Assembly (NCBI GenBank): GCA_012960415.1
Contig: DUBH01000040.1
Span: 40,870-82,205, forward strand
Length of the DNA: 41,336 nt
Direction of reading: 5' to 3'
Source of the DNA: Henriciella sp.
Lineage (GTDB): Bacteria > Pseudomonadota > Alphaproteobacteria > Caulobacterales > Hyphomonadaceae
The position numbers were made by a program, and so were the translations under genes. The notes under the pieces are model-generated. The model was not told the origin of the DNA. It saw only the letters and a program-made list of their open reading frames with translations, and did not search any database. Positions within the stretch are counted from its first letter, which is position 1. The number at the start of each line of letters is the position of its first letter. This document shows positions 1-41,336 of the stretch, piece after piece.

Positions 1-915
1 CAGTCTGCGGCTTTCTATGTCACCGGCGACAAGCGCCCGGGCGTTGCCAATGCGCGCCAGGTGCAGGGCAAAGAGCTTTCCTACAATAATATCAACGATA
101 CCGACGCGGCGTTTGAGCTGATCGGTGAGCTCGGTGATGAGCGTCCAGCCGTTGCGATCATCAAGCACGCCAACCCTTGCGGCGTGGCGATGGGCGATAC
201 GCCGCTCGCCGCTTACAAGGCGGCGCTGGAATGCGACTCGACGTCTGCTTTTGGCGGTATTGTCGCGCTGAACCGCCTCCTCGACGAAGAAACGGCGCAA
301 GAGATCACGAAGATTTTTACCGAGGTCGTCATCGCGCCGGGGGCTGATCAGGGCGCGCTGTCTGTCTTCGAGAAGAAGAAGAACCTTCGCCTCCTGCTTA
401 CCAGTGGTGTGCCGGACCCGCTGGCGCGCGGTCGTGTCGTGAAAAGCGTGGCGGGCGGCCTTCTGGTGCAGGACCGTGACTTCGGGCGCGTGTCGAAGGA
501 CGATCTTCGCGTCGTCACGGCCAAGGCACCAAGCGAAGAAGAGCTCGAGGACATGCTGTTTGCCTGGCGCGTCGCCAAGCATGTGAAGTCCAATACCATC
601 GTCTACGTGAAGGATAGGGCGACTGTCGGTATCGGCGCGGGCCAGATGAGCCGGATCGATTCTGCGCGTATCGCCGCCCGCAAGGCGGTGGATGCCGCCG
701 AAGTGGCAGGCTGGGATGAGCCGAAGACCCGAGGCTGTGTCGCGGCATCAGATGCGTTCTTCCCGTTCCCGGATGGTCTGCTGCAGGCGGCGGAAGCCGG
801 TGCGACGGCGGTGATCCAGCCGGGCGGCTCTATCCGCGATGAGGACGTGATCAAGGCGGCTGACGAGGCAGGCCTTGCCATGGTCTTCACCGGTATGCGT
901 CACTTCAGGCACTAG
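1..915 (+). CDS. purH: Bifunctional AICAR transformylase / IMP cyclohydrolase PurH, 3' part
   Basis: PurH catalyses the last two steps of purine synthesis: formyl transfer from 10-formyl-THF to AICAR, then ring closure to IMP. The frame is open from base 1, so the gene begins left of the window and only the last 305 residues are seen. These are the AICAR transformylase half, with the family motif KHANPCGVA, a [11 protein letters not shown] segment and the usual C-terminus GMRHFRH. The cyclohydrolase half is missing only because of the window edge. A GTG at 61 is an internal valine. The ybgC start follows within about 40 bases, so the tol genes may be partly co-transcribed from upstream. Confidence 0.96.
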
Positions 916-952
916 AGCGTTGGCAGAGGCCGTCTCCCCCTTTGATGCCGCG

Positions 953-1363
953 ATGCAGCACTGGCTGCCGGTCAGGGTCTATTACGAGGACACTGACTTT
1001 ACCGGTATGGTCTATCACGCCAATTATCTGCGCTTTTTTGAGCGGGGCCGGTCTGAATTTCTGCGCGATGCCGGTGTTTCGCACCAGTCGCTTCTGGCGC
1101 TGCCGGAGCCTGCGGCCTTCACCCTGACCAATGTGCAGGTGGATTATAAGCGCGCGGCGAGGATCGATGACGCGCTGATGATCTGCTCACGCTATACCGG
1201 CGTGAAGGGCGCAAAGGTCCTGTTCGAGCAGACGGCCCGTCGCGGCGACGAGGTCATCGCGGAGGCCGTGATTACCGCGATCATGATCCATACAGACGGG
1301 CGGCCGCGCCGGCCAATTCCGGATGTGGTTGAGAAGCTTCGTCCTTTTATTTTCAAGGCCTGA
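953..1363 (+). CDS. ybgC: Acyl-CoA thioesterase YbgC, tol-pal associated
   Basis: A hot-dog fold acyl-CoA thioesterase of the 4-hydroxybenzoyl-CoA thioesterase family, which commonly opens the tol-pal operon. The 136-residue protein shows the family signature near its N-terminus, YYEDTDFTGMVYHANYLRFF, with the catalytic Asp in EDTD and the His of YHANY. The ATG at 953 gives a normal YbgC N-terminus. A TTG at 920 in the same frame would add 11 residues, and neither has a strong ribosome binding site. It precedes tolQ by 178 bp. Its link to Tol-Pal function is by conserved position; the physiological substrate is not visible here. Confidence 0.9.
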   Translation: MQHWLPVRVYYEDTDFTGMVYHANYLRFFERGRSEFLRDAGVSHQSLLALPEPAAFTLTNVQVDYKRAARIDDALMICSRYTGVKGAKVLFEQTARRGDEVIAEAVITAIMIHTDGRPRRPIPDVVEKLRPFIFKA

Positions 1364-1371
1364 GCAAGGGT

Positions 1372-1387
1372 GAGGCATTTTTGCCTC
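1372..1387 (+). other. Short perfect hairpin between ybgC and tolQ
   Basis: A 6-bp perfect stem, GAGGCA/TGCCTC, closes a four-T loop just after the ybgC stop. No T-run follows, so it is a weak terminator candidate. It may act as an mRNA 3'-end stabiliser or partial attenuator before tolQ. Confidence 0.35.
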
Positions 1388-1541
1388 TATAGCCTTCTGC
1401 AGTCGGTCATTCGGCACATATTCTGCTTCAGATGCCAAGTTTCCGCCTGATTTCCGTAGGATAGGGGGAGCAGATTGATCGTGCGGTCTGATGGGGGCCG
1501 TGCGCAAAGGCTGTGCTGCAGCCAGCAAGAAGAGGAATTTC

Positions 1542-2249
1542 ATGGAAAGCGACGTCACCGCACCGATTGTCAACGATGCCGGCTTCTCCCTTCTCGGTCT
1601 CCTTCTGGAAGCCGATATTGTGGTCAAACTCGTCCTTATCATCCTGCTCATTGCCAGCCTCTGGTCATGGGCTGTGATCATTGAGAAGTCCTTCGCCGTG
1701 TCGCGTGCACGCCGCCGGGCAAAGGCTTTCGAGGACGCCTTCTGGTCAGGCCGGGCCGATGACCTTGATCGTCGTGGCCCACCTTCGGGCAGCGATGCAG
1801 CCTCGCGCATCTATGCATCCATCTCGCGTGAGTGGAGCGATGCCCGGCGCGCGCCAGAGCCAAATGATCACATGATGATGATTGACCGGGCGGAGCGCTC
1901 GCTGCGCGCTGGCGTCGACCGTGAAGTCGGTCGCATCAGCAACGGTCTCGGCGTTCTGGCCACGATTGGTTCTGCATCGCCGTTCATCGGGCTTTTCGGG
2001 ACAGTCTGGGGCATCATGAACGCGTTTCTCAACATTGCTGAGAAACAGGACACCAGCCTCACCAACGTCGCAGGCCCGATTGCCGAAGCGCTGTTTGCGA
2101 CGGGCCTCGGCCTCGTCGCGGCTATCCCGGCGGTCATTTTCTATAACAAGTTCACCGGCGACGTGAACCGGTTCGCAGACCAGCTCGATACGTTCAGCCA
2201 GGACCTCCTGGTGCGCCTGTCGCGCCGAGCTTCGGACCTCGGAGCGTAG
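1542..2249 (+). CDS. tolQ: TolQ, proton-channel subunit of the Tol-Pal motor
   Basis: TolQ is a MotA/TolQ/ExbB family inner-membrane protein that, with TolR, uses proton-motive force to energise TolA during outer-membrane constriction. The 235-residue product has one membrane helix near residues 20-45, a cytoplasmic loop, and two C-terminal helices. The second helix carries the family motif around GSASPFIGLFGTVWGIMNAF, and the third has the TGLGLVAAIPAVIFYN stretch. The ATG at 1542 was chosen over an upstream GTG because AGAGGAA lies just before it and the N-terminus then matches the family. tolR starts 3 bp after the stop, indicating one operon. Confidence 0.96.
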   Translation: MESDVTAPIVNDAGFSLLGLLLEADIVVKLVLIILLIASLWSWAVIIEKSFAVSRARRRAKAFEDAFWSGRADDLDRRGPPSGSDAASRIYASISREWSDARRAPEPNDHMMMIDRAERSLRAGVDREVGRISNGLGVLATIGSASPFIGLFGTVWGIMNAFLNIAEKQDTSLTNVAGPIAEALFATGLGLVAAIPAVIFYNKFTGDVNRFADQLDTFSQDLLVRLSRRASDLGA

Positions 2250-2252
2250 GTC

Positions 2253-2699
2253 ATGGCTGGAGGATTTGCTGCTGGCCCGTCAGGGCGAAACCGCGGCCGC
2301 CGCGCAATGGCCGCAGAGATCAACGTAACCCCGCTTGTCGACGTCATGCTCGTGTTGCTGATCGTATTCATGATCACGGCGCCGCTGCTGACAACGGGCG
2401 TCGAAGTCTCACTGCCGAAAGCGTCGGCGGAGAACCTGCGTGCGCCGCAGAGCCAGCCGCTTTCGGTGTCGCTCGACTCCAGCGGGGCGATTTACATTCA
2501 GGAAACGCGCGTGAACCCGGAAGAACTCGTCTCGACACTCTATGCGATCGCAGGCGAGGGCTATGAGGAGCGTATCTTTCTGCGGGCAGATGAGGGCGTG
2601 AATTATGGGCAGGTCATGAATGTCATGACCCGAATGCAGCGCGCCGGTTATCGCAACATTGCCCTCGTCACGGACCCTCAGGCCGAGGAGTCGCGCTAG
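2253..2699 (+). CDS. tolR: TolR, ExbD-family subunit of the Tol-Pal motor
   Basis: TolR is the partner of TolQ: a single-span inner-membrane protein with a periplasmic domain. The 148-residue sequence has a basic cytoplasmic start, then INVTPLVDVMLVLLIVFMIT near residues 24-43. The Asp within this helix is the proton-carrying residue of the family. The periplasmic half has the ExbD pattern, including DEGVNYGQVMNVM and a C-terminal NIALVTD strand. It lies 3 bp after tolQ and 3 bp before tolA, so translation is probably coupled. Confidence 0.96.
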   Translation: MAGGFAAGPSGRNRGRRAMAAEINVTPLVDVMLVLLIVFMITAPLLTTGVEVSLPKASAENLRAPQSQPLSVSLDSSGAIYIQETRVNPEELVSTLYAIAGEGYEERIFLRADEGVNYGQVMNVMTRMQRAGYRNIALVTDPQAEESR

Positions 2700-2702
2700 G
2701 AT

Positions 2703-3596
2703 ATGATCCGAGGCCTTCCGGCATCTGTCATGCTGCACGCTGCAGTGATTGGCGCAGGCTATATCGCCTGGCCCTACGTCGCGACGAGCGTGACGGAGGA
2801 TGAGTTTGTCGTGGTGCCCGTCGAACTGGTCGATGTCGGTGAGATGACGAACGTCGCGCCGGTTATCGAACCGCAGGAGCCGGAGGAAGAAGAGCTCGAG
2901 CCAGAGCCGGAACCTGAGCCCGAGGAAGACGAGGAGCTTCCCGTAGAGGATATCCCCGATGAACGGGATATTCCGGTCGATGAGGTCGAAACGGCCCGCG
3001 AAGCTGCGCCGCCTGAGGAAGAAGACGATATACTTCCGAACTTCGAGGCAGAAGCCGACGAGGAAGAAGAAGCTCCGCCAGAAGAGCCCAAGGAGGAGCG
3101 CCCGGCCACGCCGAACCCGAAGCGCAATAGCAGCGCGCTCGACAATCTTCTGAACTCAGCGGAATCGACCTTCCAGAGTGAGCGTGAAACCCGCCGGGAA
3201 ACGCAGGCCCCGCGCCGTGAAACACCGCCGCGCGAAGAAACGCCTGCACCACAGGAACAGCGCGCGGGCGCAGGTGAGCGGACGGCCAACACTGTCCGGA
3301 TCGAGCAGCTGCTCTACAATCAGATCTATCCATGCTGGGACGGGGTTGGCGATCAGCCAGAGCCGGAGCGGCTTAATGTCAGCATGCGGGCAAGACTGGA
3401 TGCTGAAGGCAATGTGCTCGATCTCGACCTTGTGCGCCCGTCGCGCGCGCCAATCGGGGACCGGCCCATGCAGCTTGCCATCGAACGGGCACAACGTGCG
3501 GTCCAGAAGTGTCAGCCTTACAGGCTTCCGAGGGATGATTACGATCTCTGGAAGGAAGCCAATATCAATCTCGGCCCGGCTTTTACGGGTGACTAG
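2703..3596 (+). CDS. tolA: TolA-like energy transducer with acidic linker
   Basis: TolA links the TolQR motor to TolB and Pal across the periplasm. The 297-residue product has an N-terminal membrane helix (about residues 8-25), a long linker (about 50-200), and a C-terminal TonB/TolA-type domain. That domain begins at VRIEQLLYNQIYPCWDG and has two cysteines, in YPCW and QKCQPYR, which can form the usual disulphide. The linker is unusual: it is Glu/Pro/Asp-rich up to about residue 140 and then Arg/Glu-rich, instead of the Lys/Ala helix of enterobacterial TolA. Assignment rests on position between tolR and tolB and on the C-terminal domain. Confidence 0.88.
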   Translation: MIRGLPASVMLHAAVIGAGYIAWPYVATSVTEDEFVVVPVELVDVGEMTNVAPVIEPQEPEEEELEPEPEPEPEEDEELPVEDIPDERDIPVDEVETAREAAPPEEEDDILPNFEAEADEEEEAPPEEPKEERPATPNPKRNSSALDNLLNSAESTFQSERETRRETQAPRRETPPREETPAPQEQRAGAGERTANTVRIEQLLYNQIYPCWDGVGDQPEPERLNVSMRARLDAEGNVLDLDLVRPSRAPIGDRPMQLAIERAQRAVQKCQPYRLPRDDYDLWKEANINLGPAFTGD

Positions 3597-3620
3597 ACGT
3601 CAGGAAAGGGCGATAGCCAG

Positions 3621-4979
3621 ATGATGAAATCAATTGCCGCCTATCTCTTCGCTGCCTTGGTGGCGGTCATTCCCGCCGCGACGGCGCAGGTGACCGTGAA
3701 TATTTCCGAAGGCACGCTGAAGCCGACGCCGATCGCCATCCCGGTGTTTGAAGCTGAAGGCGCGGATCGTCAGCTGGCGACGGACATCACCTCTGTCATC
3801 CAGAATGACCTTCTGTCGACCGGCCTCTTCGAGATCACCCCTGAGAGCGCTTTCATCCAGCGCGACCTGTCGATCAACACGCAGCCACGCTTTGCCGACT
3901 GGAAGATCATCCAGACCGATGCGCTGGTGGTGGGCGAAGTTGACCGGGTAACCATCGAAGGTGTCGAGTTCATCCGCGCGTCTGTTCGCCTCTGGGACGT
4001 CTATGGCGAGGAAGTCATGCGCCTCGAGGGTCAGGCCGGGCGCCGTTTTACCGCGAAGCCTGAAGACTGGCGGCGGATCGCTCACAAGATCGCAGACACC
4101 ATCTATGCCCGACTGACCGGTGAAGACCCGTATTTCGACTCGCGTATCGTCTATGTCGCTGAAACCGGCCCGAAGGATGACCGCACCAAGCGCCTTGCGA
4201 TCATGGATTCCGATGGCGCCAATGTGAAATACCTCACCTCCGGCACGTTCACGGTTCTGACGCCGCGTTTCTCGCCGTCAAACCAGCAAATCACCTATAT
4301 GTCGTTTGAGAACAACCGGCCGCGCGTCTACCTGTTCGATATCCAGAGCGGACGCCAGGAAGTGCTTGGCAATTTCCAGAATATGACTTTCGCGCCGCGC
4401 TTCTCTCGCGATGGCCAGTCGGTGCTTCTGACGCAGGCGGTGAACGGCAATTCGGACATCTATCTGCGAGACCTCGTCACCCAGAGCACGCGCAGGCTGA
4501 CCGATCATCCGGCAATCGATACATCGCCCTCCATGTCGCCTGATGGACGCCAGATTGTCTTCAACTCTGACCGCGGCGGCAGCCCTCAGCTCTACATCAT
4601 GAACACGGACGGCTCTGCCATGACCTGTCCGTCGGGTGGCCGCGATACGGCGTGCCGTATCACCTTCGGGTCGGGCCGCTATTCCACGCCGGTGTGGAGC
4701 CCGCGCGGTGACCTTATCGCCTTCACCAAGCAGTCGCGTGGCCGCTTCTCCATCGGTGTCATCGGCACAGACGGCGAAGGTGAACGTGTCCTGACGGAAT
4801 CCTATCTTGATGAAGGTCCGGAATGGTCGCCGAATGGCCGCGTGATCACTTTCTTCCGAGAGCGTGCCCCAGGTGCTGGCCCACAGCTCTGGTCTGTCGA
4901 CCTGACCGGTCGCAACCTGCGCCAGATACCAACTCCAACGCAGGCCTCGGACCCTGCATGGTCGCCGCTTCTGAACTAA
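3621..4979 (+). CDS. tolB: TolB, periplasmic beta-propeller of the Tol-Pal system
   Basis: TolB is a periplasmic protein that binds Pal and TolA. The 452-residue protein begins with a Sec signal peptide (basic MMKS, hydrophobic core, cleavage likely after ATA before QVTV). An N-terminal alpha/beta domain follows, with VFEAEGADRQLATDI and a TDALVVGEV strand. From about residue 190 come WD40-like TolB repeats with recurrent pairs such as PRFSPSNQQITYMS, PSMSPDGRQIVFNSDRGG and PVWSPRGDLIAFTK. AGGAAAGGG lies before the tandem ATGs at 3621 and 3624; either may start. It is followed by an intrinsic terminator before pal. Confidence 0.96.
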   Translation: MMKSIAAYLFAALVAVIPAATAQVTVNISEGTLKPTPIAIPVFEAEGADRQLATDITSVIQNDLLSTGLFEITPESAFIQRDLSINTQPRFADWKIIQTDALVVGEVDRVTIEGVEFIRASVRLWDVYGEEVMRLEGQAGRRFTAKPEDWRRIAHKIADTIYARLTGEDPYFDSRIVYVAETGPKDDRTKRLAIMDSDGANVKYLTSGTFTVLTPRFSPSNQQITYMSFENNRPRVYLFDIQSGRQEVLGNFQNMTFAPRFSRDGQSVLLTQAVNGNSDIYLRDLVTQSTRRLTDHPAIDTSPSMSPDGRQIVFNSDRGGSPQLYIMNTDGSAMTCPSGGRDTACRITFGSGRYSTPVWSPRGDLIAFTKQSRGRFSIGVIGTDGEGERVLTESYLDEGPEWSPNGRVITFFRERAPGAGPQLWSVDLTGRNLRQIPTPTQASDPAWSPLLN

Positions 4980-4991
4980 TTCCCGGTACGT

Positions 4992-5029
4992 GTGCCCGGA
5001 CGAAAAGCCCGGGCACTAAATAATTTTTT
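4992..5029 (+). terminator. Intrinsic terminator between tolB and pal
   Basis: An 8-bp stem, GTGCCCGG (4992-4999) with CCGGGCAC (5009-5016), is followed by TAAATAATTTTTT. This suggests that pal is also transcribed from its own promoter, which fits the need for much more Pal than TolB. Confidence 0.8.
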
Positions 5030-5109
5030 CCGGAACCTATCGTCAGCCACGAAGTTGACAAAATCCGACACTAATGGGTCGCGCCAACGACCTTACGAAG
5101 GAGTAACCA

Positions 5110-5667
5110 ATGCGTCGTCTAGTTCTCTCTACTGCTTCCCTCGCTCTGGTGCTTGGTGCCACTGCTTGTGCATCCAAGCCAAAACCGAGCGACGATTCGG
5201 CGTCGCAAGTTTCCGATAACGGTAGCGCAAATACCGGTCCGGTGCGCGAGTCCGACATTGAAACCCCGAACCGCGTCATCGACTCCGGTCCGGCCGCTGG
5301 TTCGCTCGAAGACTTCCGCGTGAATGTCGGCGACCGCGTCTACTTCAACCTCGACCAGTACCGCCTCGACGCTGACGATCAGGCCGTTCTGCAGCGTCAG
5401 GCCGCCTGGCTGCAAAACTACCCGAACGTCCGTATCCTCGTTGCCGGCAATGCCGACGAGCGCGGCACCCGCGAGTACAACCTTGCACTCGGTGAGCGCC
5501 GCGCATCTGTGGTCCGCGACTATCTTGTGAACCTCGGTGTCAGTCAGTCGCGCATCGACACAGTTTCCTACGGCAAGGAGCGTCCAATCGCACCAGAGTC
5601 GAACGAAGCTGCATGGGCGATGAACCGCAATGCCTTCACCCAGATCATGGGCGGTCCAAGCAGCTAG
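5110..5667 (+). CDS. pal: Pal, peptidoglycan-associated outer-membrane lipoprotein
   Basis: Pal is an outer-membrane lipoprotein whose OmpA-like domain binds peptidoglycan and TolB. The 185-residue product has a lipoprotein signal with lipid-modified Cys at residue 21 in ATACASK. A low-complexity linker and an OmpA domain from about residue 70 follow. That domain contains VYFNLDQYRLDAD, the diaminopimelate-binding segment NADERGTREYNLALGERRA and a C-terminal NRNAF. The family usually has GHADERGT; here the His is Asn. A strong ribosome binding site, GAAGGAGTAACC, precedes the ATG. The gene is bracketed by terminators at 4992-5029 and 5697-5732. Confidence 0.97.
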   Translation: MRRLVLSTASLALVLGATACASKPKPSDDSASQVSDNGSANTGPVRESDIETPNRVIDSGPAAGSLEDFRVNVGDRVYFNLDQYRLDADDQAVLQRQAAWLQNYPNVRILVAGNADERGTREYNLALGERRASVVRDYLVNLGVSQSRIDTVSYGKERPIAPESNEAAWAMNRNAFTQIMGGPSS

Positions 5668-5696
5668 AAGCTGAGGACTGACAATAACTGAATCAG

Positions 5697-5732
5697 AAAG
5701 CCGGGCGTCATAATTTGGCCCCGGCTTTTTTC
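5697..5732 (+). terminator. Intrinsic terminator after pal
   Basis: A 9-bp perfect stem, AAAGCCGGG (5697-5705) with CCCGGCTTT (5720-5728), runs into a T-run. It ends the pal transcript before cpoB. Confidence 0.88.
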
Positions 5733-5781
5733 TTATCTATATGCTGAACTCGTGCATATACCGCCCCGAAGAGGCCTTTTC

Positions 5782-6741
5782 ATGATCCGTATGGTTCCGC
5801 TCATTGCCGCGCTCGCCCTGTTTGCCCCGATAGAGGCAAGCGCCCAGTCAAATCGTGCGCCGATCACGCGCGGCGCAACCAGCGGCGACCTCGCGACGAC
5901 TGTGAACGATATGCGCCAGCGCATGGCGCAGATGGACCTTGAGCAGAAGCGCTTGGACGATGAGATCAACCGTCTCAACGGTGAGATCGAGACCCTGCAG
6001 TTCCTGCTCTCTCAATCGCGAGATGAGTCCGAGCGGATGCAGCGCGATGACCAGCGTATCGGCCAGTCCATCCGCGAGCTGACCGAGCAGAATGAACGTT
6101 TGCAGCGCCAGATCTCTGCGCTGCAGGAAGATGTCAGCCAGAACCGTGCCGAGGTGGATGAGGTTCAGGAAACGACGCCGGCCACGAGCCGTGGCGAGAC
6201 CCAAACGTCTTCGACAACCCAGCCGCGCGGAACCAGCAATAGCAGCAGCGCCAACGCGCAAGAGCGCGCACCGGCGGCATCGCAAACCGCGTCGTCGGGT
6301 AATCCCGACTATCAGGGATCACTTGGGACGCTCGGCGCGAGTGACCTTCCAGGCGAAGCAGGCCCACTCTTCGCAGCGGCGAAGTCGCGCCTTCTGAAGT
6401 TTGATTATGCCGGTGCTGAAGATGCTTTCCGTGCATTCCTCGACCGCTTCTCTGACGATCCTCAGGCCGGAGAGGCGCAATACTGGCTCGCTGAGACCCT
6501 GTTCCAGCAGGAAGCCTATGGCGAGTCCGGTGAGGCCTATCTGAAAATGATCCGCGAATATCCAGATGATGCGCGCGCCCCGGATGCGCTCGTCAAACTG
6601 GCCCGCTCCATGCGCCTTGTCGGTGATACCGACCGCGCTTGCGAGGCTCTGGATGTCCTGCCGCAGCAATATCCGAACGCTTCGGGCGTGACGCGTAACC
6701 TCGCGGCCCTGGAACGCACGCGGGCAGGGTGCAGCGCCTAG
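5782..6741 (+). CDS. cpoB: CpoB (YbgF), Tol-Pal cell-division coordinator
   Basis: CpoB is a periplasmic protein that couples peptidoglycan synthesis to Tol-driven outer-membrane constriction. The 319-residue product has a Sec signal peptide ending near ASAQS. A coiled coil follows (about residues 45-120, heptads such as MDLEQKRLDDEINRLNGEIE), then a Thr/Ser/Ala-rich linker and a C-terminal TPR domain beginning near LFAAAKSRLLKFDYAGAEDAF. Those TPR repeats are the standard YbgF signature. The start at 5782 follows GAAGAGG and gives the signal peptide directly; the ATG at 5752 would place 10 residues before it. The 3' end overlaps tilS by 13 bp. Confidence 0.93.
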   Translation: MIRMVPLIAALALFAPIEASAQSNRAPITRGATSGDLATTVNDMRQRMAQMDLEQKRLDDEINRLNGEIETLQFLLSQSRDESERMQRDDQRIGQSIRELTEQNERLQRQISALQEDVSQNRAEVDEVQETTPATSRGETQTSSTTQPRGTSNSSSANAQERAPAASQTASSGNPDYQGSLGTLGASDLPGEAGPLFAAAKSRLLKFDYAGAEDAFRAFLDRFSDDPQAGEAQYWLAETLFQQEAYGESGEAYLKMIREYPDDARAPDALVKLARSMRLVGDTDRACEALDVLPQQYPNASGVTRNLAALERTRAGCSA

Positions 6742-7919
6742 ACGCCTTTAGCTGTCAGCTCATCGATGCGGTGGCAGCCGGGTCGCAGGGCCCGGTCTGC
6801 GTTGCTGTATCGGGTGGGAGTGACTCCCTCAGTCTGCTGAACCTTTCACAGGCATGGGCAGAAAAGAGTGGGCGCGACCTGCTTGTCCTGACGATTGATC
6901 ATGGTCTGCGCCCTGAAGCTGCCGAGGAGGCGCGATGGGTGGCGGATCTCGCTCGAGACCGTGGGGTCGCGGCTGAAATCCTGACATGGTCGCCGGAGAA
7001 GCGCAGCCAGAATGCTGCCCGGAAGGCCCGACACGCCTTGTTGGCAGAGGCTGCGCGTGCAGCCGGCTCAGGCACGGTATTGATCGGTCACACGCTGACA
7101 GATGTGGTGGAGACGCTGTTGATGCGGCTGTCGCGGCCCGTGCGACTAGCAGGCGCTGTTGGGCCGCAGCCTGTCTCCGTCTCTCCGGTCTGGCCTGAAG
7201 GGCGCGGTATCATACTGGCACGACCGCTTCTTTCTTCGCGACGCGCTGACCTCGTCGCGGACCTTGAAGCGAAAGGGCAAAGCTGGATCAGCGACCCTGG
7301 TAATGAGGCGGACTATTACGAGCGGGTGCGGGTCCGCAGGCTTGTCGCGGCGCTGGACGGCGCACGTCTCAAGCGGATCTGTTTCGACGCCATGCGCATT
7401 CGGGCGGTTGAGGACTTGCAGCTCTCGCAGCTCCTGATCGAGACAGTGCACACCGATCCGGGCGGCCTGATTGAGGTCGATATCGGGCGGGTGGACGCGG
7501 CACCGGGGGTCCGCGGGCGGTTTTTGGACGTGCTCCTTCAGGCGGCATCTGGCACCAGTCATGGTGCGGCGGCTCAATCGGTGACCGATCTAGCTGAGAT
7601 GACCTTCTCTGGCGGCCCGCGGAGCCGCGTAACGCTAGGTGGCGCATGGGTTCAGCGGCGCGGCAATCAGTTGTTGGTCGGGAGAGACCCGGGCGAAGCG
7701 CGGAAAGCATGGGCCGACGGCATATGGGATGGGCGCTATCAACGCCTGCGTATGAGTGAGACGCTCGAACCAGTTGAGAGGATGGCGCTGCCATTTCTCG
7801 TGCGCCAGAGTGCGCCGGGTGAGCCTGCTGAGGAAATCATCTCCGCCCGGCTGGCGCAGTGGAGCAGGGCATTGAGACTGGGCGCGCAGTTCAGCGCCGC
7901 GATGGTCCAAAACGTCTAA
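6729..7919 (+). CDS. tilS: tRNA(Ile)-lysidine synthetase TilS
   Basis: TilS converts C34 of the tRNA(Ile) CAU anticodon to lysidine, allowing AUA decoding; it is normally essential. The 396-residue protein has the N-type ATP pyrophosphatase P-loop SGGSDS at about residues 29-34. It also has the family stretches LTIDHGLRPEAAEEARWV and LIGHTLTDVVETLLMRL (the HTxxD motif), followed by a diverged C-terminal region. It starts at a GTG inside cpoB, so it is probably translationally coupled. In many alphaproteobacteria ftsH comes next, but here a minus-strand formyltransferase begins 6 bp after the stop. Confidence 0.92.
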   Translation: MQRLDAFSCQLIDAVAAGSQGPVCVAVSGGSDSLSLLNLSQAWAEKSGRDLLVLTIDHGLRPEAAEEARWVADLARDRGVAAEILTWSPEKRSQNAARKARHALLAEAARAAGSGTVLIGHTLTDVVETLLMRLSRPVRLAGAVGPQPVSVSPVWPEGRGIILARPLLSSRRADLVADLEAKGQSWISDPGNEADYYERVRVRRLVAALDGARLKRICFDAMRIRAVEDLQLSQLLIETVHTDPGGLIEVDIGRVDAAPGVRGRFLDVLLQAASGTSHGAAAQSVTDLAEMTFSGGPRSRVTLGGAWVQRRGNQLLVGRDPGEARKAWADGIWDGRYQRLRMSETLEPVERMALPFLVRQSAPGEPAEEIISARLAQWSRALRLGAQFSAAMVQNV

Positions 7920-7925
7920 GGCGCG

Positions 7926-8696
7926 CTACCAGACGCCCCGGCTGAACCCGCTCCAGAGATAGCCCCCAAGGGTTGGGGCGAAATACTGCTTCGATGGCAG
8001 GTCGACCTTATGCGGGCGAAGTGAGCCGGTGAGCGCGTCTTCCATGGCGCGCACCACAATGTCACGGCTACCTGCGGCCATCCGCCAGAGATAGGTATGG
8101 AAGTTGTCTTCCGGTTCGGGCCGAAGGCGCGACTGGTAAAGGATATCGCCGGTGTCTACGCCCTGATCGACAAGATGGACAGTCGCGCCGAAGTGCTCAG
8201 GCTCTCCGTTGGCGAGGGCGAAATAGCCGCCGAACATGCCGCGATAGGCCGGATTGATGCCGGAATGATAGTTGATGAAGGGCGCGTCGATGCTGGCCAG
8301 CGTCTTTTTCGAGATCATGCGCGTGGAAACCACGAAGACCGCTTTCGGGTCGAGCGATTTCAGCGCGGCGCGGCACTGGTCGGAATTAACAGATGGCACC
8401 TCGATGAGGTTGGTGCCGCTCCTTGGCTCCGGTTCGAGCTTTTCGCGCGCGATGAGCCGGGCAATCGTATCCTGGCTGCCTTGGCTGGTGAGTTTGATCG
8501 GGATGCGCGCAGCCTGCATGCTGGCCACGGTCAGCGGCCCGAGAAGCTTGCGGCGGCGACGCCAGAGCGTCGACTGGGATTCGCCCTCTTCGCGAATGAC
8601 CGGGAAGTCGCCGAAGCGCTCCCTTAGCGTATTGATCATGATCCAGGCGTGCGGGCCGCCTGCGGTCAGCGCAACAATCTTCGGTGCCGTAGCCAT
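7926..8696 (-). CDS. Formyltransferase-family protein (Formyl_trans_N fold)
   Basis: A 256-residue protein of the GART / methionyl-tRNA formyltransferase / sugar formyltransferase superfamily, which moves a formyl group from 10-formyl-THF to an amine. The catalytic triad pattern is visible: Asn and His in INYHSGINPAYRG (about residues 147-159) and Asp in HLVDQGVDTGDIL (about 182-194). The N-terminal strand is KIVALTAGG. It lacks the C-terminal tRNA-binding domain of Fmt and is longer than PurN, so the acceptor could be an amino sugar or peptide amine; the substrate is unknown. The ATG at 8696 follows AGGGAGCG. It points toward tilS and stands 71 bp after glmM on the same strand. Confidence 0.8.
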   Translation of the reverse strand: MATAPKIVALTAGGPHAWIMINTLRERFGDFPVIREEGESQSTLWRRRRKLLGPLTVASMQAARIPIKLTSQGSQDTIARLIAREKLEPEPRSGTNLIEVPSVNSDQCRAALKSLDPKAVFVVSTRMISKKTLASIDAPFINYHSGINPAYRGMFGGYFALANGEPEHFGATVHLVDQGVDTGDILYQSRLRPEPEDNFHTYLWRMAAGSRDIVVRAMEDALTGSLRPHKVDLPSKQYFAPTLGGYLWSGFSRGVW

Positions 8697-8767
8697 GTCA
8701 GTTCGCTCCCTGATTAGGACAGTCTGACAGGTGGATTGCAAGTATCAGGCTAGTTGGCGGCGGGGGG

Positions 8768-10114
8768 TTAGCCTATCGAGCGAACCGCGTCGGCAACTTC
8801 GTTGACGGCGGACTCCATGGCATCGGCATCTTCGGCTTCGGCCATGACGCGAATCAGTGGTTCTGTGCCGGACTTGCGGATGACGAGACGGCCCGAGCTG
8901 CCAAGGCGTGCCTCGACGGCGCTGATGACCTGTTTGACGCTGTCCTGCTCCAGAGGCGCTTCGCTTTGGTAGCGGACATTGACCAGCTTTTGAGGGACAG
9001 GTTCGAAGACGTTCGCGATTTCCGAGAGTGGCTTGCCGGTCTCGACCATGACGGCGAGCGCCTGAAGCGCAGCGATCATGCCGTCGCCGGTCGTGACATG
9101 GTCGGAGACAACAATGTGGCCGGACTGTTCACCGCCGAGATTGAAGCCGCCCTCGCGCATCCGTTCGACGACATAGCGGTCGCCGACCTTGGTGCGCTCA
9201 AGGCTGAGGCTCATGGATTTGAGATAATTCTCAAGGCCAAGATTGGACATGACGGTGGTGACCACGCCGTCGCGGGCGAGCAGGCCGCGCTTTTTCCAGT
9301 CGCCAGCGATCAGGCCGATCAGCTGGTCACCGTCAATCTCATTGCCTTTTTCGTCGATGAGGATGCAGCGATCGGCATCGCCATCGAGCGCGATACCGAT
9401 ATCAGCGCGGTACTTAACGACGGCTTCGCGGAGCGCTAGCGTATGCGTGCTGCCGACTTCCTGGTTGATATTGAAACCATCCGGGGCGACCCCGATCGGG
9501 AAGACTTCGGCGCCGAGTTCATAAAGTGCGGTCGGAGCGACCTTGTAGGCCGCGCCATTTGCGCAATCGACGCAGACGCGCAGGCCAGAAAGCCGGCTGC
9601 CACGCGGAAAAGTCGCTTTGACGATTTCGATATAGCGGGCCTGCGCGTCATCGACGCGGCGCGTGCGACCAAGCGCAGACGGCGCAGCGAGTTTGTCGTC
9701 GAGCGCGCGGTCCATCCGGCTTTCGATCTCAAGCTCGATCTCATCAGAAAGTTTGTAACCGTCCGGCCCGAACAGTTTGAGGCCATTATCCTCAAACGCA
9801 TTGTGGCTGGCCGAAATCATGACGCCGAGGTCGGCGCGAAGCGAACGGGTCATCATGGCGACGCCCGGCGTCGGCAGTGGCCCGAAAAGGGTCACGTCCA
9901 TGCCGACCGAGGTGAAGCCTGCAACCAGCGCAGGTTCTATCATATAGCCAGAGAGGCGCGTATCCTTGCCGATCACGACCGAATGGCGCCGTGTGCCGCC
10001 GCGGCGGAAATACTTCCCGGCCGCCATGCCGAGGCGCATTGCGATCTCGGGCGTCATCGGCGGCGTATTCGCCGTGCCGCGAATGCCATCTGTACCGAAA
10101 TATTTGCGCGTCAT
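8768..10114 (-). CDS. glmM: Phosphoglucosamine mutase GlmM
   Basis: GlmM interconverts glucosamine-6-phosphate and glucosamine-1-phosphate on the way to UDP-GlcNAc for peptidoglycan and lipid A. The 448-residue protein starts [16 protein letters not shown], the family N-terminus. It has the phosphoserine loop [12 protein letters not shown] (Ser at about residue 103), the Mg-binding loop DGDADR, the sugar loop GGEQSGH and the phosphate-binding end [12 protein letters not shown]. The family usually reads SASHNP; here the Pro is Ala. The start at 10114 was preferred over one at 10147 because it gives the conserved N-terminus. It is divergent from glmS across a 242-bp spacer. Confidence 0.97.
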
Positions 10115-10356
10115 TGGCGGCCTCCAATCTTCCAAGCGACTTCGCATACATTCACTGAGCGTGCCAAGTCCGTGAAAGCCACTCTAGCCTGAAGTTGCAA
10201 CAATACCTTTAACCAAAGCGGGTAATCACCTTATCAGGTGAAGCCTGCACCCTTCTGGGGAACGAGGGCTGACATAAAACGTCACGCTTTTTGCAATGAC
10301 CTGCGGCCTTCCGGTTTTCTAGAGGAAGGCTGAGCACTCACGGAGGCGACACATAT
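10115..10356. promoter_or_regulatory. Divergent glmM/glmS spacer with two hairpins
   Basis: This 242-bp spacer must hold promoters for both genes. Two perfect hairpins are visible: TCACCT/AGGTGA with loop TATC (10226-10241), and a 7-bp stem GCCTTCC (10306-10312) with GGAAGGC (10324-10330), which ends about 10 bases before the glmS ribosome binding site CGGAGG. The second would lie in the glmS 5' leader and could affect translation or mRNA stability. No glmS ribozyme is recognisable, and no convincing -35/-10 pair was picked out. Confidence 0.4.
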
Positions 10357-12195
10357 ATGTGCGGTATTATCGGTATCCTCGGCAACGAACCGGCAGCGCC
10401 GCGGCTCGTTGATGCGCTGAAGCGTCTTGAGTATCGCGGCTATGACAGCGCAGGCATTGCGACCATCGACGCCAACGGAAAGATGGACAGACGCCGCGCG
10501 CCGGGCAAGCTGAACAATCTGGACGAGGCGATTGCCGCTGATCCGCTCGCCGGAAATCAGGGCATTGGTCATACCCGTTGGGCGACGCACGGCTCACCGA
10601 CCGTTGGCAACGCACATCCGCACGTGTCCGGGCCGGTAGCCGTGGTTCATAATGGAATTATCGAGAATTTCCGCGAGCTGCGCCAGGAGTTGGAAGCCGA
10701 AGGCCATCATTTCGAGACCGAGACTGATACCGAAACGATTGCGCACCTCATTGCGTCCAACCTGAAGAAGGGGATGGGCGAAGTCGAGGCGGTAAAGGCC
10801 GGCGTTGCGCGCTTGCATGGAGCGTTCGCGCTCGCGCTGCTGTTTGAGGGCCAGTCGGACCTTCTGGTCGGCGCGCGCAAAGGCTCGCCGCTGGCGATTG
10901 GTGTGGGTGAGGGAGAGATGTTTCTCGGCTCTGACGCGCTCGCTGTGGCGCCTTTCACCAACCGCGTCATTTATCTTGAAGAAGGCGATGTCTGCGTCCT
11001 CAGCCATGAGAGCTATGAGATCTTTGACCGCAAGGACAAGCCGGTCGAGCGGGCCGTCACGATCGTGCAGGGGGCGGGTGCCGCAGCAGAGAAGGGCAAT
11101 TATCGCCACTTCATGCAGAAGGAGATTTTCGAGCAGCCAGATTCCACCGGCCGCACGATTGGCGCCTATACGAATATCCTTCGCCAGACGGTTGAGCTGC
11201 CCGGGGAGGGCGCTGATGCGATCGACTGGTCCGAGGTAAAGTACCTTTACATGGTTGCCTGCGGCACGGCCCACTTTGCGACGCGGGTCGCGGAGTACTG
11301 GTTCGAGCAATGCGCGGGCCTGCCGGTCAAAACCGATATCGCGTCGGAATTCCGTTATCGCGAGCCTGCGCTTGCCAAGGAGGGCGGCCTCGCGCTTTTC
11401 GTCAGCCAGTCGGGTGAAACGGCAGATACGCTGGCAGCGCTTCGCTATTGCAAGGAGCAGGGGCTGAAGACGGCGGCGGTGGTCAATGTGCCGACGTCAT
11501 CGATTGCGCGTGAGGCAGACCTTGTTCTGCCGACACTGGCTGGTCCGGAAATCGGCGTTGCCTCGACCAAGGCGTTCACCGCGCAGCTTGCAGCGCTGGC
11601 GGCTGTCGCGATTTCGGCTGGCCGTGCACGCGAAAAGATTTCGCGCGACGCAGAAATCCGTCTGGTACGGGCACTGACCGAGCTGCCACGCCTGATGTCG
11701 ACGACGCTGCAGCTTGATGAGCGGATTGCAGAGCTTTCGCGCGATATGGCGAAGGCAAGTGACGTCATCTATCTCGGCCGGGGTGTCCACTATCCGATTG
11801 CCCTGGAGGGCGCGCTGAAGCTGAAAGAAGTGAGCTACATCCACGCTGAAGGCTATGCCTCGGGTGAGCTGAAGCACGGTCCGATTGCTTTGATCGACGA
11901 GGAAACGCCAGTCGTGTTCGTCGCGCCGTTTGATGGACTTTTCGACAAGTCCCTGTCGAACCTTCAGGAAGTCGCCGCGAGACGCGGGGAAGTCATCCTC
12001 ATTTCCGATGCGGCTGGTGTTAGGGCGGCGGGCGAGACACCGGCGAGCCGGATCGAACTGCCGGACTGCGACCCATTCATTGCGCCGATCCTCTATTCAC
12101 TGCCCATCCAGATGCTTGCCTATCATGTGGCGGTAGAGAAGGGCACGGATGTGGACCAGCCCCGCAATCTCGCGAAGTCGGTCACCGTCGAATAG
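10357..12195 (+). CDS. glmS: Glutamine-fructose-6-phosphate aminotransferase GlmS
   Basis: GlmS makes glucosamine-6-phosphate from fructose-6-phosphate and glutamine, the committed step to amino sugars. The 612-residue protein starts MCGIIGILG with the nucleophilic Cys at position 2 after Met removal. The glutaminase domain (to about 240) has GIGHTRWATHG and HNGIIENF. Two SIS domains follow, with SQSGETADTLAAL, ASTKAFTAQ and LGRGVHYPIALEGALKLKE. The C-terminus KSVTVE is the usual one. CGGAGGCG lies upstream of the ATG. Together with the divergent glmM it covers two successive steps of UDP-GlcNAc synthesis, and a terminator follows. Confidence 0.97.
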   Translation: MCGIIGILGNEPAAPRLVDALKRLEYRGYDSAGIATIDANGKMDRRRAPGKLNNLDEAIAADPLAGNQGIGHTRWATHGSPTVGNAHPHVSGPVAVVHNGIIENFRELRQELEAEGHHFETETDTETIAHLIASNLKKGMGEVEAVKAGVARLHGAFALALLFEGQSDLLVGARKGSPLAIGVGEGEMFLGSDALAVAPFTNRVIYLEEGDVCVLSHESYEIFDRKDKPVERAVTIVQGAGAAAEKGNYRHFMQKEIFEQPDSTGRTIGAYTNILRQTVELPGEGADAIDWSEVKYLYMVACGTAHFATRVAEYWFEQCAGLPVKTDIASEFRYREPALAKEGGLALFVSQSGETADTLAALRYCKEQGLKTAAVVNVPTSSIAREADLVLPTLAGPEIGVASTKAFTAQLAALAAVAISAGRAREKISRDAEIRLVRALTELPRLMSTTLQLDERIAELSRDMAKASDVIYLGRGVHYPIALEGALKLKEVSYIHAEGYASGELKHGPIALIDEETPVVFVAPFDGLFDKSLSNLQEVAARRGEVILISDAAGVRAAGETPASRIELPDCDPFIAPILYSLPIQMLAYHVAVEKGTDVDQPRNLAKSVTVE

Positions 12196-12228
12196 CGCCC
12201 GGCCTCCTAATCAGAGAGACAGATACGA

Positions 12229-12263
12229 AAAAGCCCCGTCAGCATTGCGCTGGCGGGGCTTTG
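12229..12263. terminator. Bidirectional terminator after glmS
   Basis: A long stem runs from AAAGCCCCG at 12230 to CGGGGCTTT ending at 12262. One G-T wobble continues it into CAGC/GCTG, with loop ATTGC. Read on the minus strand it ends in TTTTT, so it also serves the small gene at 12284-12397. Confidence 0.88.
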
Positions 12264-12283
12264 TCTCGTTTGCCTGACGTTTT

Positions 12284-12397
12284 CTAGATCAGGAGCCCGG
12301 ATCCGAGCATCACGAAAGCGCAGAGGCTGGCGGCCATTGGAAGGCTGACCAGGAGTGCGAAGATACCCTGACGGGTTTCAGTGGAGGAAACGCTCAT
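12284..12397 (-). CDS. Small single-span membrane protein, 37 residues
   Basis: An open frame with ATG at 12397 and TAG at 12284-12286 encodes 37 residues. The N-terminus MSVSSTETRQ is polar. The rest, from GIFALLVSLP to MLGSGLLI, is almost wholly hydrophobic and long enough for one membrane helix. It ends 21 bp before a terminator that is strongest in its own direction, which supports a transcribed unit. The ribosome binding site is weak (GAGAAG well upstream). It may be read from the tetR transcript or its own promoter. No family was recognised. The terminator placement, start and stop fit a real gene, but length alone cannot prove it. Confidence 0.5.
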   Translation of the reverse strand: MSVSSTETRQGIFALLVSLPMAASLCAFVMLGSGLLI

Positions 12398-12503
12398 TGC
12401 TTTTTGTGCTTCTCAAAAGAGCCGGGCAGGCGAGCCTGTCTGCTCCGGTGAAAAGGATATAGCACCGGTCAGCTTGGTAATCAATGAATGATTTGAAAAT
12501 TAT

Positions 12504-13118
12504 TTAGTGTTCAGTCTCCGGCGTCTTTTCGATGCCTTTGGCGAGGCCGGCGATGATGATGTCGAGGACGCCATTCAGCTCGCGGCGAAGCTTCGGGAGG
12601 GTCAGACGGGAAAAAAGCTGCGGAAACCGGTACTTCATCAGCGCAGACTGGATCATTTCGGCAGTGTAGTTGCAGTCAGCAATTGGTGCGAAATCGCCGC
12701 GTTCGACGCCGTCTTCGAGAATTGTGCAGAGATAAATTCGCTCCTGCGCCAGACCCTCATTCATGAAGAGAGGGCGTTCTTCCCCGAGCACTTCTGCAAC
12801 TTCCAGGATTTTTGCTTCGCGCTCTATCGCATCGTAAGTCTGGTCCAGATTGTAGTGGAAGACCTGGCGCAGGCGCTGAGCTGGCGGGCCGTTGCTGCGT
12901 GCGATCTCAGAATAGGACTGGTAAAGCTCGGCGTTGAACTGCCGCGCCATCGCCTCGGCAATATCCAGCTTGGACGCAAAGAAACGATAGATATTCCCCG
13001 CTGACATATCGCAATCGCTTGCGATTTCGGACATGGTTGTTTTGCCATAGCCGTAGTGTTTGATACGGTTCATGGCCGCATCGAGGATCTGCTCACGGGT
13101 CTTGGATTTGTCACTCAT
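12504..13118 (-). CDS. TetR-family transcriptional regulator
   Basis: A 204-residue TetR/AcrR-type DNA-binding protein. The N-terminal helix-turn-helix covers about residues 9-55 with the typical pattern TREQILDAAMNRIKHYGYGK, TTMSEIASDCDMSAGNIYRF and FASKLDIAEAMA. The C-terminal half is a diverged helical ligand-binding and dimerisation domain, so the inducer cannot be named. It is divergent from gpsA with a 72-bp spacer, so it may regulate itself, gpsA-yciI-GST, or the small membrane protein downstream. No clear palindromic operator was found in the spacer. Confidence 0.9.
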   Translation of the reverse strand: MSDKSKTREQILDAAMNRIKHYGYGKTTMSEIASDCDMSAGNIYRFFASKLDIAEAMARQFNAELYQSYSEIARSNGPPAQRLRQVFHYNLDQTYDAIEREAKILEVAEVLGEERPLFMNEGLAQERIYLCTILEDGVERGDFAPIADCNYTAEMIQSALMKYRFPQLFSRLTLPKLRRELNGVLDIIIAGLAKGIEKTPETEH

Positions 13119-13190
13119 GGGCTGAAGATACGGAAATCGTCTGAATGATCAATAAATTCTTCAGCGGCCTCTTGGCACAGGAAGGCTGAT

Positions 13191-14180
13191 ATGCAGACCA
13201 TTGGCGTACTTGGCGCTGGCGCCTGGGGGACGGCCCTCGCCGCAACGGCAGCAAAAGCCGGACGAGATGTCCGGGTCTGGGCGCTTGAAACGGAAGTCGC
13301 GGAAGCGCTGAGCGCGGGCAAGGGAAACCCTGTCTATCTTCCCGACATCGAGCTGCCTGCAATGACGGCCTCCAGCGACATGTCCGTCCTGGCCGGGTGC
13401 GAGGCGATCCTCGCGGTAGTTCCGGCCCAACATGCGCGTGCCAGCTTTGAAAAGCTTGCGCAGCATCTGTCGCCGGGCGTGCCCGTGTTGCTTTGCTCGA
13501 AGGGCATCGAGAAGACCACGTTGAGCCTGATGACGGATGTGGTGCATGAAACGATGCCGAAAGCCACGCCGGCCGTCCTGTCCGGTCCGAGCTTCGCGGC
13601 AGATGTGGCGCGGGGCCTGCCGACAGCGGTGACGCTCGCCTGCGCCGACGAGAAACTTGGCCAGACGCTGATGCAGGCCATCGGGCGGAGCGCCTTCAGA
13701 CCCTATTGGTCGAATGATTTGATCGGCGCTGAGATTGGCGGCGCTGTGAAGAATGTGCTCGCCATTGCTTGCGGGATCGTCGAAGGCCTGGAGCTTGGCA
13801 AGTCAGCCCATGCAGCGCTGATTTCTCGCGGTTTTGCGGAAATGACCCGCCTCGCGGTCGCGATGGGCGCGCAGCAGCAGACGCTGGCGGGCCTCTGCGG
13901 CCTTGGGGACCTTGTCCTCACCTGCTCGTCCACGCAGTCGCGGAATATGAGCTTCGGTAAGGCGCTGGGGCAGGGCCGCTCAGCCGAAGCTATTCTGGCA
14001 GAGCGCAATTCCGTCACCGAAGGCGTGGCGACAGCGCCTGCGCTGACAGAGCTCGCCGCGCGGGAGGGCGTCGCCATGCCGATCTGCTATGCAGTCCATG
14101 AAATTCTGGCCGGTCGGAAAAATGTCGACGAGGCAATGACCGCGCTTCTCAATCGTCCGTTTACGCACGAAGGTCTCTGA
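13191..14180 (+). CDS. gpsA: Glycerol-3-phosphate dehydrogenase GpsA
   Basis: GpsA reduces dihydroxyacetone phosphate to sn-glycerol-3-phosphate for phospholipid synthesis. The 329-residue protein has the Rossmann motif [13 protein letters not shown] at the N-terminus, [10 protein letters not shown], the GPSFA motif and the catalytic Lys region [18 protein letters not shown]. The C-terminal domain contains [23 protein letters not shown] precedes the ATG. yciI starts after a single intervening base and the GST gene 11 bp after that, indicating a three-gene operon. Confidence 0.96.
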
Positions 14181-14181
14181 T

Positions 14182-14478
14182 ATGGCGCAATTCCTGATCA
14201 ATGCCCGCGACAAGGCTGGCGCGCTTGCCCTGCGCATGGAGAACCGTCCTGCTCATCTCGACTGGGCGAAAGCGCATGCTCACAGGATCCTGATGGCCGG
14301 TCCGGTCTTCGCTGATGATGGCGAGACGTTTGCCGGGTCGACCTTCGTCGTGGAGTTCCCGACCCTTGCAGAAGCCAAAGCGTGGGCGGCTGATGACCCT
14401 TACGCGAAGGCGGGCCTGTTCGAGGCCGTAGAGATCCGCCCCTTCAGATGGCTGCTCGGCGGCGGAAAGCCGGAATAG
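14182..14478 (+). CDS. YciI-family protein
   Basis: A 98-residue protein of the YCII-related family, small ferredoxin-like dimers with a conserved His/Asp pair and mostly unknown roles. It shows the usual RPAHLDWAKAHA stretch, AGPVFADDG and AEAKAWAADDPYAKAGLF, ending in an EIRPFRWLL strand. It is about the usual full length. It begins immediately after gpsA and precedes a GST gene. The operon context gives no specific substrate. Confidence 0.88.
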   Translation: MAQFLINARDKAGALALRMENRPAHLDWAKAHAHRILMAGPVFADDGETFAGSTFVVEFPTLAEAKAWAADDPYAKAGLFEAVEIRPFRWLLGGGKPE

Positions 14479-14489
14479 GACGACCTCAG

Positions 14490-15167
14490 ATGCGCAAATT
14501 CGTCAGTGGCAACCTGAATTATTCCAGCTGGTCTATCAGGGCGCTCCTGATGGTTCGGCATCTGGGGCTTGAAGTCGAGGAGGAGATCGTCCCGCTGGAC
14601 TTTCCGGACACCATGGCGCGTCTCGCCGAGATAAGCCCGACGCGAAAGGTGCCGCTGCTGCTGTGGGATGATGAGACGGTCTGGGATTCGCTTGCCATCA
14701 TCGAATGGCTTGCGGACCGCTTCCCGGACGCGTGGGTTTGGCCTGAAGACCCTAAGGCGCGGGCCAGAGCGCGTGCGATTTCAGCAGAAATGCATTCAGG
14801 CTTTCCGACCCTTCGCCGGGAATGTCCGATGGATATCCGCTCACGACATGGCCGCCCGGACATGTCCGAGGCCCTCGCCAATGACATTCTGCGCGTCGAT
14901 GCAATCTGGAGCAGCGCGTTGGAAACGTCGGGCGGACCGTACCTATTCGGCGGATGGAGTGCGGCCGATGCTGTCTATGCGCCGGTTGTCACGCGATTTC
15001 TAACTTATGGCCTGCCGCGTTCAACAACGGCGCAGGCTTATATGGTGGCCGTCATGTCCCATCCGCTGATGGCGAGGCTCGCCTCAGAGGCTGCAGCGGA
15101 GCCCTGGTGGATCAAGTATGACGAAAGCGGGCGTAGTGCCGGTTTCAGGCCTTCGGAAGATTCATGA
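14490..15167 (+). CDS. Glutathione S-transferase family protein
   Basis: A 225-residue GST. The N-terminal thioredoxin-like domain begins RKFVSGNLNYSSWSIRALL with a Ser in the usual active-site position (NYSSW). It has ISPTRKVPLLL with the conserved cis-Pro and the glutathione-binding WDSLAIIEWLADRFP. The C-terminal helical domain carries the GGWSAADAVYAPVV N-capping region. The ATG at 14490 is 11 bp after yciI and gives a normal N-terminus. Its 3' end overlaps the convergent sulfotransferase gene by 23 bp. The substrate cannot be read from the sequence. Confidence 0.9.
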   Translation: MRKFVSGNLNYSSWSIRALLMVRHLGLEVEEEIVPLDFPDTMARLAEISPTRKVPLLLWDDETVWDSLAIIEWLADRFPDAWVWPEDPKARARARAISAEMHSGFPTLRRECPMDIRSRHGRPDMSEALANDILRVDAIWSSALETSGGPYLFGGWSAADAVYAPVVTRFLTYGLPRSTTAQAYMVAVMSHPLMARLASEAAAEPWWIKYDESGRSAGFRPSEDS

Positions 15168-15960
15168 GGTCATAGCCGAGATCGTGGCGGAAGAGCTCCT
15201 TCACGCGGTTTCGATAGATCTCCAGCGCTTCGCCTGAGAACTGCTCGCTGAGCGGGGTCTTGCGGAACTGTAATACGTTCGCTTCGGCTTCCGGATCGAC
15301 CTTCTTGGCCATCGCTTCCTTGGTGCCGGCCTTGAGCGCGCCCTCCAGTGCCTTGGACGTCAGGCTGATCTGCCAATGGGCGGCCATGCCGCCAAGAATA
15401 GCCCGCGGATTGGCGCGCGTGTCTTCATAATGGACGCGGTAGATGCGGTCGCCTGCCTTTTCGAGGATGTCGCCCCAGCGGTTCCAGAAGCGGGCGAGCC
15501 AATAGAGGTCACAGCGGTAGACTGAGCCTGACGGGTCGCCGCGAAGATAGTCCAGCCAGTCGACCTCAAGCTCATGGTTCCACTTGGCGTGGTGGCTGGC
15601 GAGGATAGACATCGGGTGACGCACGAAAAGGACGTAAGGGGGCAGGCCTGCAATGCCGCGCGCCCACGTCCAGTCAGCCAGCTTGTGCGGGATGGTGTGG
15701 CTGAAAGCGAGACGTGGCAATTCCTTGAAAGTCGGCTTGTCCTTCGGCCAGCCGATATAAGGACGCACGGCGTTCTCGGAGAAATATTCAGGCCGCGGCA
15801 CGCCGTAAGTGTCAGCAAGCGCGACCGAGAACATGTACTTTACCCAATGGGTGCCGGAATTCTTCGAAGTGACCAGCACGCCATCAAAGGCGCGGTGGCG
15901 CAGGACGGAGAAGTTTCCCCAATTGTCCTTGCGGACACGTTTTTCGTAGGCGTCGCTCAT
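15145..15960 (-). CDS. Sulfotransferase-domain protein
   Basis: A 271-residue PAPS-dependent sulfotransferase-type protein. The 5'-phosphosulfate-binding loop is visible as VTSKNSGTHWVKYMFS (about residues 30-45). The 3'-phosphate-binding segment FVRHPMSILASHHAKW follows in the middle. Near the C-terminus YRVHYEDTRANP matches the family pattern for the core after the acceptor site. Acceptors in this family range from lipids to carbohydrates and cannot be assigned. Two starts are possible, ATG at 15960 or 15966, and neither has a strong ribosome binding site. It follows the TerB-like gene by 43 bp on the same strand. Confidence 0.82.
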   Translation of the reverse strand: MSDAYEKRVRKDNWGNFSVLRHRAFDGVLVTSKNSGTHWVKYMFSVALADTYGVPRPEYFSENAVRPYIGWPKDKPTFKELPRLAFSHTIPHKLADWTWARGIAGLPPYVLFVRHPMSILASHHAKWNHELEVDWLDYLRGDPSGSVYRCDLYWLARFWNRWGDILEKAGDRIYRVHYEDTRANPRAILGGMAAHWQISLTSKALEGALKAGTKEAMAKKVDPEAEANVLQFRKTPLSEQFSGEALEIYRNRVKELFRHDLGYDLMNLPKA

Positions 15961-16003
15961 GGGCATGGCTTGTACAGCGCCGCGCCCACTCCTGCCAAGC
16001 GGT

Positions 16004-16537
16004 TCAGTTCAGACCCGCCTTGCGGCGCCAGATTTGGATGAGGTCGCGCTGGTTGGAGTTGGCCCGCCCGTCTGTGACAGCGATATTCTCCAGCATGGCG
16101 CAGAGGTCATCGAATTCTTTCGGTCCCATGCCAGGAGAGTGGATAACGACGTCGCTCATGCGAGCCATCACTTTCTGGGGCGGCGGCGCATTCCGAACGG
16201 CCCAGCCAGCCTTTGCCATAAGGTCTTCGGCATCCATCTCCGAGTACCCGAAGTGTGCCTTTATTTCGTCCCGGATTGCAGCATCCTGACGGTCCGAGAG
16301 GACGCCGTCGGGCCCAGCGATCTGCAGCATCATGATAACTGCCGCCTGACGAGGGTCCGTCACTGATCCCAATCGCGTTCCGTCATGTTTTGGCGGCGTA
16401 CGTTTGTCGACGCGGCGCCCCGCAAGCGTGCGGGCAGCGCGATAGGAGCCACGTGCTGCGCTCGAGATCATCCGGATCCGGTGATACCAAAGTGCGAGCA
16501 CGGTCACGACGCCTAAAATCGCCAGCAAAATGTGCAT
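16004..16537 (-). CDS. Membrane-anchored TerB-like protein
   Basis: A 177-residue protein with an N-terminal membrane helix (MHILLAILGVVTVLALWYH), a basic linker, and a helical domain from about residue 60. That domain, with AAVIMMLQIAGPDGVLSDRQ, acidic stretches such as EMDAEDLM, and IAVTDGRANSNQRDLIQIW, resembles the TerB / DjlA N-terminal fold. That fold is known from tellurite-resistance and co-chaperone proteins, but here the biochemical role is unknown. The start codon directly follows a T6 run, and the apparent ribosome binding site GGGGAG is the 3' arm of the terminator at 16538-16567. Confidence 0.72.
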   Translation of the reverse strand: MHILLAILGVVTVLALWYHRIRMISSAARGSYRAARTLAGRRVDKRTPPKHDGTRLGSVTDPRQAAVIMMLQIAGPDGVLSDRQDAAIRDEIKAHFGYSEMDAEDLMAKAGWAVRNAPPPQKVMARMSDVVIHSPGMGPKEFDDLCAMLENIAVTDGRANSNQRDLIQIWRRKAGLN

Positions 16538-16567
16538 AAAAAACTCCCCGGCGGGTCTGCCGGGGAG
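16538..16567 (-). terminator. Intrinsic terminator that contains the next gene's ribosome binding site
   Basis: On the minus strand CTCCCCGGC pairs perfectly with GCCGGGGAG across loop AGACCC, and six Ts follow. It lies 44 bp after the PQQ dehydrogenase stop. The T-run ends exactly at the ATG of the TerB-like gene, and GGGGAG in the 3' arm sits 6 nt before that ATG, an ideal Shine-Dalgarno distance. Confidence 0.85.
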
Positions 16568-16611
16568 CTTATGACTTCCGGTCCTGCAGCGAAAGCTGCA
16601 AGCGCTGCGAC

Positions 16612-18885
16612 TTACTGCTCGTCAGCTTCCAGTTCAGGGTCTGCATCCGGGTCCATTCCGGGGCCGACAGCCTCTTCCTGGATATCCTGATTGCTGACAC
16701 CCTCGCGGTTCATGTGCGCCTGGGTCACGACATAGGCGCGGATCGCTTCGGAATCCTCTGGCGTCAGTACGTCGCTGAAGGACACCATGCCATTGCTGGC
16801 GAGGGCACCGTTCATGACGACATTGTTCCAGGCATCCGCACTTGCCGTGTAGGTCGACCAGCGAAGGTCTGGCAGCACGCCCGAGCTGATGCCCAGCAGG
16901 CCGTGACAGACGCCGCAATTGCGCGAGTAGTGGATAAGGCCAGCTTCCAGCATCTCTTCATCACCAAAAGGCTCTGCCTTTGGCTCTGGTTCGACGATGA
17001 GATCGGTATCGAGTGGTGGGATTTCCGCTTCGCCGCCAAGCTTGAAGGTGATCACCTTGCCGAGTGCTGGCGGGACAGCATCCTTGAACAGCATGCCGGC
17101 AGCGAGACCGTAGGCGTGACCCCAGCCGGTGGTGATGGTGACATATTGTTCGCCATTGACCTCATAGGTCATCGGCCCCGACAGCGCGCCAGAATTGAGC
17201 TGGTCGCTCCAGAGCTCTTCTCCGGTCTCTGCGTCATACGCAGAGAAGGTGCCGTCTAGCTGTCCCTGGAAGATGATGCCGCTGGCCGTAGAAAGAATGC
17301 CGCCATTCCAGCCTGCGCCATGCTCGATGGTCCAGCGTGCTTCCTGTGCGACTGGGTCCCAGGCGACGAGCGTGCCTTTTGCTGCTGCGCGCAGAGCCTG
17401 AACCGTGCCTTCAGGATAACGAAGCGGCATGCCGGCGGAGAAGTCCATGCCGGTATTCCACTTGGTTGGCTTGGACTGGAAACGCGGGTCGGTGATGTAG
17501 GCCTGACCAAGCTCCATTGCAGGGATGTAGACAAGGCCGAGGTCCGGGTTCATCGCCATCGGATGCCAGTTGTGGGCACCGTATGGGGCAGGGACCTGCA
17601 CGAACCCGGCATAGGTTGCAGGGTCGTTGTTGCGCGCTTCGGGGTTTTCGATCGGACGGCCGTCCTCATCGAGGCCCTCGGCCCAGTTGATCGCGGCATA
17701 GGGCTCACCGGAGATAAGCTCGCCATTTGCTGCGTCCACAACATAGAAGAAGCCGTTCTTCGGGGCCTGCATGGCGACGCGGCGGGTTTCACCGTTCTCA
17801 CCGACTGGCAGGTCGGCCAGCATGATGTGCTGTGTAGCCGTATAGTCCCAGTTATCGCGCGGCGTGGTCTGATAGTGCCACTTATACTCACCCGTCGTGG
17901 CATCCACGGCCACGATGGACGAAACGAAGAGGTTGTCGCCATCGCCGTTCGGGTCGCGGATGTCTGCATTCCACGGAGAGCCGTTGCCGACGCCGAAGAT
18001 GACCTGGTCGTTCACTTCGTCATAGACGATCGCGTCCCAGACCGTACCGCCGCCGCCGTCGCTGACCCATGCGCCGTCATCGCCCCACGTGTCGTTGGCG
18101 AGTTCTGCGAAGATCGCGTCAGAGGCTGCGCCGTCCGGTTCCTTGTTCGGGTTCGGAACCGTGTAGAAGCGCCAGTCGAGGTCGCCGGTCTGAGCGTCAT
18201 AAGCAGAGAGGTAGCCGCGCACGCCGAGTTCGGCGCCGCCATTCCCGATCAGGACATTGCCTTTAACGATGCGTGGGGCGCCGGTGATCGTGTACGGCTT
18301 GGACTGGTCGACCGTGACGATGCTCCACTCGACTTCGCCGGTTTCGGCATCGAGTGCCTGCAGGCGGCCGTCGATCACGCCGACATAGACTTTGCCGTCA
18401 TAGACAGCGACACCGCGGTTCACGACGTCGCAGCAGGCTTTTACGCCAACGGCGCGGTCGACTTCAGGGTCATGCACCCAGAGCTCTTCACCCGTGACAG
18501 GATCGAGAGCGTAGACGACTGACCACGATGAGGTGAGATACATCACGCCATCAACGACGATCGGCGTCGATTCAATGCCGCGTCCGGTGTTCAGCTCGTA
18601 CGTCCAGGCTGGCGCGAGCTCAGAGATGTTCTCGGCTGAAATCCCGGTCAGCGCCGAGTGGCGCTGCTCATCATAGGTGCCGTTATAGGTCAGCCACTCG
18701 GCCGGCGTTGACGCCGCATTCGAGAGGCGGGCCTCATCGACAGCGGCCGCGCCGGTCAGCGAGGCTTCATCTGCCTCGGGTGGATTTGGGGCTTCGACAT
18801 CGGCCGCGTCCTCAGACGGGTTCCCACATGCCGTTAGCCAGAGTGCAGACAACGCAGCTGTCGCAACCAGGCGCACAGGTTTCAT
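16612..18885 (-). CDS. Lipoprotein PQQ-dependent quinohaemoprotein dehydrogenase
   Basis: A 757-residue periplasmic type II quinohaemoprotein of the alcohol dehydrogenase family, oxidising alcohols or related substrates with PQQ and passing electrons to an attached haem c. The signal is a lipoprotein type with Cys20 in LWLTACGN. The propeller has tryptophan-docking repeats such as VTGEELWVHDP. It also has vicinal cysteines at 151-152 (KACCDVVNRG), which form the PQQ-stacking disulphide, and GGGTVWDAIVYD. The probable catalytic Asp is in TTPRDNWDYT. The C-terminal cytochrome domain has CGVCH at 657-661 and VLPDLRW. The protein ends in a very acidic tail. GGAGGG precedes the ATG. Confidence 0.9.
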   Translation of the reverse strand: MKPVRLVATAALSALWLTACGNPSEDAADVEAPNPPEADEASLTGAAAVDEARLSNAASTPAEWLTYNGTYDEQRHSALTGISAENISELAPAWTYELNTGRGIESTPIVVDGVMYLTSSWSVVYALDPVTGEELWVHDPEVDRAVGVKACCDVVNRGVAVYDGKVYVGVIDGRLQALDAETGEVEWSIVTVDQSKPYTITGAPRIVKGNVLIGNGGAELGVRGYLSAYDAQTGDLDWRFYTVPNPNKEPDGAASDAIFAELANDTWGDDGAWVSDGGGGTVWDAIVYDEVNDQVIFGVGNGSPWNADIRDPNGDGDNLFVSSIVAVDATTGEYKWHYQTTPRDNWDYTATQHIMLADLPVGENGETRRVAMQAPKNGFFYVVDAANGELISGEPYAAINWAEGLDEDGRPIENPEARNNDPATYAGFVQVPAPYGAHNWHPMAMNPDLGLVYIPAMELGQAYITDPRFQSKPTKWNTGMDFSAGMPLRYPEGTVQALRAAAKGTLVAWDPVAQEARWTIEHGAGWNGGILSTASGIIFQGQLDGTFSAYDAETGEELWSDQLNSGALSGPMTYEVNGEQYVTITTGWGHAYGLAAGMLFKDAVPPALGKVITFKLGGEAEIPPLDTDLIVEPEPKAEPFGDEEMLEAGLIHYSRNCGVCHGLLGISSGVLPDLRWSTYTASADAWNNVVMNGALASNGMVSFSDVLTPEDSEAIRAYVVTQAHMNREGVSNQDIQEEAVGPGMDPDADPELEADEQ

Positions 18886-19004
18886 GATCCCTCCAGTGTT
18901 TCCTCTAGATCGACCTTATCATTGCCGTGGCCGATGCCTGTGTCATGCTACGGTTTTCGATAGTCTTGTCGAGGTGGACGCAACGTCAGGGCAACGGCGC
19001 ATTC

Positions 19005-19883
19005 TCAGCGTGTTGCGGCGACCATGAGATCGGCCTGGGCAGCATTGATCGCGCCAGCAATTGCCGTGCGCCATTCGTCCAGCGTGGAGGCAGACTGAGC
19101 TTCAGGCGGAAAGCTGACAGAGCGCGATGCGCTGACCACACCGCCCGAGAGCCGGTTCCCGCGCAGGACAAAGCCGCTCATGGCATCAGCGGCCCCTGCA
19201 CCTTGTGCACCATAGCCCGGCACGAGGAAGAGCGCGTCAGGTGCCAGCTCACGCAGGCGGCGGGCTTCCTGTGGACCGGTTGCGCCCGTGACGAGCATCA
19301 GGCCAGACCAGCCACTTTCGCCCTTGAGGCGGTCGATCATTGGCGCGAGCGCCTCGACAATGCGCTCATAGAGGGGCGCGCCTTCAAGCGATTTTGACTG
19401 AAAGTCGGCAGAGCCTGGGTTGGAAGTGCGGGCGAGGACAATGACGCCTTTGCCATTCGCTTCGGCCGCGTTCACGTGCGGCTCCAGCGTGTCGACGCCC
19501 ATATAAGGGTTCACGGTGAGCGCATCGCTGGGGAAGGGCGCGTTCTCGGCGAGAAAGGCGGCGGCATAGCCTTCGGCGGTTGAGCCAATATCGCCGCGCT
19601 TGGCATCCATCAAGACAACCAGACCGGCGTCGCGCGCGGCTTCCAGAATATGGGTCAGCGCGCGCATCCCCTGCCAGCCAAGACGTTCATAGAAAGCAGA
19701 TTGAGGCTTGATGACGCCGGTACGGCCCTTAGCGGCCTCCACCATTGCGAGGCCCCAGGCCTCGACGCCTTCGGGTGTGTCACCGCCGAAGAGGTCCGGA
19801 ATACGGCCCGCATGCGGGTCCAGACCGACGCAGAGCGGGCCAAATTCATCTGTGGCTGCGATGAGCCGGTCAGCGAAATTCAT
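19005..19883 (-). CDS. pyrF: Orotidine 5'-phosphate decarboxylase PyrF, class 2
   Basis: PyrF decarboxylates OMP to UMP, the last step of pyrimidine synthesis. The 292-residue protein is of the longer subfamily 2 type, with PLCVGLDPHAGRIPDLFGG at the N-terminus and the catalytic cluster VLMDAKRGDIGSTAEGYA in place of the short form's DxKxxDI. LFLVPGYGAQGA is the phosphate-binding loop. Its ATG overlaps the stop of the protease gene as ATGA, implying translational coupling in an operon with the protease and DUF350 genes. Confidence 0.95.
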   Translation of the reverse strand: MNFADRLIAATDEFGPLCVGLDPHAGRIPDLFGGDTPEGVEAWGLAMVEAAKGRTGVIKPQSAFYERLGWQGMRALTHILEAARDAGLVVLMDAKRGDIGSTAEGYAAAFLAENAPFPSDALTVNPYMGVDTLEPHVNAAEANGKGVIVLARTSNPGSADFQSKSLEGAPLYERIVEALAPMIDRLKGESGWSGLMLVTGATGPQEARRLRELAPDALFLVPGYGAQGAGAADAMSGFVLRGNRLSGGVVSASRSVSFPPEAQSASTLDEWRTAIAGAINAAQADLMVAATR

Positions 19884-20722
19884 GAGTCTGCTTCCGGTTC
19901 GTCCACCTTGCAGGCGACTTTTACGACCTGAAGGCTCTGGCGGACACGGTCGGCGGAGCCGCCATAAGTGCCGGGCTCAAAGGGAACGGGGCGTTCACCA
20001 AGCGGCACCACGTCCTGCTCGGCCAGGAAAGTGCGGATCGTTTCGGGCGATGCGCTATAGAGGCGGCCGCGGCGCGGGCTCTCAGCAATGATGACACCGC
20101 GCACTTTGCCTTCGGCGTCGTAAACCGGGCCGCCGCTCAGGCCGCCGAGCGTGCCTTCAAGATCAGAGGTGCGGCCTGTCTCGGCCCAGGCAAGCACGGA
20201 TTCTTCACCAGAACGGCGCCCGCGAGAAATCAGGCGGGAACGGGAGATCAGTCGGCTCGCCGCTTCGCCGGGGCGTCCCTGCGGATAGCCGACATGATAA
20301 CCATAGCTGCCAACGCGAAGATCATTGGAGATGTCGAGCGCAACCGGCGCCAAGCTTGGCGGGGCATAAAGCAGGGCGAGGTCATTGGTGTCAGAGACAG
20401 AGTAGTCGCGAACCGGGAGGTATCGATTGGGAGCGACCAGAAGCCAGACATCATCGCACCCATCGACGACGTGGCGGGCCGTCAGCCAGTAGCCATCGGT
20501 ATTGATCGAGAATGCTGTACCGATGCCATCGCGAGGTGCTTCCACGCGGACCAGAACGGCCTCATCAAAGGCCGATGGTGGTGGCAGGGTCGCGCCTTCA
20601 CGCTCTACGGAGTCCGGCGTCGCTGGCGGCGCATCCTGATTTGGCGAAATGGAGAATACGCCAATGACCAGCGCGGCGAGCGCAAGCAGGTAGAATACCC
20701 AGTCTGGAAGGTGGCGTAAGAT
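19880..20722 (-). CDS. Membrane-anchored trypsin-like serine protease, apparent ATC start
   Basis: A chymotrypsin-fold protease with a full triad. Counted from codon 20722 these are His84 in TARHVVDG, Asp114 in SDTNDLALL and Ser196 in GLSGGPVYD. The frame is open back to the DUF350 stop and encodes a membrane helix (DWVFYLLALAALVIGVFSIS) and a Pro-rich linker before the first beta strand, AVLVRVEAP. No ATG, GTG or TTG exists upstream of that strand. The first canonical start, GTG at 20545, would delete the anchor and cut strand one. AGGGAG stands 6 nt before an ATC at 20722-20720, the likely initiation codon. Length 280 residues. It overlaps pyrF by 4 bp. Confidence 0.78.
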   Translation of the reverse strand: MLRHLPDWVFYLLALAALVIGVFSISPNQDAPPATPDSVEREGATLPPPSAFDEAVLVRVEAPRDGIGTAFSINTDGYWLTARHVVDGCDDVWLLVAPNRYLPVRDYSVSDTNDLALLYAPPSLAPVALDISNDLRVGSYGYHVGYPQGRPGEAASRLISRSRLISRGRRSGEESVLAWAETGRTSDLEGTLGGLSGGPVYDAEGKVRGVIIAESPRRGRLYSASPETIRTFLAEQDVVPLGERPVPFEPGTYGGSADRVRQSLQVVKVACKVDEPEADS

Positions 20723-20734
20723 AACTCGCTCCCT

Positions 20735-21169
20735 TTAGCCGAGGCGCTGGAGCGCCGGATCCCAGAGGCCTGCTGCGAGCAGCATGGCGCTGGCGAGCTT
20801 TGTCCCGATCAGGACGATCGCTGCGCCGGCTTCATCTTCCTGAATGCGGCGCGGAAGATCCTTCAGAAGGAGGTCCGTGAAACGATAAGCGAGGAGCTGC
20901 AGGATAAGCGAGACCATGCCCCAGAGGATCAGGTCAGGCAGTGACACACTGGAGGCAAGACACGATGCGAGTGGAATTGCGAGGCCAACAATCGCGCCGG
21001 AAAGGGCAAGGCCTGCTGTCCCATTGCCGCCGCGCACAAGCGCGAGCTCTTTCCATGGTGTCAGCAGAATATAGATCGCCACGGCGACAATCAGCATGAG
21101 GCCGGCCGTGCCGGTCCACATCAGGAATGTCGGAAAGCCTTCCTGAAAAGACTGAAAAACCGCACCCAT
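20735..21169 (-). CDS. DUF350 family membrane protein
   Basis: A 144-residue integral membrane protein of the DUF350 (YjfL-like) family, with about four hydrophobic helices: TAGLMLIVAVAIYIL, TAGLALSGAIVGLAIPLAS, LILWGMVSLILQLLAYRFTDLLL and AGAAIVLIGTKLASAMLLA. The RIQEDEAGAA turn between the last two helices is typical. The biochemical function of the family is unknown. The ATG at 21169 follows AGAGGT. The stop is followed after 12 bases by the apparent start of the protease, so the two are probably co-expressed at the membrane. Confidence 0.85.
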   Translation of the reverse strand: MGAVFQSFQEGFPTFLMWTGTAGLMLIVAVAIYILLTPWKELALVRGGNGTAGLALSGAIVGLAIPLASCLASSVSLPDLILWGMVSLILQLLAYRFTDLLLKDLPRRIQEDEAGAAIVLIGTKLASAMLLAAGLWDPALQRLG

Positions 21170-21244
21170 GGAAACCTCTACTGTTCTGTTCTGATGGTCT
21201 GTCCTAAACAAGCCGGACCAACCACTCAAGCAGGACGGATGCCA

Positions 21245-22030
21245 ATGTTGCACAGCGGGAAAACGGCACTCATTACCGGTTCAACCAGCGGTATCGGCAA
21301 GGCAGTGGCCAAGGCGCTGGCGAATGAGGGGGCGAATGTCATCCTGAATGGCCTCACCAAGCCGGGCGAAGACGAGAAGCTGGTCGAGGAATTCAAGTCG
21401 GAATTTGGCGTCAATGTTGGCTTTTCAGGCGCGGACCTGACCGACCCCAAAGCGATTGAAGGGCTTATCGGCTACGCGCAGCGCGATTTTGGCGGCGTCG
21501 ATATCCTGGTCAATAATGCGGGCGTCCAGCACGTCGCGCCGGTCGACGAGTTTCCGGTCGATAAGTGGAATCTCATCATCGCACTGAATCTGAGCGCGGC
21601 ATTTCACACGACGCGTCTCGTTATGGGACAGATGAAGGAAAAGGGCTGGGGGCGCATCATCAATACGGCGAGCGCCCACGCCCTGGTCGCTTCGCCCTTC
21701 AAGTCGGCCTATGTCGCGGCCAAGCACGGGATTGCGGGCCTCACAAAAGTTGTCGCGCTGGAAGGCGCCCAGCATGGCGTGCGCTGTAACGCGATCTGCC
21801 CTGGCTATGTTCACACGTCGCTTGTCGATGCGCAGATTGCCGATACCGCCAAGGCGCGCGGCATCAGCGAGGAAGAGGTCAAGCAGAACGTCCTTCTGGC
21901 CGCTCAGCCGACCAAGGAGTTTGTGACGGTCGAGCAGGTGGGTGCGATGGCGGTCTTCCTGACGAGCCCCGCCGCGAACCAGATCAATGGTGCTCTCATG
22001 CAGATGGATGGCGGCTGGGTCGCGCAGTAA
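21245..22030 (+). CDS. bdhA: 3-Hydroxybutyrate dehydrogenase (SDR family)
   Basis: A 261-residue short-chain dehydrogenase matching the D-3-hydroxybutyrate dehydrogenase subgroup, which interconverts 3-hydroxybutyrate and acetoacetate with NAD, as in polyhydroxybutyrate use. Visible are the cofactor loop TGSTSGIGKA, NNAGVQHVAPV, the catalytic Ser in NTASAHALVAS and Tyr/Lys in YVAAKHG. The C-terminus ALMQMDGGWVAQ is the subgroup's hallmark. The ATG at 21245 is preferred to 21239 because CAGGACGG lies at a better distance. The 3-hydroxyacyl-CoA dehydrogenase at 36243 could act in the same C4 metabolism. Confidence 0.9.
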   Translation: MLHSGKTALITGSTSGIGKAVAKALANEGANVILNGLTKPGEDEKLVEEFKSEFGVNVGFSGADLTDPKAIEGLIGYAQRDFGGVDILVNNAGVQHVAPVDEFPVDKWNLIIALNLSAAFHTTRLVMGQMKEKGWGRIINTASAHALVASPFKSAYVAAKHGIAGLTKVVALEGAQHGVRCNAICPGYVHTSLVDAQIADTAKARGISEEEVKQNVLLAAQPTKEFVTVEQVGAMAVFLTSPAANQINGALMQMDGGWVAQ

Positions 22031-22060
22031 GGCGCTCCCGAAACCCGCCATCCTGAAGTG

Positions 22061-23332
22061 TCAGTCGTCCTCAGGCTCATCCGGCATGGGGGCGACGCGC
22101 AGGCCGGTGATCTGGTTACGCGTCTTGCGGATGATGTCGAAGCGGTGGCCGTGAAAGGCGAAGCGCTGGCCCGGTTCCGGAATGGTCTGGGCTTCGTGGA
22201 TGACGAGGCCAGCGACCGTGACGGCTTCCTCGTCTGGAAGCTGCCAGCCGGTGGCGCGGTTAAGGTCACGAATGGTGACCCAGCCTTCGGTAATGACCGA
22301 GCCGTCTGACTGCGGACGCACGCCCTGAACCGGCACATCATGCTCATCGCGGATGTCGCCGACAATCTCCTCAAGAATGTCTTCAAGCGTCAGCAGGCCC
22401 TGCAGTTCACCATATTCGTCGATGACGAGGGCGAAGTGATTGCGCTCTTTCAGGAAGAGATCCAGCTGGTCCTGGAGCGGCGTCGTTTCCGGTACGAACC
22501 AGGGTTCCCGCAGCAGCTCAGTCAGGTTCAGCCCGTCAATATTGCCCTTATGCTGGACGACGGCGCGCAGAAGGTCCTTCACGTGGAGGATGCCGATAAT
22601 CTCGTCATCATCAGCCTGATAGAGCGGGATGCGGGTATGCGGGCTTTTCAAAGCCTGGCGGATGATCTCGCCGGACGGAAGGGTGCCATCCAGCATGGTG
22701 ATGTTCTTGCGGTGGATCATGACCTCTTCGACGGTCATGTCCTTGAGGTCGAGCGCGCCGACGAGACGATGGCGGTCAGCTTCGTCCACGCCGCCTTCGA
22801 AGTGGTGGAAGTCGATGGCGCCGCGAATTTCCTCTTCGGCGGTGAAGTCTGCGTCAGGGGCGCTCGCGCCGATCATGCGGAGCGTGAAGTTCACGATGGT
22901 CTGGATGACGGTCACGATCCATGCCGCGCCGGCGACGAGCCACGAGATCGGCTTTGCAACCGACATCGCCATGCGGTCAGCGCGGGTGATCGCGTAGGTC
23001 TTCGGCAGGACTTCCGCGAAGATGAGAACCAGAATGGTCATCACAGCGGTCGCGACCGCCACACCTGCAGCGCCCGGTAGAAGCGACGCGAATAGCGTCG
23101 TCGCCAGTGCTGATGCAAGAATATTGACGAGGTTGTTGCCGAGCAGGATCGCCCCGATCAGCTTCTCGCGATCTGAAATCAGTGTGGTGACCTTGGCGGC
23201 GCGCTTGTCGCCGTCGCGCTCAAGCTGGTGCATCCGGGTGCGTGAGGCGGCCGTGAGGGCTGTCTCAGAGCCTGAAAAGAAGGCCGACATCCCGAGCAGG
23301 CAGAGGATGGCGATAAATGTTCCAATAATCAT
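22061..23332 (-). CDS. CNNM/CorC-type transporter (DUF21, two CBS domains, CorC_HlyC)
   Basis: A 423-residue inner-membrane protein of the HlyC/CorC or CNNM family, linked to magnesium and cobalt efflux. The order is DUF21 membrane domain (about residues 1-190, starting IIGTFIAILCLLGMSAFFSGSE), a CBS pair (about 200-325) with VMIHRKNITML and LLTLEDILEEIVGDI, and a C-terminal CorC_HlyC domain ending in FDIIRKTRNQITGLRV. It is the third gene after aroK and aroB, starting 3 bp from the aroB stop, so it is co-transcribed with shikimate genes. The transported ion is inferred from the family only. Confidence 0.92.
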   Translation of the reverse strand: MIIGTFIAILCLLGMSAFFSGSETALTAASRTRMHQLERDGDKRAAKVTTLISDREKLIGAILLGNNLVNILASALATTLFASLLPGAAGVAVATAVMTILVLIFAEVLPKTYAITRADRMAMSVAKPISWLVAGAAWIVTVIQTIVNFTLRMIGASAPDADFTAEEEIRGAIDFHHFEGGVDEADRHRLVGALDLKDMTVEEVMIHRKNITMLDGTLPSGEIIRQALKSPHTRIPLYQADDDEIIGILHVKDLLRAVVQHKGNIDGLNLTELLREPWFVPETTPLQDQLDLFLKERNHFALVIDEYGELQGLLTLEDILEEIVGDIRDEHDVPVQGVRPQSDGSVITEGWVTIRDLNRATGWQLPDEEAVTVAGLVIHEAQTIPEPGQRFAFHGHRFDIIRKTRNQITGLRVAPMPDEPEDD

Positions 23333-23335
23333 GGC

Positions 23336-24466
23336 TTAGCTCCGATGGAGCTCCCCTTCTAAGAATTCGCCGACATCGGCGAGATCGGCGTCCGGCAAGA
23401 TAAAGGACTGACCGAGACCGCGTGCAAGAATGAGCGGAATCTTTCCGGCGCGGCCCTTCTTGTCCTGCTTCATCGCTTCGACGAGCGCGCTGGATGTGTA
23501 AGGTCCCCCTGGCACGCGCTTCAACTGTGTCACCAGACCTGACTTTTCAAGCAGGGCCTGTGCGCGATCGGCATCAGCGCTCTCCATCAAACCGAGGCGC
23601 GCAGAATAGCGAAGCGCGAGCGCCATACCCGCTGCGACAGCTTCGCCATGCAGAAGCGTGTCGCGAAACCCGTTCACAGCTTCAAGCGCGTGGCCAAATG
23701 TGTGACCGAGATTGAGAAGCGCGCGTACGCCGGATTCGCGCTCATCCTGTGAGACGATGCGGGCCTTGGCGCGGCAGGATACGGCGACCGCTTCGGCGAG
23801 TGCCTCCTGCTTCAGCGCGACGACGTCGCGGCCATGGCGCTCAAGCCAGTCGAAGAAGGCAGGATCGTCGATCAGCGCGTATTTCACGATTTCGGCATAG
23901 CCCGCGAGGCGCTCTCGTTCTGGAAGGGAGGCGAGCAGGCCCGTGTCAGCAAGCACAAGCGCAGGCTGGTAGAAGGCGCCGATGAGATTCTTGCCCTGCG
24001 ATGCGTTCACGGCCGTCTTGCCGCCGACAGAGCTGTCGACCTGGGCAAGCAGCGTGGTGGGCACCTGGACGAAGGTCATGCCGCGCTTCATCAGTGAGGC
24101 GGCGAGGCCTGTCAGGTCACCAACGATGCCGCCGCCAAGCGCGACGAGGACGTCGTCCCGGCCCGCGCCTTCTGACAGCAGCCAGTCGAGCACCTCGCCA
24201 AGGATGGCCCAGCTCTTTGCGCCCTCTCCGGGGGAGACGGCCTTGAGGCGCATATCGAGGCCGGAGGCGCGCAGGCTTTTCTCGAGCGTGCCAGCATAGA
24301 GGCCGCCGACCGTACCGTCGGTCAGGACAAACACGCGCGGCTGGCGGGTCAGAGGCGCGAGCAGTGCGCCTGAGCTTTCGATCAAGCCAGCGCCGATCTT
24401 AATGTCATAGCTACGCGCGCCAAGATCGACGCGCACCGAATGAAGGGCGGTCGCTGTTTCAGTCAT
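23336..24466 (-). CDS. aroB: 3-Dehydroquinate synthase AroB
   Basis: AroB converts DAHP to 3-dehydroquinate in the shikimate pathway, using NAD and a divalent metal. The 376-residue protein shows the NAD-binding GGGIVGDLTGLAAS, TTLLAQVDSSVGGKTAVN and the metal-site region LNLGHTFGHALE with its His pair. The ATG at 24466 overlaps the aroK stop by 8 bp, the classic aroK-aroB arrangement. An earlier in-frame start at 24487 is less likely because it lies deeper inside aroK. Confidence 0.96.
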   Translation of the reverse strand: MTETATALHSVRVDLGARSYDIKIGAGLIESSGALLAPLTRQPRVFVLTDGTVGGLYAGTLEKSLRASGLDMRLKAVSPGEGAKSWAILGEVLDWLLSEGAGRDDVLVALGGGIVGDLTGLAASLMKRGMTFVQVPTTLLAQVDSSVGGKTAVNASQGKNLIGAFYQPALVLADTGLLASLPERERLAGYAEIVKYALIDDPAFFDWLERHGRDVVALKQEALAEAVAVSCRAKARIVSQDERESGVRALLNLGHTFGHALEAVNGFRDTLLHGEAVAAGMALALRYSARLGLMESADADRAQALLEKSGLVTQLKRVPGGPYTSSALVEAMKQDKKGRAGKIPLILARGLGQSFILPDADLADVGEFLEGELHRS

Positions 24467-25040
24467 TATGCGTCTGGCTCCACTCATCGAGCGCTTTCAG
24501 GATAGCGTTGACGGTCGCCCGGTGAGGGCCTTCCTCACTGGTCACGACCAGGTCGGCCTTTTCATAGATCGGCGTACGCTCATCGAGCAGACGGCTGAGC
24601 ACGCCTTTTGGGTTGTCTGCCTTTAGCAACGGGCGGTGGCTTCGCCGGGAAACCCGCCGCCACAGCGTCTCAAGATCAGCGTTGAGCCAGATCGTGACAG
24701 CCCTCTCGCGCAGGAGGTCGCGCGTATCGGGATTGAGATAAGCGCCGCCGCCTGTCGCGAGCACATGGGGGGCTTCGCCAAGCAGGCGTTCCAGAACGCG
24801 GTGCTCGCCGCGCCTGAATTCTTCCTCGCCATGCAGGGCAAATATGTCAGAGATCGAAAGGCCGGCTGCCTTCTCGATCTCATTGTCGCTGTCATAGAAC
24901 TGGCGGCCTAGCACTTCTGCCAGCCGACGACCCACAGTCGATTTGCCAGCGCCCATGAGCCCGACAAGCGCGACTGTGCGTTTAGAGATGGCTTGCCCTA
25001 TTCGTGCCGGATCTGCGGTGTAGCTACTCTTTGTGGTCAT
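24459..25040 (-). CDS. aroK: Shikimate kinase AroK
   Basis: AroK phosphorylates shikimate at the 3-hydroxyl using ATP. The 193-residue protein has the Walker A loop GLMGAGKSTVGRRLA at about residues 27-41. The shikimate-binding YDSDNEIEKAAG and the central TGGGAYLNPDTRDLL loop follow. It heads the aroK-aroB-corC operon and is divergent from the small membrane gene at 25134 across a 93-bp spacer. Confidence 0.96.
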   Translation of the reverse strand: MTTKSSYTADPARIGQAISKRTVALVGLMGAGKSTVGRRLAEVLGRQFYDSDNEIEKAAGLSISDIFALHGEEEFRRGEHRVLERLLGEAPHVLATGGGAYLNPDTRDLLRERAVTIWLNADLETLWRRVSRRSHRPLLKADNPKGVLSRLLDERTPIYEKADLVVTSEEGPHRATVNAILKALDEWSQTHND

Positions 25041-25133
25041 GGGCTTTTAAGCTCGCTCATGAGTGTCCTATACAGGCTCGACGTTGCCGAGCAACAATCG
25101 CGGTCATGCTAATGCCAATGAGGTTTCTTTCGA

Positions 25134-25268
25134 ATGCGCAAATGGTTCATCCTGTTCGCTGTCCTGATCATCGCCATTGTTGGCGCTCTTTGGTGGCTGG
25201 GCACCGAAGTTGATAACTCGCGCCCGGATGCCGGCGAAGTGCGCATGGAGGTCGAGAATGTTTTCTAG
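25134..25268 (+). CDS. Small membrane-anchored protein, 44 residues
   Basis: An open frame from ATG at 25134 to TAG at 25266-25268 encodes 44 residues. It has a basic start (MRKW), one strong hydrophobic helix (FILFAVLIIAIVGALWWL) and a short polar tail ending RMEVENVF. The next gene's ribosome binding site GGAGG and ATG lie inside its last codons, with an 11-bp overlap (25258-25268). This tight packing supports it being a real translated gene coupled to its neighbour. No family was recognised. An inner-membrane orientation with the tail in the periplasm fits the charge pattern. Confidence 0.7.
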   Translation: MRKWFILFAVLIIAIVGALWWLGTEVDNSRPDAGEVRMEVENVF

Positions 25269-26937
25269 ACCAGTTCAGGCGCTGCTTCTGGCAGCGTCGA
25301 TCAGTTTTGGGGCAGAAGCTCAGATCCGCACCAGCGGCCTTGATGACGTGAATGCCTGGAACACCAACTTGCTGGCGCGCGGTGAGCGCGCGCTGAGTGA
25401 CCGTATCTGGACCTCCTCTGATCCGGACTTCCTGCTGGACCTGATGGATTCTCTCGACGTCGACACGATGACCGAGGCCGAGCGCGACCTGCTCAGCCGC
25501 GCGCTTCGCTCTCCGTCGGCGGCCCCGCGCGGGGAAGGCGCATCTGAGCTGCAGACAAAGCGGCTTGAGCTGCTGGCCGCGCTAGGAGAGCGCGAGGCGG
25601 TTTCCGAGCTTGGCCGCCAGGTGGATATGCTGCCAGAGGGCGTCGACCCGGATGCGATCACGTCGGACAACCGGCTCGCGCGCGGCGAACTTAGGCTCGT
25701 CTGCGATCAGATGAGCCCTGAAGCAGCCGACAAGTTCTGGCTGGAGCTTCGTATCATCTGCGCCATCGAAGGCGACAATCTTGGCGATGCTGAACTTGCG
25801 CTAGAGCTTGCCGCCATCGAGGAAGGTGCTGACCCGTGGGTTACCGAGACGGCTATCGCGATCATTGCCGAGGCCGAAGAGCGCCCCGAGGCGAGGCTGG
25901 GCTCTGGCCTGCAGGTCGCATTCTCAGAGCTGGCCGACCTCGAAGTGACGCCCGAGGCGCTGGAGACGGCGCGGCCCGACCTCGCGCTCGCCTATGCAAA
26001 TGACCGCGCCAATCCGATTGAGCTGCGTGTGGTGGCCGCCCGGACAGCGGTCGCAGCCGGGCTGATGGACGCACCGCAATTGCGTTCGCTATATGTCGAC
26101 TATGTTTCTGCGCCAGATTTCGAGCCGGAGACGGCGAGTGAAGAAGCGTTCTACCTGCTGACGCAGGTTGAAGAGCAGCCTGTGATCCTGCGCCCCGGCG
26201 ACCTCACGGCTCTGCAGCCTCTTGGCGTCGAAGACGAGATTGATGCCGACGAGGACGAGGCCGAGGAGATCGTTCCGCTGGAACGCCGCCGGATCGAAGC
26301 CCTGGCAGCCGCCCTTGAGGAGGCACGGGCCAGCGAGGAGGGGCTCACGACGACAGCCGCCCTGTTCGAAGACGATCTGAAACGCTTCCCGGCCGATGCG
26401 GTCGAACAGGATGAGGCGCTCAGCTTTGCCCGCGCCGCCATGGCCGTTGGCAACATGTCGCTGGCGACGTTCTGGCTCGATGCTGCTGGCGTAGATTCAG
26501 GGGATGCGTCCTATGAGGTCGACCTGATGCGCGGCTACGGCCTCATCATGTCCCGCGAACGCAACCGCGCAACCATAGAGCGCGTGGCCGAAAACCTTAT
26601 CGGCGATGATGCGAGCGAAGAGGTTCGCGCACAGGCGCTGGCGCTGTTCGCCGTCTGGACCGCTTTCGATGTGTCACTTCCGGTCGAGGCACGCCAGGCG
26701 CTCGCGACGCAGGTCGATGAGGCGGCAAGCCGCCCGTCTCCGGGCCAGCTCGTTGCCATCGATGCGGCGGCCCGCAACGGCGCGCATGGCGAGGCAATGT
26801 TCCTTATTCTCAACGCGGTGGGCGGCAATCCAGCCGAGCTTTCCCCGGCCGGTCTACAGAATGCCCTGTCCACCCTTCGCAGGCTGGGAGCTGAGGACGA
26901 GGCACGCGAACTCGCGCTGGCTGTAGGTGGCTTCTAG
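25258..26937 (+). CDS. Exported helical-repeat protein of unknown function, 559 residues
   Basis: The protein starts MFSRPVQALLLAASISFG and has a Sec signal peptide likely cut after AEA before QIRTSG. The mature part is Leu/Ala/Glu/Asp-rich and almost entirely helix-like, with repeated patterns of helix pairs (for example EREAVSELGRQVDM, DAELALELAAIEEG, EDEARELALAVGG), suggesting TPR- or Sel1-like solenoids. A strongly acidic stretch (EDEIDADEDEAEEI) lies mid-protein at about residue 350. Two nearby cysteines (LVCDQM and IICAIE) could form a disulphide. The start at 25258 follows GGAGG and overlaps the 44-residue gene; an upstream ATG at 25177 lacks a signal peptide. No specific function is claimed; a periplasmic scaffold is possible. 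Confidence 0.82.
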   Translation: MFSRPVQALLLAASISFGAEAQIRTSGLDDVNAWNTNLLARGERALSDRIWTSSDPDFLLDLMDSLDVDTMTEAERDLLSRALRSPSAAPRGEGASELQTKRLELLAALGEREAVSELGRQVDMLPEGVDPDAITSDNRLARGELRLVCDQMSPEAADKFWLELRIICAIEGDNLGDAELALELAAIEEGADPWVTETAIAIIAEAEERPEARLGSGLQVAFSELADLEVTPEALETARPDLALAYANDRANPIELRVVAARTAVAAGLMDAPQLRSLYVDYVSAPDFEPETASEEAFYLLTQVEEQPVILRPGDLTALQPLGVEDEIDADEDEAEEIVPLERRRIEALAAALEEARASEEGLTTTAALFEDDLKRFPADAVEQDEALSFARAAMAVGNMSLATFWLDAAGVDSGDASYEVDLMRGYGLIMSRERNRATIERVAENLIGDDASEEVRAQALALFAVWTAFDVSLPVEARQALATQVDEAASRPSPGQLVAIDAAARNGAHGEAMFLILNAVGGNPAELSPAGLQNALSTLRRLGAEDEARELALAVGGF

Positions 26938-26943
26938 AGCCGC

Positions 26944-27750
26944 CTAGCGGCCCTTGAAGTTCGCCTCACGCTTTTCGAGGAACGCCATCATGCCTTCGCG
27001 GGCATCTTCTGATCGCATGAGCGGCAGGAGTTGCAGGAAGACGTGGTGGACGTGTTCAGTGAACGGCTCGGACAGGCCCATACGCATCAGGCGTTTGGAG
27101 GCCTGCACGGCAAGCGGCGCGTTGGATGCGATTTCCTTCGCCAATGCGCGGGCCTCGTCCATCAGGCTGTCATGCGCGACGACCTTGGAGCAGAGGCCTT
27201 CCGCGAGGCATTCGTCAGCTTTCAGCGTGCGGCCCGTGAAGATGAGCTCACACGCTTTCTCCCAGCCCAGCATGCGCGGCAGGAACCAAGTGCCGCCACT
27301 TTCAGGCAGGATGCCTCGCTTGGTGAACGCTGCGGCCATTTTCGCCTTGTCGGACATGATGCGGATATCGCAGCCAAGCGCTGTGTCCATGCCATAGCCT
27401 GCCGCGCCGCCATTGATCGCGCAAACGGTCGGGGTGTCCATGTTGAAGAGGATGGTGGGCGGTGTATTGCGAAGGTCGAGATTGGCCGACGAAACCGCGC
27501 CGGAGCCCATGCCTTCGCCCTTGGTCGCGCTTTCAAGGTTGAGGCCTGCACAGAAAGCCCGGCCCGCACCCGTCAGGATCACGCAGCGGACATTCGGGTC
27601 CTTGTCGGCCTTGAGGAGGGCTTCCGAAAGGCCGTCCAGCATCGGCCCCGAAATCGTGTTCATCCGGTCAGGCGCGTTGAGCGTGATGGTCGCGATATTG
27701 TCTGCGACCTCGTAGAGGATTTCCTCGAAAGTGGTGGCGGTGTCCGGCAT
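26944..27750 (-). CDS. Enoyl-CoA hydratase/isomerase family protein
   Basis: A 268-residue crotonase-fold protein. The oxyanion-hole segments are CAGLNLES and INGGAAGYGMDTALGCDI. The second catalytic acid is present in GILPESGGTWFLPRMLG, but at the first glutamate position the alignment shows Asp (GMDTA). A classical hydratase needs two glutamates, so this may be a hydratase with altered chemistry, an isomerase or another crotonase. AGGGAGAC lies before the ATG. It converges on the gene of the exported helical protein, with 6 bp between stops. The physiological acyl-CoA is not visible. Confidence 0.88.
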   Translation of the reverse strand: MPDTATTFEEILYEVADNIATITLNAPDRMNTISGPMLDGLSEALLKADKDPNVRCVILTGAGRAFCAGLNLESATKGEGMGSGAVSSANLDLRNTPPTILFNMDTPTVCAINGGAAGYGMDTALGCDIRIMSDKAKMAAAFTKRGILPESGGTWFLPRMLGWEKACELIFTGRTLKADECLAEGLCSKVVAHDSLMDEARALAKEIASNAPLAVQASKRLMRMGLSEPFTEHVHHVFLQLLPLMRSEDAREGMMAFLEKREANFKGR

Positions 27751-28006
27751 GGCGTGTCTCCCTGTTTTGCGGGTGAGACTAGCTGCTGGTGCCCCGGCTG
27801 CCTATCGGTGACGCGGGGGAGGGGTGTTCGCCTTCGGCTTCGCGGGCCCCAGCCCGACCCTCCCCGCGCGCGGGGAGGGGGCGATAGCCGCTATAGGTTT
27901 GCGCCGCCGCGAGTACAACGCGAGAACTGTCCCCTCCCCGTGCACGGGGAGCGTCAGGGTGGGGTTCTGCACGCTTTAGCTGACGGCGCACGGCCTCAGC
28001 AGAGCC
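27751..28006. repeat. Spacer with an inverted pair of REP-like palindromes
   Basis: A 256-bp spacer without a gene. It holds one copy of a 27-bp direct repeat (27796-27822) and two 34-bp REP-like elements in opposite orientation, at 27847-27880 and 27931-27964. When the first is reverse-complemented, the two match at about 29 of 34 positions. Each has a core palindrome, CCCCTCCCCG/CGGGGAG, followed by a GGG-rich tail. The space between them is 50 bp. The arrangement matches a REPIN/BIME doublet. The element ends just before the stop of the Old Yellow Enzyme gene on the opposite side. Confidence 0.75.
27796..27822 (+). repeat. 27-bp direct repeat, copy 1
   Basis: Copy 1 begins GGCTGCCTATCGGTGACG and ends GGGGGAGG. 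It matches copy 2 at 29150-29176 with one mismatch (C/T at the 19th base). The two copies are in the same orientation and lie on either side of the Old Yellow Enzyme gene. Confidence 0.85.
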
Positions 28007-29098
28007 TCAGGCACCTTCCATCGTCGGGAAGTCTGTATAGCCGCGGGCGCCCCCGCCATAATAGGCTTTGAGCGGAGCTTCGTGGAGTTCGGCATTGGCT
28101 TTCAGCCGCTCGACGAGATCCGGATTGCCAATGAACGGGCGCCCGAAAGCGATGATGTCGCCGCTGTCTTCCTTGCGCGCCTCGATGGCCATTTCTCTTG
28201 TGTAGAGATTGTTGAGAATGGTCGGGCCCTTGAAGCGTGTGCGCAGTTTCAGGACGTCGAAGAAGGGCTCTGGCGTACGTGTGACGCCGGTATCGCCTTC
28301 GACGAGGTCGAGCCAGCCAATGCCGAGATCGTTCATCATGTCGACGACGTGGGTGAAAAGCGGTTCTGGGTCAGTATCCCAGGTGCCATAGGCGTGACCG
28401 AGCGGCGCAAGGCGGATCATGATGCGCTTGCCGTCCCAGACCTTCAGGCAGGCCTCCAGGATTTCTTTCAGGAAGCGGGCCCGGTTTCCGATGGAGCCGC
28501 CGTACTCATCGTCCCGCTGGTTGGTCATGTCATTGAGGAAAGCGGAGATGAGGTAGGAATGGGCCGCGTGCAGCTCGATCCCGTCAAAGCCTGCCTGTTT
28601 CGCGCGGGTCGCGGCGGCTTCATAAGCGCTGACCATTTCTCTGATTTCCGCCTTCGTCATGACGTGGACCGGCTCATAGGGCTGAGGGCCGGTTTCGGTG
28701 AAAATCTCGCCAGGCTGGCTGTACTCTGAGGGCGCGACGGGCGCGCTCTTACCATCTGCGCTTAGCGACGAGTGGCTGAGGCGGCCGGCATGCCAGAGCT
28801 GGCTGAAGATGAGGCCGTTTTTCGCGTGCACTGCGTCAGTGACTTCTTTCCAGCCAGGAATCTGCGCGTCTTCCCAGAGACCTGGCAGCATTGGCCCACC
28901 CCGTCCGCCCGGAACGACTGCTGTAGCTTCCGTTATCAGGAGACCGGCGCTCGCGCGCTGTGAGTAATAGTCCGCCTGAAGCTTGCCTGCGTTTCCGTCC
29001 TGCGTCGCGCGGGCGCGCGTCAGCGGTGAAAGCGCGATACGGTTCTTGAGGGTCAGGCCGTTAAAGGTGACGGGCTCAAAAAGATCGGTCTTGGTCAT
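28007..29098 (-). CDS. Old Yellow Enzyme family NADH:flavin oxidoreductase
   Basis: A 363-residue FMN-dependent ene-reductase of the OYE/NemA group, reducing activated alkenes such as N-ethylmaleimide or 2-cyclohexenone, often as part of electrophile detoxification. It starts LFEPVTFNGLTLKNRIALSPLTR, the family N-terminus. The substrate-binding pair is His177/His180 with Tyr182 in ELHAAHSYLISAFLND. NQRDDEYGGSIGNRARF and IAFGRPFIGNPDLV supply the FMN-binding parts. Flanking spacers carry the 27-bp repeat and REP-like elements. It is followed on the same strand by the enoyl-CoA hydratase gene, but the repeats separate them. Confidence 0.94.
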   Translation of the reverse strand: MTKTDLFEPVTFNGLTLKNRIALSPLTRARATQDGNAGKLQADYYSQRASAGLLITEATAVVPGGRGGPMLPGLWEDAQIPGWKEVTDAVHAKNGLIFSQLWHAGRLSHSSLSADGKSAPVAPSEYSQPGEIFTETGPQPYEPVHVMTKAEIREMVSAYEAAATRAKQAGFDGIELHAAHSYLISAFLNDMTNQRDDEYGGSIGNRARFLKEILEACLKVWDGKRIMIRLAPLGHAYGTWDTDPEPLFTHVVDMMNDLGIGWLDLVEGDTGVTRTPEPFFDVLKLRTRFKGPTILNNLYTREMAIEARKEDSGDIIAFGRPFIGNPDLVERLKANAELHEAPLKAYYGGGARGYTDFPTMEGA

Positions 29099-29326
29099 GT
29101 GGCAGGTCTCCCGGGTCGCGTTTTGCCCGGAGAGTATCAGCGAAAACCGGGCTGCCTATCGGTGACGTGGGGGAGGCCGCACCACGATCCACTCCGCCTG
29201 CGGGAGGGGTGCGAGCGTGGTGTCACGGCCTCGTGGTTCGACTTCGCCCACCATGAGGCCGTCTGGACCGTTGCAAAACGTTCTCATCCTGAGCGATGTC
29301 GAAGAACTGGGACGGTGGGTCTCCGC
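29099..29326. repeat. Spacer with direct repeat copy 2 and stacked hairpins
   Basis: A 228-bp spacer without a gene. It holds copy 2 of the 27-bp repeat and a hairpin with CACCACG/CGTGGTG arms around 29179-29222 enclosing CTCCGCCTGCGGGAG. A second hairpin at 29225-29262 has a 12-bp stem, ACGGCCTCGTGG with CCATGAGGCCGT, with one G-T wobble. Past it, CTCATCCTGAGCGATGTCGA near 29281 looks like a dispersed intergenic repeat known to me from related alphaproteobacteria. The whole block looks like a cluster of non-coding repeats. Confidence 0.6.
29150..29176 (+). repeat. 27-bp direct repeat, copy 2
   Basis: Same orientation as copy 1 (27796-27822), differing at one base. The distance between copies is about 1.35 kb and encloses the Old Yellow Enzyme gene. 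Confidence 0.85.
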
Positions 29327-31132
29327 TCAGTCCCCATCCATCCTTAGCGCGGCCACGAAGGCTTCCTGCGGGATTTCGACCTTGCCGAACTGGCGCATGC
29401 GCTGTTTGCCGGCTTTCTGCTTGTCGAGGAGCTTGCGTTTCCGCGTTGCGTCGCCGCCATAGCATTTCGAGGTCACGTCCTTGCGGAGCGCCGAGATGGT
29501 TTCGCGCGCGATCACGCGGCCACCAATGGCGGCCTGGATCGGGATCTTGAACATCTGGCGTGGGATGAGGTCTTTCAGGCGCTCACACATCTGACGGCCC
29601 CGGCCTTCGGCGCGGTCGCGGTGAACGAGCATGGAAAGCGCATCGACCGGTTCGTCATTCACGAGGATCTGCATCTTGACCAGATTCTCGGCGCGGTGGC
29701 CGATGATCTCATAGTCGAAGCTCGCATAGCCTTTCGAGATGGATTTCAGGCGGTCGTAGAAGTCAAAGACGATCTCGTTGAGTGGCAGCTCATACTTCAC
29801 CATGGCGCGCCCCCCGACATAGGAGAGCTCTTTCTGGATGCCGCGTCGGTCCTGACAGAGCTGCAGGATGGCGCCGAGATAGTCGTCCGGCGTGTAGATC
29901 GTCGCGTTGATCCACGGCTCACGGATTTCGCTGATGCGCACGACATCGGGCATGTCTGCCGGATTGTGCAGCTCCATCTCGGTGCCGTCCGTCATGGTCA
30001 TCTCATAGACCACGGATGGGGCCGTCGCGATCAGGTCGAGGTCAAACTCGCGGCTGAGGCGTTCCTGAATGATCTCAAGGTGGAGGAGGCCAAGGAAGCC
30101 GCAGCGAAAGCCCATGCCAAGCGCCGCAGACGTTTCCATTTCCCATGTGAAGCTTGCATCGTTGAGGCGCAGCTTTGACATGGCCGCGCGCAAATCATCG
30201 AAGTCTCCTGCGTCGACCGGGAAGAGGCCGCAGAACACCATCGGCACGACTTCCTTATAACCCGGAAGCGGCGTGGTGGCCTGGTTCTTCTCGTCCGTGA
30301 TCGTGTCGCCAACTGCGGTGTCCGCCACTTCCTTGATCGAAGCGACGAAAAAGCCGACTTCGCCCGGGCCAAGCTCGTCCACGTCGGTCGGCTTGGGTCC
30401 GAAGATGCCGACCTTGTCAATCTCGTAGGTCGACTTGGCGCGCATCATGCGGATTTTTTGTTTCTTCTTCATCACGCCGTCGACAATGCGCACAATGACG
30501 ACCACACCGAGATAGGGGTCGTAATAAGCGTCAATCAGCGAGGCTTTGAGCGGTTTGTCGCGGTCGCCTTCGTGCGGCGGCGGGAGGCGCGTGACGATGG
30601 CTTCGAGGACATCCTCAATGCCAATATTATTCTTGGCCGACGTCATGATCGCATCTAAGGCGTCGAGGCCGATAATGTCCTCGATCTGCTCTTTCACACG
30701 GTCCGGCTCAGCGGCTGGCAGGTCAATCTTGTTAAGGACCGGGACGATTTCGTGGTCCTGCTCGATCGCCTGGTAGACGTTGGCGAGCGTCTGGGCCTCA
30801 ACGCCCTGAGAGGCGTCAACAACCAGGAGCGAGCCTTCACAGGCAGCAAGGCAGCGGCTGACTTCGTAGGAAAAGTCGACGTGGCCGGGCGTGTCCATCA
30901 GGTTCAGGACATAGGTCTCGCCGTCCTTGGCAGTGTAGTTCAGCCGAACCGTCTGCGCCTTGATCGTGATGCCGCGTTCCTGCTCGATATCCATGGAATC
31001 GAGCACCTGTTCGCGCATCTCACGATCTGTGAGACCGCCGGTGACCTGGATCAGCCGGTCAGCGAGGGTGGACTTGCCGTGGTCGATATGCGCCACGATG
31101 GAAAAATTGCGGATCTTGTCGCGGGGTGTCAT
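29327..31132 (-). CDS. lepA: Elongation factor 4 (LepA), back-translocating GTPase
   Basis: LepA is a ribosome-associated translational GTPase that affects initiation or translocation fidelity under stress. The 601-residue protein is full length. It has the G1 loop [15 protein letters not shown]2/G3 with [10 protein letters not shown] and [12 protein letters not shown], and NKIDLP. The LepA-specific C-terminal domain has [20 protein letters not shown] and ends near [10 protein letters not shown]. The N-terminus [18 protein letters not shown] is standard. It stands alone on the minus strand between two spacers. Confidence 0.97.
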
Positions 31133-31226
31133 GGCCCGCCATATAGCGGGGCTTGCCGTCCCCGACTAGCGGCTGCGTGCTGTCAATGCTGGCGAATGCG
31201 AACTTACGGACATGCTTTCAGGCAGG

Positions 31227-31715
31227 CTATTGGCCCGTAGCATCCAGCCGGTAGTCGAAATCGTAGAAATGCTGGCCATCTTCGATGCGGATATCCATCG
31301 TGCCCGAGAGGCCGGTCAGTTCCCCTGAGCCAGAGTCGGGTACGACCATGATCTGCAAGGACTGAGCGTCCCGATCCATCACCCCACGATGCACAAGAGA
31401 GAAGCTGCCAGCTTTGCCATCTAGACTGCCCTGGACCTGTTCGATTGCAGTGTAGGCAGCCGAGCCTACCACATTGCCCATGGCGGTCAGCATCGTGCCG
31501 CTTGCTGTGGCTTCCAGTGGGCCAGAATAAGTCTTGTCCAGCTGATACTGGCCGACCGGCCCGCCTTCTCCCGAAGGGGTCATGCTGACGGTGAACGCGC
31601 CAGAAACGGTTTTCGTTGAAGCCGAAATCTGAGCCTCCTCCGCCGTGGCCGGAATTATTGAGCCTGCCGCAAGGGCTATGAGGACCAGAGGCACTGCCAA
31701 TTCTCGTCTCATCAT
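31227..31715 (-). CDS. Exported DUF3224 family protein
   Basis: A 162-residue protein with a signal peptide (MMRRELAVPLVLIALAAGSI, cleavage near ATAEE) and a single DUF3224 domain. The family motif is clear: GSFSLVHRGVMDRDAQSLQI and VPDSGSGELTGLSGTMDIRI, ending in YDFDYRL. The family folds as a small beta barrel similar to allene-oxide cyclase, with unknown role in bacteria. Most relatives are cytosolic, so the signal peptide is noteworthy. The start is one of two ATGs (31715 or 31712); GGA stands about 5 nt upstream of the first. It is divergent from the Rieske gene. Confidence 0.85.
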   Translation of the reverse strand: MMRRELAVPLVLIALAAGSIIPATAEEAQISASTKTVSGAFTVSMTPSGEGGPVGQYQLDKTYSGPLEATASGTMLTAMGNVVGSAAYTAIEQVQGSLDGKAGSFSLVHRGVMDRDAQSLQIMVVPDSGSGELTGLSGTMDIRIEDGQHFYDFDYRLDATGQ

Positions 31716-31828
31716 TGCGTCCAATGCAGTGAAATAAAGATCCGCTGCGATATTGCTTATGACAGGCCGGACTTGGCAAGGTGGCAGGCAACACTTTCTG
31801 CTGGGCGCAGCTCGGTATAGAAGGCACC

Positions 31829-32941
31829 ATGGCCGACACGCAGACCCTTATCGACAAGACGACCGACACTCAGCCTGGCATCACGGCTGAAGGATGGCTG
31901 ACCGATAGCTGGTATCTGGCGTGCCCCTCCAGCGAGCTGAAACCCGGCGGCCTGAAGCATGTCATCATGCTGGACCAGCCCATCGTGGTGGGCCGGACAG
32001 AAGCGGGTGAGGCTTTCGCGCTGCGCGATATCTGCCCGCACCGCCTTGTGCCGTTGTCAGCGGGGAAGATGAAAGACACGAATGGCGAGCCGACGGTCGA
32101 GTGCCCGTATCATGGCTGGCGCTTCGGCACGGACGGGGTCTGCCGTCATATGCCCTCCGTCCTCGACGAGCAGCCATATGAGGCAAGCCGCTTCAAGGTG
32201 CGCCGCTATCCCGTGCACGAAAAGAACGGGATGATCTTCGTCTTCATCGCGCATGACCCCAAGTTCGAAGGCGAGCCGGATGTACCGCCGCCAGACTTTG
32301 GTGAGCTACCCGACAAGCCAAAATTCGTCATTGAAGAGACCTTCAACGCGCATATGGATGACGCGGTCGTCGGCCTGATGGACCCAGCGCATGTGGCCTT
32401 CGTGCATTCGCAGTGGTGGTGGCGTCCACCGAGCGTGGGCCTCAAGCTGAAGGAAAAACCCTTCGTGCCGCGTGACCGTGGCTGGGCCATCGACCGGCAT
32501 CAGCCTTCGTCCAATTCGCTCGCCTACAAGGCGGTGTTTGGCGGCAAGGTGACGACCGAGATTATCTTTCAGCTGCCGGGCTATCGCTGGGAGATCGTCG
32601 AGAATGACACGGCGCGCCTGCTGACGCTGACCTGTCTGACCCCGGTCTACAAAAAGCAGACCCGGATCACGCAGGTGACCTGGTTCTTCGGGGCGCCGCT
32701 GCTCAACCTCGCCATTCCGATCTTCAAGCCAGCAGCGCGTAAATTCCTGCGCCAGGACGGCGACATCGTCGATCTGCAGAATGAAGGCATGAAGTATCAG
32801 AAAGCGATGATCTGGATCGACGATATCGACGTGCAGGCCAAATGGTACCGCACGCTGAAAAAGGAATGGGCGGCCTCGCGTACTGAAGACCGCCCCTTTG
32901 AGAACCCGATCAAGCCGGTGACGCTGCGCTGGCGCAGCTAG
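31829..32941 (+). CDS. Rieske non-haem iron oxygenase, alpha subunit
   Basis: A 370-residue aromatic-ring-hydroxylating or demethylating oxygenase. The Rieske [2Fe-2S] ligands are Cys69, His71, Cys92 and His95 in DICPHRLVPL and ECPYHGW. The mononuclear iron site is Asp185-x2-His188-x4-His193 in GLMDPAHVAFVHSQ. Its size fits the vanillate demethylase / phthalate-type subgroup, whose substrates include methoxylated aromatics and sterols. No reductase gene lies next to it, so the electron partner is elsewhere. AAGGCACC precedes the ATG at 31829. The stop TAG overlaps the stop of the convergent DUF1428 gene, the two together forming CTAG. Confidence 0.92.
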   Translation: MADTQTLIDKTTDTQPGITAEGWLTDSWYLACPSSELKPGGLKHVIMLDQPIVVGRTEAGEAFALRDICPHRLVPLSAGKMKDTNGEPTVECPYHGWRFGTDGVCRHMPSVLDEQPYEASRFKVRRYPVHEKNGMIFVFIAHDPKFEGEPDVPPPDFGELPDKPKFVIEETFNAHMDDAVVGLMDPAHVAFVHSQWWWRPPSVGLKLKEKPFVPRDRGWAIDRHQPSSNSLAYKAVFGGKVTTEIIFQLPGYRWEIVENDTARLLTLTCLTPVYKKQTRITQVTWFFGAPLLNLAIPIFKPAARKFLRQDGDIVDLQNEGMKYQKAMIWIDDIDVQAKWYRTLKKEWAASRTEDRPFENPIKPVTLRWRS

Positions 32942-33672
32942 GCTTGCGCGGCCGCTTTCGCGAAGAGATTCACGACGGGCGTGAACCCGCCAAAGATCAT
33001 GCGTGAGCCATCAGCGGGCATGGTTATCTCGGCCATGCGGGGGTCTTCCATGATTTTTGGCCAGGCCGCGTCATTAACCTCTTTTGACGGCCATTCGACC
33101 CAGCCAAAGGAGACCGTTTCGTCCTCCTTTGCCTGCACCGCGCCCTGAAAATCGGTGACCTTGCCGGCCGGAACGTCAACGCCCCAGGCGTCCATCAGCC
33201 GGACCGCGCCATATTCCTTGAAGATCTCAGCCATCTTTTTCGCGAAGGCGGTGAAATCCGCCTTGTTCGCGGTCGGCACAGCAAAGACGGACCCGCTGAC
33301 ATAGGGAGCCTCATGTCCGGAGCCGAGGTCCGAGATGGGTTCAAAGCCGCCATAGATCATCCGTTGCCCGTCGAACGGCTTTTCCGGCATGTCCTCCATC
33401 CGAGGGTCGCTCATCATCTTCTCATAGGCGCTGTCACGGACCGCCTTTGACGGGTATTCCAGCCAGGAAAAGACAATCTTCTCGCCCGGTTTTGCCTTTA
33501 CCGCGCGGCGCATGTCGGTGAGCTTTCCATCCTCGACATAGTCCTCCCAGCATTCGACGTGCCGGGTTACGCCAAACTCGTTGAAGAGCGGGAAGGCCGC
33601 TGAGGCATGGGCGATGAAATCGGCCTTGCGATCCTCCGGGACAGGGAGGATGAAGCCTTCGATATAGCTCAT
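32938..33672 (-). CDS. Tandem DUF1428 protein
   Basis: A 244-residue protein made of two DUF1428 domains fused head to tail. Half one starts YIEGFILPVPEDRKADFIAH and has FSWLEYPSKAVRD, MMSDPRMEDMP and RMIYGGFEPI. Half two starts YVSGSVFAVPTANKADFTAF and has FGWVEWPSKEVND, IMEDPRMAEI and RMIFGGFTPV. Ordinary family members are about 120 residues, one domain, with a ferredoxin-like dimeric fold; a fusion would make a pseudo-dimer in one chain. Function unknown. The start was set at the ATG giving MSYIEGF (33672). Its gene shares a CTAG with the Rieske gene end, and a GST gene lies upstream on the same strand. Confidence 0.88.
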   Translation of the reverse strand: MSYIEGFILPVPEDRKADFIAHASAAFPLFNEFGVTRHVECWEDYVEDGKLTDMRRAVKAKPGEKIVFSWLEYPSKAVRDSAYEKMMSDPRMEDMPEKPFDGQRMIYGGFEPISDLGSGHEAPYVSGSVFAVPTANKADFTAFAKKMAEIFKEYGAVRLMDAWGVDVPAGKVTDFQGAVQAKEDETVSFGWVEWPSKEVNDAAWPKIMEDPRMAEITMPADGSRMIFGGFTPVVNLFAKAAAQA

Positions 33673-33694
33673 GACGTGTTCCTTTTCGGGGGGA

Positions 33695-34390
33695 TCAGTT
33701 TGCGGGTGCGGCTGGTGGCGGCCCGGTGAAGTCGGCCATCTGCGCATCAAGCGCGCGCTGAAAGGCGGGGCGAGCGAGACAGCGCTTCAGATACGCATCG
33801 AGATTGGCGAAATCGGCGAGGCCGAGATGATCATTGGCTTCGCGAAGGACGGTCGCCATGGCGATATCGGCCACGGTGAATGGCCCCACGAGATAATCTT
33901 TGCCGGTAAGCGCCTTGTCGATGGGGGCAAGCCGGCGGCGCAGGAAGTCCTCTGCGCTTGGCTTGCGGAGTTTGGCCCATTCTTCCTTCCGGAAGATGAT
34001 GTTGACGAAAAAGAGCTCAAAGACGAAGGACTCGACGCTGTTGAAGGCGGCAAGCAGCCAGCTCTGCGTGGAGGCCCGGTCCTGAGGGTCTTTCGGCATG
34101 AGGACCTCACTCTTTTCGGCGAGATGCAGGAGGATGGCGCCGCTCTCAAAGAGGTGAATGTCGCCGTCGATCAGGGCCGGAACCTGGCCAAAGGGCTGCT
34201 CTGCAAGAAACCAGTCCGGTCGCTCTTCGCCAGCATGCAGCGTCCTCGTTTTGTAGCCGAGGCCGGCCTCCTCCAAAGCCCAGCGGGCGCGTAGGTCCCG
34301 GACATAGCCCTTCGCCATTTCCGGCACCCAGCTATAGGCGAAAACGATGATCTCCGAATGCGGATCGATAGGCATGAGCGGGGCCTGCAT
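33695..34390 (-). CDS. Glutathione S-transferase family protein, MarR-adjacent
   Basis: A 231-residue GST with a thioredoxin-like half starting near IIVFAYSWVPEMAKGYVRDL. It has FGQVPALIDGDIHLFESGAILLHLAE with the conserved cis-Pro and Glu-Ser, and a C-terminal helical half with VGPFTVADIAMATVL. Starts at 34390 and 34375 are both possible; neither has a strong ribosome binding site. The gene is divergent from marR, and the palindrome at 34408-34419 lies only 18 bases from its first ATG. It is probably controlled by that regulator. It is followed by the DUF1428 gene in the same direction with a 22-bp gap. Confidence 0.88.
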   Translation of the reverse strand: MQAPLMPIDPHSEIIVFAYSWVPEMAKGYVRDLRARWALEEAGLGYKTRTLHAGEERPDWFLAEQPFGQVPALIDGDIHLFESGAILLHLAEKSEVLMPKDPQDRASTQSWLLAAFNSVESFVFELFFVNIIFRKEEWAKLRKPSAEDFLRRRLAPIDKALTGKDYLVGPFTVADIAMATVLREANDHLGLADFANLDAYLKRCLARPAFQRALDAQMADFTGPPPAAPAN

Positions 34391-34396
34391 GACTTG

Positions 34397-34425
34397 TTGA
34401 CTAAAACGTTGATATCAACATAAAA
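34397..34425 (+). promoter_or_regulatory. marR promoter with MarR-type operator
   Basis: TTGACT (34397-34402) and ATAAAA (34420-34425) stand 17 bp apart. Between them lies the perfect 12-bp palindrome GTTGATATCAAC (34408-34419), matching the TTGA-N2-TCAA pattern typical of MarR-family sites. An operator between -35 and -10 would block transcription of marR, and probably the divergent GST gene. Confidence 0.65.
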
Positions 34426-34435
34426 GAAGGAGTCA

Positions 34436-34876
34436 ATGACGAATCAGATTCCCTACGAGACGACACACTATGTCCGTGACCATTGCCTCTGCCTGGCGAC
34501 GCAGCGGGCGGCCCGTGCGCTGGCCCGTCACTTCGACGAGGCGTTCCGGCCTCTGGGCATCACAAGCGGGCAATATTCCCTCCTGATGGCGCTCAACCGG
34601 CCGGCGCCCCCGCCCATCGGGCCGGTGGCGAATTTGCTGGCGATGGACAGGACTACGCTGACGGCGAATTTGAAGCCGCTCGAGCGCAAGGGGCTGGTCG
34701 AGACGCTGGTCAATCCGAAGGACAGGCGTTCGCGGCTTCTGAAGCTGACGGCGGAGGGCCACGAATTGCTGGCAAGAGCGGTCCCGATCTGGACGCGCGA
34801 GCATGCAGTCATCGATGCGCAAATCGAAGACAACCGTCCCGACCTGTTGCGCCATAGCCTCAGCGCGCTCGCTTGA
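34436..34876 (+). CDS. MarR-family transcriptional regulator
   Basis: A 146-residue winged-helix regulator. The DNA-binding core includes LGITSGQYSLLMALNRP, the recognition region VANLLAMDRTTLTANLKPLE and the wing KDRRSRLLKLTAEGHELL. The N-terminal segment holds two cysteines in DHCLCLATQRAAR, close together on the first helix. They could act as a redox or electrophile sensor, as in OhrR-like or other thiol-based MarR proteins; this is inference. AGAAGGAG lies at the ideal distance from the ATG. It is divergent from a GST gene across a 45-bp spacer with a clear operator. Confidence 0.92.
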   Translation: MTNQIPYETTHYVRDHCLCLATQRAARALARHFDEAFRPLGITSGQYSLLMALNRPAPPPIGPVANLLAMDRTTLTANLKPLERKGLVETLVNPKDRRSRLLKLTAEGHELLARAVPIWTREHAVIDAQIEDNRPDLLRHSLSALA

Positions 34877-34984
34877 AGCAGCTAGCGGTGCGTTCCGTTC
34901 TGCGGGCGCCTTGTAATCTGCGGCCCCGTGGCGATCTGAAGTGTCTACGGACAATCAGATGACAGCGGAGGCGCGCCGGAGCGG

Positions 34985-35617
34985 ATGAGCCATAACCTTC
35001 TTGAGCAATTCATCCTTCTCTGGGTCGTCATCGACCCGATCGGCACTATCCCCGTCTTCATCGCGGTTGCAGCGGGCATCTCGGCTTCTGAACGGTGGAA
35101 GATCGCCCTAAAGGCGACGCTTGCGGCAACGTTCGTGCTGCTTCTTTTCCTGGTTGGCGGCCAGTTCCTTATCGATGCGCTGGGCATAAGCCTCCCGGCC
35201 TTCCAGATTGCTGGCGGCATCGTGCTCCTTCTGTTTGCCCTGACGATGATCTTCGGCGACTCAAAGCCGGAATCCGAAGCGCAGACATGGTCGGCAGAGG
35301 AAGACGGTCACTCCTCTGTGGCGATCTTCCCGCTGGCGATGCCGTCGCTTGCGTCGCCGGGCGCCATTCTTGCCGTTGTGGTGCTGACCGACAATAATCG
35401 CTTCTCCATACAGGAGCAGGCGATGACGGGCGGGACCATGCTGCTGGTCATGGCGTGCGCCTTTATCCTGATGCTGGCCGCAACGCCTATCCTGCGCGTG
35501 ATCCGGACGGCCGGTGCTGCACTGGTCAGCCGGATCATGGGGATGATCCTTGCCGCCGTTGCTGTGAACACGGTCATTCTCGCTGTGATCGAGCTGATCC
35601 GGACGGTGGAGATCTAG
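34985..35617 (+). CDS. MarC family (UPF0056) membrane protein
   Basis: A 210-residue integral membrane protein with about six helices. The family N-terminus LEQFILLWVVIDPIGTIPVF has the conserved DPIG. FQIAGGIVLLLFALTMIFGD and FPLAMPSLASPGAI are typical. The C-terminus carries ILAAVAVNTVILAVIELI. MarC was once linked to multiple antibiotic resistance, but that role is not supported; the function is unknown. The ATG at 34985 has GGAG nearby. A GST gene follows 14 bp after the stop, suggesting a two-gene operon. Confidence 0.93.
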   Translation: MSHNLLEQFILLWVVIDPIGTIPVFIAVAAGISASERWKIALKATLAATFVLLLFLVGGQFLIDALGISLPAFQIAGGIVLLLFALTMIFGDSKPESEAQTWSAEEDGHSSVAIFPLAMPSLASPGAILAVVVLTDNNRFSIQEQAMTGGTMLLVMACAFILMLAATPILRVIRTAGAALVSRIMGMILAAVAVNTVILAVIELIRTVEI

Positions 35618-35631
35618 GGAGACAGAATGTG

Positions 35632-36246
35632 ATGAAACTTTATGGAATGCCGCATTGGGGCTCTGACATCGTTGAATACCAGCTAGCACTCTACGGTCTC
35701 GACTATGCGTTCGTGAAGACCGGAAATCTGTTCGACGACCTGTCTGCTGAGGATGCGCTGCGCGCGGTCAATCCGCTGCGCCAGATTCCGACGCTGGTGC
35801 TGGAGGATGGCGCAGTCATGACCGAGAGCGCCGCGATCACGCTTCTGCTTGCCGATATGACGGAACGCGACGATCTTGTCCCCGGACCTGGGGCCAAGGA
35901 GCGGGCCGCTTTCCTGCGGTGGCTCATCTTCATTGTGGCGAATATCTACCCCACCTACACCTATGTCGATATGCCCTCACGGTTTGTCGCGGACGAGCGT
36001 GCGCAGGACGCCTATGCGCAGGCCGTGCATGACTATGCGAAGACGCTCTATGGCGTCCTGGAAGGGACCGCGAAGGGCCCTTGGTTCCTGGGGGAGCGCT
36101 TCTCGGCGCTGGATATCTATGTGGCGGTGATCACGCGCTGGACGCCCCGGCGGGACTGGCATGCAGAGAACGGCCCGAAGCTGATGGCGATTTCAGAAGC
36201 GGTGGAAGCCTTGCCCGGCCTGAAAGCCCTTGCCGCGCGCGCCTAG
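35632..36246 (+). CDS. Glutathione S-transferase family protein
   Basis: A 204-residue GST with the N-terminal strand KLYGMPHWGSDIVEYQLALY. VNPLRQIPTLVLEDGAVMTESAAI follows with cis-Pro and Glu-Ser for glutathione. The C-terminal helical domain has FLGERFSALDIYVAVITRW. AGGGAGACAG lies about 10 bases before the ATG at 35632. It is the third GST in the window, none close to the others in sequence. The stop TAG overlaps the stop of the convergent dehydrogenase gene within CTAG. Confidence 0.9.
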   Translation: MKLYGMPHWGSDIVEYQLALYGLDYAFVKTGNLFDDLSAEDALRAVNPLRQIPTLVLEDGAVMTESAAITLLLADMTERDDLVPGPGAKERAAFLRWLIFIVANIYPTYTYVDMPSRFVADERAQDAYAQAVHDYAKTLYGVLEGTAKGPWFLGERFSALDIYVAVITRWTPRRDWHAENGPKLMAISEAVEALPGLKALAARA

Positions 36247-37121
36247 CGCGTCGGGACCGGCGCGTCGCCGCGATAGTCGTAGAAGCCACGGCCTGCCTTG
36301 CGGCCAACCCAGCCTGCTTCGACATATTTCACCAGAAGCGGGCAAGGGCGGTATTTCGTGTCGGCGAGACCATCATGGAGCACCTGCATGATGGAAAGGC
36401 ACGTATCAAGGCCGATAAAGTCTGCAAGCTGTAGTGGGCCCATCGGGTGGTTCGCGCCAAGCTTCATGGCCGTGTCGATGCTGTCGACGGTGCCGACGCC
36501 TTCATAAAGGGCATAGACCGCTTCATTGATCATCGGCACCAGGACGCGGTTCACGATGAAGGCCGGGTAGTCTTCGGCATTCGTGGTCGTCTTGTTGAGG
36601 CGCTGGGCAAAAGTGAGCGCCATTTCGTAGGTGTCCTGATCGGTGGCCAGGCCCCGAATGACTTCCATCAGCTTCATCAGCGGCACCGGATTCATGAAGT
36701 GCAGGCCGATGAACTTTTCAGGCCGGTCGGTCGTCGCCGCGAGGCGCGTGATCGAGATGGATGAGGTATTGGTTGCGAGGTAGGCGTTTGCCGGAACAGC
36801 ATCACAGAGCGATTTGAAGATGCCTTCCTTGATCTCGCGCTTTTCTGTAGCTGCTTCGATCGCAAGATGGACGTCGCTGAAACCGTCCAGCGATGTGCTG
36901 GTATGGATGCGCGACATCGCCTTCGACATATCCTCATGCGAGATCATGTCGCGTGAGACCTGCCGGGTCATGTTGGCCTCAATGGTCTTCATTCCCGCGG
37001 ACAATGCGTCCTCAGAAATGTCGTTCAGATGGACGTCATAACCGGCAAGTGCGCAGACATGGGCAATGCCATTGCCCATCTGGCCCGCGCCTACAACACC
37101 AATGCGTGCGATCTCACTCAT
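36243..37121 (-). CDS. 3-Hydroxybutyryl-CoA dehydrogenase
   Basis: A 292-residue NAD(P)-dependent 3-hydroxyacyl-CoA dehydrogenase of the short single-function type, oxidising 3-hydroxybutyryl-CoA to acetoacetyl-CoA or the reverse. The Rossmann loop is GVVGAGQMGNGIAHVCALAG. The catalytic His is in GLHFMNPVPLMKLMEVI, and the C-terminal helical domain has NHPMGPLQLADFIGLDTCL and GRKAGRGFYDY. It may belong to butanoate or polyhydroxybutyrate metabolism with the 3-hydroxybutyrate dehydrogenase at 21245 and the enoyl-CoA hydratase at 26944, though the genes are far apart. Confidence 0.94.
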   Translation of the reverse strand: MSEIARIGVVGAGQMGNGIAHVCALAGYDVHLNDISEDALSAGMKTIEANMTRQVSRDMISHEDMSKAMSRIHTSTSLDGFSDVHLAIEAATEKREIKEGIFKSLCDAVPANAYLATNTSSISITRLAATTDRPEKFIGLHFMNPVPLMKLMEVIRGLATDQDTYEMALTFAQRLNKTTTNAEDYPAFIVNRVLVPMINEAVYALYEGVGTVDSIDTAMKLGANHPMGPLQLADFIGLDTCLSIMQVLHDGLADTKYRPCPLLVKYVEAGWVGRKAGRGFYDYRGDAPVPTR

Positions 37122-37210
37122 TCCGCCCTCCAGATGGCGAAGATAGTCAATTCTCTGCTTCTAGAGTGATTGTGCAGCGCGTCAAATATCAAGCCCTGTG
37201 CGCACATGAC

Positions 37211-37957
37211 TCAAGCATCCGGTCGGCTTTCAGGGCCGCTATCAGTATCACTTTCAGGAATGGGAATAAGCCGGTCGACGAGTAGCGCAGCGGGCCAGAT
37301 GAAGCCCATGATCCAGCCGGAAAAGGCGTACATCGGCGTCCAGATTGCGCAGACGCCAGTGGCTGTAACAATGATAATCTGCACCCGAAAGATCCAGATG
37401 GATTGCCGCGTCATCGCGATCTCGCTCGCGCTCAGGCCGAGCAGTTCTGCCTTGTTCAGCGCATGAACGTACATCTGGCTGATGACGAGGTAGATGAGGC
37501 CATAGCCAAGCGCGAAGTAGCCCATGATAACGCCGGCTTCACGATAGCTGATCCCGGCCGCTTCCAGCCGGCTCCAGTCGCCCATGACGCCTTCGATATA
37601 GCCGTAGAGGCTGTCGAAAATGAAACGCAGCGGATAGGCGGTAAACAGGACCAGCAGGAGAAGAATGCAGTTTAAAAGGATGATGCGCCCGTCCGCGACG
37701 CCGTAGCGACGGAAGAAAACGTAGTGCGCATTCCAGATCATGAAGAGAATGGCGAACGCCGCCGTCACCGGGATGATCGTGAAAAGGTGAGAGGTCAGCT
37801 CATCGAACGTTTCTGGCCGCGCCGCTGACGAGACGATCATTCCGAGCGCGAGTGCGAAGACGATGTCGGACAGGTTCTCGATACGCGTGACCGATCCGCC
37901 GCGCCAGGTGAAACGTGGATCATGGTCCAGCTCTCGGCTGATCGTTTCGCGCAGCAT
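37211..37957 (-). CDS. TMEM175-like (DUF1211) membrane protein
   Basis: A 248-residue membrane protein with about six helices. The first helix carries TRIENLSDIVFALALGMIV, matching the TMEM175/DUF1211 signature R-x3-FSD-xVFAIAxTLL, with Leu in place of the Phe of FSD. The family forms potassium-selective or proton-permeable channels, and that Phe-Ser-Asp is structurally important, so the variant may alter the pore. Further helices include IIPVTAAFAILFMIWNAHYVFF and NCILLLLVLFTAYPLRFIF. The start at 37957 follows GGGGGAGCG; earlier in-frame codons lack one. It is divergent from the DUF305 gene with a 76-bp spacer. Confidence 0.72.
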   Translation of the reverse strand: MLRETISRELDHDPRFTWRGGSVTRIENLSDIVFALALGMIVSSAARPETFDELTSHLFTIIPVTAAFAILFMIWNAHYVFFRRYGVADGRIILLNCILLLLVLFTAYPLRFIFDSLYGYIEGVMGDWSRLEAAGISYREAGVIMGYFALGYGLIYLVISQMYVHALNKAELLGLSASEIAMTRQSIWIFRVQIIIVTATGVCAIWTPMYAFSGWIMGFIWPAALLVDRLIPIPESDTDSGPESRPDA

Positions 37958-38033
37958 CAACGCTCCCCCAGCTTGTTGGAACTTAGCGGAGCGCGACACC
38001 TTATCCAATAGGAAAGAAAGTGGAGGACAACTG

Positions 38034-38561
38034 ATGAATACTTCATCTTCCTATATCCGTTTCGGCGCGATGATACTGACGTCTATGGTCGTGATGTTCG
38101 CGCTGATGTATTTCAACACGTATGCTTTCGAGCATGTTCGCTGGAGCGAAACCCGGTTCTACATGACCTTGGTCATGGGCGGTGCGATGGCGATCGTCAT
38201 GCTTGGCCACATGCTGGGCATGTACAAGAACACCAAGGCGAACATCGCCATTTTTGCGGGTAGCGCGCTAATGCTTCTCGGAGCGCTCTATCTGGTCCGG
38301 AGCCAGTCCACCGTTGGCGACCGCTCATATATGAAAGCCATGATTCCCCACCACTCCATCGCCATCATGACGAGTGAGCGGTCGAATATTGAGGATGTAC
38401 GTGTGCGCGAGCTGGCAGACGGGATTATTCGGGCGCAGCGCAAGGAAATCAAAGAGATGAACTGGTTGATCTCCGACATCGCGGAGAATGGCGTTGCGTC
38501 GACCGCAGAAGAAGCTGAGGCGCGCCCGCTGCCGGAGTTTGAGGGAGAGCTTAACCCTTAG
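38034..38561 (+). CDS. DUF305 membrane protein
   Basis: A 175-residue protein with three N-terminal helices (about residues 8-28, 42-63 and 70-88) and a DUF305 C-terminal part: YMKAMIPHHSIAIMTSERS with His106-His107, and LADGIIRAQRKEIKEMNWLI. DUF305 is a ferritin-like bundle often encoded beside copper or heavy-metal resistance genes, with Met/His ligands; here M-x2-M-x3-HH is partly kept. TGGAGGACAACTG precedes the ATG. It converges on merR with overlapping stops (CTTAG), so the two genes are tightly packed. Confidence 0.85.
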   Translation: MNTSSSYIRFGAMILTSMVVMFALMYFNTYAFEHVRWSETRFYMTLVMGGAMAIVMLGHMLGMYKNTKANIAIFAGSALMLLGALYLVRSQSTVGDRSYMKAMIPHHSIAIMTSERSNIEDVRVRELADGIIRAQRKEIKEMNWLISDIAENGVASTAEEAEARPLPEFEGELNP

Positions 38562-38962
38562 TGATCAAAGGCGGTGAGTATGGGGCACGGGCCAGCAGGC
38601 CCCTCGGCGCAGGCGCTGGAAAGCTTGACCAGGCTGTGGCGCGCCTTCTGCAGCGCACTGATCTCTGCGTCGAGCGCTGCAAGCCTTTCCTCTGCGATTT
38701 CCCGGGCGCGGCGTCTGTCCTGACTTGCATCGAGTTCGAGAAGTTCTTCGATTTGCGAAAGTGTGAATCCAGCGCGTTGGGCCGATCGAATGAACTGAAG
38801 CGTTTTCAGATCGTTGGGATTGTAGCGTCTAACCGTCCTTGTATGAGCCTGGTGAGGGGGCGTTTCTGGAACCTGGAGCAGACCCCGGCGCTGATAATAT
38901 CGGATGGTTTCTACGCCAACGCCGCCAGCCTCGGCGAGTTGGCCTATCGTCATATCATTCAT
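38558..38962 (-). CDS. MerR-family regulator close to mercury-type MerR
   Basis: A 134-residue MerR protein (counting from ATG 38962). The winged helix has TIGQLAEAGGVGVETIRYYQ, RRGLLQVPE, RRYNPNDLKTLQFIRSAQRA and GFTLSQIEELLEL, close to Tn21-type MerR. A dimerisation helix and the metal-binding loop follow: Cys118 in SSACAEG and Cys126 in GPCPIL, matching Cys117 and Cys126 of MerR. The third ligand, Cys82 of MerR, falls in DASQDRRRA and is absent. It could therefore respond to another metal or to thiol stress. GGAG precedes the ATG and overlaps the -35 of the divergent gene. Starts at 38953 and 38980 are also possible. Confidence 0.88.
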   Translation of the reverse strand: MNDMTIGQLAEAGGVGVETIRYYQRRGLLQVPETPPHQAHTRTVRRYNPNDLKTLQFIRSAQRAGFTLSQIEELLELDASQDRRRAREIAEERLAALDAEISALQKARHSLVKLSSACAEGPAGPCPILTAFDH

Positions 38963-38965
38963 CTC

Positions 38966-38999
38966 TTGACTCCGTACCATGGTACAGACCCGATATAAG
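38966..38999 (+). promoter_or_regulatory. merO-like operator-promoter between merR and the Grx-MauE gene
   Basis: TTGACTCCGTACCATGGTAC starts at 38966. It holds a -35 (TTGACT), then the perfect palindrome GTACCATGGTAC (38974-38985), and TATAAG at 38994-38999 as a -10 with a long spacer (22 bp), or GATATA at 38992 with 20 bp. MerR regulators act on promoters with 19-20-bp spacers and GTAC-centred dyads, and the Tn21 mer promoter also begins TTGACTCCGTAC. The same site overlaps the merR ribosome binding site, suggesting autoregulation. Confidence 0.75.
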
Positions 39000-39035
39000 G
39001 GTCATGTACCGCACTCAAAGGAAGTTGTGACACCA

Positions 39036-39824
39036 ATGTCTGACGCAGTGAAAGAACATGACCCGGCAAGTGGCCCCGCCGAACGCAGTGGACCCAACAA
39101 GGCCGTTCTCTACCGGATGGTGATGGACAAGCACATCTGCCCGTTCGGCCTGAAATCGCGCGACCTGTTGAAGCGCGAAGGGTTCGATATCGAGGACAAT
39201 CACCTCACAACCCGTGAGGAAACCGACGCCTTCAAGCAGCAGTATGACGTCAAGACGACGCCGCAAACCTGGATTAATGGGGAGCGGATTGGCGGGCATG
39301 ACGATCTTCGCCGGCACTTCGGCAAGTCGACGGCCGCTGACAAGGAAGGCAGGACCAGCTACACGCCAGTGATTGCGATTTTCGCGACCTCTTTCCTGAT
39401 GGCGCTAGCAGTGAGCTTTTTCGCGTCCGGGACGATCTTCACTTTCCGCGCGATTGAACTGTTCATCGCGATCGCGATGTGTGTGCTCGCCATTCAGAAG
39501 CTGCAGGATCTGACCGCTTTCCAGAACCAGTTCCTTGGCTATGACCTGCTCGCCCAGCGCGATGTGAGATACGCTTTCGTGTATCCCTTCGCCGAAGCCT
39601 TTGCAGGCATCCTGATGATTGCGGGGGCGCTGATCTGGCTCGCGGCGCCTGTCGCCATCTTCATCGGCTCGATTGGTGCGGTATCGGTCTTCAAGGCCGT
39701 TTATATCGACAAGCGGGAGCTTAAATGCGCCTGCGTCGGTGGCAATTCAAATGTCCCGCTCGGCTTCGTATCGCTGACAGAGAATCTCATGATGATCGCG
39801 ATGGGCCTCTGGATGCTGTTCTGA
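39036..39824 (+). CDS. Glutaredoxin-MauE fusion membrane protein
   Basis: A 262-residue protein. Residues about 22-95 form a monothiol-type glutaredoxin (Cys35 in HICPFGLKSRD, cis-Pro in TTPQTWINGERIGG). Four membrane helices of a MauE/DoxX type follow, from ASGTIFTFRAIELFIAIAMCVL, with a cysteine pair Cys231/Cys233 in ELKCACVGG. This joins a cytosolic thiol donor to a membrane thiol-redox relay, as in methylamine-utilisation MauE and DsbD-like routes. The ATG at 39036 lies 13 nt from AAGGA; a GTG at 39027 is closer to it and may be used instead. It faces merR across the merO-like site, so it is the likely regulated gene. Confidence 0.85.
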   Translation: MSDAVKEHDPASGPAERSGPNKAVLYRMVMDKHICPFGLKSRDLLKREGFDIEDNHLTTREETDAFKQQYDVKTTPQTWINGERIGGHDDLRRHFGKSTAADKEGRTSYTPVIAIFATSFLMALAVSFFASGTIFTFRAIELFIAIAMCVLAIQKLQDLTAFQNQFLGYDLLAQRDVRYAFVYPFAEAFAGILMIAGALIWLAAPVAIFIGSIGAVSVFKAVYIDKRELKCACVGGNSNVPLGFVSLTENLMMIAMGLWMLF

Positions 39825-39844
39825 CGCTGGGATAAGGTCGGGGT

Positions 39845-40597
39845 ATGAGCACTGCGAAATCACTAGCGGAGATGATCCGCGCCGCCGACCGCGTCCTAGT
39901 TTTCACGGGCGCAGGAATCTCAACCGAAAGCGGCATACCCGACTTCAGAAGCCCTGGTGGCGTCTGGTCGAAGATGAAGCCGATCTATTTTCAGGACTTT
40001 GTGTCGGACCGCGATGCGCGCCGCGAAGGCTGGAAGCGTGTCTTCAATCGCACCGCTGGCTGGGTCGGTGCGAGCCCGAATACAGGTCATTTTGCGATCG
40101 CTGAACTGGTCAAGCAGGGCAAGGTCAGCGCCGTGGTCACGCAGAACGTCGACAACCTCCATCAGGATGCAGGCGTGCCCGATGACAAGGTTATCGAAAT
40201 TCATGGCAATGCGTCCTACGCCAAATGCCTTGATTGCGGCATGCGTCACGAATTCGAAGAACTTCGCGCACCTTGGGAAAACGACGAAGAACTTGTCTGT
40301 GCTTCCTGTGCGGGTCTGCTGAAGACTGCGACCATTTCGTTCGGGCAGGCCATGCCGGAGGACAAGATGGCGCGCGCTACAGCTGAGGCTGAGTCCTGCG
40401 ATCTCTGCATCGTGCTTGGCTCGTCGCTCGTCGTGTATCCGGCGGCCGGGATACCCGTTCTGGCGGCGCGTGCAGGCGCGCGACTTGTCATCATCAATCG
40501 TGAGCCGACCGACCTCGACCCGTATGCGAGCCTTGTCCTCAACACCGAGATCGGCGCGTTGATGGATGAGGTCATGAAAGAGCTTGAAGCCGCATAG
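39845..40597 (+). CDS. NAD-dependent protein deacylase, sirtuin (CobB/Sir2)
   Basis: A 250-residue class III deacylase removing acyl groups from protein lysines with NAD. The NAD-binding motifs are GAGISTESGIPDFRS and TQNVDNLHQDAG. The catalytic His is in EIHGNAS, the zinc ligands are CLDCG and CASCAG, and GSSLVVYPAAG and INREPTDLD close the fold. It starts 20 bp after the glutaredoxin-MauE stop, so it may share its transcript, although the sirtuin may be merely adjacent. A terminator follows directly. Confidence 0.95.
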   Translation: MSTAKSLAEMIRAADRVLVFTGAGISTESGIPDFRSPGGVWSKMKPIYFQDFVSDRDARREGWKRVFNRTAGWVGASPNTGHFAIAELVKQGKVSAVVTQNVDNLHQDAGVPDDKVIEIHGNASYAKCLDCGMRHEFEELRAPWENDEELVCASCAGLLKTATISFGQAMPEDKMARATAEAESCDLCIVLGSSLVVYPAAGIPVLAARAGARLVIINREPTDLDPYASLVLNTEIGALMDEVMKELEAA

Positions 40598-40598
40598 A

Positions 40599-40631
40599 AA
40601 AAGCCCCGGACGCGCGGCGCCCGGGGCTTTT
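40599..40631. terminator. Bidirectional terminator between the sirtuin and etfA
   Basis: An 11-bp perfect stem, AAAAGCCCCGG (40599-40609) with CCGGGGCTTTT (40621-40631), has an A-run on one side and a T-run on the other. It serves both convergent genes. Confidence 0.9.
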
Positions 40632-40654
40632 GCATTGTCTTATGCTGTTGGGAC

Positions 40655-41293
40655 TTAAACCGCTTCGGTCAGCTCCGGCACAGCATTGAAGAGGTCAGCA
40701 ACCAGGCCGTAATCGGCAACCTGGAAGATCGGTGCCTCTTCGTCCTTGTTGATCGCAACGATGATCTTGGAGTCCTTCATGCCAGCAAGGTGCTGGATGG
40801 CGCCCGAGATACCGATAGCAATGTAGAGTTCTGGCGCGACGATCTTGCCGGTCTGACCAACCTGATAGTCGTTCGGCGCATAGCCTGCGTCCACTGCAGC
40901 GCGCGAGGCACCGATACCGGCGCCAAGCTTGTCGGCAAGCGGGATCATCAGACGGTCGAACTCTTCCTTGGAGCCAAGCGCACGGCCGCCGGACACGATG
41001 GTCTTGGCGGAGGTCAGCTCTGGACGGTCCGACTGGACGATTTTCTCTTCGACGAAAGCCGATTTGAATGGACCAGCTGGTGCGTCGATCGTCTCAACCG
41101 AGGCTGAGCCGCCTTCGCCGGCCGCGTCGAATGCCGTACCGCGAACGGTGACAACTTTCTTCGGGTCAGATGATTTGACCGTCATGATCGCGTTGCCCGC
41201 ATAGATGGGACGTTCGAACGTGTCGGCGTCGACAACACCGGACACATCGGACAGCAACATGACGTCAAGCAACGCAGCAACACGTGGCATCAC
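40655..41293 (-). pseudogene. etfA: Electron transfer flavoprotein alpha subunit, C-terminal part of broken gene
   Basis: A 212-residue frame matching the C-terminal two-thirds of EtfA, which carries electrons from acyl-CoA dehydrogenases to ETF-ubiquinone oxidoreductase. It starts [16 protein letters not shown], a segment normally about residue 95 of EtfA. The FAD domain follows, with [64 protein letters not shown] and DLFNAVPEL. Upstream, an EtfA-like N-terminus (41290-41334) is fused in the wrong frame. About 80 residues of domain I are missing, so the gene is broken as read here, or the joint is an assembly error near the contig end. Confidence 0.75.
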
Positions 41294-41334
41294 GTTTTGC
41301 CATCAGTTACTTCTGCAAGGAGTAGAACAGCCAT
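41290..41334 (-). pseudogene. etfA: EtfA N-terminal fragment, out of frame with the rest
   Basis: ATG at 41334 reads [14 protein letters not shown] and then TGA (41290-41292). EtfA proteins of alphaproteobacteria begin in just this way (MAVLVLAE...DGK). The C-terminal frame takes over at the overlapping GTG at 41293. Only two bases of the window lie beyond this ATG, so neither its ribosome binding site nor etfB can be seen. Confidence 0.65.
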
Positions 41335-41336
41335 TA

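Follow-up and report, generated by a model that had tools for sequence, protein, structure and literature searches.

MerR-family regulators activate transcription by distorting the DNA, and their choice between +1 and +2 ions is set mainly by a residue inserted from the other subunit; in CueR, Cu+ is held linearly by two cysteines (excerpts of PMC9909328). In the mercury regulator MerR, Hg(II) receives its third sulfur from Cys82 of the other subunit; in the C82Y variant dimerisation and mercury affinity are seriously affected (excerpts of PMC5027573). Among the described systems close to the one reported here is SmGrx3 (SMa0280) of S. meliloti, for which the excerpts of PMC6315971 report low deglutathionylation activity, no mutant phenotype and an unresolved role, with the inducing condition given as ‘HS’, which we read as heat shock. 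A further relevant protein is CopM, a copper-binding, copper-induced protein that contains two DUF305 domains and HH motifs (excerpts of PMC4335983).

The locus described here lies in a window of 41,336 nucleotides, i.e. the whole stretch of Henriciella sp. DNA that was analysed. An earlier reading of this DNA from its letters alone (the sequence-only reading) placed a MerR protein opposite a glutaredoxin-MauE (Grx-MauE) fusion across a mer-type site with a perfect GTAC dyad, and our gene models, the TTGACT element at 38966 and the dyad agree with this arrangement (Table 1). The merR and grx-mauE genes are divergent with start codons 73 bases apart, where the Grx-MauE start is our pick of the best start. 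The chosen MerR start puts the two cysteines at C118 and C126. Another possible MerR start, an ATG at 38980, sits inside the dyad, and therefore the N-terminal extension ‘MVRSQ’ would be translated operator; where gene finders start MerR at this position, the extra residues are probably an artefact of annotation. The same in-frame reading of the operator (window 38963-38980) is also present in two other loci, L048 and L130. On the far side, a gene for a TMEM175-type channel protein (37211-38008, minus strand; PF06736, 40.9 bits against a cut-off of 25) is divergent to the DUF305 gene.

Table 1. Genes and promoter elements of the merR/grx-mauE locus in window coordinates.
Feature	Position	Strand	Basis
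DUF305 membrane protein (HH motif)	38034-38561	+	Pfam 39.3 bits, cut-off 27
MerR-family regulator, 134 aa	38558-38962	-	MerR_1 60.8 bits; start inferred
Grx-MauE fusion, 262 aa	39036-39824	+	Glutaredoxin 24.4 bits, cut-off 22.9; MauE 42.9 bits, cut-off 27
-35 element TTGACT of the Grx-MauE promoter	38966-38971	+	Sequence, conserved sites
Candidate operator, perfect dyad GTACCATGGTAC between -35 and -10	38974-38985	+	Sequence, conserved sites
Likely -10 element GATATA	38992-38997	+	20-bp spacer inferred rather than 19

Conservation of the arrangement was assessed at 89 Grx-MauE loci, consisting of the window, the best 80 of 414 relatives from a scan of genome contigs, and eight plasmid regions hand-picked among the matches listed (40 of 298 records). 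Among named genomes, the closest relatives of the window Grx-MauE were found in Henriciella, with up to 93% identity (best 80 of 414 relatives). A MerR of this kind was called when it adjoined Grx-MauE, was divergent to it and matched by tblastn with E <1e-30, which was the case at 23 loci. The best match to TTGACTCCGTACCATGGTACGGA near the Grx-MauE start had 0-5 mismatches at all 23 of these (three or fewer at 22), and 9-12 mismatches of 23 bases at the 66 loci without the regulator. Operator and MerR thus co-occurred at 23/23 versus 0/66 loci (Fisher p ~1e-21, ignoring relatedness; the loci were collected by similarity to the window proteins and are not independent). In the family of the window, the Hyphomonadaceae, 30 of 61 genomes contain Grx-MauE, at 33 places, and one locus per genome was fetched, omitting three second copies; MerR and the operator (four mismatches or fewer) were present together at 12 of the 30 loci and neither (eight mismatches or more) at the other 18. 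Both the conservation of the dyad upstream of Grx-MauE genes with MerR and that of the gene pair in related genomes, on which the sequence-only reading had staked its proposal, were therefore found.

The link was also examined starting from the regulator. A profile search of 385 genomes of the class gave six members above 170 bits, the window's included, with the next match at 121 bits. Five of the six adjoin Grx-MauE; the sixth (L130) has an exact operator, which is followed by a short stretch resembling the MauE C-terminus (VSLTENVMMVAKAAW, E 1e-4). Among 17 plasmid copies, chosen from the matches listed (50 of 72) with S. meliloti omitted, the operator was found within five mismatches in 17/17, with Grx-MauE adjoining in 16 (one cut by the record end). 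The pSymA record of S. meliloti strain 1021 carries the same Grx-MauE fusion (with a CPYG site, whereas the window has CPFG) and the same divergent MerR, with the operator adjoining the fusion gene at two mismatches. The stretch carries no locus tags, and we infer from the domains and the replicon that this gene is SMa0280. The regulator is not mentioned in the excerpts of PMC6315971. Taken together, the comparison makes the linkage of regulator, operator and target very probable and, judged from sequence, indicates that MerR and Grx-MauE are a real, conserved and narrowly defined regulatory pair. We found no publication on this pair among the matches listed in the open-licence PMC literature and, likewise in open-licence PMC papers, one on SMa0280 and none on SMa0278, SMa0279, SMa0281 or SMa0282. 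The statement in the sequence-only reading that no function has been described was nearly right, except that SmGrx3 has been studied, with no role found in the excerpts of PMC6315971.

The regulator could instead be a leftover of a mer operon that has since been lost, with no current selective function. Within the genus or family, a number of loci lack it, and L130 retains it beside a gene remnant. However, operator, -10 region, loop cysteines and target are conserved across the alphaproteobacteria and in Luteimonas (L067), and we regard a leftover as highly improbable. A plasmid of Paracoccus yeei (L179, 4196-5378) carries a MerR of this clade with the same operator; the surroundings are a copper island, and no Grx-MauE was matched. 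The gene that follows the operator bears the annotation PhnD-like protein, although by eye its start seems to resemble that of ArsH.

The promoter region was then compared with known MerR targets. TTGACTCCGTACC begins at 38966. The window contains a single copy of the 12-bp dyad, which was absent from all of 100 window shuffles. The 20-base pattern TTGACTCCGTACNNNNGTAC has one exact copy in the 3.5-Mb genome and four further places with three mismatches; its reversed control has 16 places. Over 51 distinct sites, TTGACT lies on one side of the dyad GTAC-YATG-GTAC and a TATAT-like element on the other. Conservation of the 23-mer is partly selected, since sites were kept at five mismatches or fewer; the -10 region is not part of the 23-mer by which sites were chosen, and its conservation (A 51, T 47, A 46, T 42) is not due to selection. 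The A aligned to 38993 is invariant, and because it takes the second place of the -10 element in 51/51 sites, the spacer would be 20 bp. These features are the anatomy of promoters controlled by MerR, in which the spacer is over-long, and by analogy with the family, Grx-MauE would be activated by DNA distortion. The operator type, TTGACTCCGTAC-N4-GTACGG, is shared with alphaproteobacterial mer operons and presumably with the Tn21 mer promoter. True mer operons retrieved in the same searches had the same kind of operator with two or fewer mismatches (L131, L132, L136, L138, L139), whereas two CueR loci (L082, L083) had no mer-type operator, the best matches having five and six mismatches. A looser operator search (17-mer, two mismatches) was discarded: it matched 232/385 genomes, by eye (not summed) no commoner than the reversed control.

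As the next step, we aimed to place the regulator within the MerR family. It belongs to the superfamily by its MerR HTH (60.8 versus a cut-off of 21.6 bits) and MerR-DNA-bind (52.9 versus 25.4 bits) domains in Pfam, and it scores below the cut-offs of both the mercury MerR model TIGR02051 (93.9 versus 150.85 bits) and the CueR model TIGR02044 (79.1 versus 147.4 bits). A profile search of the PDB ranked Tn501 MerR (5crl) first with 120.9 bits, followed by Bacillus MerR (89.5), CadR (80) and CueR (78). In a maximum-likelihood tree of 53 proteins, 27 clade members, i.e. 26 beside Grx-MauE and L130, with the near-copy L064 of L048 left out of alignment and tree, formed a single branch (97/95). The Tn501-type MerR was its sister (94/89, just below the support mark of the tree tool), and the CueRs, five of whose eight rows were labelled by us from Ser77 and likeness, were separate (100/100); long-branch warnings concerned Bac_MerR, CadR, CueR, L129 and others. 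Thus, when aligned with metal-specific clades, the regulator falls into a clade of its own beside Tn501-type MerR and away from CueR.

The metal ligands set this clade apart from its sister. As the sequence-only reading had noticed, C118 and C126 are present and the Cys82 equivalent is absent: the window protein has Arg83 at this position, and only two cysteines remain. Among the 27 clade members, the Cys82 column contains Arg in 26 and His in one, never Cys, and both loop cysteines (C117/C126 columns) are present in 27/27; by eye, His also occurs at this column in two plasmid members outside the 27 (L179, L182). Two of the three ligands of Tn501/Tn21-type MerR are therefore kept. The loop cysteines are separated by seven residues in 26/27 members and by six in L130, one residue shorter in the typical case (C-x7-C) than in Tn501 MerR with eight, and equal to CueR with seven. 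The clade also resembles CueR in a loop ending in CPI, in the lack of a third cysteine and in plasmid copies with copper-gene neighbours, but it differs in Arg versus Ser77, in its separate branch and in its operator. With two loop cysteines, Cys82 replaced and the CueR precedent for the inserted residue, a monovalent thiophilic ion would be the expected ligand. We found no characterised precedent for Arg at the Cys82/Ser77 place, which counts against Cu+ or Ag+. Two other MerRs with mer-type operators, from genomes of the class, also lack Cys82 (Thr in L137, which by eye is followed by a CcdA-like membrane protein; Ser in L133). Loss of the third ligand may have occurred several times.

These relationships bear on whether the protein could be a sensor of mercury or organomercury with two of three ligands, driving an accessory resistance gene. 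Its nearest relatives are the Tn501-type MerRs, and its operator is as in real mer operons (e.g. L131, L138). Nevertheless, Cys82 is missing throughout the clade, the target is Grx-MauE whereas that of mer is merTPA, and the absence of mer transport and reductase genes stated in the sequence-only reading extends to all loci: merA or merT was found within 5 kb of Grx-MauE (7 kb on plasmids) at 0/89 loci and near 0/17 plasmid copies. These zeros are meaningful because the mer queries (from L139 and L131) also match L132, L136 and L138. The window genome contains a separate mer cluster (contig C31, 15288-18377) with MerA above the cut-off and, by eye, MerT- and MerP-like genes and its own MerR-family gene; the GTAC-type operator is absent from this cluster. 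Membership of the locus in a mercury operon was accordingly rejected, and a mercury sensor appears quite improbable.

We next searched the neighbourhoods for copper and heavy-metal genes. Matches within 5 kb (7 kb on plasmids) occurred at 31/66 loci without MerR and 4/23 with it, counts in which two of the 31 (L055, L085) and three of the four are RND-only matches, RND (CusA) matches may not be copper-specific, P-type ATPase matches may be other metals, and eight of the 66 loci match by construction as the source of the queries (L018, L023, L029, L062, L083, L084, L087, L089). Within 1.5 kb, the numbers were 15/66 without MerR, 1/23 with it and 0/30 in control stretches (up to 3 kb, from other genomes, replicon unmatched). 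Of the 17 plasmid copies with MerR, nine lie near copper-type or RND genes, one near DUF305 only and seven near neither. Among the genes annotated beside these nine copies are those for copper resistance B, multicopper oxidase, CopC/CopD, DUF411, DUF305 and copper-binding proteins; two (L180, L187) rest on RND matches and an annotated copper-binding protein. A further clade locus (L128) has CopB and DUF411 matches, and the S. meliloti records L086 and L145, examined separately, gave no metal-gene matches. The window genome encodes three copper-type ATPases above the cut-off and has no TIGR02044 match above that for CueR. The metal- or thiol-stress response proposed in the sequence-only reading thus stands as a metal-stress setting, refined by the neighbours to copper rather than mercury.

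Based on these observations we propose a two-gene switch, to which we assign a probability of about 0.5. A dimeric MerR of mer lineage would occupy the dyad, between -35 and -10 elements that are spaced too widely, and keep the Grx-MauE promoter shut. Cu+ or Ag+ held by C118 and C126 would then cause the regulator to twist the DNA and turn the promoter on, as in MerR and CueR. With a basic residue in place of Cys82, the site would be one sulfur ligand short of the mercury type, which should make +2 ions less favoured. The linkage, conservation and clade come from sequence; the DNA distortion, the inducer and the enzyme reaction are part of the proposal, and for Cu+ or Ag+ as inducer the odds are even. 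The sister position to mercury MerR rather than CueR, chromosomal copies mostly without copper-type or RND genes nearby, and the SmGrx3 mutant without a phenotype, its gene listed under ‘HS’ (excerpts of PMC6315971), count against these ions.

Some of the same observations would suit a sensor of thiol redox state or electrophiles, in which a C118-C126 disulfide or modification replaces the metal ligand and the glutaredoxin repairs thiols. The constant target is a glutaredoxin-type protein, the regulator has only two cysteines, 19/23 MerR loci are without a copper or heavy-metal query match within 5-7 kb, and SmGrx3 is listed under ‘HS’ (excerpts of PMC6315971). Yet the GPCPI loop with its C-x7-C spacing resembles metal-binding MerRs, and the share of plasmid copies near copper-type or RND genes (9/17) points to metal; we consider a redox sensor unlikely.

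Under the proposed Cu+/Ag+ switch, the target would be a membrane-anchored monothiol glutaredoxin. The window protein is of the SmGrx3 type, with Grx and MauE domains above their cut-offs and a CP[FYW]G site (CPFG, monothiol, C35); this site is found in 88/89 fusions, with CPAG in L089. C35, C231 and C233 are kept in all 89 fusions and C149 in 55; C231 and C233 lie in a CACVGG or CACAGG motif. An AlphaFold model from 36 sequences (mean pLDDT 80.7, pTM 0.63) shows a glutaredoxin-like part followed by five long helices (110-131, 137-157, 182-196, 200-224 and 243-261), with the CAC loop at 225-242. By helix count, this loop would be on the same side as Grx if Grx is cytoplasmic, so that C35, C231 and C233 are all predicted to share one membrane face. 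The transmembrane thiol relay suggested in the sequence-only reading was rejected since no conserved cysteine lies on the predicted outer side, unless the topology is inverted or a quinone participates. A Foldseek search of the PDB with the model gave no match at E <=0.001 (best E 3.6e-3); the 50 matches listed were of glutaredoxin/thioredoxin fold or GST-like, with no MauE-type membrane protein among them.

With the CAC pair on the same, cytoplasmic face, Grx-MauE would under copper stress most likely act at the inner membrane, resolving thiols that carry glutathione or copper; this thiol repair is our tentative assignment. A rather doubtful extension is that the clade represents a third selectivity class of MerR proteins, mer-descended, with a positive residue for the third cysteine, a monovalent dithiolate site and one target that removes or hands over copper-glutathione; if true, copper-thiol detoxification would have a route that does not depend on efflux. 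For the glutaredoxin family of SmGrx3, the pair described here supplies a defined regulator, the exact promoter and a probable class of inducer, so that the function of Grx-MauE can be tested directly. The clade also offers a natural experiment in MerR metal choice, in which a mercury-like operator and fold are combined with a basic residue in place of the third ligand cysteine.

DUF305, which the sequence-only reading had included in the module, is indeed present but does not belong to its core. The gene and merR converge with their 3' ends facing each other, and with merR in between, the DUF305 start is about 0.9 kb away from the operator. The divergent promoter can therefore serve only MerR and Grx-MauE, and DUF305 is out of its reach. 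At H. algicola (L047) and Henriciella sp. NORP34 (L004), neither MerR nor DUF305 was matched, and Grx-MauE is kept between like neighbours. DUF305 was found at 4/23 MerR loci, the window and three Henriciella, and was not matched at L006, where MerR is present. Within 1.5 kb, it occurred at 30/66 loci without MerR, 4/23 with it (34/89 overall) and 0/30 controls. Like CopM, the window protein contains an HH motif (H106-H107), but it scores 40.2 bits against a cut-off of 90 in the CopM model NF049983 and passes only the DUF305 Pfam model. DUF305 is a copper-island companion and not part of the switch.

Finally, the grx-mauE leaders were folded at 50 sites (the 51 minus L179). A conserved RNA hairpin was rejected for the window, with z +1.0 there and a mean z of -0.79 over the 50 leaders; the hairpin is strong in some Rhizobiaceae. 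The SmGrx3 leader of S. meliloti 1021 pSymA (L145, ~2430-2480) forms a long hairpin (z -5.1), whose loop contains the Shine-Dalgarno sequence and whose stem includes the AUG, and its relatives L181, L191 and L192 reach z -2.3 to -3.2. Given this hairpin and the listing of the gene under ‘HS’, the SmGrx3 leader could be an RNA thermometer.
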